This document shows positions 1 through 64,000 of a DNA stretch of 64,000 bases, piece after piece. The notes beneath the pieces were generated by a model. That model was not told the origin of the DNA. It worked only from the letters and a program-made list of their open reading frames with translations, and ran no database searches. The DNA lies in NCBI GenBank assembly GCA_029269725.1, contig JARJHS010000005.1:62001-126000 (forward strand). Direction: 5' to 3'. The translations under genes and the position numbers were made by a program. Source of the DNA: Pollutibacter soli (GTDB lineage: Bacteria > Bacteroidota > Bacteroidia > Chitinophagales > Chitinophagaceae). Numbering within the stretch: position 1 is the stretch's first letter; each line of letters opens with the position of its first letter.

Positions 1-1111
1 GCATAGTAGAGTAGGGGATGCCATCTTTATTTAATTCACCGGAATACCAGTCGCCAGAAGTAGTAGCGGCATTGTATTCATGTAACGGCTTCTCGCCTTT
101 CCACCCATCTGCTTTTGTGTAGAAATCATTTCGCTGAAGATGGGTATGTGCAGAAAGAATCAATGCATTCTGAAAAGGAGTCAGCAAATCAAAGAGTCGT
201 TGTCTGTCTTCGAGGCGGTAAGTATCACCATATTGCATCAATGGAATATGAAATGAGACAATCACAAGTTTGTCTTTGCTGACATGTTTGAGATCGTTTT
301 CAATAAAGGCAAGTTGTGTTTTTGTAAAACCTCCCCAATATCCATTCCTGCCCCGAGGATCGGGATACAGTATATCATCCATCACGATCAGGTGGATCTT
401 TCCGTAATTAAAGGCGTAATTTGCCGGACCAAAATGAGCTTCAAAACTTTCATCAGAAAGCGAATCGGATTTCGCTTCATAATTCATGTCATGATTACCC
501 ATCACATTGTACCAGGGTATTCCCGCTTTTCGCATCACTTTCAGATATTCCAAATGAAGGTTCAGGTCATCGCCAACGATGTCGCCCAGACTAATGCCAA
601 ACGTGATATTTTTTATGCCTGAAACGGAATCAACTACTCCGCGCGAAAAATAATCGAGTTCCTGGGCGGTATACGGTTGCGGATCACCAAAAATAAATGC
701 GGTGAAATTTTCGGGTTCTTCATTCCTTGTAAGTCCAAAATCAATTGACGCGGGCAGTTTTCCTGTAGGCGTTACACCAGCATATTTATATCCGGCTGGA
801 GATCCTTCCGGTTTGTGTATATAATAAAATCGCGTCTGAAAATTGCTGTCCGGCTGAAATTTATAACCCGAGGGCTTTACAACAAAAATGATATTGTCAT
901 TGCCAACAGGCAGCACATATTTGCCCAAATTATCCGTCAGCACAACTTCGATACCGTTGGAAATTGCAACTCCCGGAATTCCCTTTTCTTTTCGATCCTT
1001 TTTCCCATTCCCATTTGCGTCCTCATAAATAGTTCCACGAGCAGAATTCTGAGCAAAACTGCTGAACTGGAACAGCAGCAGGATAATGATCAGAGAAGAA
1101 AATTCTCTCAT
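1..1111 (-). CDS. Secreted calcineurin-like metallophosphoesterase, 3' end cut by window edge
   Basis: The reading frame starts at the ATG at 1111 and stays open to base 1, so the C-terminus lies outside the window. The first ~20 residues are a hydrophobic signal peptide ending FSSFAQ. Next comes a small calcineurin-N type beta domain (GTIYEDANGNGKKDRKEKG, about residues 24-60) like those in front of bacterial secreted phosphoesterases. The catalytic domain shows every metal-binding motif of the family: FGDPQ, GDIVGDD, GNHD, SFHIPL and AHTH. It should hydrolyse phosphoesters with two bound metal ions outside the inner membrane; the substrate cannot be read. Plus-strand frames here are shadows. 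Confidence 0.88.
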   Translation of the reverse strand, partial: MREFSSLIIILLLFQFSSFAQNSARGTIYEDANGNGKKDRKEKGIPGVAISNGIEVVLTDNLGKYVLPVGNDNIIFVVKPSGYKFQPDSNFQTRFYYIHKPEGSPAGYKYAGVTPTGKLPASIDFGLTRNEEPENFTAFIFGDPQPYTAQELDYFSRGVVDSVSGIKNITFGISLGDIVGDDLNLHLEYLKVMRKAGIPWYNVMGNHDMNYEAKSDSLSDESFEAHFGPANYAFNYGKIHLIVMDDILYPDPRGRNGYWGGFTKTQLAFIENDLKHVSKDKLVIVSFHIPLMQYGDTYRLEDRQRLFDLLTPFQNALILSAHTHLQRNDFYTKADGWKGEKPLHEYNAATTSGDWYSGELNKDGIPYSTM

Positions 1112-1990
1112 AATGTAGATTTTGGATGAAGTAAAGAAAAAAATGAAAGCTGATCGATTAAATAATTGTATAAGGAAAATTTTTTAAATCTACTTTGTCC
1201 GGGATTGCCAGGATCATTGGAAGGGATGTTGGTCAGGGGTTCAGTGCCTGGTCTTGATTTTAAGCAGAATTACAAAAACTCAATTGATTTCGTGCAGGAA
1301 CCAGACGATGCCAGTAAGAACCATTGGAGATTTTTCGAATGGCCGATGATCTGAATCTATGTTATAGGTATTGTTGAAAAGTGAAAGGGGCAGGAGAGAC
1401 ACATTAATTAAGTTGAGGTAATGTGATAGTTTGTGCCGATTATTTAAAATGAAAAGGTCATTTCTCCTTGCTTAATTTTTTAAAATTAATTTCTCATTTT
1501 TCACTTGTAATACGGCGAGTTGTAATCTGAGGAATAATGAATTGTTAATTCGTATGGTAAAGGGGGATGATGTAAGAAAACTATAAATCAGCTTGACTTA
1601 AAAAATGCAAACAATTGATTCTTGTCTAAAAGTATCTCCAGAAATTAAAAAAAAGCTCTCCGGCAACCAAAATCCTGGGCCCTCCCCGCTTGCCCTCCCC
1701 CGCCTCCACCACCGTTTTTGGCGGTGGATATGGCAGATTTTTCTGAGCGCGCCCAAGTCCACCAGCCATATCCATCCACCGCAGCGGATGTTAGCTAACA
1801 TCTTTCATCAGTATCCGCTGATGATCAGGAATCACACATGTATAAGACGATACGAAAATAATATTACCGATCAACCTGTTCCAAGTGCAAATAATCATAA
1901 TTGAAAGAGAAAATAACAGCTCAAAACAGGTGATTCACGGCAGTGTTTCAAAACTCAACCTGAATAATCGCGGCCCCGTCCTATCTGTCA
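1112..1990. other. Intergenic region, no supported gene
   Basis: About 880 bases without a convincing gene. Short frames on both strands have no family resemblance and lie over inverted repeats. The only structure seen is the hairpin cluster at 1721-1820. A promoter for the minus-strand phosphoesterase must lie near 1112-1200, but no clear TAnnTTTG box was found. Confidence 0.6.
1721..1820. repeat. Nested inverted repeats around a 16-bp perfect palindrome
   Basis: GCGGTGGATATGGC at 1721-1734 pairs with GCCATATCC plus CCACCGC at 1765-1782. Directly after it, CAGCGGAT (1782-1789) pairs with ATCCGCTG (1813-1820) and encloses the perfect palindrome GATGTTAGCTAACATC (1787-1802). A related palindrome with a GTTAGC core occurs at 63917-63934. 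It may be a small mobile repeat or a structured RNA; the sequence does not decide. Confidence 0.6.
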
Positions 1991-4900
1991 CTATTTCAAT
2001 CGCTTCATGATGTCTTCAATCGCCGCATCCAATTGCGGATCCTTCCCATTCAATTTATCTTCAAAAGTATTGACCACTTTTACATCGGGAGCCACACCCG
2101 TCATCTCGAGATCTTTACCATCAAGACTATAACATCCCCAACCAGGCAAACGAACAAACGATCCGTCAACCAATCCCGCACCGCTGGTGAATATGATCCA
2201 GCGGTAAGTCTCATTACCAATGATCTTTCCCAACTTCAGTTGTTTGAATCCCTGAGCAGTCATCTCCGCATCACTCAGCGATTGTTCATTTATTAATAAG
2301 ATAATCGGTTTGTCGCTCGGTGTGAAATTGCCCTGGCGTGTCAACTGACCTTCACGATACTTCCATTGCAGGTAAGATTTCTGACTCAGGAATTTGATAA
2401 CTTCATCATGCACATTTCCACCGGTATTGTAACGTAAGTCGAGAATCAATGCATCACGATCATTCAGTTCTTTCGTCATGTCGATAAGGAAATTCTCCAA
2501 CTCAAACTGCCCCATGTTTTTCATATGGGCATAGGCGATTTTCTTATTACTTTTCTCATCAACACGCTTCTGGTTATCATCAATCCATTGATCATACAAA
2601 TTGTTATAGACCGAAAACTGCGGATGAACTTTCACATCGATATTTTTTCCGTCACGCAGGAATGTTAGTTTCAACTCTTTGTCCATGGAAGGACGTGTGA
2701 AATAATAATACCGATCCATTTTCTTGTCAACCTCTTTGTTATTCACTTTTATCAAGACATCACCCGGTTTTACATCAATTGATTTTTTATCAGCATTACT
2801 TCTTTTTGCAACGTAACTTACTTTGTAGGGTTCGTCATTATCGAAAATAATCCCGGTTTCCATGGTAGAGTTTTGAAGACTTATGCTTTCATCATTACCA
2901 CCGGTATAGAAACCCTGGTGCGATGAGTTGAGTTCTCCCAGCATATCATTCAGCAATGTTCTGAGATCACCGCGGTTAGTCAGATAAGGCGTAAAGCGGA
3001 TATACTGCTCTCGTGTCTTCGACCAGTCGATACCGTGGAACTTATCATCATAATAATTTTCCTGTACCTGGCTCCAGGTTTCTTCAAATATCTGCCTGAA
3101 CTCTTCCTGCAGGTTACGACGGAAAGTGTAACTGGTGCTGATAGGATCAAGCTTGTTGGCCGCAAGATTCAGTTTACTGATATTTCCATTTGATAAAATA
3201 TAGAACTGATCGCTCACTTCAACAATATCAAACCCAAAGGCATTATCAGTACCGGCAATCTTTTCCGTTTTATTATTTTCAAAAGGTTCGATAACAGTTT
3301 TCCATAAAGCACCTTTTCCTTCCGCATGATCACTGAAATATAACACTGTGGTTTTATCCGCTTTCGCTGTTACAAAAGCCAGGTACTGTGAGCCAAACGA
3401 CGGGCTTATTGATTCCATGCGCTCCATAATATTCTCCATATCAATATTGATGTTAGCCATCGGAGCCGGTGTAACCTTTTTTGCAGTATCTTTTTTCTCA
3501 GTATCTTTTTTCGAAGAGTCAGCCGGTGAAGTTTCCTTAAACAGTTCATTGAATTTGTCCATCCGATAAGGTTCGTCAATTTTGTCCAGTGCGAGGCGAT
3601 ACACCCTTGGATTTTGCAAACCAAAAGGATAATAAGGTTTCAATCTTGAAGATTCAAAGAAAATATATTTTCCATCGGGCGACCAAAGCGGATCGGCTTC
3701 TGTTATGCCTGTATTCGTGAGGTTGAAAGATTTTTTGTCTCTGATATTATACAGGAAAATATCCTGTTCGAAATTTTTTCTAGCGGTAAAGAAAACATAC
3801 TCATCATTAGGGGAAAATCCAGGCGTGCTGTTCTGGAAACCCCAGATTTCTTCTTTCGCTATCGTTTCGCTTTTTAGCGTTTTCAGATCAATCAACCGCA
3901 CCTCGTTTATTCCACTGAGATAAACGGCCATCGTTCTTTTTTTGTTTAGTGCAATCGAACGGTTATTCTGCTTATCAGTTGTTAATGGCTTTGGTGCTTC
4001 CGGATTATTTACTACGATCGTATACCAGTTCAGAAACCCGTCTTTAGTCTGGTTGAATAAAAGCGTTTTGTTATCCGTTAACCATTTTATTTCAGAAGCC
4101 CTTTCCGCTGAACCCTTAGATAGCTGTTGAATGAATTTGCCCTCAATATCACTTACAAATAGTTCTCCCCTGGAAATAAATGCCAGCTTTTTACCATCGG
4201 GTGATACATCGAAAGCGCTGATATTTCCTTTTACGTCAAAGTCTTTTTCTTTACCCAGTGTACTGTTGCGGAAAATGGACACATTGAGTTTATCTGCCTT
4301 TTTGCCTGCAACATCATAGATCCATAACTGGTAATCTTTTTCAAAAACAATCTTTCCTCCCGCGGCATTTACCGAAGGGGATTTTATTGAAGTATTGAAT
4401 TTAGTAAGTGCTGATTTTTTCCCGTTATCGATAGTGTACAGGTTGTACTCACCATTGCTTTCATCAGATATAAAGTAGATATTCCCGTTTTTATCAATCG
4501 TTGTTCCGAAATCTTTTCCTTCCCAGTGAGTGTACTGTTTAAACTTTTTTGTCTTTGGATGATAAGATTGAATTTCCGGGTTGAATGCCCCTTTATATCG
4601 TTTGCGCGATGCCTGGTTACTGCTTTCCCAGGTGTCATTGAAAAATATTTCGCCGTTGGTCGGATGTTCTACCAGGTTATGATCGTATTGAAAAAAGTAA
4701 TTTCCAAAAACGCGACGCGGTGTACCTCCATTCATATCTACGGTAAAACCCGCCTGCTGTCCCATTCTTCCACTGGTGAAATAGATCGTATTTGAATCCC
4801 ATCCCCAGCTGCTCAGTTCATCCCCGCCACTATAATAGGTAATCTGTTTGATTTCTCCGCCGTTAACCGGCATCAGGTACACGTCGGCGTTACCATATTG

Positions 4901-5152
4901 TCTACCGGTAAATGCAATCCATTTTCCGTCAGGTGAAACTTTGGGGTTGGTCTCATAACCCTGCATTGCCGTGAGACGGAAAGACTGACCAGTAGCGATA
5001 TCGCTACGCCAGAGATCTCCTTCAAAACAGAAAATCACTGTTTTGGCATCAGGAGTAAGGGCCGGCTGTGAAAGAAAATAGGGCTCGGTATGCTGTGCCG
5101 TAACCTGAAAAACTAAAATCAATCCTGTAACTACTGAAAAGAAATTCTTCAT
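1991..5152 (-). CDS. Tricorn-like S41 family serine protease, secreted
   Basis: A 1053-residue protein. The ATG at 5152 is chosen over one 12 codons upstream because it opens directly with a signal peptide (MKNFFSVVTGLILVFQVTA). Residues ~20-640 form WD40/TolB-like beta-propeller repeats (many SPDGK motifs), as in tricorn. A helical C1 region, a PDZ domain (around VKPGDVLIKVNNKEVD) and the S41 core follow. The tricorn catalytic tetrad is recognisable: Ser-His in NSSHQG, the nucleophile Ser in SLSDAEM and Glu in GKDLEMTG. By family it degrades peptides; the signal peptide puts it in the periplasm. It diverges from the hydrolase at 5291. A Lys/Thr/Glu-rich linker (KKDTEKKDTAKK) separates two propeller parts. 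Confidence 0.93.
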   Translation of the reverse strand: MKNFFSVVTGLILVFQVTAQHTEPYFLSQPALTPDAKTVIFCFEGDLWRSDIATGQSFRLTAMQGYETNPKVSPDGKWIAFTGRQYGNADVYLMPVNGGEIKQITYYSGGDELSSWGWDSNTIYFTSGRMGQQAGFTVDMNGGTPRRVFGNYFFQYDHNLVEHPTNGEIFFNDTWESSNQASRKRYKGAFNPEIQSYHPKTKKFKQYTHWEGKDFGTTIDKNGNIYFISDESNGEYNLYTIDNGKKSALTKFNTSIKSPSVNAAGGKIVFEKDYQLWIYDVAGKKADKLNVSIFRNSTLGKEKDFDVKGNISAFDVSPDGKKLAFISRGELFVSDIEGKFIQQLSKGSAERASEIKWLTDNKTLLFNQTKDGFLNWYTIVVNNPEAPKPLTTDKQNNRSIALNKKRTMAVYLSGINEVRLIDLKTLKSETIAKEEIWGFQNSTPGFSPNDEYVFFTARKNFEQDIFLYNIRDKKSFNLTNTGITEADPLWSPDGKYIFFESSRLKPYYPFGLQNPRVYRLALDKIDEPYRMDKFNELFKETSPADSSKKDTEKKDTAKKVTPAPMANINIDMENIMERMESISPSFGSQYLAFVTAKADKTTVLYFSDHAEGKGALWKTVIEPFENNKTEKIAGTDNAFGFDIVEVSDQFYILSNGNISKLNLAANKLDPISTSYTFRRNLQEEFRQIFEETWSQVQENYYDDKFHGIDWSKTREQYIRFTPYLTNRGDLRTLLNDMLGELNSSHQGFYTGGNDESISLQNSTMETGIIFDNDEPYKVSYVAKRSNADKKSIDVKPGDVLIKVNNKEVDKKMDRYYYFTRPSMDKELKLTFLRDGKNIDVKVHPQFSVYNNLYDQWIDDNQKRVDEKSNKKIAYAHMKNMGQFELENFLIDMTKELNDRDALILDLRYNTGGNVHDEVIKFLSQKSYLQWKYREGQLTRQGNFTPSDKPIILLINEQSLSDAEMTAQGFKQLKLGKIIGNETYRWIIFTSGAGLVDGSFVRLPGWGCYSLDGKDLEMTGVAPDVKVVNTFEDKLNGKDPQLDAAIEDIMKRLK

Positions 5153-5290
5153 GAATCTGACATTTTTTGAATCGGCCAATTTACACAAGAAAAGGTGATG
5201 GCAGGGGTTTTTTATCTGAAGGGAAGGATAACTGGCTAAGAATACAGGTGTACGGTTTTTGCATACTTTAATTCTTACAAAAGCAGCGTT

Positions 5291-6277
5291 ATGATCAGAA
5301 AGATTTTAATTCCGGTTTTCTTGTTTCTCGCTCTTGCTGTTTGTGGTCAGGTTCCTCTCGATAAGGACCTCAGTACAGTGAAGTATCCGTTCGAGGTTAG
5401 TTACCATAAATTTACTTCACAGCGACAGCAATTGGCGATGGCTTTTATGGATGTAAAACCATCCCCGGCCAATGCCGAAACTGTTTTGCTCCTTCACGGA
5501 AAGAATTTCAACGGAGCTTATTGGGAAGAGACAATCAATTTTCTCAAGGCTGCTGGATATCGTGTTATTGTTCCGGATCAGATCGGCTTTGGTAAATCAA
5601 CAAAACCCGTGTATTATGATTATAGTTTTCAACAGCTGGCGCTTAACACCAAAGAGATACTGGATAGTTTAGAGATAAGAAAAATAATTGTTGTCGGCCA
5701 TTCAATGGGAGGAATGCTCGCAACAAGATTGGCGCTGATGTATCCGGATATGATTTCAAAACTGGTGCTGGTAAACCCCATCGGCCTGGAGGATTACAAA
5801 CTTTTCACGCCGTATCAATCCATCGATTCTTCCTATGCTGCCGAGCTTAAAAATACATTACAATCCTATAAAAATTACCAGCTTCGCTTTTATTACGATA
5901 ACCAATGGAAGCCGGAATATGATCGCTGGCTCAATTTACTCGCAGGCTGGACGCTTCACCGGGATTATCCAATGGTCGCCTGGAATGCGGCGTTAACATC
6001 AGATATGATTTACACCCAACCGGTAGTATATGAGTTTCAGAATCTACGTTGCAAAACATTGCTGATCATCGGAACACGTGACCGTACGGCGATTGGGAAA
6101 GATCGCGCCCCCAAAGAACTGCAATCAAAAATGGGTCTGTACAATGAACTCGGGAAAAAAACACGCGATCTTATTGCCGGCTCGGTACTTGTCGAATTGG
6201 ATGGATTAGGTCATCTCCCACATATCGAAGCGTTCGAGCGTTTTGCACAGCCGTTGATGGCATTTTTGAAGAACTAG
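5291..6277 (+). CDS. Exported alpha/beta hydrolase
   Basis: A 328-residue protein with an N-terminal signal peptide (about residues 1-20, ending LALAVCGQ). It has the complete alpha/beta hydrolase layout: oxyanion region LLLHGKNFNG, nucleophile elbow GHSMGG (Ser near residue 139), Asp in GTRDRTAIG and His in GLGHLPHIE. It is closest in look to the epoxide-hydrolase/esterase type with a cap domain between strands 6 and 7. Substrate unknown. It is transcribed divergently from the tricorn-like protease with ~140 bp between them, so a shared control region is possible. Confidence 0.9.
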   Translation: MIRKILIPVFLFLALAVCGQVPLDKDLSTVKYPFEVSYHKFTSQRQQLAMAFMDVKPSPANAETVLLLHGKNFNGAYWEETINFLKAAGYRVIVPDQIGFGKSTKPVYYDYSFQQLALNTKEILDSLEIRKIIVVGHSMGGMLATRLALMYPDMISKLVLVNPIGLEDYKLFTPYQSIDSSYAAELKNTLQSYKNYQLRFYYDNQWKPEYDRWLNLLAGWTLHRDYPMVAWNAALTSDMIYTQPVVYEFQNLRCKTLLIIGTRDRTAIGKDRAPKELQSKMGLYNELGKKTRDLIAGSVLVELDGLGHLPHIEAFERFAQPLMAFLKN

Positions 6278-6502
6278 TAAGCTTATACATCGGAACCGTG
6301 GTTTTCAGGTTCGGGTGATCGCTTTACCAGGCGCATTCAGCTACCTGGCCAGAGATTAAATAATGTTCTCTGATTCGATGTACGTAATTCGAAGAACAGA
6401 CTTTTTTCCATTCTTCCTTCGTTCTTGTTTTATGAGCGGTAGTTCTATTAAAGGATTTTTAAGAAATTAATTCCTAATTTTTCGTTCATAAAACTGGCAT
6501 CA

Positions 6503-6700
6503 ATGACGCTGATTGCGATATTTTTCCCGTTTCTCTCTTTTTTACTCCGGGGCAGAATTCTTACCGGCATCATCTGTCTTATTCTCCAGATCACTTTGAT
6601 CGGATGGATCCCTGCCGCAGTATGGGCAGTTATTTCACTACAGAATGCCCGCGCTGACAGAAGAAACGATCGGCTGATAAGGGCAATGAGAACCCGGTAG
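6503..6700 (+). CDS. YqaE/Pmp3-family small membrane protein
   Basis: A 65-residue protein with two membrane segments (about residues 3-17 and 20-44), with RGRILTGIICLILQITLIGW matching the YqaE/Pmp3 (proteolipid membrane potential modulator) pattern. The tail is basic and hydrophilic. Family members sit in the inner membrane and are linked to salt or membrane stress; the molecular role is unclear. It precedes the GNAT gene by under 60 bp on the same strand, so they may be co-transcribed. Confidence 0.75.
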   Translation: MTLIAIFFPFLSFLLRGRILTGIICLILQITLIGWIPAAVWAVISLQNARADRRNDRLIRAMRTR

Positions 6701-6756
6701 AATTTATTCGTCGCAGTTTGCCCCTGCAGTTCTTATTTTCGTCAAAAAAATTAACG

Positions 6757-7263
6757 TTGTTAGAAACTGAACGATTGATTATAAAACCGTTGAATTATAA
6801 TCAACTCTTAAAATATCTGAAGGCAGACAATTCACTCGAAGAGGAGTTGAATCTGAAAATGTCAATGCGAAAAATTTCACCTGAATTGCTTGAAGCATTT
6901 GAGCAAACCATTCTTCCAAATGTCGCTGATCCTTCAAAAAATTATTTGTTCTGTACGCTGTGGACCGGCATTTCAAAAAATGATCGTGCGATGGTCGGTG
7001 AGGTTTGCATTACGGGTGAACCTGATGCTGAAGGCAACATTGAAATAGGATATGGTACGCATGAGGAATTCCGCGGCAGAGGGTATATGACAGAAATGGT
7101 AGGCGCCATCATTGCCTGGGCCAGGAACCAAAGCGGTGTTTCAGCAATCATTGCCAGTTGCGACAAAGATAATCGCGCTTCAATTTCCATTCTAGCAAAA
7201 AACAATTTTGTAAGAACAGGTAAAACAGATACGCAATACAATTGGAAACTTAAGTTTTTTTGA
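6757..7263 (+). CDS. GNAT family N-acetyltransferase (RimJ/RimL-like)
   Basis: Start choice: the frame can open with TTG at 6718, but the in-frame TTG at 6757 gives MLETERLIIKPL, the standard N-terminus of RimJ/RimL-type acetyltransferases, so 168 residues are preferred. Conserved features are IEIGYGTHEEFRGRGYMTEM, which contains the acetyl-CoA loop (RGRGYM), followed by the late signature ASISILAKNNFVRTG. It transfers acetyl from acetyl-CoA to an unknown amine in the cytoplasm. The next gene starts 4 bp after its stop, so the two are translationally linked. Confidence 0.85.
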   Translation: MLETERLIIKPLNYNQLLKYLKADNSLEEELNLKMSMRKISPELLEAFEQTILPNVADPSKNYLFCTLWTGISKNDRAMVGEVCITGEPDAEGNIEIGYGTHEEFRGRGYMTEMVGAIIAWARNQSGVSAIIASCDKDNRASISILAKNNFVRTGKTDTQYNWKLKFF

Positions 7264-7267
7264 TCCT

Positions 7268-7696
7268 ATGGATTTCAATCCTGAGAATAAAATCAACAGG
7301 CTCTGTGCAGAAGGAATGTCAGCAGAAGCAGCTGGCGATCCTTTACTGGCGCGGAATCTGTTTCAAAAGGCATGGGATGAATCGGAAAATGATTTTGAAA
7401 AATTTGTAGCCGCGCATTATCTGGCCAGGCAACAAAATTCTGTTGAAGAAAAATTGAAATGGGATCTGGTATCACTCCGGTTTGCACTTAAGACCGGCGA
7501 AGAATATGTAAGGCAATGGTTGCCTTCGCTTTATTTAAATATCGGTAAAGGTTATGAACAGCTGGAAGATATCGGATCGGCAAAAAGGGCTTATCATTCT
7601 GCTTCATCTTTTCAGCAATTTCTTCCTGATGATGGCTATGGAAGAATGATCAGATCTGGCATCACCCATGCCATGGAGCGGACTTATGATAAATGA
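7268..7696 (+). CDS. Conserved hypothetical protein, TPR-like helical
   Basis: A 142-residue soluble, helix-rich protein. Two stretches resemble tetratricopeptide helices: AGDPLLARNLFQKAWDESEN (about 20-40) and SLYLNIGKGYEQLEDIGSAK (about 88-107). No signal peptide and no catalytic motif. It starts 4 bp after the acetyltransferase stop codon and is probably in the same operon; a scaffolding role would fit but is inference only. Confidence 0.75.
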   Translation: MDFNPENKINRLCAEGMSAEAAGDPLLARNLFQKAWDESENDFEKFVAAHYLARQQNSVEEKLKWDLVSLRFALKTGEEYVRQWLPSLYLNIGKGYEQLEDIGSAKRAYHSASSFQQFLPDDGYGRMIRSGITHAMERTYDK

Positions 7697-7712
7697 TCAA
7701 TGCAATTTTTTG

Positions 7713-7720
7713 TATATTTG
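7713..7720 (+). promoter_or_regulatory. Bacteroidota -7 promoter box for the ABC-F gene
   Basis: TATATTTG matches the TAnnTTTG consensus exactly. No clear -33 TTG is seen at the expected spacing. Transcription would begin near 7727, giving a leader of about 100 nt that contains the uORF and the stems listed below. Confidence 0.6.
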
Positions 7721-7735
7721 CCCTCTGCAATAGAA

Positions 7736-7756
7736 ATGGCTCCATGTAGAATTTAA
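7736..7756 (+). CDS. Putative leader peptide (uORF) of the ABC-F attenuator
   Basis: ATG GCT CCA TGT AGA ATT TAA encodes the hexapeptide MAPCRI. It starts about 9 nt after the expected transcription start, and its last codon and stop lie inside the 5' arm of the stem that covers the ABC-F start. A ribosome paused on it would open that stem. Short leader peptides upstream of antibiotic-resistance ABC-F and erm genes work this way; translation of this one is inferred. Confidence 0.5.
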   Translation: MAPCRI

Positions 7757-7828
7757 TTTCTTTTTGATTTTGTTACGTTAGCTGCCGCCGGCGGTTCCTT
7801 TTTTATTCACTCAAATAAGAAATTAAAT
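7751..7828 (+). promoter_or_regulatory. Putative translational/transcriptional attenuator of the ABC-F gene
   Basis: Bases 7751-7767 pair with 7811-7828 as a 17-bp stem with a single bulged T at 7816 (12 uninterrupted pairs: ATTTAATTTCTT with AAGAAATTAAAT). The 3' arm holds the A-rich region before the ABC-F gene and the A and T of its ATG, so the stem should hide the start. A GC-rich hairpin with a T tract sits in the loop. Pairing is read directly; regulation is inference. Confidence 0.55.
7785..7804 (+). terminator. Terminator-like hairpin inside the ABC-F leader
   Basis: CCG-CCGG-CGG (7785-7794), extendable by a G-T pair, is followed by TTCC and six T residues (7799-7804). The stem is short, so termination would be weak or conditional. 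It lies between the uORF and the ABC-F start. Confidence 0.4.
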
Positions 7829-9422
7829 GGCTGTGATCTCCATTAGGGATTTGGTGTATTCCCATCCCGACAAAAATTTAATTTTTAACGGAATCAATTT
7901 AAATATCAATGCCGAAGCAAAGATGTCGCTCATGGGCAATAATGGCTCCGGCAAATCCACGCTTCTGAAAATTATTTCCGGTGAACTCGAATCTTCTTCA
8001 GGTATTATAAAAACGTCAGTGGTACCCTGGCTTGTTCCGCAGTTGTTTGGTCAGTACAATAACCTAACTGTTGCACAGGCTTTGCGTGTCGATAAAAAAC
8101 TCCAGGCGCTGAATGCAATTACAGAAGGTAATGTTGCAGAGCATTGGTTGGATGAGCTGGCAGACGATTGGATGATCGAAGAACGTTGTAATCAGGCGTT
8201 ACAACATTGGCGACTCGATGATATCAAAATGGAAAGAAAATTTTCGACATTGAGTGGTGGCCAGAAAACAAAAGTATTTCTTGCCGGCATCGATATTCAT
8301 CAACCTGAATTGATTTTACTCGATGAACCTGGTAATCATCTCGATTATTCTGCGCTTCGGCAACTGCAGAATATGATCACCAATTGGCAGCATTCTTTGT
8401 TGTTGGTTAGTCATGATCGTAAACTGTTGAATCTTGTTAGTACTACTTTAGAACTTTCTTCTCAAGGAGTAAAAGTTTATGGTGGCAATTACCAATTTTA
8501 TTCAGAACAAAAAAAGATTGAACGATCCGCATACAGGGATGAGTTAAAGGAGAAGGAAAAAGCATTGCGAAAAGCGAAAGCCACGGAGCGGGAGGCATCT
8601 GAAAGACAGTACAAACTCAACGCACGCGGAAAAAGTAAACAAGCCAGGTCCGGAGTGCCAACGATTATGATGAATACATTGAGAAACAATGCCGAGAAAA
8701 CCGCGGCGAAATTGAAAGGTACACATGAAGAAAAAAGAAGTGCTTTGCAGAAAGAGGTAAATGAATTAACAAGCAATATCCCTGCCAACGATCAGATGAA
8801 GATTGGGTTAACTGATTCTTATATCCATAGAAATAAAGTGTTGGTAAAGGCTGAAAACATGAATCACTCTTATGATGATATCTGGATGTGGTGCGATCCA
8901 TTGAATTTCATAATAACCGCAGGAGAAAGGATTGCCATCAGTGGTGATAACGGTTCAGGGAAAACGACGTTGATCAGTATTATCAGAGGTGATATTAAAC
9001 CTGACGTTGGAAATATCGTCAATGCTGCGACGGAAATAATTTGTATTGACCAGGAGTATTCGCTTATCAATAAAGATCTGACTGTTTTTCAGCAAGCGGT
9101 GAAATTTAACCATGCCGGATTGCTGGAACATGAAATCAACATCCGGCTGAGTAGATTTTTATTGGGTAAAGAATTTTGGAATAAATCATGTTCTTCGCTC
9201 AGCGGTGGCGAAAGAATGAGATTGATATTATGCTGTCTGACAATGGCGATTCAATCACCGGATATCATTATTCTCGACGAGCCAACGAATAACCTGGATC
9301 TGCAAAATCTGGAAATACTATCAAAGGCGATCAATGAGTACAAAGGAACACTGATCGTTGTTTCACACGATGAATATTTTTTGAACGATATCGGAATACA
9401 GCGAACAATAGCATTGACATGA
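7827..9422 (+). CDS. ABC-F family ATPase (ribosome-associated, possible antibiotic-resistance type)
   Basis: A 531-residue soluble protein with two ABC ATPase domains and no membrane segments, the ABC-F layout. Domain 1: Walker A GNNGSGKST, signature LSGGQKTK, Walker B LILLDEPGNHLD (Gly in place of the usual Thr). A charged linker of ~90 residues (rich in Lys/Glu/Arg, about 230-320) is the P-site tRNA interaction motif. Domain 2: GDNGSGKTT, LSGGERMR, IIILDEPTNNLD. ABC-F proteins act on the ribosome E site and either assist translation or displace bound antibiotics. The attenuator-like leader favours the resistance type, which is inference. The gene starts with the ATG at 7827. Confidence 0.92.
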   Translation: MAVISIRDLVYSHPDKNLIFNGINLNINAEAKMSLMGNNGSGKSTLLKIISGELESSSGIIKTSVVPWLVPQLFGQYNNLTVAQALRVDKKLQALNAITEGNVAEHWLDELADDWMIEERCNQALQHWRLDDIKMERKFSTLSGGQKTKVFLAGIDIHQPELILLDEPGNHLDYSALRQLQNMITNWQHSLLLVSHDRKLLNLVSTTLELSSQGVKVYGGNYQFYSEQKKIERSAYRDELKEKEKALRKAKATEREASERQYKLNARGKSKQARSGVPTIMMNTLRNNAEKTAAKLKGTHEEKRSALQKEVNELTSNIPANDQMKIGLTDSYIHRNKVLVKAENMNHSYDDIWMWCDPLNFIITAGERIAISGDNGSGKTTLISIIRGDIKPDVGNIVNAATEIICIDQEYSLINKDLTVFQQAVKFNHAGLLEHEINIRLSRFLLGKEFWNKSCSSLSGGERMRLILCCLTMAIQSPDIIILDEPTNNLDLQNLEILSKAINEYKGTLIVVSHDEYFLNDIGIQRTIALT

Positions 9423-10079
9423 AAGTTTGCGTTTACAATTTGGTTTGACCAGGGTAATAATAATTTAGAGATAATGGATGGGAAGATGGACACTGGTTTA
9501 GTCTTTTCTCACCTAATAGTTTGTTTTTTCTGATGTGTCGATGGCTAACGTTACATTTTTCGTTGTGATGCCCATGTGATGCGATATATTTAATGGCAAA
9601 CGCTGAACCGGTTTATCAAGGTGAAAAATGGAATAAAAAAATAGTTTCACTTTCTAAGAATTCATCAGGAAAATATCCGTTTGCCAAAATCAGCAAGGAT
9701 GGTTATTTGAATGGCTCAAAGAACACCACGATGAACTGAAAGTGTCCCGGAGAGAAATGGAAGATAGAGAATTACAGCTGTTGCGAAATCCCGCAGGAAA
9801 ATAATAATGGATTTTTTCAATCTCCGATAGCTGCTTATTTTCTCTTCAATACTTATGTGCATTACTGGAGCCGACCATGATAAAATTCAGGCAACATTAA
9901 GTTGAAAACTGCCTTGGATTCTTCACCGTTTTATTGAAGGAAATAATTGGTCTTCCACCAGGGTTACTGACGATTTGGGGCCATGCTTGGTGAGAATTCC
10001 AGTAATTCATAAACGATTGATTGTTCTGAAAATTCAATCTATATTTATCGCTTCAATAAATGTGAATCAGTTGGAATTT
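9423..10079. other. Intergenic region with a possible gene remnant
   Basis: About 650 bases between the ABC-F gene and the lipoprotein. Apart from the frameshifted fragment at 9593-9804, no structure or family match is seen. The lipoprotein frame extends upstream to 9975 but its first 35 residues look non-coding. Confidence 0.5.
9593..9804 (+). pseudogene. Possible frameshifted gene remnant
   Basis: Frame 1 opens with ATG at 9593 and stops at 9739 (48 codons). From about 9700 a second frame becomes protein-like (WLFEWLKEHHDELKVSRREM, then EDRELQLLRNPAGK) and stops at 9804. The second piece is highly charged and helical, like a real C-terminus, and the two frames overlap. No family is recognised. 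It may be a decayed gene or chance. Confidence 0.25.
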
Positions 10080-10979
10080 ATGAGGAAAAACTATATTGGA
10101 TTTTATTCTCGGTTACGTGCAGGGCGTTTTTCGTTGCTGGCTTTCCCTTCTTTGTTTTTGGCGCTGCTTTTCTCAGGTTGCTTAAGTAAAAAGACGATTG
10201 ATGAAAAATTGGTAACCGGGAGCTGGCAATTGTTTGATGTTGTTCAGGTCAGCAGAGCCGGTGTTAATGATTCGTTTTCGAAACTGGCCATGCTTAAACG
10301 CGATGTAAAAATTGGTGCACTGTTTAACTTTTTTAAAGATAGCAGTTATACCGTTGTCAAAGGAAATGGCGTTTTTGAAAAAGGAAAATGGACGCTTGAG
10401 AATAGCAATTTACTTATTCATTTGAATAGTGATAACGGACATTCATCCGTGTTCCCGATAAGTTTTGAAGAAAACCTGAAGGGAAGGGGGCTGTTGAGTT
10501 TCACTGATAAGAAGAATGATGTTGTATTAAAATTTATTGAGGGATCAGCGCCTCTGAAAAACTTCAAAGACGATCCTTTTTACGCTGAGAATAATGAATG
10601 GCGGTTCAGGCCCCCCGCACCGGAAGATTCATCATTACTGGCAAAACGAATCACGAACTATTTAAAACATGTAGCTCTTATTCTGAATGCCGCAACTGAA
10701 AGAAAGCAGGATGTTGTATCATTCACGTATTCCCAGGGTCCGATAAAAATTTACAATGGTGGGATCGGCATCTATTCTTTCGATATCGTTCCCGAAATAT
10801 GGAAGAAGTCATTTTATAGTCCTGAAGATGCTCAGGCGGCGTACACCCAATATGAAAAGGTTCTTGAGAAAAGTCATTATCGGGGCGCTTCTTCCGGAAA
10901 CTGGGTGCTGGATGATTATAATATTTTGCTTGGGATTTATGATGAATTCACAAGAAATAGTAATAATGCGGTGAAGTAG
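10080..10979 (+). CDS. Hypothetical lipoprotein with lipocalin-like N-terminal part
   Basis: A 299-residue protein. The ATG at 10080 is preferred over the longer frame because it leads into a lipoprotein signal (hydrophobic run then LLFSGC, lipid Cys near residue 34). The N-terminal half (LVTGSWQLFDVVQV ... GKWTLENSNLLIHL) resembles lipocalin-like Bacteroidota lipoproteins that begin with a GxW motif. The C-terminal half has no recognised family. Likely anchored in a membrane facing the periplasm. It stands alone between intergenic repeats. Confidence 0.75.
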   Translation: MRKNYIGFYSRLRAGRFSLLAFPSLFLALLFSGCLSKKTIDEKLVTGSWQLFDVVQVSRAGVNDSFSKLAMLKRDVKIGALFNFFKDSSYTVVKGNGVFEKGKWTLENSNLLIHLNSDNGHSSVFPISFEENLKGRGLLSFTDKKNDVVLKFIEGSAPLKNFKDDPFYAENNEWRFRPPAPEDSSLLAKRITNYLKHVALILNAATERKQDVVSFTYSQGPIKIYNGGIGIYSFDIVPEIWKKSFYSPEDAQAAYTQYEKVLEKSHYRGASSGNWVLDDYNILLGIYDEFTRNSNNAVK

Positions 10980-11058
10980 CAGGACCCTTGGGTCGCTCGG
11001 GCTGGTACAAGAATCCTGACGAAAACGGAAATTGTCCGCGCCAGACATAGGTACGTCA

Positions 11059-11330
11059 ACACCTGGCAGGTCTTTCAGACCTTGCAGGTTTCTTAAACCT
11101 GGGAGGTCTTAGACTTCCCAGGTTGGTGGTAGCATTCTCAATCTGTGTTCATATTCATTGAAAAACGTGTTTAAAATTCTGATTATATATTGGAAAATCA
11201 ACGACGAGACCTTTTGAACCTCGCAGGTTTTAAAACCTTCAAGGTTTTAAAACCTGCAAGCTCTTAAACCTTCAAGGTGTTAAACCTAGCAGGTCTAAGA
11301 CCTGCTAGGTCTTAGACCTGCTAGGTTTAA
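11059..11330. repeat. Cluster of AACCTGCNAGGTC-type palindromic repeats
   Basis: Two groups (11059-11126 and 11213-11330) of alternating words such as CCTGGCAGGTC, AGACCTGCTAGGT and AAACCTTCAAGGTTT. They form overlapping palindromes that could fold into several hairpins. The same family recurs at 43355-43623. Non-coding; origin unknown. Confidence 0.75.
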
Positions 11331-11494
11331 CTGTCGAGGTTGGGGGTGGAGTTTATAGAAGGCCAGTATCAGTCACCATAGTTCAACATGCTTCCTGAAT
11401 TCTGTATTCCGTTTTCAGTGTTTATTCTTCAATGTTTCTGTTTCTCCTTCTTGCAGGTTAATCAGGAAAAGCACTGCTGGAGTTCGTGTTCAAA

Positions 11495-11549
11495 CGATCA
11501 ACGATCAACGATCAACGAACAACGAACAACGAATAACGAACAACGATAA
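11495..11549. repeat. Short tandem repeat (ACGATCA / ACGAACA, 7-bp unit)
   Basis: About seven tandem 7-bp words (ACGATCA, ACGAACA, ACGAATA) directly downstream of the Gfo/Idh gene stop codon. Similar word-like microrepeats occur at 26206-26392 and 24420-24490. Confidence 0.7.
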
Positions 11550-11557
11550 ACTCTCCC

Positions 11558-12655
11558 TCACAATTTCACTCTGGTCCCTTTTGCCGCAGAAGCGTAGATT
11601 GACTGTACAATATGAATATCCCTCATTCCTTCTTCGCCCGGGGCAATTACTGGCTTATTCTGCATGATCGCTAATGCATCATCGTCCATCTGCATAGTCT
11701 GCTCTGCAGGAACATTGAACGGATGATTGATTACGCCCAGCGGACTTGAACCCTGTACGCCGGCATATGCAGAGAAAGGTTCCATTTTTAGATCGCCTCT
11801 TTCGCAATTGACAGTCAGAAAATTGATGTTTTCACCAAAGCTTGTTTTGATGTCAGCAATTACGCCACCAGGGAATTCAAGTTTTGCTACAACAGTTTCA
11901 TCCAATCCATTTTTATAGATTTCTGGTCTTGTTGTAGATGTTGTTGCTGAAATAATTGCGATAGGCTCCATGCCTGTGCCGCCGCGTGCTCCCTGTATAG
12001 CATATACGCCCATATCACCCAATACTCCGCCGCCCATTTCCCTTTTCTGCTTCCAGTGATCTGTTCTGTTATCGCGATAGCCCGCAGCACAATTGACATA
12101 TTTTACGTTACCAAGCTTTTTGTCCCTGATAAGCTGCCGGTATTCTTTTGTATTGGGTTCATGTTGCAGACGATAACCGATGGCCAGCGATCTTTTATTC
12201 TGCTTACAAGCTGAAATCATTGCCTCGCACTCATTCACAGAAATCGCCATGGGTTTCTCACACCAAACATGTTTACCTGCATTTGCAGCTCTCACAACAT
12301 ATTCTTTATGCATTGACGGCGGCAGTACAACGTACACTACATCGATATCGGGATTGTTCGCTATCGAATCGAAATTGCTGTAGTTATAAATATTCTTATC
12401 GGGTATACTGTATTTCTTTTTCCAGGTTTCTGCCTTGGAAGGAGTACCGGTCACTATACCGGCGAGAAAACAATGTTTTGTATCCTGGAGCGCTGGCGCC
12501 AGGAGATCGGTGCTATAATATCCCAATCCTACCAATGCAACACCCAGCCGTTTTTTCTGTGAAGTAGCAGCAAGCAGACTGTTGGGTGAAAAAATTAAAC
12601 TTCCTGCGCCAGCAGCGAGTGTTTTTAATACTTCTCTTCTTGACCTGTTGTACAT
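11558..12655 (-). CDS. Gfo/Idh/MocA family oxidoreductase, Tat-exported
   Basis: A 365-residue protein. The N-terminus SRREVLKTLAAGAGSL is a twin-arginine (Tat) signal, so the folded enzyme with its cofactor is probably exported. The Rossmann motif VALVGLGYYSTD binds NAD(P), and HVWCEKPMAI carries the EKP motif of the family. The C-terminal half is the substrate-binding beta-sheet domain. By family it oxidises or reduces a sugar or related compound; substrate not readable. It is the last gene of a three-gene minus-strand operon (40 bp after the MetH-like gene). Confidence 0.9.
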   Translation of the reverse strand: MYNRSRREVLKTLAAGAGSLIFSPNSLLAATSQKKRLGVALVGLGYYSTDLLAPALQDTKHCFLAGIVTGTPSKAETWKKKYSIPDKNIYNYSNFDSIANNPDIDVVYVVLPPSMHKEYVVRAANAGKHVWCEKPMAISVNECEAMISACKQNKRSLAIGYRLQHEPNTKEYRQLIRDKKLGNVKYVNCAAGYRDNRTDHWKQKREMGGGVLGDMGVYAIQGARGGTGMEPIAIISATTSTTRPEIYKNGLDETVVAKLEFPGGVIADIKTSFGENINFLTVNCERGDLKMEPFSAYAGVQGSSPLGVINHPFNVPAEQTMQMDDDALAIMQNKPVIAPGEEGMRDIHIVQSIYASAAKGTRVKL

Positions 12656-12695
12656 ATGATCAGTTTAGAGAAGTAAGTTACTGATTTCCGGTGGC

Positions 12696-13973
12696 TTATG
12701 CCTGGCGGTGAAGACTGGCAACGGAACGGAGATGCTGTTGCCTGCCCCATAAATGTGCATTGATTAACATTGCCTGTTCGGGATGGTAAAGATGCTTTTG
12801 TTCAGTGAATGTTTGTTTCAGGACTTCAAAAGTCTGTTCATCTTCTATCCTGGAAACAAGGGTGATGAGTTCATTCATACTTGGAATTGAAGTTCCATTC
12901 TCAGCAACATCTTTTTTCCAGCTGTTGATTCGGGATACGGTTTTGTAGTCTGTCATAGTTGTTGGGTCAAAGAGATTAGATAACGGAATTTTCCTGGGTT
13001 TAATATTTTTTACAGCGGCTGCGGTTGCAGAAATATGTGCAGGTGTTGTTCCGCAACAACCCCCGGCTATGTTGAGCAATCCCTCTTTTGCAAACTCTTC
13101 CATATAAGCACCGAATTCTTCCGGACTCTGATCATATTCTCCAAACTGATTGGGTAATCCGGCATTGGGATGAGTACTTACAAGAAACGGACATTGATTG
13201 CTAAGCATTTGCAGGTAAGGACGCAATTCATCGGCACCTAAAGCACAATTCAATCCTACGGAAAGCAGAGGGGCATGAGAAATCGATATCAGGAATGCTT
13301 CAATGGTCTGACCCGATAATATTCTTCCACTGGTATCAGTAATTGTCGCAGATACCATTATCGGGTACTTTCGACCGTTAGTCTCAAACACTTGCATCAA
13401 TGAGTATAATGCAGCTTTTACATTTAGCGTGTCTGTAACTGTTTCCAGCAGGAAAACATCTATTCCTCCTTCGATCAGCGCATTTGCCTGTTCAGTATAT
13501 GCTGCAGCCAGCTCATCAAAATGAACTGCTCTTTTGCCAGTATCATTCATGTCTGGTGACATGGATGCCAGCCGTGTCGTTGGGCCTATCGCTCCGGCAA
13601 TAAAAATCTTTTTAAAAGGACGGTTCCTGGTATATTCTGCAATCGCCCTTCTCGCGATCTTTGCACCTTCGATATTCATTTTCCGAACATAGCCAGCCAC
13701 TTTATAATCGTATTGTGATATCCTGTTTGCGCCAAACGTATTTGTAGATATAATGTCTGCACCAGCTTTAATATAAGCCAGATGGATATCCTGTATGAGA
13801 TCAGGTCGGGTAATGTTCAGCAGTTCATTGTTTCCCTTTAGCTCAGTGGGATGATTAGCAAGCTGCTCATTTCTGAAATCATTTTCTTTCAGCATTAACG
13901 GTTGTATCATCGTGCCTACCGCACCGTCGAGTACGAGGATTCGCTCGCCAGCTTCGGATAAAATATGCTCCAT
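12696..13973 (-). CDS. metH: Stand-alone homocysteine S-methyltransferase domain (MetH N-terminal module)
   Basis: A 425-residue protein matching the homocysteine-binding first module of cobalamin-dependent methionine synthase. Start motif ILVLDGAVGTMIQ and LKGNNELLNITRPD are typical of MetH. Zinc ligands are GLNCALG and GGCCGT. The pterin, cobalamin and activation modules of full MetH (over 1200 residues) are absent, and the remaining ~85 residues have no match. In several Bacteroidota MetH is split over two genes; the partner is not in this window. It shares an operon with the M48 protease upstream (24 bp gap) and the oxidoreductase downstream. A BHMT-type role is the alternative. Confidence 0.85.
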   Translation of the reverse strand: MEHILSEAGERILVLDGAVGTMIQPLMLKENDFRNEQLANHPTELKGNNELLNITRPDLIQDIHLAYIKAGADIISTNTFGANRISQYDYKVAGYVRKMNIEGAKIARRAIAEYTRNRPFKKIFIAGAIGPTTRLASMSPDMNDTGKRAVHFDELAAAYTEQANALIEGGIDVFLLETVTDTLNVKAALYSLMQVFETNGRKYPIMVSATITDTSGRILSGQTIEAFLISISHAPLLSVGLNCALGADELRPYLQMLSNQCPFLVSTHPNAGLPNQFGEYDQSPEEFGAYMEEFAKEGLLNIAGGCCGTTPAHISATAAAVKNIKPRKIPLSNLFDPTTMTDYKTVSRINSWKKDVAENGTSIPSMNELITLVSRIEDEQTFEVLKQTFTEQKHLYHPEQAMLINAHLWGRQQHLRSVASLHRQA

Positions 13974-13997
13974 GATTGTTTATTTATCGGGGTGAAA

Positions 13998-16061
13998 TCA
14001 GGCTACTTTTGCATGCGGATGATCGTACAAGGTTGCCTGGAATTCGAGCAGGGATTTTTTGCGGTACAGAAATGATTTTGACATTACCGTCTGAAACTGA
14101 TTCATCGCTGTGAAGAAGATACGAAGATGATCATTGTCGTACTCATTGATGACGAAATAATTCAGTTCCTTTTCCAGGTATTTTCCGAAGTCTGCACGCA
14201 TTACATCAGAAAGAACAGGCTCATAGAGTGGATCGCTCAAAAATCCCTTTATGAATTTCCTCAGTTCAACTTCGAGAATAGCAAGATCTTTCAGTTTTAT
14301 GTCTATTTCTTCGACGGAAGTTTGTTCATAGATAAATCTTGTCGCTCCATAAAGCTTTGTATAGAAATTAAATAATTCGTCTGTCGCGTTGTCTGCAATG
14401 CGATACAGATCCCATTGGCGATTGAATTCTCCTGAAAGATTTTTTTCTGCGGCCTTTGTTTCGAAGAAACGAAAGATCAATTCATCATGAGTTGCAATTT
14501 TTCCTTTTAATTCTGATAAATCGTTTTCAAGTTTTCCAATCAACGCCCCACAATCTTCCACCAGGAATTTTTCACCGTCATAATCAAAGGTTTTCAGATC
14601 ATGGTTTCCTTCCCTGATCTGCCTAAGCAACTGCAGGTCTGATTCCAAAGATTGTAAAGTGTAAATCAATGACACATTCTCCCGACTGAAAAGCGATTCG
14701 GGAGATTCAGCTAAAAGCGATGTTGTCATGTTCATTGCTTCACCTGCTAATCCTGATGGTTGTTTATGATCGTAGTAACCGTTATACAGTTTGTTTTGTG
14801 CATTCTCAAGGAAATTCTTTGTAAAAACGTTTTCAAATGTTGATTCAGAAATTATCTCTTTACCGCTTTCAGCATCTGTTACTGGTAACACCATTTGTGT
14901 AAGTTGTAGTTCCAGGTGTTGCAGGTCGCGGAAAACTTCGCCGGCCGGTCGGTTATCGGGATCGGTCTTCACAATATTGAGCGCAGCCAGCTTTGCTATG
15001 CGATCTTCTGTCGGCGGATGAGAATCCCATTGATTCTTGATTACGAGTTTCGATTTGAATTTTTCTACACCGCCACCAGCCATCTGTGGCAGATTATGTT
15101 CTATCGTCAGGTCGTTTTCTTTTGCAAGAAATTGCATGACAAATTGGTGTTGTGCGTAGATATTCTTTTTGGAAACATTAATTTTTTCCTCCCGGTGATA
15201 TTCGAGTACCGTCTGATATGCATTTCCTGCAAAATCCAATCTACGCAAAGAAGTCATCAGCGGTGCAGAACCTGTTACATGTGCCGCTACAGCATCTGCA
15301 TGAAATTCCATTTCTCTCGCCAACCTGAGGTGACTGAGGTTTACAATATTGTACATTTTGTGCAGCACCCACTGAATACCCTGGATGAGCCTGATTCCAA
15401 TTTTTACAAAAAATGCAAAATAAGAGCTGAAAGATGCCCAGGTAGAAATCACATTTTCATAACTGTTATTTTCATAGAGCATATTGTAAATAATACGGTT
15501 CACATTGTAGACATAGCTGCCAATCTTCATTGAACGTTGCGAGAAGTGGCCAAACTCGTGAGATAACACAGCTTTTAATTCATCTGCAGTCACACTGTTC
15601 ACCAGCCCCATCCCGATCATCAGGTTTTTACGTATCGGAAAAAACATACTCCAGAAACTGGAGTCATAGAACACAGCTGCGTTTACGTCAGCCGATAAAT
15701 AGATCTTCTTTGGAAAATCAGTTTTTACTTCATCCACAATATCCCTGATCATCGCAAATAGTTCAGGTTGTTGTTCCTGTGTTATCTCTACCAGGTGAGA
15801 ACGATCGGTTACATACTTACGGAATATAAACTTGATCAGAAAAATGAGTACAAAAACGCCCATTCCCGCCAGACCAAGTCCGATAGCGATGGTCAGAAAG
15901 CCTGGTTTAATCAGAATGAGTGAAATACCTGCAAATACGCAAAGTGCCATTAATGCTGTGGCTGTAAAAACTAATGCAATGTAGACGAGTATAAACAGGG
16001 AAATATGCAGAACGGCACGAATGGCCATCTTTCTGAAATCCGAGGAGATATTCAGGTTCAT
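13998..16061 (-). CDS. M48 family metallopeptidase, membrane-bound
   Basis: A 687-residue protein; the ATG at 16061 is preferred because the extra upstream residues are not protein-like. Three hydrophobic segments lie within residues ~15-95. The zinc site is SHEFGHFSQ (HExxH), with a downstream glutamate in REMEFHADAVA, as in HtpX/Ste24-type proteases. The C-terminal ~350 residues are helical and of unknown function. It should degrade or process membrane proteins, facing the cytoplasm or periplasm according to topology. First gene of the operon with the MetH-like and Gfo/Idh genes. Confidence 0.9.
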   Translation of the reverse strand: MNLNISSDFRKMAIRAVLHISLFILVYIALVFTATALMALCVFAGISLILIKPGFLTIAIGLGLAGMGVFVLIFLIKFIFRKYVTDRSHLVEITQEQQPELFAMIRDIVDEVKTDFPKKIYLSADVNAAVFYDSSFWSMFFPIRKNLMIGMGLVNSVTADELKAVLSHEFGHFSQRSMKIGSYVYNVNRIIYNMLYENNSYENVISTWASFSSYFAFFVKIGIRLIQGIQWVLHKMYNIVNLSHLRLAREMEFHADAVAAHVTGSAPLMTSLRRLDFAGNAYQTVLEYHREEKINVSKKNIYAQHQFVMQFLAKENDLTIEHNLPQMAGGGVEKFKSKLVIKNQWDSHPPTEDRIAKLAALNIVKTDPDNRPAGEVFRDLQHLELQLTQMVLPVTDAESGKEIISESTFENVFTKNFLENAQNKLYNGYYDHKQPSGLAGEAMNMTTSLLAESPESLFSRENVSLIYTLQSLESDLQLLRQIREGNHDLKTFDYDGEKFLVEDCGALIGKLENDLSELKGKIATHDELIFRFFETKAAEKNLSGEFNRQWDLYRIADNATDELFNFYTKLYGATRFIYEQTSVEEIDIKLKDLAILEVELRKFIKGFLSDPLYEPVLSDVMRADFGKYLEKELNYFVINEYDNDHLRIFFTAMNQFQTVMSKSFLYRKKSLLEFQATLYDHPHAKVA

Positions 16062-16711
16062 GAGTGTAGGGTTCGGGATGAAAGAAAATTTCAGCTTAAA
16101 ATAACTAAAAAGCAACAAGCAATGCAAGGGTTGTGGGAAAATAGCCTGGGGGGATTGAATAATGTCAGCAGATGAGCTTATGGAATTGATTGACCCTTAT
16201 GCTGTTGAATTTTATAAACTGTTGTAATGCAATTAAAAGAAGGGCTTTATGAAATAAATACCGATTTTCCCGCAGATTCCCGCTGATTGCATAAACGCAG
16301 ATGAACCCAGCACTACCAGCAGGATTTATTGATCAGCGAAGATCTACCGCAGCTTTTAATCTGCGATGATCATCGGGAAATCAAGCAGTAAAATACAGTT
16401 ATCAACACATAACAGTTCGCTGATATCTGAAAATTTGCAGCTTACCTTTCTTCTTCATTTTTGCTATTTAGTGAAGACTTCTTTCTTAGAATAAGATTAG
16501 AGTTTTCAAGTTTTATTTCTAATCAGAATGGTAATTCAGGAATAGATTTTAGCTTCGATGTTTAGTTTTAAAAGGAAGTTGCTTTCCTTTTGTTCTATAC
16601 CTTCTGCTTTCACAATTAAATTCCTCTTTGGTACAAATTGCTTAGAATAGTTAACGGTCGCCCGTTGATGTTAGTTTGTTGTTTAGCCTGAAAAACGATA
16701 TTCTGATCAGT
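16062..16711. other. Intergenic region with CGCAGATT/AATCTGCG inverted repeats
   Basis: About 650 bases. TTTTCCCGCAGATTCCCGCT near 16265 is mirrored by AATCTGCGATGATCATCGGG near 16359, a family of imperfect inverted repeats common between Bacteroidota genes. A 21-codon frame (16162-16227, MSADELMELIDPYAVEFYKL plus one residue) looks protein-like but matches nothing known. No promoter was identified with confidence. Confidence 0.5.
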
Positions 16712-17941
16712 ATGAGCACAGGAAAATCAAGAACTGCCAGGTTCAGAAAATTACGTTTGATAATATTTATTTTATTGGTGGGTTGCAGTCTTTATCTTTT
16801 TGCAGATTATCATGGTCCGGTTGAAATTGTACTCAGGCCTTCGAATATTCTGGGTTTCGAAGGCTTTCGTGCGAAGGAGTTGATCGTCCAGGGATTTGAC
16901 GAGCATGAAAATTTGTACGCGATCAGGGGGATGAATATTTACAAACTAAAAAAGGGAGAAGACAGGTTCAAAAAAATAGCCCATGTCCCCACCGGGTTTT
17001 CCATTTTCTGGTTCAGAAACTTTTCGCTTGTCAGGAAGTTCACACTTCGCCCGGAATGTATGGAAGTTCTCGTCAGGAAATCAGGTGAGATCATAGCCAT
17101 GTCTGCCGGAAAACTCTGGCACCTGCCTCCTGGTAGCGACAGCTTTACAGAAACGCTCGCGCTGCGGCATTATCAAAAAGGAGACCAGGGAATATTTGAT
17201 AATGGAATTACAATCATAAACGACAGTACAGTTTGTTTTGGAGAGTATTTCAGGAATGAAGACCGTGAACAGGTGGACGTATACGTTAGTACAGATAATG
17301 GTCGTCACTGGAAGATTAATTATTCCTTCAAGCCCGGCGAGGTTCGCCATATACACTCCTTGCAGAAAGATCCGTTTGAAAACAAAATGTGGATCACCAC
17401 GGGTGATGTAAAAAAAGAGCCCCGGATTGCATGGACAGACGATAATTACAAAACTATTCATGAGATTGGTGGAGGTAGTCAGCTCTGGAGGGCAACACAG
17501 CTGGTATTTGACCAGGATTACCTGTACTGGGGAGCAGATACTTATAATCCAAAATACGAGGGACTTTACCGTTGGAGTCGCAAGACGGGAGAAGTCGAAA
17601 AAATTGCTGATGTCCATGGAGTAATTTTTCATTCAACCATGCTGAAAGACGGAACGATCGTAATGACTACCAACAGGGAAGGGGGGCCGAATGAGAAGGA
17701 TAAGCAGACCAGGATGTTTATTATTGAGAAAGACAAGCCGGTTCGTTGTCTGAATGTGGGCACCTGGTTCAGTCATAAGCCCGGCTTCTGGTTTAAATAT
17801 GCAAAGCTGCGTTTGCAACGAAACCAGGGCGCATCGATGCTGGCGATGTCGTGCCTTAGTCAGAAGGAATTTTCAAATGGGGAATTGTTGTTGATTCCCG
17901 AGGAAGCGTTGAGGATGGGGGAGGAGCTGGTTAACAGGTAA
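16712..17941 (+). CDS. Hypothetical membrane-anchored protein with BNR/propeller-like repeats
   Basis: A 409-residue protein; ATG 16712 is preferred over one 12 codons upstream because basic residues then lead straight into one membrane segment (LIIFILLVGCSLYLF, about 18-33). The body has repeats of the sialidase/BNR type (VYVSTDNGRHWKINYSF, AWTDDNYKTIHEIGG), suggesting a beta-propeller outside the inner membrane. No catalytic residues of sialidases can be assigned. Function unknown. It stands alone, flanked by non-coding DNA. Confidence 0.8.
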   Translation: MSTGKSRTARFRKLRLIIFILLVGCSLYLFADYHGPVEIVLRPSNILGFEGFRAKELIVQGFDEHENLYAIRGMNIYKLKKGEDRFKKIAHVPTGFSIFWFRNFSLVRKFTLRPECMEVLVRKSGEIIAMSAGKLWHLPPGSDSFTETLALRHYQKGDQGIFDNGITIINDSTVCFGEYFRNEDREQVDVYVSTDNGRHWKINYSFKPGEVRHIHSLQKDPFENKMWITTGDVKKEPRIAWTDDNYKTIHEIGGGSQLWRATQLVFDQDYLYWGADTYNPKYEGLYRWSRKTGEVEKIADVHGVIFHSTMLKDGTIVMTTNREGGPNEKDKQTRMFIIEKDKPVRCLNVGTWFSHKPGFWFKYAKLRLQRNQGASMLAMSCLSQKEFSNGELLLIPEEALRMGEELVNR

Positions 17942-18284
17942 CAGGACAGAATACAGAACCAGGAAGAAACTGAAAACTGAAAACCGGAGGAAAAGCAGAA
18001 TGTAAAATTTGGAATACAGAAAAATTCGCGATAGCATGCCTGATGTGCAGCCCACCATCCAGATCTCATTCCTCCTACTCCTGCCTGCTGCATGAACAGG
18101 AAACTGATAACCAAAAACGGAGAACCGGGAAAATGAAATTTCCAGCGATTCGTCAGGTTGATTCCAATTGCTCTGACAACAGACAACTGTCGGCTACATT
18201 CGAAAGCAGAATTCAGGAAAAATTTGACACCGCATACTGGATCCTGCTGACTATAACCTGGATCTCCTGCCTGCTCACCGCTGC
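17942..18284. other. Intergenic region, no supported gene
   Basis: About 340 bases with word-like microrepeats (AACTGAAAACTGAAAACCGG). Frames on both strands are short, Cys- and Ser-rich and match nothing. No hairpin terminator was found after the propeller-like gene. Confidence 0.5.
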
Positions 18285-18575
18285 CTAATTAAACTGCAAC
18301 GCCGGCAGACGATACTGATGCCCGTCCACGACATACAACTCTTCAATTTCGTATGTCCAGTACCGGTAGATGGGTGATTTTTTCAGCATTTCTTCTACTT
18401 CTGATTTTGAATTTGCTGAAAAAGTGATCCAGGAACGCTGTGATTCCATGGTGACAACATAATGATCGATCGTTCCTGCTTCAATTAATTCGTTGATATA
18501 GGCCCGGTGTTCTGGAATTGCTTTCATGAATTTCTCATCCATTTCAAACCGGATACTAACCTGGTATTTCTTCAT
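18285..18575 (-). CDS. YciI/muconolactone isomerase-like dimeric alpha-beta barrel protein
   Basis: A 96-residue cytoplasmic protein. MKKYQVSIRFEMDEKFMKAI, HRAYINELIEAGTIDHYVV and SEVEEMLKKSPIYRYWTYEI follow the beta-alpha-beta pattern of muconolactone-isomerase/YciI-type ferredoxin-like folds. Members often have no known reaction. Located 63 bp downstream of mtaB on the same strand. Confidence 0.8.
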   Translation of the reverse strand: MKKYQVSIRFEMDEKFMKAIPEHRAYINELIEAGTIDHYVVTMESQRSWITFSANSKSEVEEMLKKSPIYRYWTYEIEELYVVDGHQYRLPALQFN

Positions 18576-18638
18576 AAAAAACCAATTCGTTCATAAGATA
18601 AACGAAATTTCTGAATCGGGGGTTGCAGTTATGAAATG

Positions 18639-19919
18639 TTAAACCTCGCGTAGATGCCAGGGAACGATGCTGTTTGCATAATCGTCCCGGTAAGGAATGG
18701 AGACCCGGATGTAGTTGTCAGTATAACCTTCCAGCATACCGTTTTTGGTCTGCGTTTCGAACAATACTTTTCTTGTTTCGCCACGATGTTGCGAAGCAAA
18801 ATGTTGCGATTTCATAAACGATAAGTTCCGGAGTACCTTATTTCTTTCATTGCGTACATGAACCGGAACGACGGGTTTTATATCGAGCGCGGAAGTATTA
18901 TCTCTTTCCGAATAAGTAAATACGTGCAGATAAGAAATATCAAGACTATGAAGAAAATCGAATGTTTCTTTGAAAGATGCTTCATCTTCTGCTGGAAAAC
19001 CTACTATTACATCAACTCCGATCGCACAATGAGGCATCATCGTTTTAATCATTGCCACTTTTTCGGCATACAGTTCACGGCGATATCTTCTCCTCATCAA
19101 TCCCAGGATCTTGTTACTCCCACTTTGCAGAGGGATATGAAAATGAGGCATAAAACGATTGCTGTCACTCACCAGTTCAATAATTTCAGGAGAAAGAAGG
19201 TTTGGTTCGATAGATGAAATCCTGAACCTTTCAATTCCTTCCACTTTGTCGAGTTCCCTGCAAAGCTCAAAAAAGTTGGTACTGTGCTTATCGCTGTTGT
19301 TGGTTTTGCCAAAATCCCCGAGGTTTACCCCGGTCAACACGATTTCCTTAACTCCCTGTTCTGAAAGCTTCCATGCCTGTTTTACAACGTTTTCTATGCT
19401 GTCGCTTCTGCTTTTCCCACGGGCCATGGGGATGGTACAGAACGAACAGGAGTAGTCGCAGCCATCCTGGACTTTCAGGAAACTCCTGGTGCGGTCGCTT
19501 ACGGAAAAAGAGCTGTTAAATCCTTTGACCTCGGTAATATCGCAGCTGCAGATTTTTGAAGAATCACCTTTGGTAAAGTCGCGCAGATGCCGGGCTATGT
19601 TGAACTTTTCGGCAGCACCCAGCACAAGGTCAACGCCGGGTATTGCAGCGATCTGCTCGGGCTTCAGCTGTGCATAGCAACCGGTTATGACTACAGTCGA
19701 TTCAGGAGCGCGGCGTTGGATACGACGAACGATCTGACGGCATTCTTTATCGGCATTATCAGTTACAGAGCAGGTATTGATCACATAAACATCGGCCGGG
19801 TCGTCAAACGACCTCTTTTCAAAACCTTCCTGTTCCAGTATCCTGGACAGACTGGAGGTTTCTGAAAAATTCAGTTTGCACCCAAGTGTATGAAAAGCGA
19901 CTGATTTTGCTTCGGCCAT
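18639..19919 (-). CDS. mtaB: tRNA t6A37 C2-methylthiotransferase MtaB
   Basis: A 426-residue radical-SAM enzyme that adds a methylthio group to N6-threonylcarbamoyladenosine-37 of tRNA. The N-terminal UPF0004 domain carries three Cys for one 4Fe-4S cluster (TLGCKLN, INTCSVT, ITGCYAQ). The SAM cluster motif is GCDYSCSFCTIP. TGVNLGDFG and IPLQSGSNKILGLMRR are typical of methylthiotransferases, and the order and length fit MtaB (YqeV) rather than MiaB or RimO. A TRAM-like tail ends the protein. The -7 box lies only 7 nt before the ATG, so the message is probably almost leaderless. Confidence 0.93.
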   Translation of the reverse strand: MAEAKSVAFHTLGCKLNFSETSSLSRILEQEGFEKRSFDDPADVYVINTCSVTDNADKECRQIVRRIQRRAPESTVVITGCYAQLKPEQIAAIPGVDLVLGAAEKFNIARHLRDFTKGDSSKICSCDITEVKGFNSSFSVSDRTRSFLKVQDGCDYSCSFCTIPMARGKSRSDSIENVVKQAWKLSEQGVKEIVLTGVNLGDFGKTNNSDKHSTNFFELCRELDKVEGIERFRISSIEPNLLSPEIIELVSDSNRFMPHFHIPLQSGSNKILGLMRRRYRRELYAEKVAMIKTMMPHCAIGVDVIVGFPAEDEASFKETFDFLHSLDISYLHVFTYSERDNTSALDIKPVVPVHVRNERNKVLRNLSFMKSQHFASQHRGETRKVLFETQTKNGMLEGYTDNYIRVSIPYRDDYANSIVPWHLREV

Positions 19920-19926
19920 CGGGCGG

Positions 19927-19934
19927 CAAAGGTA
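19927..19934 (-). promoter_or_regulatory. -7 promoter box of mtaB
   Basis: TACCTTTG on the minus strand matches TAnnTTTG exactly and ends 7 nt before the mtaB ATG at 19919. This places the transcription start at or next to the start codon. No -33 TTG is obvious. Confidence 0.55.
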
Positions 19935-20467
19935 GGAAAATAGTCGGGAGTCTGGAGTCGGGAGTTAAGAGTGAACAGCCGAGCAGCCAAAGACCGTAGC
20001 CAATAGTTTAAAGCCAAAAGTCTGAAACGGGGAGTCCATGTTCGGGAAGATGTTTGTGGTGCCGTTGTTCGTAGAGCCGCGATGCGTCGCGGCTCAGGTA
20101 ATTATTAAAAAGCTAATTCCGTATTCTGATCTCAACGCTCCATATAACCAGATGATTTCATAAAGATCCCCAGGATCGATGATCTTATAGCCCCGGAATT
20201 CATTCCGGGGCCCGATGAATTGTTGACCCGGTATTCATTCCTGCGAGAATGTTCAAGGAATTTGACAAATGACAAAGAATCTGAAGAACGATTCAGATAG
20301 ATTTGTTCGGATCGAAGATTTGTCGCCCGCGAATATGGTCAGAAGAAAAATGATTTTTTTTATCAATATGAATTCATCTGATGAGATTAATCTCCGGAAT
20401 GGAAAGAAAAACAACATTTTCTCCATTGTAAACCGATATAGAAAATTTGTAAGTTGTGGGATTCAAA
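19935..20467. other. Intergenic region with two perfect hairpins
   Basis: About 530 bases. GAGCCGCGA-TGCG-TCGCGGCTC (20074-20095) and CCCCGGAAT-TC-ATTCCGGGG (20191-20210) are perfect hairpins. The second follows GATCTTATAG, and the same leader word precedes a different hairpin at 24235-24260, so this is a repeat family with a fixed flank and a changing stem. A frame at 20269-20559 overlaps the next gene and is not supported. Confidence 0.6.
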
Positions 20468-20845
20468 ATGAATCGAAAGCTTTTATACGGCATTGTCTTC
20501 CTGGTGGTACTGGCAGTAACCTTTTACCTGAAAAATGGCGAAAGGAATTCATATCCTGACGAAGGATTTGATAGAAACAGCGGTCCCCTGATCTATACCA
20601 GACATGCGCGCTGCAGAATGTCCTGCAGGGACATCACCGAAAATGAAATCAGGTTTATTTTAAACAACGGGATTGTCAACAAATCAAAATCAGATCTCAA
20701 CAGTAAACCCGAGCCGAAATATGCGGTGGAAGGCTATGGTGACAACCGTCAGCATCTTCGGGTTATATTTGCTCCTTCAACCCGTGGCATGGTGGTCATC
20801 ACCTGCATTGATCTGGAAAAGGAATGGAAATGCGACTGCAAATAA
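20468..20845 (+). CDS. DUF4258 domain protein with N-terminal membrane anchor
   Basis: A 125-residue protein; ATG 20468 gives the typical MNRKLLYGIVFLVVLAVTFY membrane segment or signal anchor. The rest matches the DUF4258 pattern: YTRHARCRMSCRDITENEIR, ILNNGIVN, then LRVIFAPSTRGMVVITCIDL. The domain is often found near toxin-like or RNA-binding proteins, but no function is established. First gene of a tight plus-strand group with the acyltransferase (24 bp gap) and priA (22 bp gap). Confidence 0.82.
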   Translation: MNRKLLYGIVFLVVLAVTFYLKNGERNSYPDEGFDRNSGPLIYTRHARCRMSCRDITENEIRFILNNGIVNKSKSDLNSKPEPKYAVEGYGDNRQHLRVIFAPSTRGMVVITCIDLEKEWKCDCK

Positions 20846-20869
20846 CGCTTTAAATGGATTCTTTCAAGC

Positions 20870-21628
20870 ATGGATGTACTTTTATGGCCAGTAAGAATTA
20901 TCTACACCTTATACGCTGTTCTTCTATTTATTACCCTGATGCTGATCGTTTTTCCATTTGTTCTGATTGCATCATTCTGGGGTAAGGTTAAAGGCGGCAA
21001 CTTCGTATACCATGTCCTCCGGATCTGGTCAGCCATCTGGTTTCCTATGATCGGAATTTTTCCGAAAAGAATCTATGAATCAAGGCCTGATCCCCTTAAA
21101 CAGTACATTTTTGTTGCCAATCACATTTCTTATCTCGATGCGGCGACTATTGTTGAATTTATACGTCAGCCTTTTCGGCCCTTGGGGAAAATTGAAATGA
21201 GTAAGATCCCGATTTTCGGATTTATATACAGAGTCTGCGTAGTGATGGTGGAACGTGCCAGCGCTGAAGACAGGGCTAAAAGTATCAGGCAATTGAAATC
21301 AGTTTTAAAGAAAGGTATTTCCATCCTTGTTTTTCCGGAAGGAACCTTTAATATGACCCATCAGCCGCTCAAAAGTTTTTATGATGGCGCATTCAGGGTA
21401 GCGGTGGAAACACAAACTACAATTCAACCTGTGCTTTTCCTGGATGCCTACGACAGGATGCATTACAGACATATATTCAGCATGACTCCGGGAAAATGTC
21501 GTGCGGTTTTTCTTGAGCCCATCGAAGTGGCCGGGATGGATCAAAAACAGGTTGGCGAATTAAAGGAAAGGGTCTATAGTCTGATGGATAAAAAACTAAG
21601 AGAATACAACGCCAGCTGGATCAAATAG
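20870..21628 (+). CDS. plsC: 1-acyl-sn-glycerol-3-phosphate acyltransferase (PlsC family)
   Basis: A 252-residue inner-membrane enzyme that acylates lysophosphatidic acid to phosphatidic acid in phospholipid synthesis. Two hydrophobic segments lie in residues ~1-60. The catalytic motif is NHISYLD (NHx4D), followed by GKIEMSKIPIFG, ERASAED and the substrate motif FPEGTFN. It sits between the DUF4258 gene and priA with short gaps, in line with a housekeeping operon. The exact acyl acceptor is not proven; the family also includes paralogs for other lipids. Confidence 0.88.
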   Translation: MDVLLWPVRIIYTLYAVLLFITLMLIVFPFVLIASFWGKVKGGNFVYHVLRIWSAIWFPMIGIFPKRIYESRPDPLKQYIFVANHISYLDAATIVEFIRQPFRPLGKIEMSKIPIFGFIYRVCVVMVERASAEDRAKSIRQLKSVLKKGISILVFPEGTFNMTHQPLKSFYDGAFRVAVETQTTIQPVLFLDAYDRMHYRHIFSMTPGKCRAVFLEPIEVAGMDQKQVGELKERVYSLMDKKLREYNASWIK

Positions 21629-21650
21629 CTTTTGAGGTAAATGGAAGGAT

Positions 21651-24128
21651 ATGTTTGAAGAAGTAGAACAGGCGGCAGCTTTATTATATGCAGAGATAAT
21701 TCTGCCATTGGCATTGCCCAAGACCTACACCTATGCCATACCGTTAACATTACAAAAGCAGGTGGCGCCGGGGATGCGCGCGGAAGTTGTATTTGGAAAA
21801 CAGAAGAAGTATGCTGGTGTAATAAAAAATCTTTTTACCGAAAAGCCAAAAGGCTTTGAACCAAAAGAAATCCAGAACCTGCTGGATTCGCAGCCGGTTA
21901 TTCATCAGAGTCAGCTGGATTTATGGGAATGGATTGCCAGGTACTACCTTTGTACAGAAGGAGAAGTGATGGCTGCTGCATTGCCTGCTCATTTTAAACT
22001 CAGCAGTGAAACGATCCTGATCTATAATGAAACTTATGGCGATGATTTTTCTGCACTGTCGCACGACGAATACCTCGTAGCAGAAGGATTATTAATGAAG
22101 AGGGAATTGAAACTGGAAGAAGTTCAACTTATTCTGGACAGCTCGCATGTATATCCCGTCGTAAAAAAACTGATAGAAAAGAAAGTTTGTTTTGCATGGG
22201 AATCGATAAAAGAAAAATTCATTGCCAAAACAGAAATATATGTTCGGCTGAGCGAGAAGTATGCTGATGAAGAGCACCTGAATGAACTCCTCAACAACTG
22301 GAACTCTGCTGCGCCAAAGCAGATGGAGTTGCTGCTGGCTTACCTTCATTATCAACGCACAGAAGGCGAAGTAAAGCAATCCGATCTGTTGAAGAAATCC
22401 GGCGCAACTGCGGCTCAGCTAAAGCGACTGGAGGAAAAAGGTATCCTGGTCCGTGAAAAGATTACGGTTGACCGTCTCCGGCAGTTACCCATGGAGATTG
22501 ATATTGATTTTACACTTTCTGATGCACAGCAAAGTGCCTTGAACGCGGTGAAACTGTCGCTGGAAGAAAAAGCGGTTTGTTTGTTGCAGGGAGTTACCTC
22601 CAGTGGAAAAACACAGGTGTATATCCGGTTGATGGAAGAAATTATCCGTACTGGCAAACAGGTGTTGTTTTTGTTACCGGAAATTGCGCTGACTGCCCAG
22701 ATTATCAGAAGACTGCAGAAACATTTTGGTGGATATATCGCAATCTATCACTCTAAATTCAATCCGAATGAAAGAGTAGAGATCTGGAATAAGGTGAAAG
22801 ACGGCACAACAAAAATTGTGTTAGGCGTAAGGTCGTCGCTTTTTCTTCCATTTGAAAATCTCGGGTTGATCATTGTTGATGAGGAGCACGATGCATCCTA
22901 TAAGCAACAGGAGCCTGCGCCGAGATACCATGCGCGGGATGCTGCAGTATATTATGCTTCCCGTTTGGGAGCAAAAGTTTTACTGGGTAGTGCGACGCCT
23001 TCCATGGAGACCTACTACAACGCAACGATCAGCAAGTATGGATTAGTGCAATTAAATGAGCGGTATGGCGGAATTGAAATGCCGGTTATCGAGATAGCAG
23101 ATACAAGGCAGGGCACAAAATCGCCCCATACAAAAGTGGTGATCGGGCCATTGCTGAAAGAAAGAATTGAGCAGACACTTGAATTAAAGGACCAGGTGAT
23201 TCTTTTTCAGAACCGGCGTGGATACTCGCCATTTATGATGTGTACAGTTTGCGGATTTATTCCCCATTGCGACCATTGCGATGTTACACTCACGTATCAC
23301 AAACTGCATCACAGGTTGCAATGCCATTATTGCGGTAATTCCTATCCGCGACCGCAGACCTGTATTCGTTGCGGAAGCAGCAGCTGGCTGGAGAAAAATT
23401 TTGGTACGGAGCGTATCGAGGAAGATCTGAAAGAAGAATTCCCTGAGGCCCGGATAGCTCGTATGGACCTGGATACGATCCGCGGAAAAAATGCGCACGA
23501 CGCATTGATAAAAGAGTTTGAAGAAAGACAATTGGATATCCTTGTTGGGACGCAGATGGTAGTAAAAGGTCTGGATTTCGACCATGTACAGGTCGTGGGA
23601 ATTCTTGATGCTGATGGATTGCTGAGTTTTGCAGATTTCCGTGTGAATGAAAGAGCCTTTCAGCTGATGGAACAGGTGAGTGGTCGCGCGGGTCGTCGCG
23701 ACCGGCAGGGGACTGTCGTTATACAAAGCCGCAATGCTGCGCATCCTGTACTTGAATTTGTAAGGCAACATAATTATCAGCAGTTCTATGATCACGAGAT
23801 CATCGTCAGGAAGAATTTCGGATATCCTCCATTTACGAGAATCATCCAACTAACGTTCAGGCATAAGGTAAAAGAAAAATGCGCTGCGGCTGCAGAGCTT
23901 GTGGCATCGCAGCTGGCAAAACATCTCGGCAATTATTTAATTGGTCCCGCAGAGCCGGTGGTAAATCGCATCCGTGAGAATTACCTTATGGAACTGATGT
24001 TTAAATTACCTAAGGACACCAGGACCAATGAGCTCGTTCGTGAGCTTATAAAACAGCAGATGGTCATTCTTCAGAATGATAAGAATTTCAGATCGGTGGA
24101 TATTATTCCAGACGTGGATCCGGTTTGA
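21651..24128 (+). CDS. priA: Primosomal replication-restart helicase PriA
   Basis: An 825-residue protein that recognises stalled forks, unwinds DNA 3' to 5' and reloads the replicative helicase. The N-terminal 3'-DNA-binding domain includes LPLALPKTYTYAIP. Helicase motifs are GVTSSGKTQVY (Walker A), VDEEHDASYKQ (DEEH box) and LGSATPSMET. Eight zinc-binding cysteines lie between CTVCGFIPHCDHC and CIRCGSSS, inserted in helicase domain 2. Length and order fit the family. It is last in the DUF4258-plsC-priA group. Confidence 0.96.
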   Translation: MFEEVEQAAALLYAEIILPLALPKTYTYAIPLTLQKQVAPGMRAEVVFGKQKKYAGVIKNLFTEKPKGFEPKEIQNLLDSQPVIHQSQLDLWEWIARYYLCTEGEVMAAALPAHFKLSSETILIYNETYGDDFSALSHDEYLVAEGLLMKRELKLEEVQLILDSSHVYPVVKKLIEKKVCFAWESIKEKFIAKTEIYVRLSEKYADEEHLNELLNNWNSAAPKQMELLLAYLHYQRTEGEVKQSDLLKKSGATAAQLKRLEEKGILVREKITVDRLRQLPMEIDIDFTLSDAQQSALNAVKLSLEEKAVCLLQGVTSSGKTQVYIRLMEEIIRTGKQVLFLLPEIALTAQIIRRLQKHFGGYIAIYHSKFNPNERVEIWNKVKDGTTKIVLGVRSSLFLPFENLGLIIVDEEHDASYKQQEPAPRYHARDAAVYYASRLGAKVLLGSATPSMETYYNATISKYGLVQLNERYGGIEMPVIEIADTRQGTKSPHTKVVIGPLLKERIEQTLELKDQVILFQNRRGYSPFMMCTVCGFIPHCDHCDVTLTYHKLHHRLQCHYCGNSYPRPQTCIRCGSSSWLEKNFGTERIEEDLKEEFPEARIARMDLDTIRGKNAHDALIKEFEERQLDILVGTQMVVKGLDFDHVQVVGILDADGLLSFADFRVNERAFQLMEQVSGRAGRRDRQGTVVIQSRNAAHPVLEFVRQHNYQQFYDHEIIVRKNFGYPPFTRIIQLTFRHKVKEKCAAAAELVASQLAKHLGNYLIGPAEPVVNRIRENYLMELMFKLPKDTRTNELVRELIKQQMVILQNDKNFRSVDIIPDVDPV

Positions 24129-24486
24129 TGAAGGCCGAAGGATGAATGGCGAAGGATGAAGTGAACATCCAGCGTTTTTAAAGTGACAGAGGCAAATTAA
24201 AAGATGCAGCGTTTCAATAACAAGTCCCGTAGATGATCTTATAGCCCATGACTTCAATCATGGGCGTCAAGGCATGGGAGCATCCCATGTTTGAAAATGA
24301 TGGAGGCAAATTGAAAATTAAAGCCGAAAAATAAATTGATATTTCAATCGCCCCGGGCTTTAGCCCGGTATGAATATCGAGTCGGATAGCTGATCATTTA
24401 GTCGGCGCGATTGCGCCCGTTCTGACAACTGACAACCGATAACTGACAACTACAATCTAAAACTCCTACCTACTACTTACTTCTTA
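24129..24486. repeat. Intergenic hairpin repeats (GATCTTATAGCCC type and CCCGGGCTTTAGCCCGG)
   Basis: About 360 bases without a gene. GATGATCTTATAGCCCATGA followed by TCAATCATGGGC gives a hairpin near 24235-24265 that shares its flank with the one at 20175-20210. CCCCGGGCTTTAGCCCGG near 24352 is a second hairpin. The end (24420-24490) is word-like repetition of CTGACAACTGACAAC. Either hairpin could help end priA transcription, but neither has a T tract. Confidence 0.55.
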
Positions 24487-25155
24487 CTACTTACTGTATT
24501 TAATCATCTCATCATACTCCAGAAAATGAATTCCCTTCGGTAGTGTCTGTGACGCTTTTACCATTGCAAGCGCAACTTCTGAAGCTTTGATCGATTTGTA
24601 TTTATTCATTGATTTAGGCAATACCCAGGAGACTGCGGGCATTACAAATTGCGCGATCGATTCGCCTATACGTCTTTCTTTTCTCTGACCGATTAATAAA
24701 GAGGGCCTTACAACGATGAGTTGCGGGATCAGGCATTTGCTCACTGCTTCTTCTACAACACCTTTTAATTTGAGATAATAATTGTTGTTATTGTCTGGAT
24801 TCGCGCCGATCGAACTTACCAATGCAAATCCATATACACCACCATCAGCAGCAACTTTTGCTGCATGTACGGGGATGTCATAATCTACTTTCTGATACAG
24901 TTGTTTGTCGCCTTCAACTTTTTTATTCGTTGTACCGATTGCGCAGAAAACCGTTTCGCTTCCGACAATATAAGGATCCATCTCTTTCAATTGAGTAAAA
25001 TCGATGATTTTTTCCAGCAGTTTTGGATGCGACCTGCCGACCGGTCTTCTTGTCACCACATTGACCTGGCTATAGGTTTCATCATTCAGCAGAATATCCA
25101 GCAGGTGACTTCCGATCAATCCTGTCGCGCCGAGTAATGTTACGGTCTGGCCCAT
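24487..25155 (-). CDS. NAD(P)H-binding short-chain/epimerase-like oxidoreductase
   Basis: A 222-residue protein; ATG 25155 puts the Rossmann strand at the very N-terminus (MGQTVTLLGATGLIGSHLL), as is usual. GATGLIG binds NAD(P). SSIGANPDNNNNYYLKLKG includes a YxxxK-like pair typical of the HIM1/YbjT-type atypical SDR group. Substrate unknown. It is divergent from murB; the two starts lie only ~20 bp apart, so their promoters must overlap each other's coding ends. Confidence 0.85.
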   Translation of the reverse strand: MGQTVTLLGATGLIGSHLLDILLNDETYSQVNVVTRRPVGRSHPKLLEKIIDFTQLKEMDPYIVGSETVFCAIGTTNKKVEGDKQLYQKVDYDIPVHAAKVAADGGVYGFALVSSIGANPDNNNNYYLKLKGVVEEAVSKCLIPQLIVVRPSLLIGQRKERRIGESIAQFVMPAVSWVLPKSMNKYKSIKASEVALAMVKASQTLPKGIHFLEYDEMIKYSK

Positions 25156-25173
25156 TTTGAGTATTATTGTTCC

Positions 25174-26205
25174 ATGCAAATTCAGGAAAATATTTCACTT
25201 AAGAACTACAATAGCTTCGGGCTTGATGTGAACGCAAAATATTTTTCCGTTTTTACGGATATCCCGTCACTGGCAGAGTTACTGGAAACCGGAAGACACC
25301 CTTTTACCACGGAGAGGAGCAGACGACTGCTGATACTGGGTGGTGGTAGTAATATGTTGCTGACAAATGATTTCAATGGACTTGTCATAAAAAACAATAT
25401 TCCCGGCATCAGAAAAACTGCCGAGGACGAGCAGCATGTATATGTAACCGTTGGGGCAGGGGAAAACTGGCATGAAACAGTAATGCATTGCATAGATATG
25501 GGCTGGGGTGGCCTGGAAAATCTCGCGCTGATACCTGGTAATACAGGAGCTTCTCCGATGCAGAATATCGGGGCCTATGGAGTCGAAATCAAGGATCATT
25601 TTTATCAGCTGGAAGCCTGGGATATAGAAGATAAGAAGACCGTGATTTTTACCGCCGCAGAATGCGAGTTTGGTTATCGTGAAAGTGTTTTTAAAGGAAG
25701 ATTGAAGAACAGATTCGTCATTACATCTGTCAGTTTTCGTCTGGATAAAAACCCGGCTTTCCATATCACCTACGGAGCTATCCGCGAAGAGCTGGAAAGG
25801 CAGGGTGTCCAGGACCTGAGCATACGTGCGATTGCGGATGCGGTGATCAGTATTCGACGATCAAAGTTGCCTGACCCGGCGGTTATAGGAAATGCGGGAA
25901 GTTTTTTCAAGAATCCGGAAATTCCTGCTTCTCAGTTTGAAGAGTTAAAATCAGTGTATCCTGAAATCGTCGGCTATCCTTTGCCGGGAGCCATGGTGAA
26001 ACTTGCTGCAGGCTGGTTGATTGAAAAGGCGGGATGGAAAGGCTACCGTGAAGGAGATGCAGGCTGTCATGCAAAACAAGCGTTGGTATTGGTGAATTAT
26101 GGTAATGCAAGTGGGCATGAGATTTTAAAACTGTCAGATAAGATCAGTGAAAGTGTACGGGAAAAGTTTGGAGTGCATTTGCAGAAAGAAGTGAATGTAG
26201 TTTAG
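25174..26205 (+). CDS. murB: UDP-N-acetylenolpyruvoylglucosamine reductase MurB (type I)
   Basis: A 343-residue FAD enzyme that reduces UDP-GlcNAc-enolpyruvate to UDP-MurNAc with NADPH, in peptidoglycan synthesis. Seen are LGGGSNMLLT (FAD binding), GNTGASPMQNIGAYG, GYRESVFKG, the proton donor Ser in GNAGSFFKNPE and a C-terminal Glu in LQKEVNVV. Presence of the tyrosine loop and length near 343 assign it to type I as in E. coli. Confidence 0.96.
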   Translation: MQIQENISLKNYNSFGLDVNAKYFSVFTDIPSLAELLETGRHPFTTERSRRLLILGGGSNMLLTNDFNGLVIKNNIPGIRKTAEDEQHVYVTVGAGENWHETVMHCIDMGWGGLENLALIPGNTGASPMQNIGAYGVEIKDHFYQLEAWDIEDKKTVIFTAAECEFGYRESVFKGRLKNRFVITSVSFRLDKNPAFHITYGAIREELERQGVQDLSIRAIADAVISIRRSKLPDPAVIGNAGSFFKNPEIPASQFEELKSVYPEIVGYPLPGAMVKLAAGWLIEKAGWKGYREGDAGCHAKQALVLVNYGNASGHEILKLSDKISESVREKFGVHLQKEVNVV

Positions 26206-26455
26206 TTCATAGTTCTTAGTTGTTAGTTCTTAGTTCATGGTTCATAGTGTGGAACTGCCAGTTTTCGGTTTTCAGTTCCATTATATAGTTCTCCGTTTCT
26301 TCTCAGTGGGCTGTTCAATCAGATGTCGCTCAGTATTTTGACTTTTTGGCTGTTTCTAAGAACTAACAACTAAGAACTAAGAACTTGTATTAATCCCATG
26401 CAATGTTTTTTGTTTTTTAGGTGTCAGAATGCATACTATTTAAACTGAACTCTCC
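26206..26455. repeat. Word-like microrepeat region after murB
   Basis: TTAGTTGTTAGTTCTTAGTT (26218-26237 region) is mirrored by AACTAACAACTAAGAACTAA near 26361. The two blocks form a long imperfect inverted repeat around ~120 bp of unrelated sequence. No gene. It may act as a loose hairpin after murB. Confidence 0.55.
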
Positions 26456-26962
26456 ATGAAAAAGTTAATCCTCCTCTTCCTGTATTCCGTATTCTGTATT
26501 CTATCTCTAAGTGCCCAGGAAGAGCGCGAAGAACCGCAGCCTCCTACTGCCAATGCCTCAAATGTGTATGCCGAATTCGGTGGAGCCGGAATTATCTATT
26601 CCATCAACTACGATGGCCGGTTCGGAAAAACAGATCGTGGATTGGGTTTCAGGATAGGAGCCGGTGGATTTTATGCCGATGGGGAGGGATACTATATGAT
26701 CCCGGTGGGGTTGAATTACCTGATCGGAAGCAACGGAAAATATTTTGAAATGGGTGGCGGAGCTGCTTTTGGGAACTTCAATGAAGCATTTTCATCCGAC
26801 CCTGATCTGAATAAAAGCAAGGTAGTGGGCCATCTGGTTTTTGCGTTTCGTAAACAGGCATTCAGGCACAGAGGTGTAATATTCCGTGCAGGGTTCACAC
26901 CCATTTTCAGTTCTACATTCTTTATTCCATCGGCTTGTGTGGCTATCGGTTTCAGGTTTTGA
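26456..26962 (+). CDS. Hypothetical outer-membrane beta-barrel-like protein
   Basis: A 168-residue protein with a signal peptide (MKKLILLFLYSVFCILSLSA). The mature part alternates short beta strands and Gly-rich turns (YAEFGGAGIIYSINYDGRF, YMIPVGLNYLIGS, YFEMGGGAAFGNF) and ends in a beta strand with terminal aromatic residues (SACVAIGFRF), the usual signal for outer-membrane insertion. No family name can be given. Function unknown. Confidence 0.75.
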   Translation: MKKLILLFLYSVFCILSLSAQEEREEPQPPTANASNVYAEFGGAGIIYSINYDGRFGKTDRGLGFRIGAGGFYADGEGYYMIPVGLNYLIGSNGKYFEMGGGAAFGNFNEAFSSDPDLNKSKVVGHLVFAFRKQAFRHRGVIFRAGFTPIFSSTFFIPSACVAIGFRF

Positions 26963-27260
26963 GTCAGGCAAAAGGCAAAAGTAAAAAGGCAGTTCGTTGT
27001 TCGTTCTTCGTTGTTCGTTTTTCGTTTGGAACAGCCCATGTTCAGTTTGCCTGCCGCCTGCCTGTCCGGCAGGCAGGGCAGGCAGGTTTTCAGTTTCAGT
27101 ACCGGGCAGTTTCCGCTCATTGCAGCATACCCTGTTTCTGCCTTCAGTATTATGCTCTATATTTTTGCCATTCATACAATTAAGTTCTCCATTGCTGACC
27201 AACTCCATAATTTAATAGAATCGTTCACTTCCTAATTAGAAACAAGTTGAATGAACCAAT
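26963..27260. repeat. CCTGCC/GGCAGG palindromic repeat and GTTCGTTGTTCG microrepeats
   Basis: Bases 27049-27087 consist of CCTGCC-GCCTGCCTGTCC-GGCAGG words that fold back on themselves, a GC-rich palindromic repeat often found in Bacteroidota intergenic DNA (its shadow translation reads like LPAGRQAG). A decayed copy lies at 30548-30575. Before it, GTTCGTTCTTCGTTGTTCG is a 7-bp-type microrepeat. Overlapping frames on both strands come from the repeat and are not genes. Confidence 0.65.
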
Positions 27261-27764
27261 ATGAATCGAAAAAACTTTATCGCCGCAGGAACTACGGCGC
27301 TCGCAGCAGCAATCCTTCACAGCAATGAGCTGCAGGCTCAGCAACAGGAAGTTCCCCCCTATAACATCGCGATTGTAAAGGAGTTTGTTATAGCAGGTCA
27401 TGGCAATATGGATAAAGTAAAAGAGATGGTGGTCAATTCACCCAACCTGTTGTATTGCCGATATGATTGGGGCAGTGGTGATTTCGAAGAAGCAATTGAA
27501 GGTGCAGGGCATGTGGGAAATAAGGATATTGCTAATTTTCTCATCAGCCAGGGTGCAAGACCGAACATTTTTGTTCTTACTATGCTGGGTGAAACTGAGA
27601 TCGTAAAAGCAATGCTTACAAAATATCCGGCATTACTCAGGGCCAAAGGTGCTCATGGTTTAACGCTTTTACATCATGCAACAAAAGGAGGGGAGCAGTC
27701 AAAAGAGATTCTTGAGTTTTTAAAGGAGAAAGGCCTGACGGAGATGCAGATCAGGATTAAATAG
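27261..27764 (+). CDS. Exported ankyrin-repeat protein
   Basis: A 167-residue protein. The N-terminus NRKNFIAAGTTALAAAILHS is an export signal resembling a Tat leader that has lost one arginine. About three ankyrin-like repeats follow: GHGNMDKVKEMVVNSPNLLY, GHVGNKDIANFLISQGARPN and GETEIVKAMLTKYPALLR, then LTLLHHATKGG. Ankyrin repeats bind other proteins; the partner is unknown. It borders the large repeat block downstream. Confidence 0.82.
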   Translation: MNRKNFIAAGTTALAAAILHSNELQAQQQEVPPYNIAIVKEFVIAGHGNMDKVKEMVVNSPNLLYCRYDWGSGDFEEAIEGAGHVGNKDIANFLISQGARPNIFVLTMLGETEIVKAMLTKYPALLRAKGAHGLTLLHHATKGGEQSKEILEFLKEKGLTEMQIRIK

Positions 27765-27791
27765 TAAGGTTGGTTATTAATTTTTACATCC

Positions 27792-29655
27792 ACAGGTGTT
27801 TCCCGGGATACTCCCCAGAATCAAACACTACACGATTCAAGCGAACACCAACAACATAGGAAACTCTTGTTATCGCTACCATTTCCCACAGGTTACCGGC
27901 TATTGAATTATGCTCCGTCAGGGCCATCCTGTTGATAGCAAGAGAAGATTTCCGGGATCGGATTTGCCGCTCGCAGGAGCGTCCTGTGAAATTAATCGAA
28001 GCCTGTGTTTAATTGGCTATGAATTGTGCGAAATAATCACTGATAGAAGGCAGCGCTTTTGCACTTTGTGTAACAGGACGCTCCTACGGAGCGATGTGTT
28101 TGGCTAAAATTTCAACTATTTCCTACCATCAGGAAGCTCCGATGGAGCGGAGGAAAACCGAAAGAGCATCAACAATAAATGGTACACGAAATTTTGCTGG
28201 TGCCCGCCTGCAAGTTTGAAATTATACAGAGTTTTTATCTACCCGGCGAAACACCAACAAAGAACGCAATGTCCGGTTGGTGTTTCCCGCCTTCACTTAA
28301 AAGAGAAAAATGTAAAACGACTCCAGGAAACACTGACAACAATTGCAATCACGAAAATTTTGTTGGTGTTCGCCTGCGCAGTTCATATTTAAAATTTATT
28401 TCCGTGCCAGTTGACAAACCAACGACTTGAAAGATAATTGTAACCGCCACGTTTTTTTATAAGTAGTCAGGTTTTGCCTTTTGCTTCTTTAGGAGCATCC
28501 TGTTTGTAGAGAAAGAAGATTTCCGGGATCCGATTTGCCGCTCGCAGGAGCGTCCTGTGAAATTAATCGAAGCCTGTGTTTAATTGGCTATGAATTGTGC
28601 GAAATAATCACTGATAGAAGGCAACGCTTTTGCAGTTTGTGTAACAGGACGCTCCGATGGAGCGATGTGTTTGGCTAAAATTTCAACTATTTCCTACCAT
28701 CAGGAAGCTCCGATGGAGCGGAGGAAAATTGACAGCATCAACGACAGATGGTAACGAAAATTTGTTGGTGCTCGCCTGCAAGTTTGAAATTATACAAAGT
28801 TTTTATGTACCCGGCGAAACACCAACAAAGGGCGCAATGTCCGGTTGGTGTTTCCCGCCTTCACTTAAAAGAGAAAAATGTAAAACGACTCCAGGAAACA
28901 CTGACAACAATTGCAATCACGAAAATTTTGTTGGTGTTCCCCTACGCAGTTCATATTTAAAATTTATTTCCGTGCCAGTTGACAAACCTACGACTTGAAA
29001 GATAATTGTAACCGCCACGTTTTTTTATAAGTAGTCAGGTTTTGCCTTTTGCTTCTTTAGGAGCATCCTGTTTGTAGCGAAAGAGGATTTTAGGGATCCG
29101 GTTTGCCGCTCGCAGGAGCGTCCTGTGAAATTAATCGAAGCCTGTGTTTAATTGGCTATGAATTGTGCGAAATAATCATTGATAGAAGGCAGCGCTTTTG
29201 CACTTTGTGTAACGGGACGCTCCTACTGAGCGATGTGTTTGTCTCAAATTTCAAATATTTCCTACCATCAGGACGCTCCGATGGAGCGGAGGAAAATTGA
29301 CAGCATCAACGACAGATGGTAACGAAAATTTGTTGGTGCTCGCCTGCAAGTTTGAAATTATACAAAGTCTGTATTTATCCGGCGAAACGCCAATATGGTA
29401 ACCATTTGTTCCGAAGTTTTGTTGGTGTTCGCCTGTGCATGTTATTTTGATGAATTCTTTTGTTGGCCGGCGAAACACCAACGAAGGATGCAGTTTCCGT
29501 TGTTCGGTGTTTCCGGGCATCACTCGAAACAGTATGATTCAAAACGACTCCACGGAACACCAACAACATTATTAAACTAGAATGGCCGGTGTTCGCTTAC
29601 CGCATTACGATGATGAGTTGTTTTGTATTCCCGGCGAAACACCAACAAATAAGGG
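27792..29655. repeat. Cluster of ~70-bp hairpin units with GTTGGTGTTCGCC arms
   Basis: At least ten units share inverted arms, left TTGTTGGTGTTCGCC and right GGCGAAACACCAACAA, separated by 30-45 variable bases. Clear units are at 28193-28263, 28270-28343, 28357-28428, 28757-28828, 29412-29485, 29495-29570 and 29582-29650. The region between ankyrin and VOC genes (about 1.9 kb) holds no supported gene. Further units lie at 49484-49703, 53980-54495 and 55533-55695. Family name unknown. Confidence 0.8.
27920..29394. repeat. ~570-bp tandem repeat, 2.6 copies
   Basis: Copies begin near 27920, 28491 and 29060 (the word TTGCCGCTCGCAGGAGCG recurs with spacings of 571 and 568); the third stops after ~335 bases. 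Copies 2 and 3 share more changes with each other than with copy 1. Each copy contains an inverted pair AGGAGCGTCCTGT / ACAGGACGCTCCT ~90 bp apart and, in its second half, three of the GTTGGTGTT hairpin units. Open frames within copies are not conserved between them. Confidence 0.85.
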
Positions 29656-29661
29656 ATGGGT

Positions 29662-30024
29662 TTAGTGATCCGATTGCTCAATAAAATGCCAGCACACGCC
29701 GGCCTTATCAATAATATTCACTTCCAGCCCGTAAGTCTGTTTGGAAATATTTCCCATCCTGATGCCGTACTTTTCAGGAAGTTTTTTCTCAAGAACAGAC
29801 TTCCTGAAATCTTCTACACTGCTCACGATCACACTCACCATATAGTTTTGAGCAAATGATTCGTTTTCGTATTGCTGAAGAATGAATGTACAAGGACCAT
29901 ATCCCATCCCGGCATAATCTCCACCATCCCAGAGGATTTTAAAACCAAGTTCAACAAAGAATGCTTTTGCTGATTTAAAATCCTTTCCCGAAGGCACAAA
30001 TGGCGAGAGTGATAAAAATTCCAT
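29662..30024 (-). CDS. VOC (glyoxalase/bleomycin-resistance fold) family protein
   Basis: A 120-residue protein; ATG 30024 (or 30030) is preferred to the longer frame, whose first residues are not protein-like. The betaalpha-betabetabeta pattern of the VOC fold is visible: SLSPFVPSGKDFKSAKAFFV, LGFKILWDGGDYAGMGYG, FILQQYENESFAQNYMVSVI and GVCWHFIEQ. Metal ligands typical of true glyoxalases are not certain. Reaction unknown. It follows the DUF6157 gene on the same strand by ~70 bp. Confidence 0.8.
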   Translation of the reverse strand: MEFLSLSPFVPSGKDFKSAKAFFVELGFKILWDGGDYAGMGYGPCTFILQQYENESFAQNYMVSVIVSSVEDFRKSVLEKKLPEKYGIRMGNISKQTYGLEVNIIDKAGVCWHFIEQSDH

Positions 30025-30094
30025 GATCATTTTTGTATTCAAGACGATAAACGCTGAACTATCCAGTAAACTTTCCACCCTTGACTTTAAACAT

Positions 30095-30508
30095 TCAACC
30101 TTTCGAACTCCTCATCGCCTTTACTTTTACCAGCTTATTGTCATCAACCAGTTTTTTGTACTCCCCTGTCTCCGCACCATACAACGCAATTTTTCCATTG
30201 GCATCGCAATGTACACCCCACCCATATCTTTTCGTCAGCGGTGATGCCCGAAAACAAGCCTGGCCTTTTGAAAAAAACGCTTCTCTCGCTTTTTTCCTTT
30301 CAGATTTTGTGATTTGATTTCTAAGCGCATACACTTCAAACAACACATCATCAGAAGTGTATTTGTAAGGCGCCTTATGAATCATTTCAAACTGCAGATT
30401 GGCAATGGATTTTTTATCTCCCTTCACCGGCGGAATTTCTCCGGCAAGTGAAGGCGAATCATCCGCAATCATGATCAGGGTGTTTTGGTAACAGGTACTA
30501 TGAACCAT
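30095..30508 (-). CDS. DUF6157 family protein
   Basis: A 137-residue protein with the DUF6157 hallmarks: NTLIMIADDSPSLAGEIPP near the N-terminus, QFEMIHKAPYKYTSDDVLFE, and GQACFRASPLTKRYGWGVH. The family is cytoplasmic and of unknown function. The small basic C-terminus ends AMRSSKG. Part of a run of minus-strand genes from 32792 to 29662. Confidence 0.82.
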   Translation of the reverse strand: MVHSTCYQNTLIMIADDSPSLAGEIPPVKGDKKSIANLQFEMIHKAPYKYTSDDVLFEVYALRNQITKSERKKAREAFFSKGQACFRASPLTKRYGWGVHCDANGKIALYGAETGEYKKLVDDNKLVKVKAMRSSKG

Positions 30509-30693
30509 ATTACTAAGTTAGAGGTAAGGAGTGGGAATTGAACAGACAACCTGCCCTGCCTACCAGACAGGCAGTCTTTCGTTTCCCCGTATTCCGTATT
30601 CTGTGTTCTGTTTCATCCTCAATCGCCGGCTGTTCCTATTGCCTGCTTGCTATTGCCTATTGCCTCTCCTGTGTACCGTCTGCTGTCTTCTGT

Positions 30694-31290
30694 CTAGAAC
30701 ATAATCATTCCCAGCCTGATCTTCGGTGCATATTTCGGAGCTCCTTCAAAAGATCGGTCAGCCTGCCGTATGTGTCTGTCGATATGATAAATGAGAAACC
30801 TGAAAGTATCGCCCAACCGCAATTTTACCAGGTTGGAAATGGCAATTGATGTTTTTGTTTTGGTAAGATCTACCTGTGTAGCTTTTGCCAGAAGCGTTTT
30901 CAGCATTTCCAGTTGTTTGATAAACCTATCGATTGTCAGTACAGACAAATTACTTTCGGCTGGTCTTTTGTCTTTGGGAGTTTTCATTTTTTTGATTTTT
31001 CCGTTCCTGCCCAGCATCAGGTTGGCAAAATAATTTCCAATGATTCCGCTATGGAAAACAGTGCCGGGATTTCTGTGCGTACTGTTATCCATCCGTTTTT
31101 CTATTTCAGGGAGATAAAAATCGCCATAAAGATTCAGATGCTCGAGGCATTGGAGTATGCTCCAGGACTGCGCATCTTTTTTAAAGTTGAGTATTCTGAG
31201 ATCGTAGGTTTTAAAACGCTGTGCGGCTTCTATTGCGTCGTCAGTCATGCTGATGAGTTCTGTCAGTAATTCTCTGCTGTTGATTTGCAT
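30694..31290 (-). CDS. DinB-like four-helix protein
   Basis: A 198-residue protein; ATG 31290 is preferred to one 6 codons upstream because it begins MQINSRELLTELISM as in relatives. The DinB/YfiT fold is indicated by WSILQCLEHLNLYGDFYLPE (first His ligand in EHLN) and FLIYHIDRHIRQADR (two more His), which form the usual three-His metal site. The family includes thiol transferases and many members of unknown role. It lies 55 bp downstream of the Crp-like gene on the same strand, so co-regulation is likely. Confidence 0.85.
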   Translation of the reverse strand: MQINSRELLTELISMTDDAIEAAQRFKTYDLRILNFKKDAQSWSILQCLEHLNLYGDFYLPEIEKRMDNSTHRNPGTVFHSGIIGNYFANLMLGRNGKIKKMKTPKDKRPAESNLSVLTIDRFIKQLEMLKTLLAKATQVDLTKTKTSIAISNLVKLRLGDTFRFLIYHIDRHIRQADRSFEGAPKYAPKIRLGMIMF

Positions 31291-31345
31291 ATCTTTTAAT
31301 TTGTACAAATCTCCCCCGGGTTTTTCAGAATGTTCTTGATCGGGA

Positions 31346-31888
31346 TCAAGAATTCCGAAGCCGGCTCAATGTCTCAGGCGTCATGCGAAGATAGGAGGCA
31401 ATATACTTTAATGGTACTTCCTGGAATACATTCGGGCTTCTTTTTAATACCCGGTTGAGTCGTTCAGTAGGCGAAGCGATCAGCAGGTCGATTTCACGAT
31501 CTATTGTCTGCGTAACTAACCCTTCCAGCATTTTCGTGTAGCCCAGCAAGTTATCGCTACTTTGGCTGATCAGTTCCTCAATGTCATTCTTCGAAATCAT
31601 TCTAACTATTGTTTTTCGCAACGCTTCGATATAAAATTCTGAAGGCGCTTGTTTCAGATAGGAGCTAAGTGAATTGATAATTCCATTTTTATACCCAAGC
31701 CTTACCGTGTGTTCTTCGAATTCAGTGAGAAGCAAAACCCTTACCGCGCCTTCTTCAATCCAATACAGATTTCTTTCGACTTCGCCTTCTTTCAGAATAA
31801 ATTCACCTTTCTTAAATGTTTTCAGTTTCCCTTTCTGCTGAAAGGTCTGAATGAGCTGATCGAAAAAATTTGAATAATGAGCCGGCAA
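31346..31888 (-). CDS. Crp/Fnr family transcriptional regulator
   Basis: A 180-residue protein starting with TTG at 31888 (no better in-frame ATG). Residues ~20-115 form a cyclic-nucleotide-binding jelly roll (KKGEFILKEGEVERNLYWIE, then EEGAVRVLLL). The cAMP-pocket RxS motif is not evident, so the effector is open. The C-terminal winged helix is short: VPLKYIASYLRMTPETLSRL, the typical recognition helix of Bacteroidota Crp-like proteins. It probably controls itself and the DinB gene behind it. Confidence 0.88.
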   Translation of the reverse strand: MPAHYSNFFDQLIQTFQQKGKLKTFKKGEFILKEGEVERNLYWIEEGAVRVLLLTEFEEHTVRLGYKNGIINSLSSYLKQAPSEFYIEALRKTIVRMISKNDIEELISQSSDNLLGYTKMLEGLVTQTIDREIDLLIASPTERLNRVLKRSPNVFQEVPLKYIASYLRMTPETLSRLRNS

Positions 31889-31925
31889 TGGTTAAATAAA
31901 GTTATGAGGTTTCCAATTGGACAAG

Positions 31926-32792
31926 TTAGACATTTTCCAGGCTAAATCTTGTGGAATGATTTGCCTTTCGAAATGATGATGGATTAATACCCGTTAATTT
32001 TTTAAACAATTTATTAAAATAGGAAAGGCTTTCAAATCCCACTTCATAACATGCTTCTGATACTGTAATATCTTTCATTAATAAAGTTTTCGCCTGGGTA
32101 ATTCTATACTGGTTGACAAAATCAGTGAAAGTCATCTTTGTCTGCTTTTTAAAATACCTGCAAAATGCTGCAGTACTCAAATGGACGCAATCTGCAATTT
32201 CATTTACATCCGGTTTCTTATCATAGTTGAGATGAATATAATTGTATACCGATGCCATCCGTATCTTATCATCAAGAAAAATCTTTACACGTGTGTCACG
32301 GTCATTGAGTTGGATATAATCATTGGTTGATGCCAGCAATTGAAAAATTTCCAGCAGTGTTAGCATTTGTACAAATGCAGATTCTCCATTCATCGATTTT
32401 AATTTCTGAATTGCCCGTTCTTTCGCTGGTCCGAAAAAACTCAAACCGTAAATCGATTGCTTCATCATGTTTTCAATTGCCTCAAACTCGGGCGCAGTTT
32501 TAAATGCATCGCCTAAAAAATTTTCCCTGAACTGAACAACGATCTGGTGATAGTCTGTCTGAATACCGTAATCAAAATTGAGATGAGGAATATCCGGTCC
32601 GATCAATACAAGATCATCAGTTGTAAAGCTCGAAATATGCTGCCCTACGTGACGAATGCCTGTAATAGCTTCAACATACAGCAGTTCAATTTCAGGATGA
32701 TAGTGCCAGTAAAAGCTATTCCGCAGGCTGGGTGAAAAGATCTTAAACGACTGCCCCGGATTTAACGTGATGATTTCCTTCTGAATCTTCAT
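31926..32792 (-). CDS. AraC family transcriptional regulator with cupin sensor
   Basis: A 288-residue protein. The N-terminal cupin (FYWHYHPEIELLYVEAITGI, about 28-47) should bind a small ligand. The C-terminal ~100 residues hold two helix-turn-helix motifs: DVNEIADCVHLSTAAFCRYF and ITVSEACYEVGFESLSYFNK, ending KLTGINPSSFRK, the classic AraC signature. It is divergent from the phytanoyl-CoA dioxygenase-like gene (149 bp between starts), its likely target. Confidence 0.92.
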   Translation of the reverse strand: MKIQKEIITLNPGQSFKIFSPSLRNSFYWHYHPEIELLYVEAITGIRHVGQHISSFTTDDLVLIGPDIPHLNFDYGIQTDYHQIVVQFRENFLGDAFKTAPEFEAIENMMKQSIYGLSFFGPAKERAIQKLKSMNGESAFVQMLTLLEIFQLLASTNDYIQLNDRDTRVKIFLDDKIRMASVYNYIHLNYDKKPDVNEIADCVHLSTAAFCRYFKKQTKMTFTDFVNQYRITQAKTLLMKDITVSEACYEVGFESLSYFNKLFKKLTGINPSSFRKANHSTRFSLENV

Positions 32793-32940
32793 TACGATCC
32801 GATTTTTCTATAAATCTAAATTATCGGGTGGAATTTTAATTGAAATTGTCAATACAGAGCAAAAACTGGTCATTCAAAACGAAAAATGAAAATGCCAATG
32901 GTTTCATCTTTGTTTCATAATAATCAACAGTATTCTTCAT

Positions 32941-33912
32941 ATGGAGCAACAAACGATGGCAGCAACAATGGCCCCGGCAAATGCGCACAAAGACATCCCC
33001 GGGAACCCCTCCACTGCAAAGAGCAGCAAAGTGAAACTGAACGACAGAAGCAATGGAAGGCCGTTAAAAGTTTTGTCTGAAGCGGATTGGAGATTCTGGA
33101 TCAACAACGGATATATCGTTATCGGGAACGCTGTGCCGGAAGAACAGGTAAAACGTCTGGCTGATTTCCTTTGGGAGTTTGAAGAAAAAGACCCCAATGA
33201 TAAATCGACCTGGTATACAGCTCCACGTGCGGAAATGAAAATGAAAGAGCTCACTAATACAGGTATGGTAGAAGTGTATAATCATCAGTATCTGTGGGAT
33301 AATCGTCAGTTTCCAAAAGTGCATGATGCATTCAGTGACATCTGGGGGACAGAAAAACTTTGGGTAACGATTGATCGCGCAAATCTAAACCTGCCCATTC
33401 AGCCCGGTTTCGAGTACAAAGGGTTTATTCACTGGGATTATGATCCTGAAACCAAACCACAGAATGTACAGGGCGTTCTGGCTCTCGCCGATCAGAACGA
33501 CGAAAATATGGGAGGCTTTCAATGTATTCCTGAATTGTATCGCACCTACGAAACATGGAAACTAACGCAGCCGGACAACCGTGATCATTTTAAACCTGAT
33601 ACCACAGGTTTTGAAATAGTAAAAGTGAAAATGAATGCAGGCGATCTCCTCATCTTCAACAGTCTTCAACCGCACGGTATCAGGCCAAACAGGAGTGGAG
33701 ATAAAGTGAGGCTTGCGCAATACATTTCCATGATGCCCGCGGAGGAAGACAATGAAGAACTGCGTGAATGGAGAATCAGTTCCTGGAGAGATCGGAGGGC
33801 CCCGGAAGGTTATGCATTCCCCGGAGATCCCCGCAAATGGGAACAGACCAGATACGAAACCGCCGAACTATCTTCTCTGGGTAGAAAACTATTAGGAATC
33901 GACAGGTGGTGA
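32941..33912 (+). CDS. Phytanoyl-CoA dioxygenase (PhyH) family protein
   Basis: A 323-residue cytoplasmic Fe(II)/2-oxoglutarate dioxygenase. The iron ligands are visible as HWD in GFIHWDYDPETK and the distal His in SLQPHGIRPN, with Arg for 2-oxoglutarate in DKVRLAQY. The ~35-residue N-terminus is low-complexity (MAATMAPANAHKDIPG) and may be partly non-native; another ATG lies at residue 10. The substrate is not readable; family members hydroxylate lipids, ectoine or secondary metabolites. Divergent from an AraC regulator and followed by a good terminator, it is a single-gene unit. Confidence 0.9.
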   Translation: MEQQTMAATMAPANAHKDIPGNPSTAKSSKVKLNDRSNGRPLKVLSEADWRFWINNGYIVIGNAVPEEQVKRLADFLWEFEEKDPNDKSTWYTAPRAEMKMKELTNTGMVEVYNHQYLWDNRQFPKVHDAFSDIWGTEKLWVTIDRANLNLPIQPGFEYKGFIHWDYDPETKPQNVQGVLALADQNDENMGGFQCIPELYRTYETWKLTQPDNRDHFKPDTTGFEIVKVKMNAGDLLIFNSLQPHGIRPNRSGDKVRLAQYISMMPAEEDNEELREWRISSWRDRRAPEGYAFPGDPRKWEQTRYETAELSSLGRKLLGIDRW

Positions 33913-33946
33913 TCTGAAATACTTTGGGTTAAGAGGCATATGCAGT

Positions 33947-33978
33947 AAGCTGCTCTTTGGAGGAAGGGCAGCTTTTTT
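33947..33978 (+). terminator. Rho-independent terminator of the PhyH-like gene
   Basis: AAGCTGC (33947-33953) pairs with GCAGCTT (33968-33974) around a 14-nt loop, followed by a run of six T residues (33973-33978). It is 35 bp after the stop codon at 33912. Confidence 0.8.
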
Positions 33979-34047
33979 AGGCAGTCAACTCAAAACAATC
34001 ATCTAATTTTACTCAGTAAGATTTTGGTAATCCCTCCACCTGGTGTT

Positions 34048-35016
34048 ATGCGGATGCTGAATATTCTTAGAATCATACTTGCGCTTACCATTCTTTTCGC
34101 TGCGATATATTATTGGCGGCTCAGCAAAGGACACTATGACAACAGCACTTTTGTTATCAGCGAAGCAGCCAATCCCGTGATTAAAATTGTTGGCGACTAT
34201 TCAGGCCGTATCAATATTGATGATACTGCTGTGACAGTGGATGAATCCATACTTTTTGAAAGAGATTCGCTTGCATACCTGATCCAGCGCGAGATTCCTG
34301 CACTGCTGGGGAATGATGATATCTATTCTTACGATGAGAAAATTTCAAAACGTACCAGACTGAATTCTGTTGAAACAGAAAAGTATATTGAACGTTATCT
34401 GAAAGAATTAAAGGATCTGCGCTGGAATGAAAGCTCAGAAAAGAATGCAAAGAAATATTTCTTCAAACGAACCTCTGTACTTCCTTATACCATGGGCTTT
34501 GCTGAGAAAACAAAGCGACTGGCCATTCCCGTTCTGTTCAATAACGTGACTGATCTTCATCATCGACCAACAGGGTCAGGTTATTTTATCGTCAATGATT
34601 CTGTAGGGAAATTAACCTACGATGGTAATGTGGATTATATTCTTTCAGACAATTCAAAAGTAGTTCTCAGGGCAAACGAAGGGATCGTTGAACGCATTTT
34701 TCCGGAAGCCAGGAAAACGAGTTTGATTGATGAGCAATACAGTGATGTTTTTGTATTTGATCTTCATTCTATCGGCAGTTCACTCGATCAGACCCGGAAC
34801 GGAACAACAACTGTCAATGTCGAAATATTAAATCCCAGGTACAACAATCAACTCGGTCGCCTGATGCGCAACTGGTCGCCGGCGCAGGTGGCTATCTGGT
34901 CGATTGTTACGTTTCTTGCGCTATTTGCTGATAAGGTGAAAGAATTATTTTTCAAGCCTCTTGTCAATCGTGTATTTCAGAAAAAGCAGCAACCGGGCGG
35001 TGGCGTCAGCTATTAG
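34048..35016 (+). CDS. Hypothetical protein with N- and C-terminal membrane segments
   Basis: A 322-residue protein; ATG 34048 replaces a TTG 8 codons upstream because it leads straight into the membrane segment (ILRIILALTILFAAIYYW). A second segment lies near the C-terminus (AIWSIVTFLALFADKVKELF). The ~230 residues between are polar and probably periplasmic, mixed alpha/beta, with LDQTRNGTTTVNVEILNPR. No family recognised. The short cytoplasmic tail is basic and Gly-rich. No operon partner. Confidence 0.78.
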   Translation: MRMLNILRIILALTILFAAIYYWRLSKGHYDNSTFVISEAANPVIKIVGDYSGRINIDDTAVTVDESILFERDSLAYLIQREIPALLGNDDIYSYDEKISKRTRLNSVETEKYIERYLKELKDLRWNESSEKNAKKYFFKRTSVLPYTMGFAEKTKRLAIPVLFNNVTDLHHRPTGSGYFIVNDSVGKLTYDGNVDYILSDNSKVVLRANEGIVERIFPEARKTSLIDEQYSDVFVFDLHSIGSSLDQTRNGTTTVNVEILNPRYNNQLGRLMRNWSPAQVAIWSIVTFLALFADKVKELFFKPLVNRVFQKKQQPGGGVSY

Positions 35017-35130
35017 GTGGTGTGTAGTAGGCTATATGTGGTAAGTTAGCTTTTGCGATTAAAATCACATCTCAGGATTGCGAAGTATAGTACGCGAAGT
35101 AAATTCACAAACAGTTTAGGCTGTTTCCTG

Positions 35131-35176
35131 GTTTTTCATGTAGGGAAAAGGCACGCCTTTTACCTACATGAAAAAC
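35131..35176. repeat. Long near-perfect hairpin (46 bp)
   Basis: GTTTTTCATGTAGG (35131-35144) pairs with CCTACATGAAAAAC (35163-35176); after one mismatch AAAAGGC pairs with GCCTTTT around a central AC. Directly downstream AACGTC and GACGTT (35173-35194) could form a second small hairpin. The flanking T and A tracts would let it act as a terminator for both convergent genes. It could also be a small mobile repeat. Confidence 0.75.
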
Positions 35177-35269
35177 GTCAAAATTGGGACGTTTCTATTA
35201 CTACTCTCAACCGCCGGCTGTTACCCACTTATAACTTATAACTTATTATAACTTATACCCTACAACTTA

Positions 35270-35818
35270 TTACCTACTACCCCTCGTTTTCAAAACCGAA
35301 TCCTCAATCGGCCCTTTCAAGGCAACAATTGTATCGATCAGTTCATTTGGAAAAGTCATCGACAAAACATACTGCTGAACCTTCCAGTCATTTCCTTTTT
35401 TAACCAATACTCCAGATCCTCTGCAGAGTTTCATTTGTGTACTCAACAGCTCATCAAACCATGCCAGTCGTCCTGTACTATCGAAAAAAATGTTTCTTTC
35501 GACTGCGGTAAAATCCCAAGCTTTCCCTTTATCAAAAGCCGGTTTTGCCCATGCCATAAACGCCTTTTTGTCCCAGTTTTCTTTGGCATCTGTGCCGATG
35601 AATGTGGCATCATCGGTATAATAGCCGAAGTAATTATCATAATCGGCTCTGGCCGCAGCAGCATTGAATGAATCAAGCAATGAAATGATTTGCTGTTTCT
35701 CTTTATTCAGATCCGGTGCTGAAGAGGATGGGTTGTTATTGCACGATGTAACGATTACGAGGATAATAACCCAACAAAAATGCCAGCGGAAATCTTTTAT
35801 CAATTTCATTTTTTTCAT
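35270..35818 (-). CDS. SnoaL/NTF2-like lipoprotein
   Basis: A 182-residue protein; start at 35818 gives a basic N-region, a membrane-spanning stretch and the lipobox IVTSCNNN (lipid Cys near residue 26). The mature domain has the cone-shaped NTF2/SnoaL pattern: LLDSFNAAAARADYDNYFGY, YTDDATFIGTDAKENWDKKA, then RLAWFDELLST and KVQQYVLSMTF. Such domains are ketosteroid-isomerase-like and bind small ligands; no catalytic Asp-His pair is certain. The preceding VOC gene ends 29 bp upstream on the same strand. Confidence 0.85.
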   Translation of the reverse strand: MKKMKLIKDFRWHFCWVIILVIVTSCNNNPSSSAPDLNKEKQQIISLLDSFNAAAARADYDNYFGYYTDDATFIGTDAKENWDKKAFMAWAKPAFDKGKAWDFTAVERNIFFDSTGRLAWFDELLSTQMKLCRGSGVLVKKGNDWKVQQYVLSMTFPNELIDTIVALKGPIEDSVLKTRGSR

Positions 35819-35847
35819 TTCACGGAAGATAGAGAAAGAAATTATCA

Positions 35848-36228
35848 TCATGAGGATTGAACCGGCGAATATTTCACGATATCAATCCCGATTCCGTTGG
35901 GATCTGTAATGGCAAAATGACGATCACCCCACGGTTCATCACGAATTGGAACCGTAACCGGTATCTTCAATTTTATTTCCTGATATAAAGCATCTACATC
36001 ATCAACTTCAATAGTAAGATAAACCCCCTGTCCTCCGAATGGACTTTGAAAAATCGGTTGTTGCGTTGGATGTTCAGGTAACAAAAAGCTAATTTCCGCC
36101 TGATGATCCGGCGTATGCATCAGGAGATAAAATTCATTTTCAAAAGTAATTCCGAATCCCAGTACGTCAGTGTAAAATTTTTTTGTCTCTTCCATTTTAT
36201 TAGTGATAATTCCTGCATTCAGTTTCAT
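35848..36228 (-). CDS. VOC family protein (glyoxalase fold)
   Basis: A 126-residue protein; ATG 36228 is the natural start (MKLNAGIITNKMEETKKFYT). The fold is clear: KKFYTDVLGFGITFENEFYL, LMHTPDHQAEISFLLPEHP, GVYLTIEVDDVDALYQEIK and HFAITDPNGIGIDIVKY (last metal-side strand). Proteins of this kind sequester or modify small toxic compounds; substrate unknown. Its order with the AraC gene upstream (72 bp gap) suggests that regulator controls it. Confidence 0.87.
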   Translation of the reverse strand: MKLNAGIITNKMEETKKFYTDVLGFGITFENEFYLLMHTPDHQAEISFLLPEHPTQQPIFQSPFGGQGVYLTIEVDDVDALYQEIKLKIPVTVPIRDEPWGDRHFAITDPNGIGIDIVKYSPVQSS

Positions 36229-36299
36229 TTTTATGATTTTTATTCTGATACAAAATTGCATCAACCAGTGATGGAATCATTGTAAAAAACGGACAAATT

Positions 36300-37103
36300 T
36301 CAGCGGCCGAATGCTTTAGAGGGAGTGACTCCATAGAAGTTTTTGAAGTCTTTAATAAAGTGAGCCTGGTCGTAATATCCTGCATCAAAAAATAATTTGT
36401 TTTCACGCAGACTTTGTGTGGAAGGCTTGGCACGAAGTATATTCTGGAAGCGAACGATTTTGCAGAAAGTTTTTGGTGTATCCCCGATATAATATTCAAA
36501 TAATCTTCTCAATTGCCTTGAACTTATACCTGTTGACAGTTCCTGCTCCATCCGGATCACTCCTGATTTCTTAAGCATGATATCAATAGCGTTGTACAGA
36601 CGATTGTCAAAATTGATTGTTGTTGACTGAATTTGTCTTATGAAAATTTTATCAAGTTCGATACATAACTGTGAGCTGTCATTGATACTTATACCAGTTG
36701 CAAGAAAACGCGCAATTTCCGGAACGACAACATCCAACGATTCAAAACGGTTGCTCAATTGCGCCGCATCAACTTTAAACATCTGCGGGAACATTGCAGG
36801 TAAAAATCTGATCCCGAAATAGTGAAACTGATTCGCCAATCGAAACTCAGTATACTTTCTGTAAAAACCCATTACCCAACTTAATGCCGGATTGTTCATC
36901 TCGAAATAAATATCAATACAGCCATCAGCTACAACGCGATAAATAAATGGTGATGGAAGGGGAGTAGTCGTCAGCAGTTCCCAGTAACAGCAGATAAATG
37001 GTTGCAGGTGAAGATGCGGAACAAATTCCCGATAGATAACATTACTGGTCGGGGATTTGACCGTAGGCTGAATTGGTTTGTATAATTGATGTATGGTATT
37101 CAA
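36300..37103 (-). CDS. AraC family transcriptional regulator with N-terminal DUF6597-type domain
   Basis: A 267-residue protein. The N-terminal half (YREFVPHLHLQPFICCYWEL, then RVVADGCIDIYFEMNN) is the DUF6597-like sensor common in Bacteroidota. The C-terminal AraC domain shows GISSRQLRRLFEYYIGDTPK and DAGYYDQAHFIKDFKNFYGV. Ligand unknown. It probably regulates the VOC and SnoaL genes immediately downstream on the same strand. Confidence 0.9.
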   Translation of the reverse strand: MNTIHQLYKPIQPTVKSPTSNVIYREFVPHLHLQPFICCYWELLTTTPLPSPFIYRVVADGCIDIYFEMNNPALSWVMGFYRKYTEFRLANQFHYFGIRFLPAMFPQMFKVDAAQLSNRFESLDVVVPEIARFLATGISINDSSQLCIELDKIFIRQIQSTTINFDNRLYNAIDIMLKKSGVIRMEQELSTGISSRQLRRLFEYYIGDTPKTFCKIVRFQNILRAKPSTQSLRENKLFFDAGYYDQAHFIKDFKNFYGVTPSKAFGR

Positions 37104-37137
37104 TATCGAAATTCAAATCGGAAGAAAGCAATCCAGA

Positions 37138-37458
37138 TCATTGAGGGTCTTCGATTTGGTAATCTATTTCCATGAATGATTCTACCTCTTTCATCCAGAG
37201 CTCTTCAACAAAACGTACATGTCCAGGATGATCGCTGTAAGCCTGGTAGCTCGCAGCATCTGAAAACTCCATTGATATTCCATAGGTATAGTTATTGTGA
37301 GAACTGATCTGTTTTAAGCACTCGAATTTTTCAACGCCCGGTAACTTTTTTAATTCTTTGGCAGCATCGAGGAATTGTTTTTCTTCCTCCGAACCTATCC
37401 GGTGTTTCAATTTAAAAACAACGGTATGTCTTATCCTGTACTTTGATTCTGATGTCAT
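37138..37458 (-). CDS. Dabb (stress-responsive A/B barrel) protein
   Basis: A 106-residue protein; the ATG at 37458 gives MTSESKYRIRHTVVFKLKHR, and the pattern RHTVVFKLKH ... SFDASYQAYSDHPGHVRFVE (seen here as SDAASYQAYSDHPGHVRFVE) is the Dabb signature. It folds as a dimeric alpha+beta barrel. No reaction is known for most members. 34 bp upstream of the AraC gene on the same strand. Confidence 0.88.
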   Translation of the reverse strand: MTSESKYRIRHTVVFKLKHRIGSEEEKQFLDAAKELKKLPGVEKFECLKQISSHNNYTYGISMEFSDAASYQAYSDHPGHVRFVEELWMKEVESFMEIDYQIEDPQ

Positions 37459-37766
37459 GAATGTCATTGATTGAAGACTGAAAATTCAAATTAACAATTT
37501 TCCTGTTAGCTGCATTAAGAAATTTATCTTGTTCCGCATTTGCTTCATAGGAATAATCCAAAAATGTTTTGTGTCAACTTGTCTAGACAAATAAAAATGT
37601 ATATATTCGTTTTTTAAAGTCTCTGATAGTACTCCGGATTTTATTTTCATTTTATTTTCTCTTGCATTAATCGTTTTAGTACGGATGGTATCTGCGTATT
37701 GCTGACTTGTGCCGTGTTTCCGCGCAAATAATAAATTGTTGTAAGGCGTTATAATATTAAATCAGT
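37459..37766. promoter_or_regulatory. Divergent control region of the Dabb gene and ppsA, with a 12-bp palindrome
   Basis: About 310 bases between divergent starts. TTGTCTAGACAA (37579-37590) is a perfect 12-bp palindrome of the size expected for a dimeric repressor site. No exact TAnnTTTG box was found on either strand. Operator function is inference. Confidence 0.35.
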
Positions 37767-40208
37767 ATGAAACATATGCGTATTGACAAGTTCATCGTGC
37801 CCCTGCACGAAGTAGGTATGAATGATCTGGAATGGGTGGGAGGGAAAAATGCATCGCTTGGAGAAATGATACAACACCTTACTCCTTTAGGTATCCAGGT
37901 GCCTGGTGGATTTGTAATTACTGTCCATGCGTACAAATATTTTCTTATTGCGAATCAGCTGGAACCGTCGGTTAAGCAATTCATTTCCGAGATCGAGTTT
38001 GATAATATTGATTCCCTGCGTAAAGGCGGTAAGAAAATAAGGCAGCTGATACGGAACACAAGATTTCCCAAAGAGCTGGGTGAAGAAATTATTCAGGAAT
38101 ACCTGAGTCTTTCTGAAAGATATCATTTGCCGGATACTGATGTGGCAGTTCGATCTTCGGCAACAGCTGAAGATCTTCCGGACGCTTCGTTTGCGGGTCA
38201 GCAGGAAACATATCTGAATGTCAGGGGGCCAGGTGCTCTTATTGATGCAGTCCGGAATTGTTTTGCTTCTTTGTTTACCGATCGTGCGATTTCTTACCGT
38301 GAAAATTTTGGCTATGATCATTTTCAGATCGGGCTTTCCGTGTGTGTTCAAAAGATGGTTCGTTCGGATCTGGCATGTTCAGGTGTGGCCTTCTCTCTTG
38401 ATACAGAAAGTGGATTTAAAGATGTAATAGTCATCAATGGTTCCTACGGGCTTGGTGAAATGATTGTGCAGGGTTCTGTTTCTCCGGATGAATTCATCGT
38501 TTTCAAGCCGATGCTTGGTAAAAGTTGTACCCCGATCGTAGAAAAAAAACTTGGAAACAAGGATCAGATGATGGTGTATGGTGACGATCCCGACGAACGT
38601 GTACGAACCATACCAACAGACAGGCAGATGCAGGAGAGGTTTTGTATTGACGACAAAACGGTTCTTCAATTATCTGCCTGGGTTGTTGAAATCGAAAACT
38701 ACTATAGCCGGATAAAAAATTATTGGTGCCCGATGGACATCGAATGGGCGATCGATGGGAAAACCCAGCAACTATTTATTGTACAGGCGCGTCCGGAGAC
38801 AATTCATTCGCAGAAAAAAGACCGGAAGGTAACCGAATACCATATCAATGAACCTGATAAAAATCAAAAGCTGGTACTGAAAGGAATTGCCGTTGGGGAT
38901 AAGATCGCTTCGGGCAAAGTGAACATCATGTATTCCCTTGATAGTCGCGTTGCAGAAAGTCAGCCTTTCCAGACAGGAGACATCCTGGTAACGGATATGA
39001 CAGATCCGGATTGGGAGCCGATCATGAAGAAAGCCGCTGCAATTATTACAAATAAAGGCGGACGTACCTGCCATGCGGCTATAGTTGCCCGTGAGATGGG
39101 GGTTCCTGCAATTGTGGGTTGTGGTAATGCAACGGAACTGTTAACTGTGGGAGATATTGTTACCGTCTCCTGTGCCGAAGGTGATGTTGGCCAGGTCTAT
39201 CGTGGCGCAATCAACTACACTCAACTTGAGATTGATCTTGATGACTTGCCTGAAATTCGCACACCCATCATGTTTAATGTCGGCTCACCTGCGATGGCCT
39301 TTCAGTTTTCACATCTGCCGAATGCCGGAGTAGGGCTTGCGCGGGAAGAATTCATTATTAATAACTATATACAGGTACACCCGCTTGCATTGATCGGGCA
39401 TCATAAGCTGAACGATCACCATTTATCGGCTGAGATCAAAAAAATCATTCGTGGATTTGAGAACGAGGAAGATTACTTTATAAAAAAACTGGCCTATGGT
39501 ATAGCGCGGATTGCTGCAGCTTTTTTCCCAAATAAGGTCATTGTTCGGTTTTCCGATTTTAAGAGTAACGAGTATTATAATTTACTGGGCGGGAAATATT
39601 TTGAGCCGCACGAGGAGAACCCAATGATTGGATGGCGTGGAGCTTCGAGATATTATTCGTCTTCATATAGAGATGCATTCGGACTGGAGTGCAGGGCGAT
39701 TAAAATGGTCAGGGAAGAAATGGGTTTTACAAATGTCGTGATGATGATTCCATTCTGCCGTACAGTTGAAGAACTCAAACAGGTGCAGGCCACTATGGCT
39801 TCTTTTGGTCTGGAACGTGGCGTCAATGGACTTGAAATTTACCTGATGGCTGAATTGCCGTCGAATATTCTGATGGCAGAAGAATTTGCTGCACATATCG
39901 ATGGGTTTTCTATTGGATCCAATGATCTTACTCAGCTTACACTTGGGCTGGACCGGGATTCCTCTCTTGTTGCGCATCTGTACGATGAAAGAAATCCGGC
40001 AGTGAAAAAAATGATCTGTATGCTTATCCGTGCCGCAAGGGCTGCGAATGTAAAAGTAGGTATCTGCGGCCAGGGACCCTCTGATTACCCGGATTTCGCA
40101 CAATTCCTTGTAGAACAGGAAATCGATAGTATTTCGGTTACGCCGGATTCGCTGGTGAAAACGATTAGGGCAATACACCAGGTTGAGCAGCAGTTGTTTC
40201 AGAAATGA
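37767..40208 (+). CDS. ppsA: Phosphoenolpyruvate synthase (pyruvate, water dikinase)
   Basis: An 813-residue enzyme converting pyruvate, ATP and water to PEP, AMP and phosphate for gluconeogenesis. The N-terminal ATP-grasp domain carries VGGKNASLGEM and VAVRSSATAEDLPDASFAGQ. The swivelling domain carries the phosphorylated His in GGRTCHAAIVAREMGVPAIV. The C-terminal PEP/pyruvate domain has SIGSNDLTQLTLGLDRD and VGICGQGPSDYP with the catalytic Cys. Length and order match PpsA, not pyruvate phosphate dikinase. An alternative ATG lies three codons downstream. It is a single gene. Confidence 0.96.
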   Translation: MKHMRIDKFIVPLHEVGMNDLEWVGGKNASLGEMIQHLTPLGIQVPGGFVITVHAYKYFLIANQLEPSVKQFISEIEFDNIDSLRKGGKKIRQLIRNTRFPKELGEEIIQEYLSLSERYHLPDTDVAVRSSATAEDLPDASFAGQQETYLNVRGPGALIDAVRNCFASLFTDRAISYRENFGYDHFQIGLSVCVQKMVRSDLACSGVAFSLDTESGFKDVIVINGSYGLGEMIVQGSVSPDEFIVFKPMLGKSCTPIVEKKLGNKDQMMVYGDDPDERVRTIPTDRQMQERFCIDDKTVLQLSAWVVEIENYYSRIKNYWCPMDIEWAIDGKTQQLFIVQARPETIHSQKKDRKVTEYHINEPDKNQKLVLKGIAVGDKIASGKVNIMYSLDSRVAESQPFQTGDILVTDMTDPDWEPIMKKAAAIITNKGGRTCHAAIVAREMGVPAIVGCGNATELLTVGDIVTVSCAEGDVGQVYRGAINYTQLEIDLDDLPEIRTPIMFNVGSPAMAFQFSHLPNAGVGLAREEFIINNYIQVHPLALIGHHKLNDHHLSAEIKKIIRGFENEEDYFIKKLAYGIARIAAAFFPNKVIVRFSDFKSNEYYNLLGGKYFEPHEENPMIGWRGASRYYSSSYRDAFGLECRAIKMVREEMGFTNVVMMIPFCRTVEELKQVQATMASFGLERGVNGLEIYLMAELPSNILMAEEFAAHIDGFSIGSNDLTQLTLGLDRDSSLVAHLYDERNPAVKKMICMLIRAARAANVKVGICGQGPSDYPDFAQFLVEQEIDSISVTPDSLVKTIRAIHQVEQQLFQK

Positions 40209-40242
40209 AAAACAGCCTGATCACTTGTGGCGAAAAGGCTGT
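40208..40242 (-). terminator. Rho-independent terminator of the beta-lactamase-like gene
   Basis: On the minus strand ACAGCCT (from 40242) pairs with AGGCTGT (to 40212), followed by five T residues (A tract 40208-40212). It overlaps the last base of the ppsA stop codon and sits 24 bp after the end of the minus-strand hydrolase. On the plus strand it lacks a T tract. Confidence 0.65.
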
Positions 40243-40265
40243 GGAATATAAAAAATGGGTAGTTG

Positions 40266-41708
40266 CTATTTTCCTGCGGGGCGCCGGTAAGGAACCATTT
40301 CTTTTTTCATGTTATAAAGAATGAAGTAGGCTTTGTCAACTTTACCTGATTTTTTCAGGTCGAATTCAATCTGGATATCTTCACCTTTACTCAGGAAAAA
40401 TTTGTTCGGTGATTCGGGCGTGAGTTCAATCGGTTCTGATTTAACTGCTCTGTCCATCAATTGCACCGGTTGGTAATACAGTTTTTTATCTTTTTTAAAA
40501 ATGTTTATTGTAATTGCATCAGGTATATACGGTACCGTATAGGCGCCTTCGAAACGACTGAGCTGCCTGCTTTCCATCGGATACTCTTTGTGTTCGTAAG
40601 CATTCACGACCGGCTGATCATTCATGATATATGCCAGCGCTCCTGAAATATATCCTGCATTGGATTCATTGTTTGAAAGCACGATAATCACCAGATCATC
40701 CCGCAGATACCTGATCATATCATTTTTGTACCCTGGCCATCCGGCAACGCCGGAATGGATATACCTTCCGAATTCATTCATGCCGACTTTCTGTGAACTC
40801 AGACTATAATAGATTTTATATGTCGTATCCCATAGTGCCCGGGATTGTTGCAGTTCGTCCTGGATAATGTTAGTGAAAAATTTATTATCCTTTAATGCTC
40901 TGTCAAATAAATAGAGATCTTCAGCAGTTGAGCTGATATTTCCGGCACCATAAATTCCATCAGGATAAATGACCCAGGAATATTTGATCAGGCTGTCAGG
41001 GATAATATAGCCGCGGGTGCTGTCTTTCACATATCCGTATGCATAGCCCGGTATTTTCTCACCCTTGGTGCGACGGGTATTGTAGACTCTTGTATTTTTT
41101 AATCCGATTGGCTTGCAGATATTTTCCTGGACGTAACTGGCGAAAGATTGTCCGGAAACTCTTTCAACAATTACAGCGAGTAATTCATATGCGACGTTGG
41201 AATATTCACATTTTGAACCGGGAGCAAAATCCGGAGGTAAGTTCTCGGCCGCGAGAAACTCGATCACATCCTTATTGTAAGCGAATTTTTTTCTGTCCCA
41301 TTTTTTATCCATCGCTTCATATTCGTCAGGTAAGCCTGAAGTGTGTGAAAGCATCTGATAAATGGTAACATTTTTATAAGGAAGCTCAGGAATGAATTTT
41401 CTCAGGGTATCTGAGAGACTGAGTTTTCCTTTTTCCTTTAACTGAAAGATAGCGGTTGCAACGAAAGGTTTTGTCAATGACGCCAGCTCGAACATGGAGT
41501 TGGGCGACAGCTTTTCTTTAGTACTGAAATTACTATAGCCTATACTTTTTTCATAGATCATTTTGCCTCCTTTGGCGATCAGCACATTGCCGTTGAAATT
41601 ATTGTACTTCTCTGCGGATTTAAGAAACAAATCGAGTTTAGTTACATGGGGATCCTGCGCAAAGATCAATGCAGGATAAATACAAAAAAGGGTAAGCAGC
41701 TTTTTCAC
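40266..41708 (-). CDS. Serine hydrolase of the class C beta-lactamase/PBP4-like family
   Basis: A 480-residue exported protein (signal peptide MKKLLTLFCIYPALIFAQ). The catalytic motifs are SxxK in LASLTKPFVATA, YxN in CEYSNVAYELLA and HxG in YIHSGVAGWPGY. This layout is shared by AmpC beta-lactamases, D-Ala-D-Ala carboxypeptidases and esterases (EstB); the last ~110 residues form a beta-barrel-like tail common in the non-lactamase members. Act in the periplasm; substrate not readable. It is convergent with ppsA. Confidence 0.9.
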   Translation of the reverse strand: MKKLLTLFCIYPALIFAQDPHVTKLDLFLKSAEKYNNFNGNVLIAKGGKMIYEKSIGYSNFSTKEKLSPNSMFELASLTKPFVATAIFQLKEKGKLSLSDTLRKFIPELPYKNVTIYQMLSHTSGLPDEYEAMDKKWDRKKFAYNKDVIEFLAAENLPPDFAPGSKCEYSNVAYELLAVIVERVSGQSFASYVQENICKPIGLKNTRVYNTRRTKGEKIPGYAYGYVKDSTRGYIIPDSLIKYSWVIYPDGIYGAGNISSTAEDLYLFDRALKDNKFFTNIIQDELQQSRALWDTTYKIYYSLSSQKVGMNEFGRYIHSGVAGWPGYKNDMIRYLRDDLVIIVLSNNESNAGYISGALAYIMNDQPVVNAYEHKEYPMESRQLSRFEGAYTVPYIPDAITINIFKKDKKLYYQPVQLMDRAVKSEPIELTPESPNKFFLSKGEDIQIEFDLKKSGKVDKAYFILYNMKKEMVPYRRPAGK

Positions 41709-41871
41709 GATATCTTGTTTTAATACTAAATCGGGTTTCAGGGCAGGTGGGTACGGTGCAGCCAGGGTAAAATAGTATGCCGCAAATCATTCAACGTGTT
41801 CATTTATGAAAAGTTGTCTGAGGCCGAAGGAATTTTAATGGTGATGTTCGCGAAGACCTTTTTGGGTCATA

Positions 41872-42721
41872 TCACTTTACCTGGATATGGATATGATCAT
41901 CGTTCCTTACAGCCTGGCAGCCATGGAACCGGATTTTTTCGCTGGAAAGTCCGAGCCTTGTTTTGAGGTGGGGTTCAATGAAGATTTTGTTGACTTTTTC
42001 ATTCGATACACACCATTCTAAAAAACTTTTTGTTCTTTTTGAATCGAATCTGAAGATGTTTTCCTGCTCTGTGGCATCAGGTTCCTCATGAGGCTGTACT
42101 GCCAGTAGCCTTGTTTTCCGCAATCTCTGGAAATGTCGATTTCTCCTGGCCGGGGTTCTTCTGAAATGCCATAGCCGCAGAACGAAGGTGCTGTGCTGAC
42201 GGGGTTCCCGGTCAATGCATCTGTATAGAAAAAAGAGATGTCAGGTTTTTTACCATCCTGATGACTCAGGTGTGGCCAAAGAGGGAAGCCATTGAACAAG
42301 GGGAAGTTTGCTTCCAGGTAATTGGTAACAGTTCCGGGATAGCGCAGGTTCATTTCTGAAGCGATATTCATAATCTGATCACGAAGCTCGGGTGTGACCC
42401 AATGCCTGTTCAGGACGCAGGTCATGATATTTAAAGGTTGCAGATTTCGTTGCTGTGTAACGGATAGTGGTAGACGATTAAACTCTCGCGCGATGGATGG
42501 GAGAATAGTAAAGCTGATGAGAAAATGACAAACAGAAACGAAAGCAACTTTGCAATTTTATCGACGAACGGGTTTGAAATTATTTTATCTATGAAATTGT
42601 AGAAACAGAGATTGATCAGCCAGATAATTCCGCCGATTTGCGTGATGATGGTCAGAAAGGCAATGATCAAAATATGTACAAATATTTGCAGCGAAATCCT
42701 GATCATTGAAACAACGTTCAT
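41872..42721 (-). pseudogene. LAS-type (MepA/M15-like) murein endopeptidase-like gene broken by two frameshifts
   Basis: Three consecutive minus-strand frames form one protein. Piece 1 (42721-42431) holds two membrane segments. Piece 2 opens upstream of the ATG at 42425 (in-frame QQRNLQPLNIMTCVLNRHWV) and contains LSHQDGKKPDISF, the Hx6D zinc motif. Piece 3 (to 41872) ends FHGCQAVRNDDHIHIQ, with the HxH zinc motif. Frame changes lie near 42432-42460 and 42060-42075 (a missing base near AGCAGGAAAAC fits). If restored, it would be a membrane-anchored metallopeptidase of ~280 residues. Decay or sequencing error; neighbours are intact, which favours decay. Confidence 0.75.
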
Positions 42722-42783
42722 GGGTTAACGTTGTTCGAAACTGAATCGTGTCTGAATGAGTTCTGATTTTTGATAACGAAATA

Positions 42784-43236
42784 CTAAAACTTTGTTTTCT
42801 CTACTTCTTCGTGGTGTTTCAGATAAAGTGGCAGTGCCGCAGATCCATACCAGGGGAAAAGTTCAACATCGAAGATGCCGCCTTTCACGGAAGGATCAGT
42901 TTCCACCCAGGATTTTGCTTCTTTCAGATCACTGGTATTGAAGATGAATATGCCGCGGTATTTTTTATCGTTTTGCCCCATAGGTCCTGCTACGATCAGT
43001 TTACCTGCGTCAGCAAGTTTGTTGATGTTCTGCATATGCCCCACCATCAGGCTGTCTTTAATTTTTTTATCCAGCGTGTTCTCCTTCGATTTCAGGATGA
43101 CGAAAGTATACATTTTCATTCCGTATTCGTCGGCTCCGAGTGAGTCGGCAAGTGCTTTGTTGAATTTCGGGTTTGTTGATTGCCCCTGGAGGCCGATTGA
43201 AGTAAAAATGAGGAGCAGGGTAGCTAAGCGTTTCAT
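42784..43236 (-). CDS. Secreted YciI-like protein
   Basis: A 150-residue protein with a signal peptide (MKRLATLLLIFTSIGLQG). The mature part is a YciI-like ferredoxin fold: KMYTFVILKSKENTLDKKIK, GHMQNINKLADAGKLIVAGP, GIFIFNTSDLKEAKSWVETD and VELFPWYGSAALP. The conserved His in GHMQN and Asp in ETDPSVKGG are the residues usually kept in YciI. Export of this fold is common in Bacteroidota; function unknown. Confidence 0.86.
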   Translation of the reverse strand: MKRLATLLLIFTSIGLQGQSTNPKFNKALADSLGADEYGMKMYTFVILKSKENTLDKKIKDSLMVGHMQNINKLADAGKLIVAGPMGQNDKKYRGIFIFNTSDLKEAKSWVETDPSVKGGIFDVELFPWYGSAALPLYLKHHEEVEKTKF

Positions 43237-43714
43237 GGCTCTGTATTGCCTTAGTGAGTAATTTTTTATTGCTGAATAGGCTACAAGTTAGATGATAAAG
43301 TAATCATTGCAAGCCTGAATCGGATGAAGCAGGAATTTTGCTGGCGGAGAATGGAACCTGGTAGGTCTAAGACCTGCCAGGTTTAACAGACCTGCCGGGT
43401 TTAAACACCTTCAAGGTCTAAAACCTCCCAGGTCTTAAGACCTCGCAGGTAAAACTGTCTGCGTTGGAAGGTGCAACCGAAACCAGCATTTTCTGATGCA
43501 GAGTAACTCATTGATTAGTAAGAATTGCCGATCTAGCCGTGATAATGAAATGCCAACCTGGGAGGTCTAAGACCTGCCAGGTTTAAGAGACCTGCCAGGT
43601 CTTAAGACCTCGCAGGTTTTACTTTCGCGATCGCACGTCACGAAAACCCCACCCTTGATCAAGTCTTAAAATGCTCATGGCAAGACGTGACTATCTTGGT
43701 AAAAAAGTAAGAAT
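43237..43714. repeat. AACCTGCCAGGTC-type palindromic repeat clusters
   Basis: Clusters at 43355-43453 and 43555-43623 repeat the words AACCTGGTAGGTC, AGACCTGCCAGG and TTAAGACCTCGCAGGT. They are the same family as 11059-11330. Both copies end with the same orientation word (AAGACCTCGCAGGT) near a T- or A-rich end. No gene in this stretch. Confidence 0.75.
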
Positions 43715-44551
43715 ATGCTTAGTCACATCGTCTCGATACTTGGATTTGTTGGAGTGTTTTTCTCCTGTTTTGAAGAGCAGACCTTTGTGGGAAGTACGCC
43801 TGCTGATCCGGAAGTGAGGAAATTCCTGGAAATGCCGTTAAAGGATTCTGTGGATTTCATCAGGTGGAAACTCCTGGTAAGCGAAAGCACTTACAAACTG
43901 GAATATAATTACGGTGTTTCAAAACCAGGCACGCCCGGATTTTACACTGATCATATTAAAGCTGTTGGCGGACAATTAACTCGCAGAGACAAAAATCTCG
44001 TTCTCACCAATAAAGGAAAAATCCTGAACCTCGCGCTGGTCAACAGGAATATTCTGCACCTGATCAATCATAATGGAAAACTGATTTCAGGAAATGGAGG
44101 ATATAGTTATGCGCTTAATAATATTCATCCTGAGCTATCGGACCAGTTCAACTTGACTTCAACAAACAAAATTGATAAAAATCCGGAAGTATTCGAAGGC
44201 AGAACTCCATGCCAGGAAATATCTGCCGAACTGGGGCTTAATAAGACTGATGCCTGCACCAAAATGAAATGGTATATCATTTTCTACCGCGATTCTGCTA
44301 CTGGAAAACCAAGTCACTATCTTTCAGGTGGGAGAGGATATCGCAAGGAGACTATGGAAAAAGGAACTTGGAAAATGCTCACTGGTGCGGATGACAGAAT
44401 TATTTACGAAGTATATTCAGAAAAATATCACACACCAATACACCTCGTGAAAGGGGATGACAATATTCTATTCTTTACTGATGCATCCGGGAAACTACTT
44501 GTCGGAAATGAAGATTTCAGTTTCACATTAAATAAGAGAGATGTTGAATAA
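43715..44551 (+). CDS. Hypothetical lipoprotein with two repeated beta domains (NlpE-like)
   Basis: A 278-residue protein; the N-terminus has a hydrophobic run ending VFFSC, a possible lipobox with lipid Cys near residue 18. The mature protein contains an internal duplication: ILHLINHNGKLISGNGGYSY (about 111-130) and ILFFTDASGKLLVGNEDFSF (about 252-271) end the two halves, each preceded by LEYNYGVSKP- or WYIIFYRDSA-type strands. Two such beta barrels are typical of NlpE/copper-resistance lipoproteins; the CxxC motif of NlpE is absent. Function unknown. Confidence 0.75.
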   Translation: MLSHIVSILGFVGVFFSCFEEQTFVGSTPADPEVRKFLEMPLKDSVDFIRWKLLVSESTYKLEYNYGVSKPGTPGFYTDHIKAVGGQLTRRDKNLVLTNKGKILNLALVNRNILHLINHNGKLISGNGGYSYALNNIHPELSDQFNLTSTNKIDKNPEVFEGRTPCQEISAELGLNKTDACTKMKWYIIFYRDSATGKPSHYLSGGRGYRKETMEKGTWKMLTGADDRIIYEVYSEKYHTPIHLVKGDDNILFFTDASGKLLVGNEDFSFTLNKRDVE

Positions 44552-44595
44552 AGATAATCGTGTAGTCTGCTACAAAGTGAATTCTGATCTTTTTA

Positions 44596-46383
44596 TCAGT
44601 ATTCATCGATCTTCAGCTTTCGCAGCCTTGATAATATTTCACTGCGCGTACGCTTGAAATGATAGGCCAGCTCATCGACTTCGTATAATTCGTCGACATA
44701 CATTCTTTTAAGATCCGAATCCTGATCGGAAGTCCACGGCTTTTTTGCCGCAGATGATTTCTGTTTGCTCGCAGCACGATCATATGTTTTATTTACAAAC
44801 CGTTCTGAAAACCTGCTTTTTGCGAAATTTTTAAAATCGGGCTGATTCTGCATAGCATCAAGACCCGTTGGCTTTGGTTTCAATACTTCGATGAACTCAG
44901 ATTTCGGAAAATTCTGCGGAACAAAAATATCCGGAATGCGTAGCCGATTTTTTGCGCGCGTTACGGCCACATATAGAAGATTAACTTCTTCATTCAATCT
45001 CGGAATATTCGGAGGGTTTTTTTTGTCCTCCATCAATCGTTTCAATCTTTCTTCTGTAATAAAATCATCCGAAAGTTTTACAACATCGTACTCCATTCCT
45101 TTGCAGCGATGTACTGTTGAAAAAATCATGTCAGCTTTATCTTTTTCATCGTCGCTTACATGGCGTTCTTTGATCGTCCGGAGGATATCTGGAATTCTAT
45201 TTCCGTATTCGCGAACAATATTCACCATCATTCCTAATTGCATGTCTTCTGTTTTCTCCACATAATCTTCCAAATCTTTTAATGATTTCATTTGCTTAAT
45301 CAGTTTATCCCTGATATAGTCAAATTTGTAGTTATATAGATTCAGCACATCATATAATGAAGCACCTTCGTCGGCATACGTATAAGAATGAATATTTCCT
45401 TCAAAATACAATCGTTGGTTTTTTACATTTCCTTCTACAAAATTGATGGCCTCGAGAAGCAAACCGAGGTTCGTTCTTGCCAAAGTTGCTTTTGAAGTCA
45501 GCGACTGTTGTGTACCTTTGCCAAACAGCTTTGCGTTCGACGAACCTCCCAGAATGCTTTTCAATTTTAATACCTCCATCGCAAGATTGGCAATGTCCTG
45601 GTGAAACCGAAAACTCGTACTCAGATTGAAAGAAGGAAAGCGCGTTTGCTCGAGAGAATTCACCGCATAACGCCATCCGTATATTTGCTGATGTGTGTCA
45701 CCAACAATCAGTTTGATTGCTTTTTGCTTCAAAAAAATATCCAGCATCGCAGGCGAAGCATCTTGTCCCTCATCAAATAAGATGTAATCAAATGGAAGTT
45801 CGGGAGCTGCCAATTGAAATTTTTTCAGATAAAAATCGTGTGATATTTCAATTTCTGCTCTATCCATTTTTGCCAGGAGGGAGCGGGTCTGGGATTGTAT
45901 CTCATTATAAAACTGCCTTACAAAAGTTTTCGCCTTTTCATCAGACACAGCATCGAGATAATTCAATTCCTGTACTTTTTCTTTGTTGCTGTTACAGAAA
46001 TAAGTAAGGTATTTATTGATATGATTGGCGACGATGTATTCTGCATGTTGCTCGCTGCCTGGTTGCAGGTTGAGCAACTCCGCAATTTCACTGGTCTTAT
46101 AGCCCTGTGCTTTTACCTGATATTTACTTTGATAAACTATGTACCTGAATGCGAGTGAATGAGCTGTTTCAACCTTAACATTAGTTATACCTCGCTCCGC
46201 AAATTTCCGCGCAGCCTCCATTTTTACAGATTTGTTAAAAGCCAGGTACAAAATTCTGGAGCTTGCCGGTCTTGAGCGTGCGAATTCTATTACAGTGGTC
46301 GTTTTGCCTGAACCAGCAACAGCATTAATCTTAATATTTCCCGATGACGCTATAATCGCCTTCTGTTCTTCCGTTAAGTTCAT
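44596..46383 (-). CDS. UvrD/Rep-like superfamily 1 helicase
   Basis: A 595-residue ATP-dependent DNA helicase or nuclease subunit. Motifs: INAVAGSGKTTTVIEFA (Walker A), ILFDEGQDASPAMLD (Walker B; DEGQD), VGDTHQQIYGWR (motif III), FSTVHRCKGMEYDVVKL (motif V) and LLYVAVTRAKNRL (motif VI). It is shorter than UvrD (~720) and ends in a basic, helical tail (KKPWTSDQDSDLKRMYVDEL) that looks like a SANT/Myb-type DNA-binding add-on. Role may be repair or a defence-type helicase. A good -7 box lies 23 bp upstream; no partner gene is adjacent. Confidence 0.9.
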   Translation of the reverse strand: MNLTEEQKAIIASSGNIKINAVAGSGKTTTVIEFARSRPASSRILYLAFNKSVKMEAARKFAERGITNVKVETAHSLAFRYIVYQSKYQVKAQGYKTSEIAELLNLQPGSEQHAEYIVANHINKYLTYFCNSNKEKVQELNYLDAVSDEKAKTFVRQFYNEIQSQTRSLLAKMDRAEIEISHDFYLKKFQLAAPELPFDYILFDEGQDASPAMLDIFLKQKAIKLIVGDTHQQIYGWRYAVNSLEQTRFPSFNLSTSFRFHQDIANLAMEVLKLKSILGGSSNAKLFGKGTQQSLTSKATLARTNLGLLLEAINFVEGNVKNQRLYFEGNIHSYTYADEGASLYDVLNLYNYKFDYIRDKLIKQMKSLKDLEDYVEKTEDMQLGMMVNIVREYGNRIPDILRTIKERHVSDDEKDKADMIFSTVHRCKGMEYDVVKLSDDFITEERLKRLMEDKKNPPNIPRLNEEVNLLYVAVTRAKNRLRIPDIFVPQNFPKSEFIEVLKPKPTGLDAMQNQPDFKNFAKSRFSERFVNKTYDRAASKQKSSAAKKPWTSDQDSDLKRMYVDELYEVDELAYHFKRTRSEILSRLRKLKIDEY

Positions 46384-46405
46384 TTCTTCTTTTTCCGCAG
46401 AAATA

Positions 46406-46413
46406 CAAAATTA
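46406..46413 (-). promoter_or_regulatory. -7 promoter box of the UvrD-like helicase
   Basis: TAATTTTG on the minus strand fits TAnnTTTG exactly. It ends 22 nt upstream of the ATG at 46383, so the leader would be about 15-18 nt. No -33 TTG seen. Confidence 0.5.
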
Positions 46414-46479
46414 GTTGATTCCTGCAGCTGAAAGGAAAGATTGCACCGTTTAATTCACCGGAAAAAAGAGAAAAAGACA

Positions 46480-46870
46480 TTATTGCTTAAAATAGATTGC
46501 ATTGCCAAATATTCTGCCAAAACTACTTACAAACATATCCTGTTGTTGACTTAGAACATAGTGATTAAAATAAAGAGGCTGATGGCAATGACGCACAAAG
46601 TCAGGCGGGTTTCCCGATATGGTCTGATTTTTCTGCAAACTATCATCGCTATGAAGCATAAGTAGCCAATTCCCTGATCCATTTACCTGTTGAATAACTT
46701 GATCTCATCCACGATCCTGATGAAAATGTAAAGTCGCCATTGCGGAAAAGTTCCAACTCAATTGTCTGAAACGGACGATGATATTTCCATTTGCCCTTAA
46801 GATTTCCATTTGCAGACTTATTGCTTCTGGAACCTTTTCCTATAGCCAGGTCGATATCAGATAGTGACAA
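46480..46870 (-). pseudogene. Lipocalin-like hypothetical gene with one frameshift
   Basis: Frame 1 (TTG at 46870) encodes GNLKGKWKYHRPFQTIELEL, FRNGDFTFSSGSWMRSSYST then GKW and stops at 46649. A second frame continues in the same sense (NWLLMLHSDDSLQKNQTISG, later FVSSFGRIFGNAIYFKQ) to a stop at 46480. Joined at about 46670 they give a lipocalin-like GKW ... W motif, as in small Bacteroidota lipoproteins. The start is not clear either, so the 5' end may be lost. The gap 46871-47050 holds nothing else. Confidence 0.45.
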
Positions 46871-47050
46871 AACAGCCTGGTCGTCCGATACATATCGTTT
46901 AATTTTTCACCTGCATCCAATTAAGCAGAAGCGTGCGAATGACTATAAGATGGTGGAACAGGTTCTCATCATTAAAGATTCGGTACTATTAATAAAACAA
47001 TAAAAAGTGATGCAAGAAAATAACGGTAATAACATCTTAAGAAATTATCG

Positions 47051-47635
47051 TCAGCTGAAAATCTTTTGCCACCAGCTGAGTTTGTTTCTCTCTGGTGAAT
47101 TTTGGCTGATTTTATTCGCTGCGATTTTTTTTTGTCTGAATCGTTCAACAATTTCTTCTGTGGGTAGTTGCAGTGCGCGCGTAGCATTATAGGCGACAAG
47201 ATATTCTTCATGTTCTCGCAGGTCATGGAGAATTTTATTTGTTCGCTCATTGTCAAAATCAGGTAAAGTGTAAATGATATCAATCAGGTGTGTACTATTC
47301 CATTGGTTCTTAATTTCGCGCTCAACAATATCAATCATCTGTTCATCTTTACAGATGTTGAAAATGGCATGCGCAGTAATCACTTTTCCATAAGAGCTGG
47401 CACGGTACAGTAAATTGTATAGTGACGGTAATGCATTCTGTGATCGGATATATCCGAGAGCGGATACGGGCCAGAAATCATCTTTGCTGAGATGACTAAT
47501 CAATTCCATTTCAGCAACCGCCAATTCAGTTGCATCGAGTTTGTCGAGCAGGTATAAAGGCGGACCATCTTTCCTGGTTTCCCAGCTGCTGGCGTACAAA
47601 AAATCATTCCGAAAATTATCGAGCGCTATCGACAT
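47051..47635 (-). CDS. HEAT-repeat-like protein
   Basis: A 194-residue soluble protein made of repeated helix pairs: AVAEMELISHLSKDDFWPVS, ALGYIRSQNALPSLYNLLYR, ITAHAIFNICKDEQMIDIVE, VAYNATRALQLPTEEIVERF. This is a HEAT/PBS-lyase-like repeat array that binds proteins or nucleic acids. The basic C-terminus ends SWWQKIFS. Function unknown; alone in its transcription unit. Confidence 0.8.
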   Translation of the reverse strand: MSIALDNFRNDFLYASSWETRKDGPPLYLLDKLDATELAVAEMELISHLSKDDFWPVSALGYIRSQNALPSLYNLLYRASSYGKVITAHAIFNICKDEQMIDIVEREIKNQWNSTHLIDIIYTLPDFDNERTNKILHDLREHEEYLVAYNATRALQLPTEEIVERFRQKKIAANKISQNSPERNKLSWWQKIFS

Positions 47636-48059
47636 GAATTGAATTGCGATCAGAAATTAATAACTATTGCGTGTTATTTGAAATTTATTTTTTGTGATAT
47701 TTTTTCACGCAACATCGGTCGCCGGCAAACAATTCTTTTTGCATCAATTCTTTTGGATTAAGAAAAAACCAACTATAAAAGTTTGCATCTTCTTCACATG
47801 CGATCCTGAATTGCCAAACCTCGCCGTGCCCGTAAGTAACAACAAATGCACCGGCGAGACAGTCTGTCGATTTTCGGAAAAATCCGCCAGGTATCCGATA
47901 CTTGAAAGTATCGGATACCTGGCAGCTTTCAGCAAATTCTAAAGGATTTTTGGATTTTCCAACGTGTTTTTCCCCATGGGAAATGTATTATTCCTTTTAC
48001 TGATTGCAGTATTTCACATGGAATATCCGGCGAAGTTGTTTTTGAAATTGCCGTTTTGC
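47636..48059. other. Intergenic region with an 18-bp-arm perfect palindrome
   Basis: About 420 bases without a gene. The only clear structure is the palindrome at 47886-47923 described separately. Frames on both strands over it are mirror images and not genes. Confidence 0.5.
47886..47923. repeat. Perfect 38-bp palindrome GCCAGGTATCCGATACTT
   Basis: GCCAGGTATCCGATACTT (47886-47903), two bases GA, then its exact reverse complement (47906-47923). Arms are 18 bp with no mismatch, so the element must be recent or under selection. No T tract, so a simple terminator is less likely. Possibly a member of a dispersed repeat family. Confidence 0.85.
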
Positions 48060-49376
48060 CTAACGTCGGTTCCTCTCATTCTTCTTTACGTTTTCCACCA
48101 CAGCTTCACCCACTTTTTTGCCAAGCACTAACGCAACTTCATTATCCGTTCTGAAATGAATCCCGCCCTGGAACCTTGATTCTGCACCATCTTTTGCCAT
48201 TTTGTAAAACTCCGCTGAATCTGCGGGAAAAAAATAGGAATAAACTTCTGCCATAACAGCACCTATTGCTGCATGACCTGAAGGATATCCCGGAAAAGGC
48301 GGAGTGAAAAATAACGGTGGCGTATAGGTGGTGTCGTATTGAGAAGGGCGGATACCCCAGTAAGCGTATTTCGCGTCCCAGCAGGATATGAAACCATCAT
48401 GCATTCCGATGGCGACGGTAGCATAAATTTTTGCGGCGAGCGGAGGATTAAGGTGATAATTGTATTCCATGAGTTTTCTGTTGAGCAAGTCATCCCAGGG
48501 TGAACCTGCTCCAAATAGAAAAGCATTTGCCTGGGAGCGGAAATTCGTTTTGTAGTTTTTCAGCTCGGCCATGTCTTTTGCAAAATCAGGTGGCGGGCCA
48601 GGACGAAACTGGCTGCCACTGTCGAGGACAACTGTTTTGTTATAGCCGCCCGTGGGGTACATCGGATTCTTACCTCTCCACAATCCAGGCTTGTCAGGGA
48701 TTTTACCGTCCCAGACCCTGGTTGTTGCGTAGTTTTTGGTGTATTCAATTTCGGCTTCAGCAATAGTTTTGCCCAGTTCAAATCCCTTTCTCGTGTCTTC
48801 AGGAAAGGCAACACCTGCAGCAATCCGCGAAGCCATTGCACGTTGAGCAAGTTTTGAAACGGAATCTTTCAACTGGGGATAGAAATGCGAGAGGATGGTT
48901 ACAGCAACACCTGCGGCTACTGAATGTTCACAAGGGTAGGATGGACTTTCTCCAATCAAAATCATCCGTTGAATTCTTTTATCTGCCTGGTAGGGACGTG
49001 GACGTTTAACCGAGTATTTGGTATCCCAGGCGGCAATAGTTGCATCATAAATGGCAACATTCAGCAGCATGAATGGAAGCGGACCAGTTTTAGGAATGTT
49101 TTCCATCCAGACACCATTGATCAGTTCCTGCCAGCGAAAACCCGGTGAGCCCGTATTCCAATAGAGAATATCGCGACGTTGATCAGCAGTCAGGTTTTTC
49201 TGAATAGAGATCACTTCATCAATCTCTTTTTTGTTGTTTTCAGGTGGAGAAAGTCTGTAGCTTTTCCCGGACGGGATAAACCATGTTACCCAATTACCGG
49301 CACCGGGCTCCGTTTGAGCCTTTACGTGAGTATAGCCGAAAGTCAGAACGGCGAGCATTAGAATCGTCCTTTTCAT
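48060..49376 (-). CDS. Vanadium-dependent haloperoxidase / PAP2-type phosphatase superfamily protein, secreted
   Basis: A 438-residue protein with a signal peptide (MKRTILMLAVLTFGYTHVKA). The anion-binding site of the superfamily is complete: KYAYWGIRP (Kx6RP), GYPSGHAA (PSGH) and SRFQGGIHFRTD (SRx5Hx3D). An earlier repeat-like stretch, KRPRPYQ and YPCEHSVAAG, fits the doubled helix bundle of bacterial haloperoxidase-like proteins. Members either oxidise halides with vanadate and peroxide or act as acid phosphatases; residues alone do not decide. Confidence 0.9.
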   Translation of the reverse strand: MKRTILMLAVLTFGYTHVKAQTEPGAGNWVTWFIPSGKSYRLSPPENNKKEIDEVISIQKNLTADQRRDILYWNTGSPGFRWQELINGVWMENIPKTGPLPFMLLNVAIYDATIAAWDTKYSVKRPRPYQADKRIQRMILIGESPSYPCEHSVAAGVAVTILSHFYPQLKDSVSKLAQRAMASRIAAGVAFPEDTRKGFELGKTIAEAEIEYTKNYATTRVWDGKIPDKPGLWRGKNPMYPTGGYNKTVVLDSGSQFRPGPPPDFAKDMAELKNYKTNFRSQANAFLFGAGSPWDDLLNRKLMEYNYHLNPPLAAKIYATVAIGMHDGFISCWDAKYAYWGIRPSQYDTTYTPPLFFTPPFPGYPSGHAAIGAVMAEVYSYFFPADSAEFYKMAKDGAESRFQGGIHFRTDNEVALVLGKKVGEAVVENVKKNERNRR

Positions 49377-49808
49377 ATTTTTTTGTTTTCTGGTACAAGA
49401 ATATATCGTTGCTTGTTTCTGCAGATCGCCTGGTCTATGAACAGCTGTTTTGTGTCAACGAAAAACGCCCTACACATGCCTGATGATGGTGTTGGCGTGA
49501 AGACCTCATGTGTAGTAATTTTTGCGGCAACATCGCAAATATGAAATTATCCCATCACGCTTCGCAACCCGTGCTTCGGTCGATGCTCAGACAATGCATG
49601 CCGTCTCTCCGGAATCGTCATTCTGTCCTGAGTCTTGTGTTTTTATTTTTGTTGGTGTTCCCGGTAGTACCTCATGTGTAATAACTTTTGCAGGAACAGC
49701 GGCAAGTGTCAATCCGCCCCCGACATCCGTTGACCTAAATCCTTCATTCGTAGACGTTCGAACAATTAATCGGAAGTTTTTGACGACATTTATCGCCTAA
49801 TCTGGCAG
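49377..49808. repeat. Intergenic region with two diverged copies of a ~52-bp repeat
   Basis: Copy 1 (49484-49535) and copy 2 (49651-49703) both read GGTGTT-...-ACCTCATGTGTARTAAYTTTTGC followed by GGNACA-like ends. They contain the TTGGTGTT core of the hairpin family. The frame at 49522-49800 spans the region and has no family features, so no gene is called. Confidence 0.5.
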
Positions 49809-50849
49809 ATGATATTTCCCGTCGACAAAACCCGTTTCAAACTTTTTCTCCGGATCGGTCTGATCTATTTACTCATTTCTTTATTCGCTGATTTTGTATC
49901 GAATCATGACAGGTTCTGGAACAGGTATTTTGTGCTCAATATCTGGCAGGCATTATTTGTAATGCCCCTGGCATATAATTTCTACGAAAACCTCGTACCC
50001 AAAATCACCAGGAAAAGAATGCTGAATTCACTGGCGATATTATTTGGTCAGCTGGTGTTGTTTTCGTTTGTGCATTACCTATGGTATCAATTGGGCCTGA
50101 CTTTACAACTCTATGCGCCACCGAAAGAACCAGGAAGCATTGGTCATCAGATCGGCGATAACCTTGGTGATAGCATTGGCGCCATTCTTTTCTTCGGCAT
50201 CCTGCGTCATATTTACGATTACCGGAAATTAAAAATCATGGCTCAGCAGCTGCGGATTGAGAAGCAGGCGGCGGAACTTAATTATCTTAAATCACAAACC
50301 AATCCACATTTTCTTTTCAATACGCTGAACAATATTTATTCGCTTGCCCGCGACAAATCCGATCTGGCACCAGAATCTATTATGCGTCTGTCAAAGATTT
50401 TGCGATACATGCTTTATGAAACCAGCGGAAATTTCATTGCTATAGAACAGGAGTTGAAAATAATTGCTGACTATATCGAACTGGAAAAACTACGTTATGA
50501 TGAATCGCTGAGTATCGGTTTTAAGTATGATGTAGAGGATATGAAGCAGGCTTTACCGCCATTGCTGCTCATTCCGTTGGTGGAGAACGCATTTAAACAT
50601 GGGGTATCGGAAACGCGAAGCAGGCCGTTTGTCGATATTTATCTTTCCGTCAATCAGCGTAAACTGAAATTTATGGTAAAGAATTCCGTGGACGGGATGC
50701 CTGACGAAAAAACTCCGAGAGAGAGTATCGGGTTAACAAATCTCCGCAGGCAGTTGCAATTACTTTATAAAGAATATGAACTGAATCTGGATCATAGTGC
50801 ATCTGTTTTCACTGCCGAACTAAAGATCAATCTTGCGAGCTATGTCTAA
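49809..50849 (+). CDS. LytS-like sensor histidine kinase
   Basis: A 346-residue membrane protein with four hydrophobic segments in residues ~10-140. The His-kinase domain begins with QTNPHFLFNTLNNIYSLARD (phospho-His in PHFLFN), followed by LRYMLYETSGNFIAIEQELK, YIELEKLRYDE and the ATP-binding N box LIPLVENAFKHG. No separate sensor domain, so the stimulus is probably detected in the membrane. The last 8 bp overlap the start of the LytTR regulator, its certain partner. Confidence 0.93.
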   Translation: MIFPVDKTRFKLFLRIGLIYLLISLFADFVSNHDRFWNRYFVLNIWQALFVMPLAYNFYENLVPKITRKRMLNSLAILFGQLVLFSFVHYLWYQLGLTLQLYAPPKEPGSIGHQIGDNLGDSIGAILFFGILRHIYDYRKLKIMAQQLRIEKQAAELNYLKSQTNPHFLFNTLNNIYSLARDKSDLAPESIMRLSKILRYMLYETSGNFIAIEQELKIIADYIELEKLRYDESLSIGFKYDVEDMKQALPPLLLIPLVENAFKHGVSETRSRPFVDIYLSVNQRKLKFMVKNSVDGMPDEKTPRESIGLTNLRRQLQLLYKEYELNLDHSASVFTAELKINLASYV

Positions 50850-51531
50850 GGTCAACTGCATCATCATTGAAGATGAACCGCTGGCGGTTAAGGTTCTTTC
50901 GGACTATATAAAGCAAACTCCTTTCCTCGAACTGCAGGCGAGTTTCAAGGATGCTATCCTCGCAACGGAATGGCTGCGTAATAACGACACTGAACTGATC
51001 TTCCTTGATATCCATCTGCCAAAGCTGAAAGGCATGGCATTCCTGAAAACGCTTACAGATCCGCCTGCAGTAATCATTACCACAGCATATCACCAGTATG
51101 CTGTGGAAGGTTTTGAATTGAATGTGACTGATTATTTACTGAAGCCAATCGAATATGAACGATTTCTTCAGGCTGTGAACAAAGTAAAAAGAGTAGAAAC
51201 GCAAAAAAATGCAGACTCTTCCGAATCAAACAGGGATTATCTCTTCATCAGTGTACAAAAGAAAAAAGTGAAATTGCTTTTTTCAGAAATCGTCTATATC
51301 GAAAGTCAGCGTGAATATATACGCGTGGTCACTACAAAAAAAGTATGGCTCACCAAAATGAGTACCAATGAAATTGAAGCGTTGCTACCTTCAAAGATCT
51401 TTAAAAGAATACATCGCTCATATATCATCTCAACGGATAAGATTGAATCCTACACCGCCGATTCGGTTGAACTTGGCGGAATCAGTATTCCTATCGGCAG
51501 GGGTTACAGAGATGTGATCGAGGGTTTGTGA
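50842..51531 (+). CDS. LytTR family response regulator
   Basis: A 229-residue protein from ATG 50842 (8-bp overlap with the kinase). The receiver domain has the phosphate site IFLDIHLPKLKG (Asp near residue 55), acidic pair IIEDEP, and Lys in DYLLKPIEYER. The LytTR DNA-binding domain covers residues ~130-229 (ISVQKKKVKLLFSEIVYIES, FKRIHRSYIISTDKIESYTA). It should bind direct repeats upstream of its target genes; targets are not shown here. Confidence 0.94.
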   Translation: MSKVNCIIIEDEPLAVKVLSDYIKQTPFLELQASFKDAILATEWLRNNDTELIFLDIHLPKLKGMAFLKTLTDPPAVIITTAYHQYAVEGFELNVTDYLLKPIEYERFLQAVNKVKRVETQKNADSSESNRDYLFISVQKKKVKLLFSEIVYIESQREYIRVVTTKKVWLTKMSTNEIEALLPSKIFKRIHRSYIISTDKIESYTADSVELGGISIPIGRGYRDVIEGL

Positions 51532-52350
51532 TCAGGAATATTGTATTTTTTTCAAAGCAGCATACAAATCCCGTGTAACCGGCCCGGGCTGACCATTACC
51601 AATAGTACGGCCATCAACTGCAAGGACCGGAATGATGAGTTTAGTGGTACTGGTGATAAAAACTTCTGCTGCATCATTAAGCATATCTATTGTGAGTACC
51701 GCCTCGTCCACCTGGAATTCTTTCAAGCCCAATAATTGCTTTCTTGTGATTCCGGGCAAGACGTGATTTGCGGGCGTAAGCGCTATCCCATCACGAGTGA
51801 CAATAAAAATATTAGTCCTTGGACATTCTCTTAATTCGTCGTTATAAAAATACAGCACATCATCTGCCCCTGCAGCCTTTACCTGCGGCTGTAGCCATAC
51901 GGCATTCAGATAATCGATCGTCTTTACATCGGGAAACTGGCGCTGGTATTCGAACGTTGTAATTTTCCAACCACGATCAAAAATCTCAGGATTGTATCTA
52001 AGGAAGGATTGTGAAATTACCAGATTGGGTCTTGTAATGGTATAGCCGTCATCGGAATCACCGCCTGTAAGATTGATCCGGATGCCTGAATCAGGCAATT
52101 TGTTCTTCCGCATCAATTGACTGATGATGTCGGTCAGTTCTTCCCGGTTATACGGTACTGGCAACCGCATGGTTTCCGCAGACTTATAAAACCGGTCAAG
52201 ATGATCTTCGAGGTGAAGAGGATGATCATTAACCGTCTTCAAAAAATCAAAGATCCCGTAGCCACGTTGCAAGCCGAGATCCTTTATGCCAATCTTTGCA
52301 TTGTCTGTATCAACAAATTCATCATTGACAAAACTAAAATTCTTTGACAT
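51532..52350 (-). CDS. Class IV aminotransferase (PLP-dependent)
   Basis: A 272-residue protein from ATG 52350 (nine codons inside the longest frame). Fold type IV features: FVNDEFVDTDNAKIGIKDLG, LQRGYGIFDFLKTVN, the PLP lysine in VKTIDYLNAVWLQP, ECPRTNIFIVTRDGI and LPGITRKQLL. It transaminates a branched-chain or D-amino acid, or lyses aminodeoxychorismate; members cannot be separated by sequence alone. Convergent with the LytTR gene: the stop codons are adjacent (51531/51532). Confidence 0.9.
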   Translation of the reverse strand: MSKNFSFVNDEFVDTDNAKIGIKDLGLQRGYGIFDFLKTVNDHPLHLEDHLDRFYKSAETMRLPVPYNREELTDIISQLMRKNKLPDSGIRINLTGGDSDDGYTITRPNLVISQSFLRYNPEIFDRGWKITTFEYQRQFPDVKTIDYLNAVWLQPQVKAAGADDVLYFYNDELRECPRTNIFIVTRDGIALTPANHVLPGITRKQLLGLKEFQVDEAVLTIDMLNDAAEVFITSTTKLIIPVLAVDGRTIGNGQPGPVTRDLYAALKKIQYS

Positions 52351-52434
52351 CAGCAACCTGTTTAATGCAATGCACAATAAATTGTTTACAAATGTGCATC
52401 AATTTGCGAGAGAATCATTTTCACTACAAGCGCC

Positions 52435-53739
52435 CTACTGATTAACGATATCAGTAGTCATGATCTGTTCGCTTAACAATTGATAGAATGCTTTCCAGAT
52501 CTGGTCCTCAGTAGCATTTGTACCTGCCTTTTTATTGACATATGCCTCAACCGCTTCGAGTCCATAATTGTAGTTGATCACATAAGTGCGATTGACTTTT
52601 ATGAAATCAATCGATTTTTTAGCTGTCTCCTCGTTGAGCAATCCATATTTCATCAGCCATTCGAGGGCCTGCGTTTCATTCATAGTACCGTTTATTAAAC
52701 CTCGAGCAACTTCATTACGAACATAATTCAGTTGCCCGCGTATTGCTGTTGCGCGGAAGTAGGCGGTGATGCCGGTTGTATCCAGGCCTGCGAGAGGCAA
52801 CAACACCTCTTTCGAAAATTGTATCCTGTCATCGCCCGGAAATGCGAGCTGAATACCATAGTTACCGCTGCCTTCTGCAATGAACGACTGCGGACTGAAT
52901 AAAGGATACATTGAAATTTCGATCAGGCCTTTTCCCTTGTACAGATTTTCTTCGAGCAACATATTGTACACGTGATGACCCGGGTAGCTTTCATGACTAC
53001 CGACATCAATCGCACGATCGATGAAAATGTTGATATCGGTATTAATCTGTATAAGACTATTGTAATTTCCTTTGTACCAGTTGTAGCCGCTCCAGGGTTT
53101 ATTGTTTACCAGTTCGAGTTCAAATCTTTCCTGACCCGGTAAAGTAAAATGTGCAAGTGTTCGTTTACGGCATTCCAGTATTGATGTTCTGAATACGGTA
53201 TCAATTTTATTTTTTGGAATGATGAACCGGTTGGCCAATTGCTGAAAGCGATCAAATATACTGCCGTTACCGGGTAGAATTTTATCGAGCTCATCGAGTT
53301 TTTGCTGAAATGTTTTCTCATCATATTTTGGGGCAGTAACTCCGAAAAGATCCTTTGCCTCAGTGTCGAAATCAGCATATTCACCGGAAAAGATTTTGAT
53401 TCTGCGTTCATATGCCTTAAGCTGCGCCAGCAACCATTTTGCTCTTGCAGAAACTGCAGCACTGGTATCACTGGTGATTTTTTGAAGTCTGGCAGATAGC
53501 GCAGTTACCTCATCTAAAAATTTCTGTTTCGGGAAAGCAGTATCGGCTTTCGTTTTGGGTTTCAACGAATCAGGGCCATAGTATGCGTCAACAAAACTTC
53601 CATCATACTGGCCGATGTCCAGTCCGAGACGAATATACTCTTCAGCGAGCTTGTTGATGTCAGGCGATTCAGTTTGCTTTGGAGAGCATGCTGCAACAAA
53701 GATGATTGCGGCGAAATAGAAGATGGTATTTTTAAACAC
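52435..53739 (-). CDS. DUF885-family (M32-like) peptidase, lipoprotein
   Basis: A 434-residue protein starting with GTG at 53739. The N-terminus FYFAAIIFVAACSPKQ is a lipoprotein signal (lipid Cys near residue 18). The zinc motif is GSHESYPGHHVYN (HExxPGHH), the DUF885 hallmark, with a downstream Glu in FIAEGSGNYG. Helical throughout. Members are metallopeptidases or DD-carboxypeptidase-like proteins; activity unproven. It lies on the outer face of a membrane. Confidence 0.88.
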   Translation of the reverse strand: MFKNTIFYFAAIIFVAACSPKQTESPDINKLAEEYIRLGLDIGQYDGSFVDAYYGPDSLKPKTKADTAFPKQKFLDEVTALSARLQKITSDTSAAVSARAKWLLAQLKAYERRIKIFSGEYADFDTEAKDLFGVTAPKYDEKTFQQKLDELDKILPGNGSIFDRFQQLANRFIIPKNKIDTVFRTSILECRKRTLAHFTLPGQERFELELVNNKPWSGYNWYKGNYNSLIQINTDINIFIDRAIDVGSHESYPGHHVYNMLLEENLYKGKGLIEISMYPLFSPQSFIAEGSGNYGIQLAFPGDDRIQFSKEVLLPLAGLDTTGITAYFRATAIRGQLNYVRNEVARGLINGTMNETQALEWLMKYGLLNEETAKKSIDFIKVNRTYVINYNYGLEAVEAYVNKKAGTNATEDQIWKAFYQLLSEQIMTTDIVNQ

Positions 53740-54498
53740 AAGCGTCGGGTTTGGTAAAACGTGAATATCTCAAAGTTTTCAGATATATGGATGCTGCCGG
53801 TTGGTCTATTTTACCGTTTGGAGAAATGACCCACCCCCGGCCACTCTTCCGCTGCGCGAAAGAGGGGAGAGCAGTTTGCGGGCGCAGCTTCGTTCACTGT
53901 GTGGTAATGGCTTTTGGCTCGGTGGGATATAATTTACTGAAGGGTTTTGACTTGTCTCGAAATATCCATGACGAATAGCGAATTTTTGTTGGTGTTTCGA
54001 CGGGCCTCGGAGTGGTTGTTGAAATTCGATAGAGGAGTCGAACACCAACAAAGCAGACTCACTCTGGCCACTCTCCCGCTGCGCGAAAGAGGGGAGAGGT
54101 GGTTGCATGTGCAGCTTTGATTATAATTTATTGAAGGGTTTTGACTTATCTGGAAATATCCATGACGAATAGCGAATCTTTGTTGGTGTTTCGACGGGTC
54201 TCGGAGTGGTTGTTGAAAATCGATAGAGGAGTCGAACACCAACAGAGCAGACTCACTCCGGCCACTCTCCCGCTGCGCGAAAGAGGAGATAGGTGGTTGC
54301 ATGTGCAGCTTTGATTATCATTTATTGAAGGGTTTTGACTGGTCTCGAAATATCCATGATGAATAGCGAATTTTTGTTGGTGTTTCGACGGGCCTCGGAG
54401 TGGTTGTTGAAAATCGATAGAGGAGTCGAACACCAACAATCCCTGGCCTACTTCCAGTTCAACTACTCCCTATAGTATCCGTGAAACACCAACGGAAT
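53740..54498. repeat. 194-bp tandem repeat, ~2.8 copies, carrying the GTTGGTGTT hairpin
   Basis: Copies start near 53938, 54132 and 54326 (AGGGTTTTGACT recurs at 53941, 54135 and 54329, spacing 194). Each contains the inverted pair TTGTTGGTGTTTCGAC and GTCGAACACCAACAA about 45 bp apart, and CACTCTCCCGCTGCGCGAAA. The frames running through the copies on the minus strand are periodic shadows. No gene is supported in this 760-bp stretch. Confidence 0.88.
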
Positions 54499-55488
54499 TC
54501 ATTTTATCACTTCACCTGGTTTACGCTGATCAGCTGTAAATCTCGTCACCTTTACCTGGTCACCAATCTCAATACTCAACAAATCTTCGCCAACCTCTAA
54601 CGGACCGTTATAGGTTTTCTTTGTACGACTGATGAGGTCATTCACCGTTGGAGGTGGGAGGGAAGGGTCAGCAGTGAGCAATACAATATGGGAGTATACC
54701 GCCAGTTTGGGATTGGTCTGTGAAAAGACTTTACCCGCTTCTTCGGGTGATATATGAAAGCCGAGGATCTGGTTAATTAATGGGGATTTTTGCATGGAGC
54801 TTTCATTCGCAGCAGCAACTTCATGCACGACTACATCTACACCCTTTGCATATCGGATAAGGTTTTCACTGTAACGTGTATCACCCGAAAGTATAACAGA
54901 ATGACCAGCATAATCGATTCTATAACCCAACGCAGAATCAATGAACTCAGCATGGCGAACGGTAAAAGGAGTTACTTTCACCCCATTCTTTTCCCAAACG
55001 AATTTCTCTTCTATGTCGGTCGCGATTACCAGTGCTCCGCTATCCGCCTTGTTTCTTTCTTTACTGCGGGTAGTAATATCCCATGAATATGCTTTGACAA
55101 GATTTTCCATCATGTTCTGCGTCCCTGCCGGACCGAATGTTTCGAGAGGATGACTTCTCCTGCCATAAACTGCAGGTATCCATCCTGTGAGCCACAGATC
55201 CGGAATGCCAACCACATGATCTGAATGAAGGTGTGTCAGGAACAGTGCATCGATCGTACCCAACGGGATTTTCAGCTGCCATAGCCTTTGTGAAGCGCCC
55301 CTTCCACAGTCAAACAACAGTTTTTGTCCGCCGGCTTCCACCAGTATAGCGGGTCCGAATCTTTCTATAGATGGCACGGGTGCTCCGGTTCCCAGTAATG
55401 TAATTTTTATTGCAGGCTGAGCAGCTGCATCAATAATGTTAACAATAAATAAGAAAAGCAGAATTCCCGTTTTAAATAAGTTTCTCAT
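54499..55488 (-). CDS. Secreted MBL-fold metallohydrolase (RNase Z-like)
   Basis: A 329-residue protein; ATG 55488 gives the signal peptide MRNLFKTGILLFLFIVNIID. The metal motif is THLHSDHVVGIPD (HxHxDH), with further ligands in VVHEVAA, LSGDTRYSEN and YSHIV. GTGAPVPSIERFGPAILVEA is the RNase Z-type N-terminus, yet export excludes tRNA processing, so it is probably an arylsulfatase/phosphodiesterase-like enzyme. It may be co-transcribed with the CHAT gene 236 bp upstream. Confidence 0.88.
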   Translation of the reverse strand: MRNLFKTGILLFLFIVNIIDAAAQPAIKITLLGTGAPVPSIERFGPAILVEAGGQKLLFDCGRGASQRLWQLKIPLGTIDALFLTHLHSDHVVGIPDLWLTGWIPAVYGRRSHPLETFGPAGTQNMMENLVKAYSWDITTRSKERNKADSGALVIATDIEEKFVWEKNGVKVTPFTVRHAEFIDSALGYRIDYAGHSVILSGDTRYSENLIRYAKGVDVVVHEVAAANESSMQKSPLINQILGFHISPEEAGKVFSQTNPKLAVYSHIVLLTADPSLPPPTVNDLISRTKKTYNGPLEVGEDLLSIEIGDQVKVTRFTADQRKPGEVIK

Positions 55489-55532
55489 CGCGAAAATATT
55501 TACTGTTGAGAGAGACAAATCTTTCACTCATA

Positions 55533-55695
55533 GTTGGTGTTCGCTTCAAATCCTTTGCTATTGACTGGTTCCCGTTTGGAACACCAGTACGTGTTAGGGT
55601 ATGGCGATTCTCCGCTAAACCAGTTGTGAGTGATACTTGTTGGTGTTCTCTCCGGATCATTTTCATTGGCAGATTACTGTTTGTATCACCAACAA
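55533..55695. repeat. Two more GTTGGTGTT hairpin units
   Basis: Unit 1: GTTGGTGTTCGC (55533-55544) with GGAACACCAGTAC (55578-55590). Unit 2: TTGTTGGTGTTC (55637-55648) with TATCACCAACAA (55684-55695). Both fill the space between the CHAT gene and the MBL gene and could fold in a shared transcript. Confidence 0.7.
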
Positions 55696-55723
55696 GCAGG
55701 ATTAACTGAGCCTTCGGCTTACG

Positions 55724-56761
55724 TTATATATCAATTACATCAATCTTCTTCACCATCTCCTGCAGATTATCAATCACTGATCCATTACTTTCGATATAAC
55801 TTTGCACCGTCGATGCTGCGATATTTTTTTCAGTATTGATCAATGAACTGAAAATTTTCCTCGAATCAATTCCCGGAAGTTCAAAAGCGGCTTTATCAAA
55901 AACTTTTCTGAATTCCTTATCATCTTTTTTTCCTTCGGCAACCATTTTTGCAGCGGTCAGCGCTTCATTCAATGCAATGATTTTTTCTTTGCTGACGAGG
56001 TCGGGTTTAGAAGCGATGGATTCCACAACGGAAGTGAGGTAATTGGTCGAAAGCGCATCCCTCGTCAGTTTATCATTACCGATAATAGAGCTGTGCTTTT
56101 TTGCTGATCGCTGCTGATCATCTTCAGGCTGACTGTTTTTTATTTCGATATAACTGATCGTAAAATCGCCGTTCGCATTTATTACATCGTCTATTGAAGT
56201 GAATTCGCGGAAAACAATTTTATTTTCTTTATCCATCACCGTTACGAGGTCTTTTGCCTTTGTATAGGCACTTCTGAACGGTTCTTCCTGCCCGATCTGC
56301 TGAAACAACAGCTGCGCAAAGGTTTCAGCGAGATAAGTGTTGATTTCTGTACCGCAGGAGATGATAATAGGTGCCTGTTCTCCGGGGCCCACCTGTTTGA
56401 TGATTTCCTTCGCCAGCGGAAATGTTTCACAGGCGTTGAGAAAAATCAGTTTAATTTGTTTCAGACTACTCAAAATCACCCGCGACATTCTTTCCGGTTC
56501 GATCCTGTAATCGTTTGTAAGATTAATGCATCCATCCTTTGAATGACCGGAGAAATAAAAAATCGTAAAACGGCTGCCGTATTTGGAGAAAGTCTGCGTC
56601 AGCCTGTCTACATCAAAGATCTCATCCTTGATGTAGTAAAGTTTGTCGTTAAACGCCAGCGGCAAAAAGATATGGGTGATGCTCATTGCTTCCTCGGTGA
56701 GGTTGGGCAGCCGATCTTTCATGCTATTGGCAAATACCGTGTAGATCGTGGATTTTTCCAT
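55724..56761 (-). CDS. CHAT domain protease with C-terminal helical extension
   Basis: A 345-residue protein. Residues ~30-200 form a CHAT (caspase HetF associated with TPR) peptidase: catalytic His73 in FYFSGHSKDG and Cys111 in FLNACETFPLAK, followed by IISCGTEIN and AETFAQLL. No TPR is present. Residues ~215-345 are a charged, mostly helical extension (Lys/Asp-rich after residue 215) with no recognised family; it could recognise a target or be cleaved. The caspase-family gene lies 70 bp upstream on the same strand, so both are probably made together. CHAT proteins in bacteria often act as suicide or defence proteases. Confidence 0.9.
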   Translation of the reverse strand: MEKSTIYTVFANSMKDRLPNLTEEAMSITHIFLPLAFNDKLYYIKDEIFDVDRLTQTFSKYGSRFTIFYFSGHSKDGCINLTNDYRIEPERMSRVILSSLKQIKLIFLNACETFPLAKEIIKQVGPGEQAPIIISCGTEINTYLAETFAQLLFQQIGQEEPFRSAYTKAKDLVTVMDKENKIVFREFTSIDDVINANGDFTISYIEIKNSQPEDDQQRSAKKHSSIIGNDKLTRDALSTNYLTSVVESIASKPDLVSKEKIIALNEALTAAKMVAEGKKDDKEFRKVFDKAAFELPGIDSRKIFSSLINTEKNIAASTVQSYIESNGSVIDNLQEMVKKIDVIDI

Positions 56762-56831
56762 GGAATGAAGTAAGCTTTTGTCAGAATTTATGATGAGTCA
56801 GTATTACTTCAGAGCCATGAGTTCAGCCATT

Positions 56832-57695
56832 TCATTTCCTGATGAAACTGAAATATTTCTTAGGGTCGATTTTGAACATTTCTTCCTCACGAAACAGCGC
56901 AGATTCCCGACCGTAAGCGAAAAGATTGGGACGTTGAATAGCTGAAATCAGATCGAATATACGTGAATGTACCTGCTTATATGTTCCAGGTCGTTCGTTT
57001 TCCAGTAAAACCTTTCGGAGTGCGCCGGTCATCAGTCCAAAGCCATCCTGCTCAACAGCTTTCTCAGCATCCTGGCATGCACCGAGCAGCAGTACACTTG
57101 CAGCAATATCATCCTTTATTACTAACGGCATTCGGACAGCATCTGCGTAGTCCTGCTTATTGTTATGATATGCTTCAAGTCCGATGTCTCTTGGCGCTTC
57201 CCTGGTGACATATCTTTTTGGCAGAACAGTAGCTGTTTCTTCTCCCGCCCCTCTAGACATGGAGCCACTATGACAGCTGTCGGACACCATCAAAATTTTT
57301 ACGCCTGCTTCAAAGCGACTGAAATGATCCCAGAGTTCATCATCTATTAGTTGCCGGTCCCAGAGACACCAGGTTTCATCCTGGAAATCGTCTTCATCAT
57401 GATTGATATCCTTCACCTGGCCACCATGACCGGAATAGCTGATGAAAAGGAAATCACCGTTTTTCAGTGTTTCGCTTTGTTTTTTAAGATAGGCATTGAC
57501 GTTAGCGGTGAGCGGCCTTTTGTATTCGTCAGCATCTGAACTCAGCAGCAGCGTTTGTTCTGTGATACCGGCTTTACCGGCAACTTCAGAATAAAATTTC
57601 GCGTCGTTCTCGCAACACGCCAGTATCCCATCCCAGCCATTGTAATGTACGGGGTTAACATTGTTGACACCGATATGCAGAGAGTAAGCCCGCAT
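56832..57695 (-). CDS. Caspase family (C14) / metacaspase-like protease
   Basis: A 287-residue protein; ATG 57695 is chosen because it gives MRAYSLHIGVNNVNPVHYNG, and a strong promoter lies 18 bp upstream; the long upstream frame is non-coding. Catalytic dyad His90 in ISYSGHGGQV and Cys141 in MVSDSCHSGS. The Asp-rich loop after the His (DINHDEDDFQDETWCLWDRQ) is like the calcium-binding loop of metacaspases, which cut after Arg or Lys. No separate regulatory domain is seen. First gene of the caspase-CHAT operon; role may be controlled proteolysis or cell death. Confidence 0.92.
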   Translation of the reverse strand: MRAYSLHIGVNNVNPVHYNGWDGILACCENDAKFYSEVAGKAGITEQTLLLSSDADEYKRPLTANVNAYLKKQSETLKNGDFLFISYSGHGGQVKDINHDEDDFQDETWCLWDRQLIDDELWDHFSRFEAGVKILMVSDSCHSGSMSRGAGEETATVLPKRYVTREAPRDIGLEAYHNNKQDYADAVRMPLVIKDDIAASVLLLGACQDAEKAVEQDGFGLMTGALRKVLLENERPGTYKQVHSRIFDLISAIQRPNLFAYGRESALFREEEMFKIDPKKYFSFIRK

Positions 57696-57713
57696 GTAAT
57701 GCTGAATGATATA

Positions 57714-57742
57714 CAAAGTTAAGAATGATTGTAAATGCGCAA
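57714..57742 (-). promoter_or_regulatory. Promoter of the caspase-CHAT operon
   Basis: On the minus strand, TTG (57742-57740), an 18-bp spacer, then TAACTTTG (57721-57714). The -7 box matches TAnnTTTG exactly and the TTG fits the -33 element. The ATG at 57695 follows 18 nt later, which also supports that start. Best promoter in the window. Confidence 0.75.
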
Positions 57743-58095
57743 CCCGTTTTTTAACGAGGAGGGAGAATCCGGAATACGCAATACAGGAATAGCGGGAAAC
57801 TGAAAACGGACATGTGGAACAGGGAAAAGGAGAAAACAGAAACAGAAACAGTGAAGAAAGGCAATAATAAGCAGGCAACAGGCAACAGGAAACAGCTGGC
57901 TTTTCAGGATGATATATCTTGTCAAAAACGGATGCCGTTGGTTTAATTGCAGAGACGCCATGCATGGCGTCCCTGCAATTGAACAGGAAACAGAAACCGC
58001 AAATCGGTACAGGAGAAAATCAGAGACAGTAACAGTGACACAGCACTCTCTTAGCGTGACTGTTCCTACTGCCTATGGCCTGCTTACTATTGACC
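57743..58095. other. Intergenic region with GAGACGCCATGCATGGCGTC palindrome
   Basis: AATTGCAGAGACGCCATG (57945-57962) and its near-exact reverse complement (57963-57980) form a palindrome with one mismatch, a repeat type found in many bacteria. The surroundings are microrepeats (AACAGGAAACAG). No gene in 57743-58095. Confidence 0.65.
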
Positions 58096-58839
58096 CTACC
58101 ATCTGCTGTCTAACCCAACATATTTCTCCGTCCTGCTCATCTGCTCTTGTATCGCCGACTCACTCATATACCTTTTTCCGCCGGGATATTTTTCTTCGTG
58201 GGGAATAATGTCGTTTCGCATGACAGCGAAACCTTTATTGAGATATGCCTTCCAGGCCAATAGCTGGTAACCCAATCCGCGGGCGATATCGGCACTATCA
58301 GTGTTGCGTTCAAACTGATCCATATATTTTACCGAAACATGACTGATGCCAAGACCGATCAGTCCGAAGGTATTTTTCGTCCCGAAATAAACGATATGAC
58401 ATAGCTCGTGTCCGAAAATGCCTGCCTGTCCGTTTATGCCGGCGTTTACAAACAAAGGAATATTCGATCCTGCGGAAGGTTCAAAAATTTTAATGATATA
58501 AGTTCGCTTACTGGCCTTTCGAAAAACGCTGCCGAATGTAAGGTTGGTTGAAATCAAACCCTTCTCGCTGTTGATGATTTTGAGTTTGATTTTAGTATTA
58601 ACCAACTCAGGAAAATAGGAGAGTGCATAAATCAATTGCTTCGCATACTGCGTAGGAATTACTTTGTTTTTGCCATAAATTTTTTCAAGCGAGTCGTATC
58701 TGATGTTCGCTGAATCAGATATGTCTCTTGCCGGCTGTGATGGTAGTAACGTTTGTGCGGTACTGCAATTGAAAACAGTTATCAGGCTTAAAACAACACC
58801 AGCTTTGATGGAAGCATTTTTCCAGGCTTTTAATACCAT
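58096..58839 (-). CDS. Exported zinc metallopeptidase-like protein (HELxH)
   Basis: A 247-residue protein; ATG 58839 gives a signal peptide (GVVLSLITVFNCSTAQ, possibly lipidated at Cys). The zinc site is IFGHELCHIVYF (HExxH), preceded by NAGINGQAGIF. The downstream Glu or His third ligand may be in DSADIARGLGY (cf. ADxxA of M48 proteases). Family not certain. It lies just upstream of the caspase operon on the same strand, but the ~400-bp gap contains its own promoter region, so it is probably separate. Confidence 0.75.
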   Translation of the reverse strand: MVLKAWKNASIKAGVVLSLITVFNCSTAQTLLPSQPARDISDSANIRYDSLEKIYGKNKVIPTQYAKQLIYALSYFPELVNTKIKLKIINSEKGLISTNLTFGSVFRKASKRTYIIKIFEPSAGSNIPLFVNAGINGQAGIFGHELCHIVYFGTKNTFGLIGLGISHVSVKYMDQFERNTDSADIARGLGYQLLAWKAYLNKGFAVMRNDIIPHEEKYPGGKRYMSESAIQEQMSRTEKYVGLDSRW

Positions 58840-58922
58840 CGTTAATAATACAAATTTCAAACTTATCGCGGATATAAATTTCTGTCTTTTGAAAGTAGGA
58901 GACCGGGGGCATCTGACATTAA

Positions 58923-59375
58923 TTATTTTCCAGGAAGCATATTCCGGATCGCGGCAATTTTCCATGTTCCGAGAGCCTTAACTGCAACGAATGAACTCCA
59001 CATTTTCCGAATAGTATTGTCCGGGTTTTTTATCTCATAATGTGCATCTGCAATCGCAGTGCTTTCGTCAAGAAAACGAACCTTTTCTACTTTCAGAATT
59101 CTGGAACCCGGGTTGCCCACCGAACTTTGCAACATACCTTTTATTGCCTCATTAATTCCGTATCGCCATTCTCCTGTTGAAACCAGCTGATCGATATCAT
59201 TAGTAAGAATTTTTCTAAGTAAAACTGTATCTTTCTTCTCCCGCGCGAGAGCGTAATTGTCGATCAACAAATAGATTTCCTTGCTTCTGCTATTCGGCTC
59301 TTTACCATCCTGGGCCGATATATCCGAATTAAAGAATATTACCAGTCCCATTGATAAAAGGAAATACATTTTCAT
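58923..59375 (-). CDS. Secreted DUF4440/NTF2-like protein
   Basis: A 150-residue protein with a signal peptide (MKMYFLLSMGLVIFFNSDIS). The NTF2-like fold is suggested by LLIDNYALAREKKDTVLLRK, ILTNDIDQLVSTGEWRYGIN, STAIADAHYEIKNPD and GTWKIAAIRNM. This is the DUF4440 pattern: a pocket without a known reaction. It ends 84 bp before the start of the HELCH zincin gene on the same strand. Confidence 0.84.
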   Translation of the reverse strand: MKMYFLLSMGLVIFFNSDISAQDGKEPNSRSKEIYLLIDNYALAREKKDTVLLRKILTNDIDQLVSTGEWRYGINEAIKGMLQSSVGNPGSRILKVEKVRFLDESTAIADAHYEIKNPDNTIRKMWSSFVAVKALGTWKIAAIRNMLPGK

Positions 59376-59540
59376 GGTTCATTGTTTTTCTAATGAATGA
59401 TTGAATAGATTTTCCGAATAACATCTTTCCCGGCTACTGTTCATGCTGCAGGGTGAAGCTATGGAATTTCAAAGCCTCTCAGGGGGATTTCTTCTAAACA
59501 GTATTAAAATCGGGCACCGCCGGTAAGCCTCCGTTTATTG

Positions 59541-59548
59541 TATCTTTG
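59541..59548 (+). promoter_or_regulatory. -7 promoter box of the Bcp-type peroxiredoxin
   Basis: TATCTTTG fits TAnnTTTG and ends 34 nt before the ATG at 59583. The -33 TTG is not seen at the expected spacing. Confidence 0.5.
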
Positions 59549-59582
59549 CGTATATCTGTTTAAGAATTAAAATACTTTAAAT

Positions 59583-60116
59583 ATGAAAAAGCTTACTTTT
59601 CTTTTGATCCTCCTGTCCACTGTTTCCGTTTCTGTGTTCTCCCAGGGCGGTGGTGGTGTGAAGAACGGCCAACTCGCACCTAATTTCTCTGGCAAAGACC
59701 AGGATGGGAACACCGTTTCTCTCGATCAGTACAAAGGGAAAAAAGTGGTATTGTATTTCTATCCGAAAGATGATACACCGGGATGTACTGCAGAAGCTTG
59801 CAGTCTGCGCGACAATTATGATTCGTTAACAAAAGCCGGGTATACCATTATTGGCGTAAGTGCTGATGATCAGAAATCACATAAAGACTTCAAAACAAAA
59901 TACAATCTGCCCTTTACTTTGATTGCAGATACAGATAAAACAATTGCCAATCAGTACGGTGTTTGGGTGGAGAAAGAAAGAGATGGACAGAAGTTCATGG
60001 GAATGGCGCGTACAACTTTTATCATCGATGAAAAAGGAACCGTTGTTGCGAAGATTGAAAAAGTGGATACCAAAGACCATGCAAAGCAGGTACTGGGGTA
60101 TAATACGATGCAATAA
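59583..60116 (+). CDS. bcp: Exported Bcp/PrxQ-type peroxiredoxin
   Basis: A 177-residue thiol peroxidase that reduces peroxides with reducing power from a thioredoxin-like partner. The peroxidatic and resolving cysteines are five residues apart in PKDDTPGCTAEACSLRDNY, typical of PrxQ/Bcp. FPKDDTPGC motif and the ARTTFIIDEKGTVVAKIEKV strand complete the fold. The N-terminal ~20 residues are a signal peptide (MKKLTFLLILLSTVSVSVFS), so it acts in the periplasm, unlike cytoplasmic Bcp. Followed by a strong bidirectional terminator. Confidence 0.93.
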   Translation: MKKLTFLLILLSTVSVSVFSQGGGGVKNGQLAPNFSGKDQDGNTVSLDQYKGKKVVLYFYPKDDTPGCTAEACSLRDNYDSLTKAGYTIIGVSADDQKSHKDFKTKYNLPFTLIADTDKTIANQYGVWVEKERDGQKFMGMARTTFIIDEKGTVVAKIEKVDTKDHAKQVLGYNTMQ

Positions 60117-60146
60117 TTCAGACAGGCGACTACTTAAGTGAACGAT

Positions 60147-60177
60147 AAAAAAAGGGCATCAATGAATGCCCTTTTTT
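60147..60177. terminator. Bidirectional rho-independent terminator
   Basis: GGGCAT (60154-60159) pairs with ATGCCC (60166-60171) around CAATGA, flanked by a run of A (60147-60153) and a run of T (60172-60177). It serves bcp on the plus strand and the NmrA-like gene on the minus strand. Confidence 0.88.
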
Positions 60178-60191
60178 AAAAAACTTTTGCA

Positions 60192-61142
60192 TTAACTCAA
60201 CGGAATTTTCTTCGCGTTATCTGCAAGCCAACTATCAAAATCCTGCAATTCCGGATTTAATTCTTTTGCCATTTTTATATCTCGTGCGTCGGCAAATTCT
60301 TTTGCAAATTCCTGGTAGTACTGGAACATGTTTCCGAGATCTTCTGCACCAGGAAATCCAAACGACCTGAAAGTTTCCGGACTGATGCTGTTGTAACGAA
60401 CTTCTTCGCCCAATGCTTTTGTCATGGATTTTGCCATTTCCGCGCAGGTGATATGTTCGCCTGCAATGCCAATCGTTTTCCCGATCAGGGATTCACCTTT
60501 TTTGAAAATACCATACGCACATTTTCCGATGTCTCCTGAGCCAATACCGGATAATGGACTATCTCCCATCGGGAAAGTAATTGCCAGTACGCCATCAGCT
60601 CCGCGTTTAGGCCCCAGCCCGAAATAGATCATATTGTCCCAGTAAAAACTCGTTAGCAAAAAAGTAGTGGGAATTCCTTCTTCTTTAAAAAAACGGTTGG
60701 ATTCGCCTTTAGCATCGAAATGCGGCACTTTGTATTTTTCCATAAGTGTCGGCATGCGATCGTCATGCAAGGGCACGTGAAGCCTTGTATCTTCCAGCGT
60801 AGACCAGATTACATGTCTGACGCCAGCGGCTTTTGCAGCATCGGCCATACACTTTGCTTCGGCGGCTTCCTGTTCGGGTGAAAAATGCGCCCAGAAAAAA
60901 GTAACACAGAATGCACCCCAGGCGCCTTCCATGGCTTTCTTCACTTTTTCCGGATGCGCTAAGTCTGCCTCCACTACTTCGGCACCCATTGCTGCGAGTG
61001 CTTTTGCTTTATCTGATGAAGGATCGCGTGTAACTGCACGAACGGAAAATTCACTGTTCTTATCGCTGAGAATAGCGCGGGCCAGACCGCCACCCTGTGC
61101 GCCGGTTGCGCCAAATATGGTAATGAGCTTTTTCTGTGACAT
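60192..61142 (-). CDS. NmrA-like NAD(P)-binding family protein
   Basis: A 316-residue cytoplasmic protein. ATG 61142 starts MSQKKLITIFGATGAQGGGL with the Rossmann motif GATGAQGGG; upstream starts at 61160 or 61208 add only non-conserved residues. FCVTFFWAHFSPEQEAAEAK and ILVLTSFYWDNM-like strands (seen as FLLTSFYWDNMIYFG) are typical of NmrA/HSCARG redox sensors that bind NADPH without catalysis. A terminator lies behind it. Confidence 0.88.
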   Translation of the reverse strand: MSQKKLITIFGATGAQGGGLARAILSDKNSEFSVRAVTRDPSSDKAKALAAMGAEVVEADLAHPEKVKKAMEGAWGAFCVTFFWAHFSPEQEAAEAKCMADAAKAAGVRHVIWSTLEDTRLHVPLHDDRMPTLMEKYKVPHFDAKGESNRFFKEEGIPTTFLLTSFYWDNMIYFGLGPKRGADGVLAITFPMGDSPLSGIGSGDIGKCAYGIFKKGESLIGKTIGIAGEHITCAEMAKSMTKALGEEVRYNSISPETFRSFGFPGAEDLGNMFQYYQEFAKEFADARDIKMAKELNPELQDFDSWLADNAKKIPLS

Positions 61143-61411
61143 AACTTTTGTTTGTGTCATGAAAGGTAACAATTTCAGGTATAACGTGTAACGTTCAACG
61201 TAAAACACCAGAGCGCAACTGTGGGAATCTGTCCCCGAGATTCTTTTTTTCTGAACCTATTGTGGTACCGATTCAGGTGCTTTAACCGGAACATTATCGG
61301 TGAAAGTTTCAATCCCTGGCGAACTCGCAACCAATTTCTAAACAGAAAATGGCCTGACTGGATGAGAATTATCACCATCATGAGCCAACGTTTAACGTTT
61401 AACCTTCTACG

Positions 61412-62182
61412 TTATACCTTTTCATACCATTCCAGAATATAGTCTGCAACTTTCTCCCAACCAGGTTCGCCGCAAATGAAATGACTTTTGCCTTCAAAAA
61501 TTTTAAGATCAACCCGACTGCCAGCATCTTTATATTTTCCCGCAAGCGTTTTTGTAAGTCCGGTCGGAAAGATATGATCATTGCCGCCACCGATGAAAAG
61601 GAGGGGAGCATGCGGTTTCTTAAAATCGATATTTGAAAATGAATGTAGAACGAGTTGACGACTGACTTTGAAACTTTCCGGTACCGCGAATTTTTCGAAA
61701 GCTTTTTCTTTCTCTGCATCAGGAATGGTATTGAAGAACGAATAATCATACCATTTCCTGCTACCCATAAAATATTTCTTAAAGCTGAAAAATCCGAAAG
61801 CAGGTAATGCTGTTTTTAAAGTCTGGAACGGAGGAAAAACATTTTTTGGAGGAGCGCCATCAATACTTACGCCTGCTGCGGCACTGCCGAGTTCCACCAG
61901 TTTCATTGTTGCCATTCCTGCCATGGAGTGACCAATAATCAGCGGCTTTTCTCGAAGTGATTTTATGATTGAATTGATATTATTCACCACATCAATAAAA
62001 CCTGTTTTTACAAGATCAGGATGTACTCTCGCTCTCAGTTTTGCCGGGTCACCATCATGACCAGGATTAGCCGGCGTATGAACAGTATATCCCTTCTGTT
62101 CATAATATTTTTTCCATTCTGTCCAACTGAGGTTGTTCACGAAATTCCCGTGGATGAGTATGATGTGTTTTGACTTTGCCAT
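61412..62182 (-). CDS. Alpha/beta hydrolase
   Basis: A 256-residue cytoplasmic hydrolase. HGNFVNNLSWTEWKKYYEQK is the oxyanion region, GHSMAGMATMK holds the nucleophile Ser (near residue 101), LFIGGGNDHIFP the Asp and KSHFICGEPGWEK the His. It resembles the small esterase/lipase type found beside short-chain reductases. The NmrA-like gene follows on the same strand with a ~270-bp gap. Confidence 0.88.
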   Translation of the reverse strand: MAKSKHIILIHGNFVNNLSWTEWKKYYEQKGYTVHTPANPGHDGDPAKLRARVHPDLVKTGFIDVVNNINSIIKSLREKPLIIGHSMAGMATMKLVELGSAAAGVSIDGAPPKNVFPPFQTLKTALPAFGFFSFKKYFMGSRKWYDYSFFNTIPDAEKEKAFEKFAVPESFKVSRQLVLHSFSNIDFKKPHAPLLFIGGGNDHIFPTGLTKTLAGKYKDAGSRVDLKIFEGKSHFICGEPGWEKVADYILEWYEKV

Positions 62183-62500
62183 GACGATTTATTTTTTTTT
62201 GAAGAAGATTTCCGGAATTGATTATGGTACTACCCGAACCCGCTAGTTGCACCTGTCTGTCCAAGGTACTCTATACGGTTATGAGAACAGCGGGGCAGGG
62301 CCATGAAAGCCTGAAATGGAGAATAGAAAGCCGGAAAAGAACAAGGCGGGAATGCGAGTGGTGAAGGAGGAGTTGAAAGGTGATGATGTTTGCAGATACA
62401 AGACATGCCTTGTATCAGGAATTGCAGAAGGTGAATTGCGAAGAGCGAATAGTTAGATACATCGGCTGAAACAAGTATTAAAAGTTGAGGCAATGATAAA
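62183..62500. other. Intergenic region, nothing recognised
   Basis: About 320 bases after the AraC-tail duplication. The minus-strand frame here is low in complexity and unlike a protein. No hairpin with a T tract was found. Confidence 0.4.
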
Positions 62501-62860
62501 TTGAAAACACAATCGACCAACAATTGATTTTACTTATAATTTTTGTCGCCTATACCGCGGGCATCCGATAATAACATGAGCCAACTTAAAACCCAATAAC
62601 CTGTTTCTTAAAATTGAATTAAACCATGCGCGGAATTCCAGGGGTGTAAGATTCGTTTTCGATTTGAAAAGTTTATGGATTGAAAACACAATCGACGACC
62701 CATTGATTTTACTTATAATTTTTGTCAACTATACCGCGGGCATCCGGTAATAACATTAGCTAACTTAAAACCTAATAACCTATTTCTTAAAATTTAATTA
62801 AACGATGCGCGGAATTCCAGGGGTGTAAGATTCGTTTTCGATTTGAAAAGTTTATTGAAT
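62501..62860. repeat. 178-bp tandem duplication covering the 3' end of the AraC gene
   Basis: Copy 1 (62679-62860) contains the last ~22 codons of the AraC gene and its downstream flank. Copy 2 (62501-62678) repeats both at ~88% identity by eye, offset by 178 bp. In copy 2 the frame again reads HKLFKSKTNLTPLEFRAWF but lacks the stop, running on to 62534. Confidence 0.85.
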
Positions 62861-63708
62861 GATTGGGGATGTTCGAATCCGAGTTCATAAGCGATCTCGC
62901 TCACTGTTAATGCTGTGGTTGACAATTTCTCCTTCGCTTTTTCGATGAGTTTGCTGTGGATATGTTGTTGGGCGGTTTGACCAGTGAGGATTTTCAGCAG
63001 ACTGCTCAGGTATCCTGTAGAAACATGCAAAGAGTCAGCAAGCCATTGAACTGTGGGCAGACCTTTCAGGATTTTATCGCTGTTGAAATAATCGGAGAGG
63101 ACTTTTTCAAGACGATCAAGTACCTGGTGACTGGTTATTTTACGCGTGATAAACTGGCGCTGATAAAACCGATCTGCATAATTCAAAAGAGTTTCAAGCT
63201 GGGCGATGATGATGCTCTGGCTGAATTTGTCGATATTCGTATGATACTCCTGGCGGATATTGTTGATGATATTATTGATGATCACTTCTTCTTTCTCGGA
63301 TAAGAACAATGCTTCATTGACTGAATAGTTGAAGTATTCATATTTTTTGATGTTCTGCGCGAGTGCCGTGTTCCAGAGGAAATCAGGATGAATCAGTAAA
63401 ATCCATCCCGACCTGTCTTCTTTTGTATCGGGGTTGTGTTCAACTCTTAACACTTGTCCAGGTGCCATGAAATACATCACGCCTTCATCAAAATCATATT
63501 GCTGCTGTCCGTAGAACATTTTTCCAACTCCACGTTTGATCGAAATAGAATAATATTCACTGATCACACTGATTGAATTGCCTGGTTCAGGCATCTTTGT
63601 TTTTGCATAATCAATCACACTGATCAATGGATGTTCCGGCGGCGGCAATTCCCTGAAACGATGATATTCGCTGATGGATTTCACCCTGATCTGTTTGTGC
63701 TTTGCCAT
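62794..63708 (-). CDS. AraC family transcriptional regulator
   Basis: A 304-residue protein. The N-terminal ~170 residues form a cupin-like sensor (KMFYGQQQYDFDEGVMYFMA, PGQVLRVEHNPDT). The AraC domain shows QWLADSLHVSTGYLSSLLKI and TVSEIAYELGFEHPQSFNKL, ending KTNLTPLEFRASFN. Start ATG 63708 lies 4 nt from a -7 box, so the message is probably leaderless. It is upstream of the alpha/beta hydrolase and NmrA genes on the same strand, which may be its targets. Its 3' end is duplicated downstream. Confidence 0.92.
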   Translation of the reverse strand: MAKHKQIRVKSISEYHRFRELPPPEHPLISVIDYAKTKMPEPGNSISVISEYYSISIKRGVGKMFYGQQQYDFDEGVMYFMAPGQVLRVEHNPDTKEDRSGWILLIHPDFLWNTALAQNIKKYEYFNYSVNEALFLSEKEEVIINNIINNIRQEYHTNIDKFSQSIIIAQLETLLNYADRFYQRQFITRKITSHQVLDRLEKVLSDYFNSDKILKGLPTVQWLADSLHVSTGYLSSLLKILTGQTAQQHIHSKLIEKAKEKLSTTALTVSEIAYELGFEHPQSFNKLFKSKTNLTPLEFRASFN

Positions 63709-63712
63709 ATTT

Positions 63713-63720
63713 CAAAATTA
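63713..63720 (-). promoter_or_regulatory. -7 promoter box of the AraC gene
   Basis: TAATTTTG on the minus strand matches TAnnTTTG exactly and ends 4 nt before the ATG, leaving no room for a ribosome binding site. A TTG sits 23 bp upstream, a little far for -33. Confidence 0.5.
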
Positions 63721-63916
63721 AGAAGGACACGATGATTTTCTGACAATACCATTTTCAGGTGCTTTCTGACGGGGGATCAGCGAATGACCTCATTTCTGGC
63801 CGGTCTTTTTCTCTTTTATTTTTGATGATTTACACTTTGAACCGCCGTGTTTTCATGCGATATTTTTATTGTTTGGTACTTGTATTATTCCCGGCCACCG
63901 GCGGTTACTGGTGGAC

Positions 63917-63934
63917 GATAGTTAGCCAACTATC
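63917..63934. repeat. GATAGTTAGCCAACTATC palindrome at window end
   Basis: GATAGTT (63917-63923) pairs with AACTATC (63928-63934) around AGCC, inside a GC-rich stretch with GCCGGC words (63895-63960). The GTTAGC core recurs at 1787-1802 and near 7777. The rest of 63721-64000 shows no gene. Confidence 0.55.
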
Positions 63935-64000
63935 CGCCGGCTCGCGGATGGCCGACGGCAGGTGATACAGCGGGATCCCTGGATAAACAGCTGTTGTCAT

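Follow-up and report, generated by a model that had tools for sequence, protein, structure and literature searches.

Two adjacent genes in a 64,000-nucleotide stretch of the Pollutibacter soli genome (referred to here as the window) encode proteases of the caspase fold: P0001, a caspase-family (C14) protease, and P0002, a CHAT-fold protease. We tentatively read them as a conflict-type (abortive-infection) proteolytic switch built from two genes, in which the CHAT protein would be the initiator and the caspase the executioner; as such, the pair may be a small self-destruct switch. Cyclic nucleotides or CRISPR RNA set off the very few bacterial cascades of two caspase-fold proteases that, to our knowledge, have been described. 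A version consisting of two genes and having another sensor end would illustrate the re-wiring of such cascades, and this pair is small enough for transfer to a laboratory strain.

Layout of the gene pair and its flanks

The two genes are intact open reading frames on the minus strand, arranged head to tail: P0001 (287 aa) occupies 56832..57695 and P0002 (345 aa) 55724..56761, with a gap of 70 bp (56762..56831, minus strand) between them. This arrangement had been described in an earlier, sequence-only reading of the window, as had the catalytic residues, which we find at the positions it gave (His90/Cys141 in P0001 and His73/Cys111 in P0002). The reading frame of P0001 stays open upstream as far as an ATG at 57965. 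A scan of the region listed no terminator-like stem for the gap, the RNA of which folds about as well as its shuffles, and we presume that the two genes are co-transcribed.

The same reading had proposed a promoter upstream of the pair. The string TTG-N18-TAACTTTG, whose form we take to be the Bacteroidota promoter consensus, is indeed present at 57714..57742 (minus strand), 17 nt 5' of the P0001 ATG. The motif itself is not rare: the window contains three copies of its loose form, whereas 20 first-order Markov sequences contain 5.8 on average (range 3-10). Among the three, the copy at P0001 is the only one placed just 5' of a start codon belonging to a supported gene. The argument for a P0001 promoter is one of placement rather than of rarity. 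A sigma-70 scan of the region found no excess (6 sites, against 5.9 in shuffles). About 250 bp 5' of the caspase start there is also a near-perfect palindrome of 44 nt (57941-57984), the 22-nt arms of which are 91% complementary and adjoin without a spacer; its core is found once in the window.

That no gasdermin, NLR, TPR or CRISPR gene adjoins the pair had likewise been remarked, and our Pfam scan named none of these families on 11 window flanking genes, three of which had no match above the cut-off. No gasdermin was named by the PADLOC scan of the flanks either, which on 10 flanking genes gave just three weak matches (E 0.003-0.006; response regulator, MBL protein) that we treated as generic. 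Reading and scanning the flanking genes revealed no cyclase gene and no type III CRISPR gene beside the pair, and MoxR and vWA genes are absent there. We also considered a mobile element or defence island surrounding the pair and rejected it, none being found in the flanking genes read or scanned.

Directly 3' of the pair, the minus strand encodes an MBL-fold protein (54499-55527) that scores below threshold against the Apyc1 (anti-Pycsar) model (38.9 bits, threshold 50) and whose best match outside its own genome, among 40 relatives, is 33% identical. On the 3' side of this gene a 194-bp unit is present in three tandem copies at 53928-54509 (the reference, one at 95% and one at 68%), and an 83-nt stretch at 53837 is related to it. 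On the other side, 400 bp 5' of the pair and on the same strand, lies the gene for a 268-aa protein (58096-58902, minus strand) that matched no Pfam family; by eye, it has a HELCH (HExxH-like) motif and a lipobox-like N-terminus.

P0002 is predicted to have a CHAT fold

P0002 gave no match to Pfam or PADLOC at E values up to 1 and one irrelevant, sub-threshold match to NCBIfam, so the label CHAT rests on its relatives and its fold. The Pfam CHAT family itself (PF12770) was not matched by its relative in Longitalea luteola either (at E up to 0.05), and the relative in L. arenae matched below the cut-off (E 0.023). We aligned 28 sequences (alignment A2): P0002, these two close relatives, and 25 distant sequences taken from the family and class searches and from L. 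luteola, of which just the first 190-210 residues were used. Two candidates were omitted, L057 because of one stop in its match and L100 because its CHAT part is incomplete. At E up to 0.01, PF12770 matches 18 of the 28 and the PADLOC SAVED_CHAT model matches 8, P0002 being in neither group. His73 (in SGH) and Cys111 (in NACET) are the sole invariant columns across the 28, in an alignment that is biased towards the motif region because all of its members were recruited by similarity.

Our AlphaFold model of P0002 was built on this 28-sequence alignment, an earlier three-sequence model having been poor (pLDDT 52.9). It divides the protein into a CHAT domain (residues ~1-210, with block means of pLDDT above 90), a flexible linker (~217-238, pLDDT mostly below 50, hence predicted to be disordered) and a helical C-terminal domain (~240-345, block means of 56-81 after residue 240). 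In Foldseek, the top match of the model is SAVED-CHAT (8tl0; E 8e-8, probability 1.00), and the first five PDB matches are all chains of the activated SAVED-CHAT filament in that entry (E 8e-8 to 5e-7); metazoan caspases come next. The same kinship appears at the level of sequence: the CHAT-family profile matches 8tl0 with an E of 2.4e-22 over residues 286-465 of 496, which places the CHAT part at the C-terminal end of that protein. The model thus gives P0002 a CHAT fold, combined with a His/Cys dyad kept in 28 of 28 sequences, and relates it to SAVED-CHAT.

A linker near residue 215 and a helical C-terminus had both been proposed from the sequence, and the model predicts both, the latter with moderate to low confidence. 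Searching the 195 family genomes with a profile of the C-terminal domain (A3) returned the three known proteins and one weak match (E 0.004), which we took as chance, its locus consisting by eye of ordinary genes. The idea that this domain is a shared, EAD-like adaptor was dropped, as no convincing copy turned up elsewhere in these genomes. Given the low AlphaFold confidence and the lack of a convincing copy in other proteins, we regard a sensor role for it as putative.

Relatives and conservation of the pairing

A profile of P0002 and its two close relatives found matches in 16 of 395 class genomes, its own included. Among the 195 family genomes, three contain the full-length type (CHAT plus C-terminal domain), again counting its own, which is 6.1 Mb in 37 contigs, and four others contain the CHAT part alone. 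A scan of genome contigs for full-length relatives gave two loci, and the species concerned are L. arenae and L. luteola only, both of the Chitinophagaceae like the host of the window pair. Viral contigs yielded 114 pattern matches and no relatives, and plasmids a single distant match. In all three full-length members a caspase gene lies immediately 5' on the same strand, and by eye the flanks of the window pair differ from those in Longitalea; the two genes have therefore remained a pair in differing genomic contexts. Identity between the window proteins and their counterparts in Longitalea is 44-55%, and intact frames and dyads at this distance argue for function.

For the wider CHAT family, neighbours were counted around 30 ORFs with HMMs built from sequences of this analysis. 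The set comprises 21 ORFs from 20 regions (out of 30 class-level matches outside the own genome; L108 has a second ORF), five ORFs from loci of the family search, three from Longitalea loci and P0002. An nSTAND NTPase was the commonest neighbour, being fused or within 5 kb in 12 cases; MoxR was found within 5 kb in three, and a caspase in seven (eight with one weak match). The full-length members account for three of these seven, and the second CHAT protein of L. luteola for another. Caspase, nSTAND and MoxR are all absent within 5 kb in 12 of the 30, a count in which neighbours can be missed because some contigs (L097, L099, L100 and others) are short. The conserved adjacency that the sequence-only reading proposed to look for thus holds in 3/3 full-length relatives. 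It does not extend to the wider family, where the outcome is the one that the reading had named as refuting it: of the 27 CHAT ORFs outside the full-length group, four (five with the weak match) have a caspase within 5 kb, while an nSTAND NTPase is fused or within that distance in 12.

Six of the distant relatives (L099, L102, L104, L105, L106 and L112) are stand-alone proteins of 191-205 aa that align with the CHAT family and keep both catalytic residues. Pfam DUF6642 is matched by six of the 28 sequences in A2 (best E 1.5e-40), presumably the same six, and this sequence comparison suggests that DUF6642 comprises CHAT-like proteases with a single domain.

The caspase P0001 and its ancestry

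P0001 matches Pfam PF00656 with an E of 3.3e-11 (43.8 bits, cut-off 21.4) and carries the dyad His90 (in SGHG) and Cys141 (in DSCHSG), as expected of a C14 member. Its best PDB sequence match is 3bij (GSU0716; E 1.4e-46, residues 4-275), which we take to be an uncharacterised protein from Geobacter. In the loop after the catalytic Cys, within otherwise variable sequence, lies Arg165 (in TREAP). An Arg is present at one and the same place in this loop in all eight caspases of the P0001 group that lack a hydrolase half, P0001 included (seven from the alignment, and G095 by eye), as well as in one of two hydrolase-fused caspases. Because Arg and Lys are frequent in this loop, the match in position may in part be a chance one, and we take it only as a hint that Arg165 is a candidate processing site.

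In both Longitalea species the caspase is the N-terminal part of a larger protein (878/879 aa) that also carries a subtilisin (S8) domain, called by Pfam for L. luteola. Other caspase-subtilisin fusions are found on contig C12 of the P. soli genome itself (874 aa), in G028 (880 aa) and in G095 (truncated at its start where the contig ends), and caspase relatives without a subtilisin half occur in G006 and G108. In a tree of 10 rows, with three of its seven inner branches open, the window caspase joins the Longitalea fusions with a support of 91/97, which does not reach the star threshold of the tool. Three changes of the subtilisin label are required on this tree, and these could be one gain and two losses; the label clusters no more than in shuffles, of which 232 in 500 scored as low. 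Judging from these sequences, the likeliest history is that the window caspase probably lost its subtilisin half; alternatively, caspase and subtilisin may have fused repeatedly. A free-standing S8 half was sought in the own genome and rejected, the C12 fusion being all that was found. In G006 (L045 9375-12815), a 271-aa caspase without subtilisin, a 508-aa protein and a 370-aa second caspase are encoded in slightly overlapping frames on one strand, making another multi-protease operon. Together with the five-gene difference between the two Longitalea loci, described below, the caspase-subtilisin relatives offer natural comparisons for finding the essential parts.

MoxR/vWA loci in Longitalea and in the own genome

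The L. luteola pair stands at the front of an operon-like run; five genes follow on its 3' side. The first of these encodes a caspase-alpha/beta-hydrolase (1101 aa); the others encode a second CHAT protein (580 aa, with no Pfam match and assigned to CHAT by a model made here), a MoxR-type ATPase (337 aa), a vWA-like protein (400 aa, with a weak Pfam match at E 0.08 and otherwise recognised by a model partly built from it) and an LRR/pYEATS protein (1499 aa). The same site in L. arenae lacks this five-gene block and has a carbon-nitrogen hydrolase gene directly 3' of the CHAT gene. A carbon-nitrogen hydrolase gene also closes the L. luteola block (called by Pfam in L. luteola, and judged by eye to be the same). 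Because the L. arenae CHAT gene directly adjoins that hydrolase gene, the five genes appear to have been gained or lost just 3' of the pair.

Counterparts of the parts of the L. luteola locus are spread over three contigs of the P. soli genome. Contig C1, a different contig from that of the window pair, has a caspase/MoxR/vWA/third-component locus (L064 8284-16924). The end of the third component there matches the CHAT model made here (E 1e-11), although searching the genome with A2 did not return this protein; the locus also encodes a further caspase-like protein in which the usual dyad is absent by eye. On contig C12 (L043 5801-12007), the gene for the 874-aa caspase-subtilisin adjoins one for a caspase-alpha/beta-hydrolase (1180 aa), and no CHAT or MoxR gene was found in the 19-kb stretch around them. 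The A2 profile found one match in the own genome besides P0002, at C12:157428-157616 (L124; E 2e-8), covering 62 profile positions inside an 1820-aa open frame.

These loci invite an explanation that we consider unlikely, namely that P0001 and P0002 are parallel client effectors of the unlinked C1 MoxR/vWA/caspase machinery, or of other NTPases, and do not activate one another. Control in trans would suit the position of the L. luteola pair at the head of a run that contains the five-gene block, the presence in the own genome of both the C1 locus and the C12 caspase-subtilisin and caspase-hydrolase genes, and the nSTAND proteins fused to or near 12 of 30 CHAT ORFs. It sits less well with L. 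arenae, where the pair is retained and the five genes are missing from the corresponding site, and with the separate contigs on which the window pair and the C1 machinery lie.

The same comparisons qualify the suggestion of the sequence-only reading that the pair forms a minimal cascade. The two genes are separable from the neighbouring machinery, as seen in L. arenae and in the window compared with L. luteola. The word "minimal" is not supported: the caspases of the Longitalea pairs are fused to subtilisin, the L. luteola pair is part of a MoxR/vWA operon, and the MoxR/vWA/caspase locus on C1 of the own genome could act in trans.

A proposed CHAT-to-caspase switch

In the switch that we tentatively prefer, a stimulus would be sensed by, or recruited via, the helical C-terminal domain of P0002. 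The CHAT domains would be brought together or oligomerise, which would turn on the His73/Cys111 protease; P0002 would then cut P0001 in the loop after its catalytic Cys, with Arg165 as the candidate site, and activated P0001 would cut many cell proteins, so that growth stops. In favour of this proposal are the caspase gene immediately 5' of all three full-length CHAT genes, the invariant His73/Cys111 dyad, the kinship of P0002 with SAVED-CHAT and the Arg of the caspase loop. Relatives are, furthermore, found in MoxR/vWA and nSTAND loci, the setting of conflict systems according to PMC7159879. MoxR-vWA systems are treated there as conflict systems, with pairings of caspase and alpha/beta-hydrolase and predicted peptidase cascades. 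Against it, P0002 itself has no Pfam or PADLOC match, SAVED, cyclase and CRISPR genes are not seen beside the pair, the full-length members number three only, and there is no strong defence match among the scanned flanks.

One form of this proposal would be a self-contained CHAT-to-caspase cascade that dispenses with cyclic nucleotides, CRISPR and NTPases, in which the new C-terminal domain senses the threat and the subtilisin-stripped caspase executes. We think this version decidedly unlikely; if true, the pair would be a unit of two genes able to move and also to plug into a MoxR/vWA operon.

The order of the two proteases in our proposal is the reverse of that in the sequence-only reading, which had the caspase activating the CHAT protein. 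CHAT acting on caspase appears likelier because SAVED-CHAT (8tl0), the closest solved homologue of P0002, reportedly acts as the upstream protease. An improbable alternative is that the caspase is the initiator and cuts the charged linker of P0002 (~205-225), thereby releasing or activating the CHAT domain. The linker has features that would allow this, being variable in length and mostly predicted to be disordered over 217-238, with basic residues preceding an invariant SSIIG in 3/3 relatives, a pattern drawn from three sequences; orthocaspases, moreover, cut after positively charged residues (PMC6426788). Least credible is regulated proteolysis outside defence (in development, stress response, or turnover of secreted or surface proteins), which the metabolic, regulatory or unassigned flanks without a strong defence match and the HELCH/lipobox-like gene 400 bp 5' on the same strand would fit, but which the scattered occurrence (the full-length type in 3 of 195 family genomes), the differing flanks between species and the conflict-type loci of relatives speak against.

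Comparison with known systems

The preferred CHAT-to-caspase switch can be set beside four kinds of known system. The stand-alone prokaryotic metacaspases and orthocaspases, represented by 3bij (GSU0716), match P0001 along almost all of its length; P0001 differs from them in being paired with a CHAT gene and in having subtilisin-fused relatives in Longitalea. In the type III-E Craspase the effector is also a CHAT protease, TPR-CHAT (Csx29), whereas neither TPR nor gRAMP was seen at the window pair, and no Csx29 chain was among the best 50 fold matches of the P0002 model.

With the MoxR-vWA ternary system (PMC7159879), the likeness lies in L. luteola, where the relative sits with MoxR, a vWA-like protein and a caspase-alpha/beta-hydrolase; in contrast, neither MoxR nor vWA adjoins the window pair or occurs at the L. 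arenae site. The main text of PMC7159879 does not contain the term "CHAT", and the caspase-subtilisin fusion is absent from those of its passages that we draw on.

The closest parallel is with SAVED-CHAT and PCaspase, of type III-B CRISPR and CBASS: in both cases a CHAT protease of the same sequence family is encoded with a separate caspase (in 3/3 full-length relatives of P0002). In contrast, the known system contains SAVED, and none was detected in P0002; CHAT is at the C-terminal end of 8tl0, whereas in P0002 a helical extra domain follows it; and no cyclase or CRISPR gene was seen in the flanks of the window pair. A SAVED domain fused to CHAT was not found in P0002, the sole PF18145 match of the genome being on contig C34 (L130 7643-11878), where a SAVED-domain protein lies beside AAA-ATPase-like and (by eye) cyclase-like proteins. 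A link between the pair and this SAVED protein was considered and rejected, since it is on C34 in what by eye is a CBASS-type locus; the C34 locus is probably CBASS and unlinked to the pair. As there is no detectable SAVED, and as no cyclase or CRISPR gene was seen in the flanks, we do not count the pair as a member of the SAVED-CHAT/PCaspase system. SAVED-CHAT is reported by Steens et al. to cleave and activate PCaspase, so that the cascade runs from CHAT to caspase. In our analysis, the window pair is best described as one that would work like this cascade while standing outside its membership.
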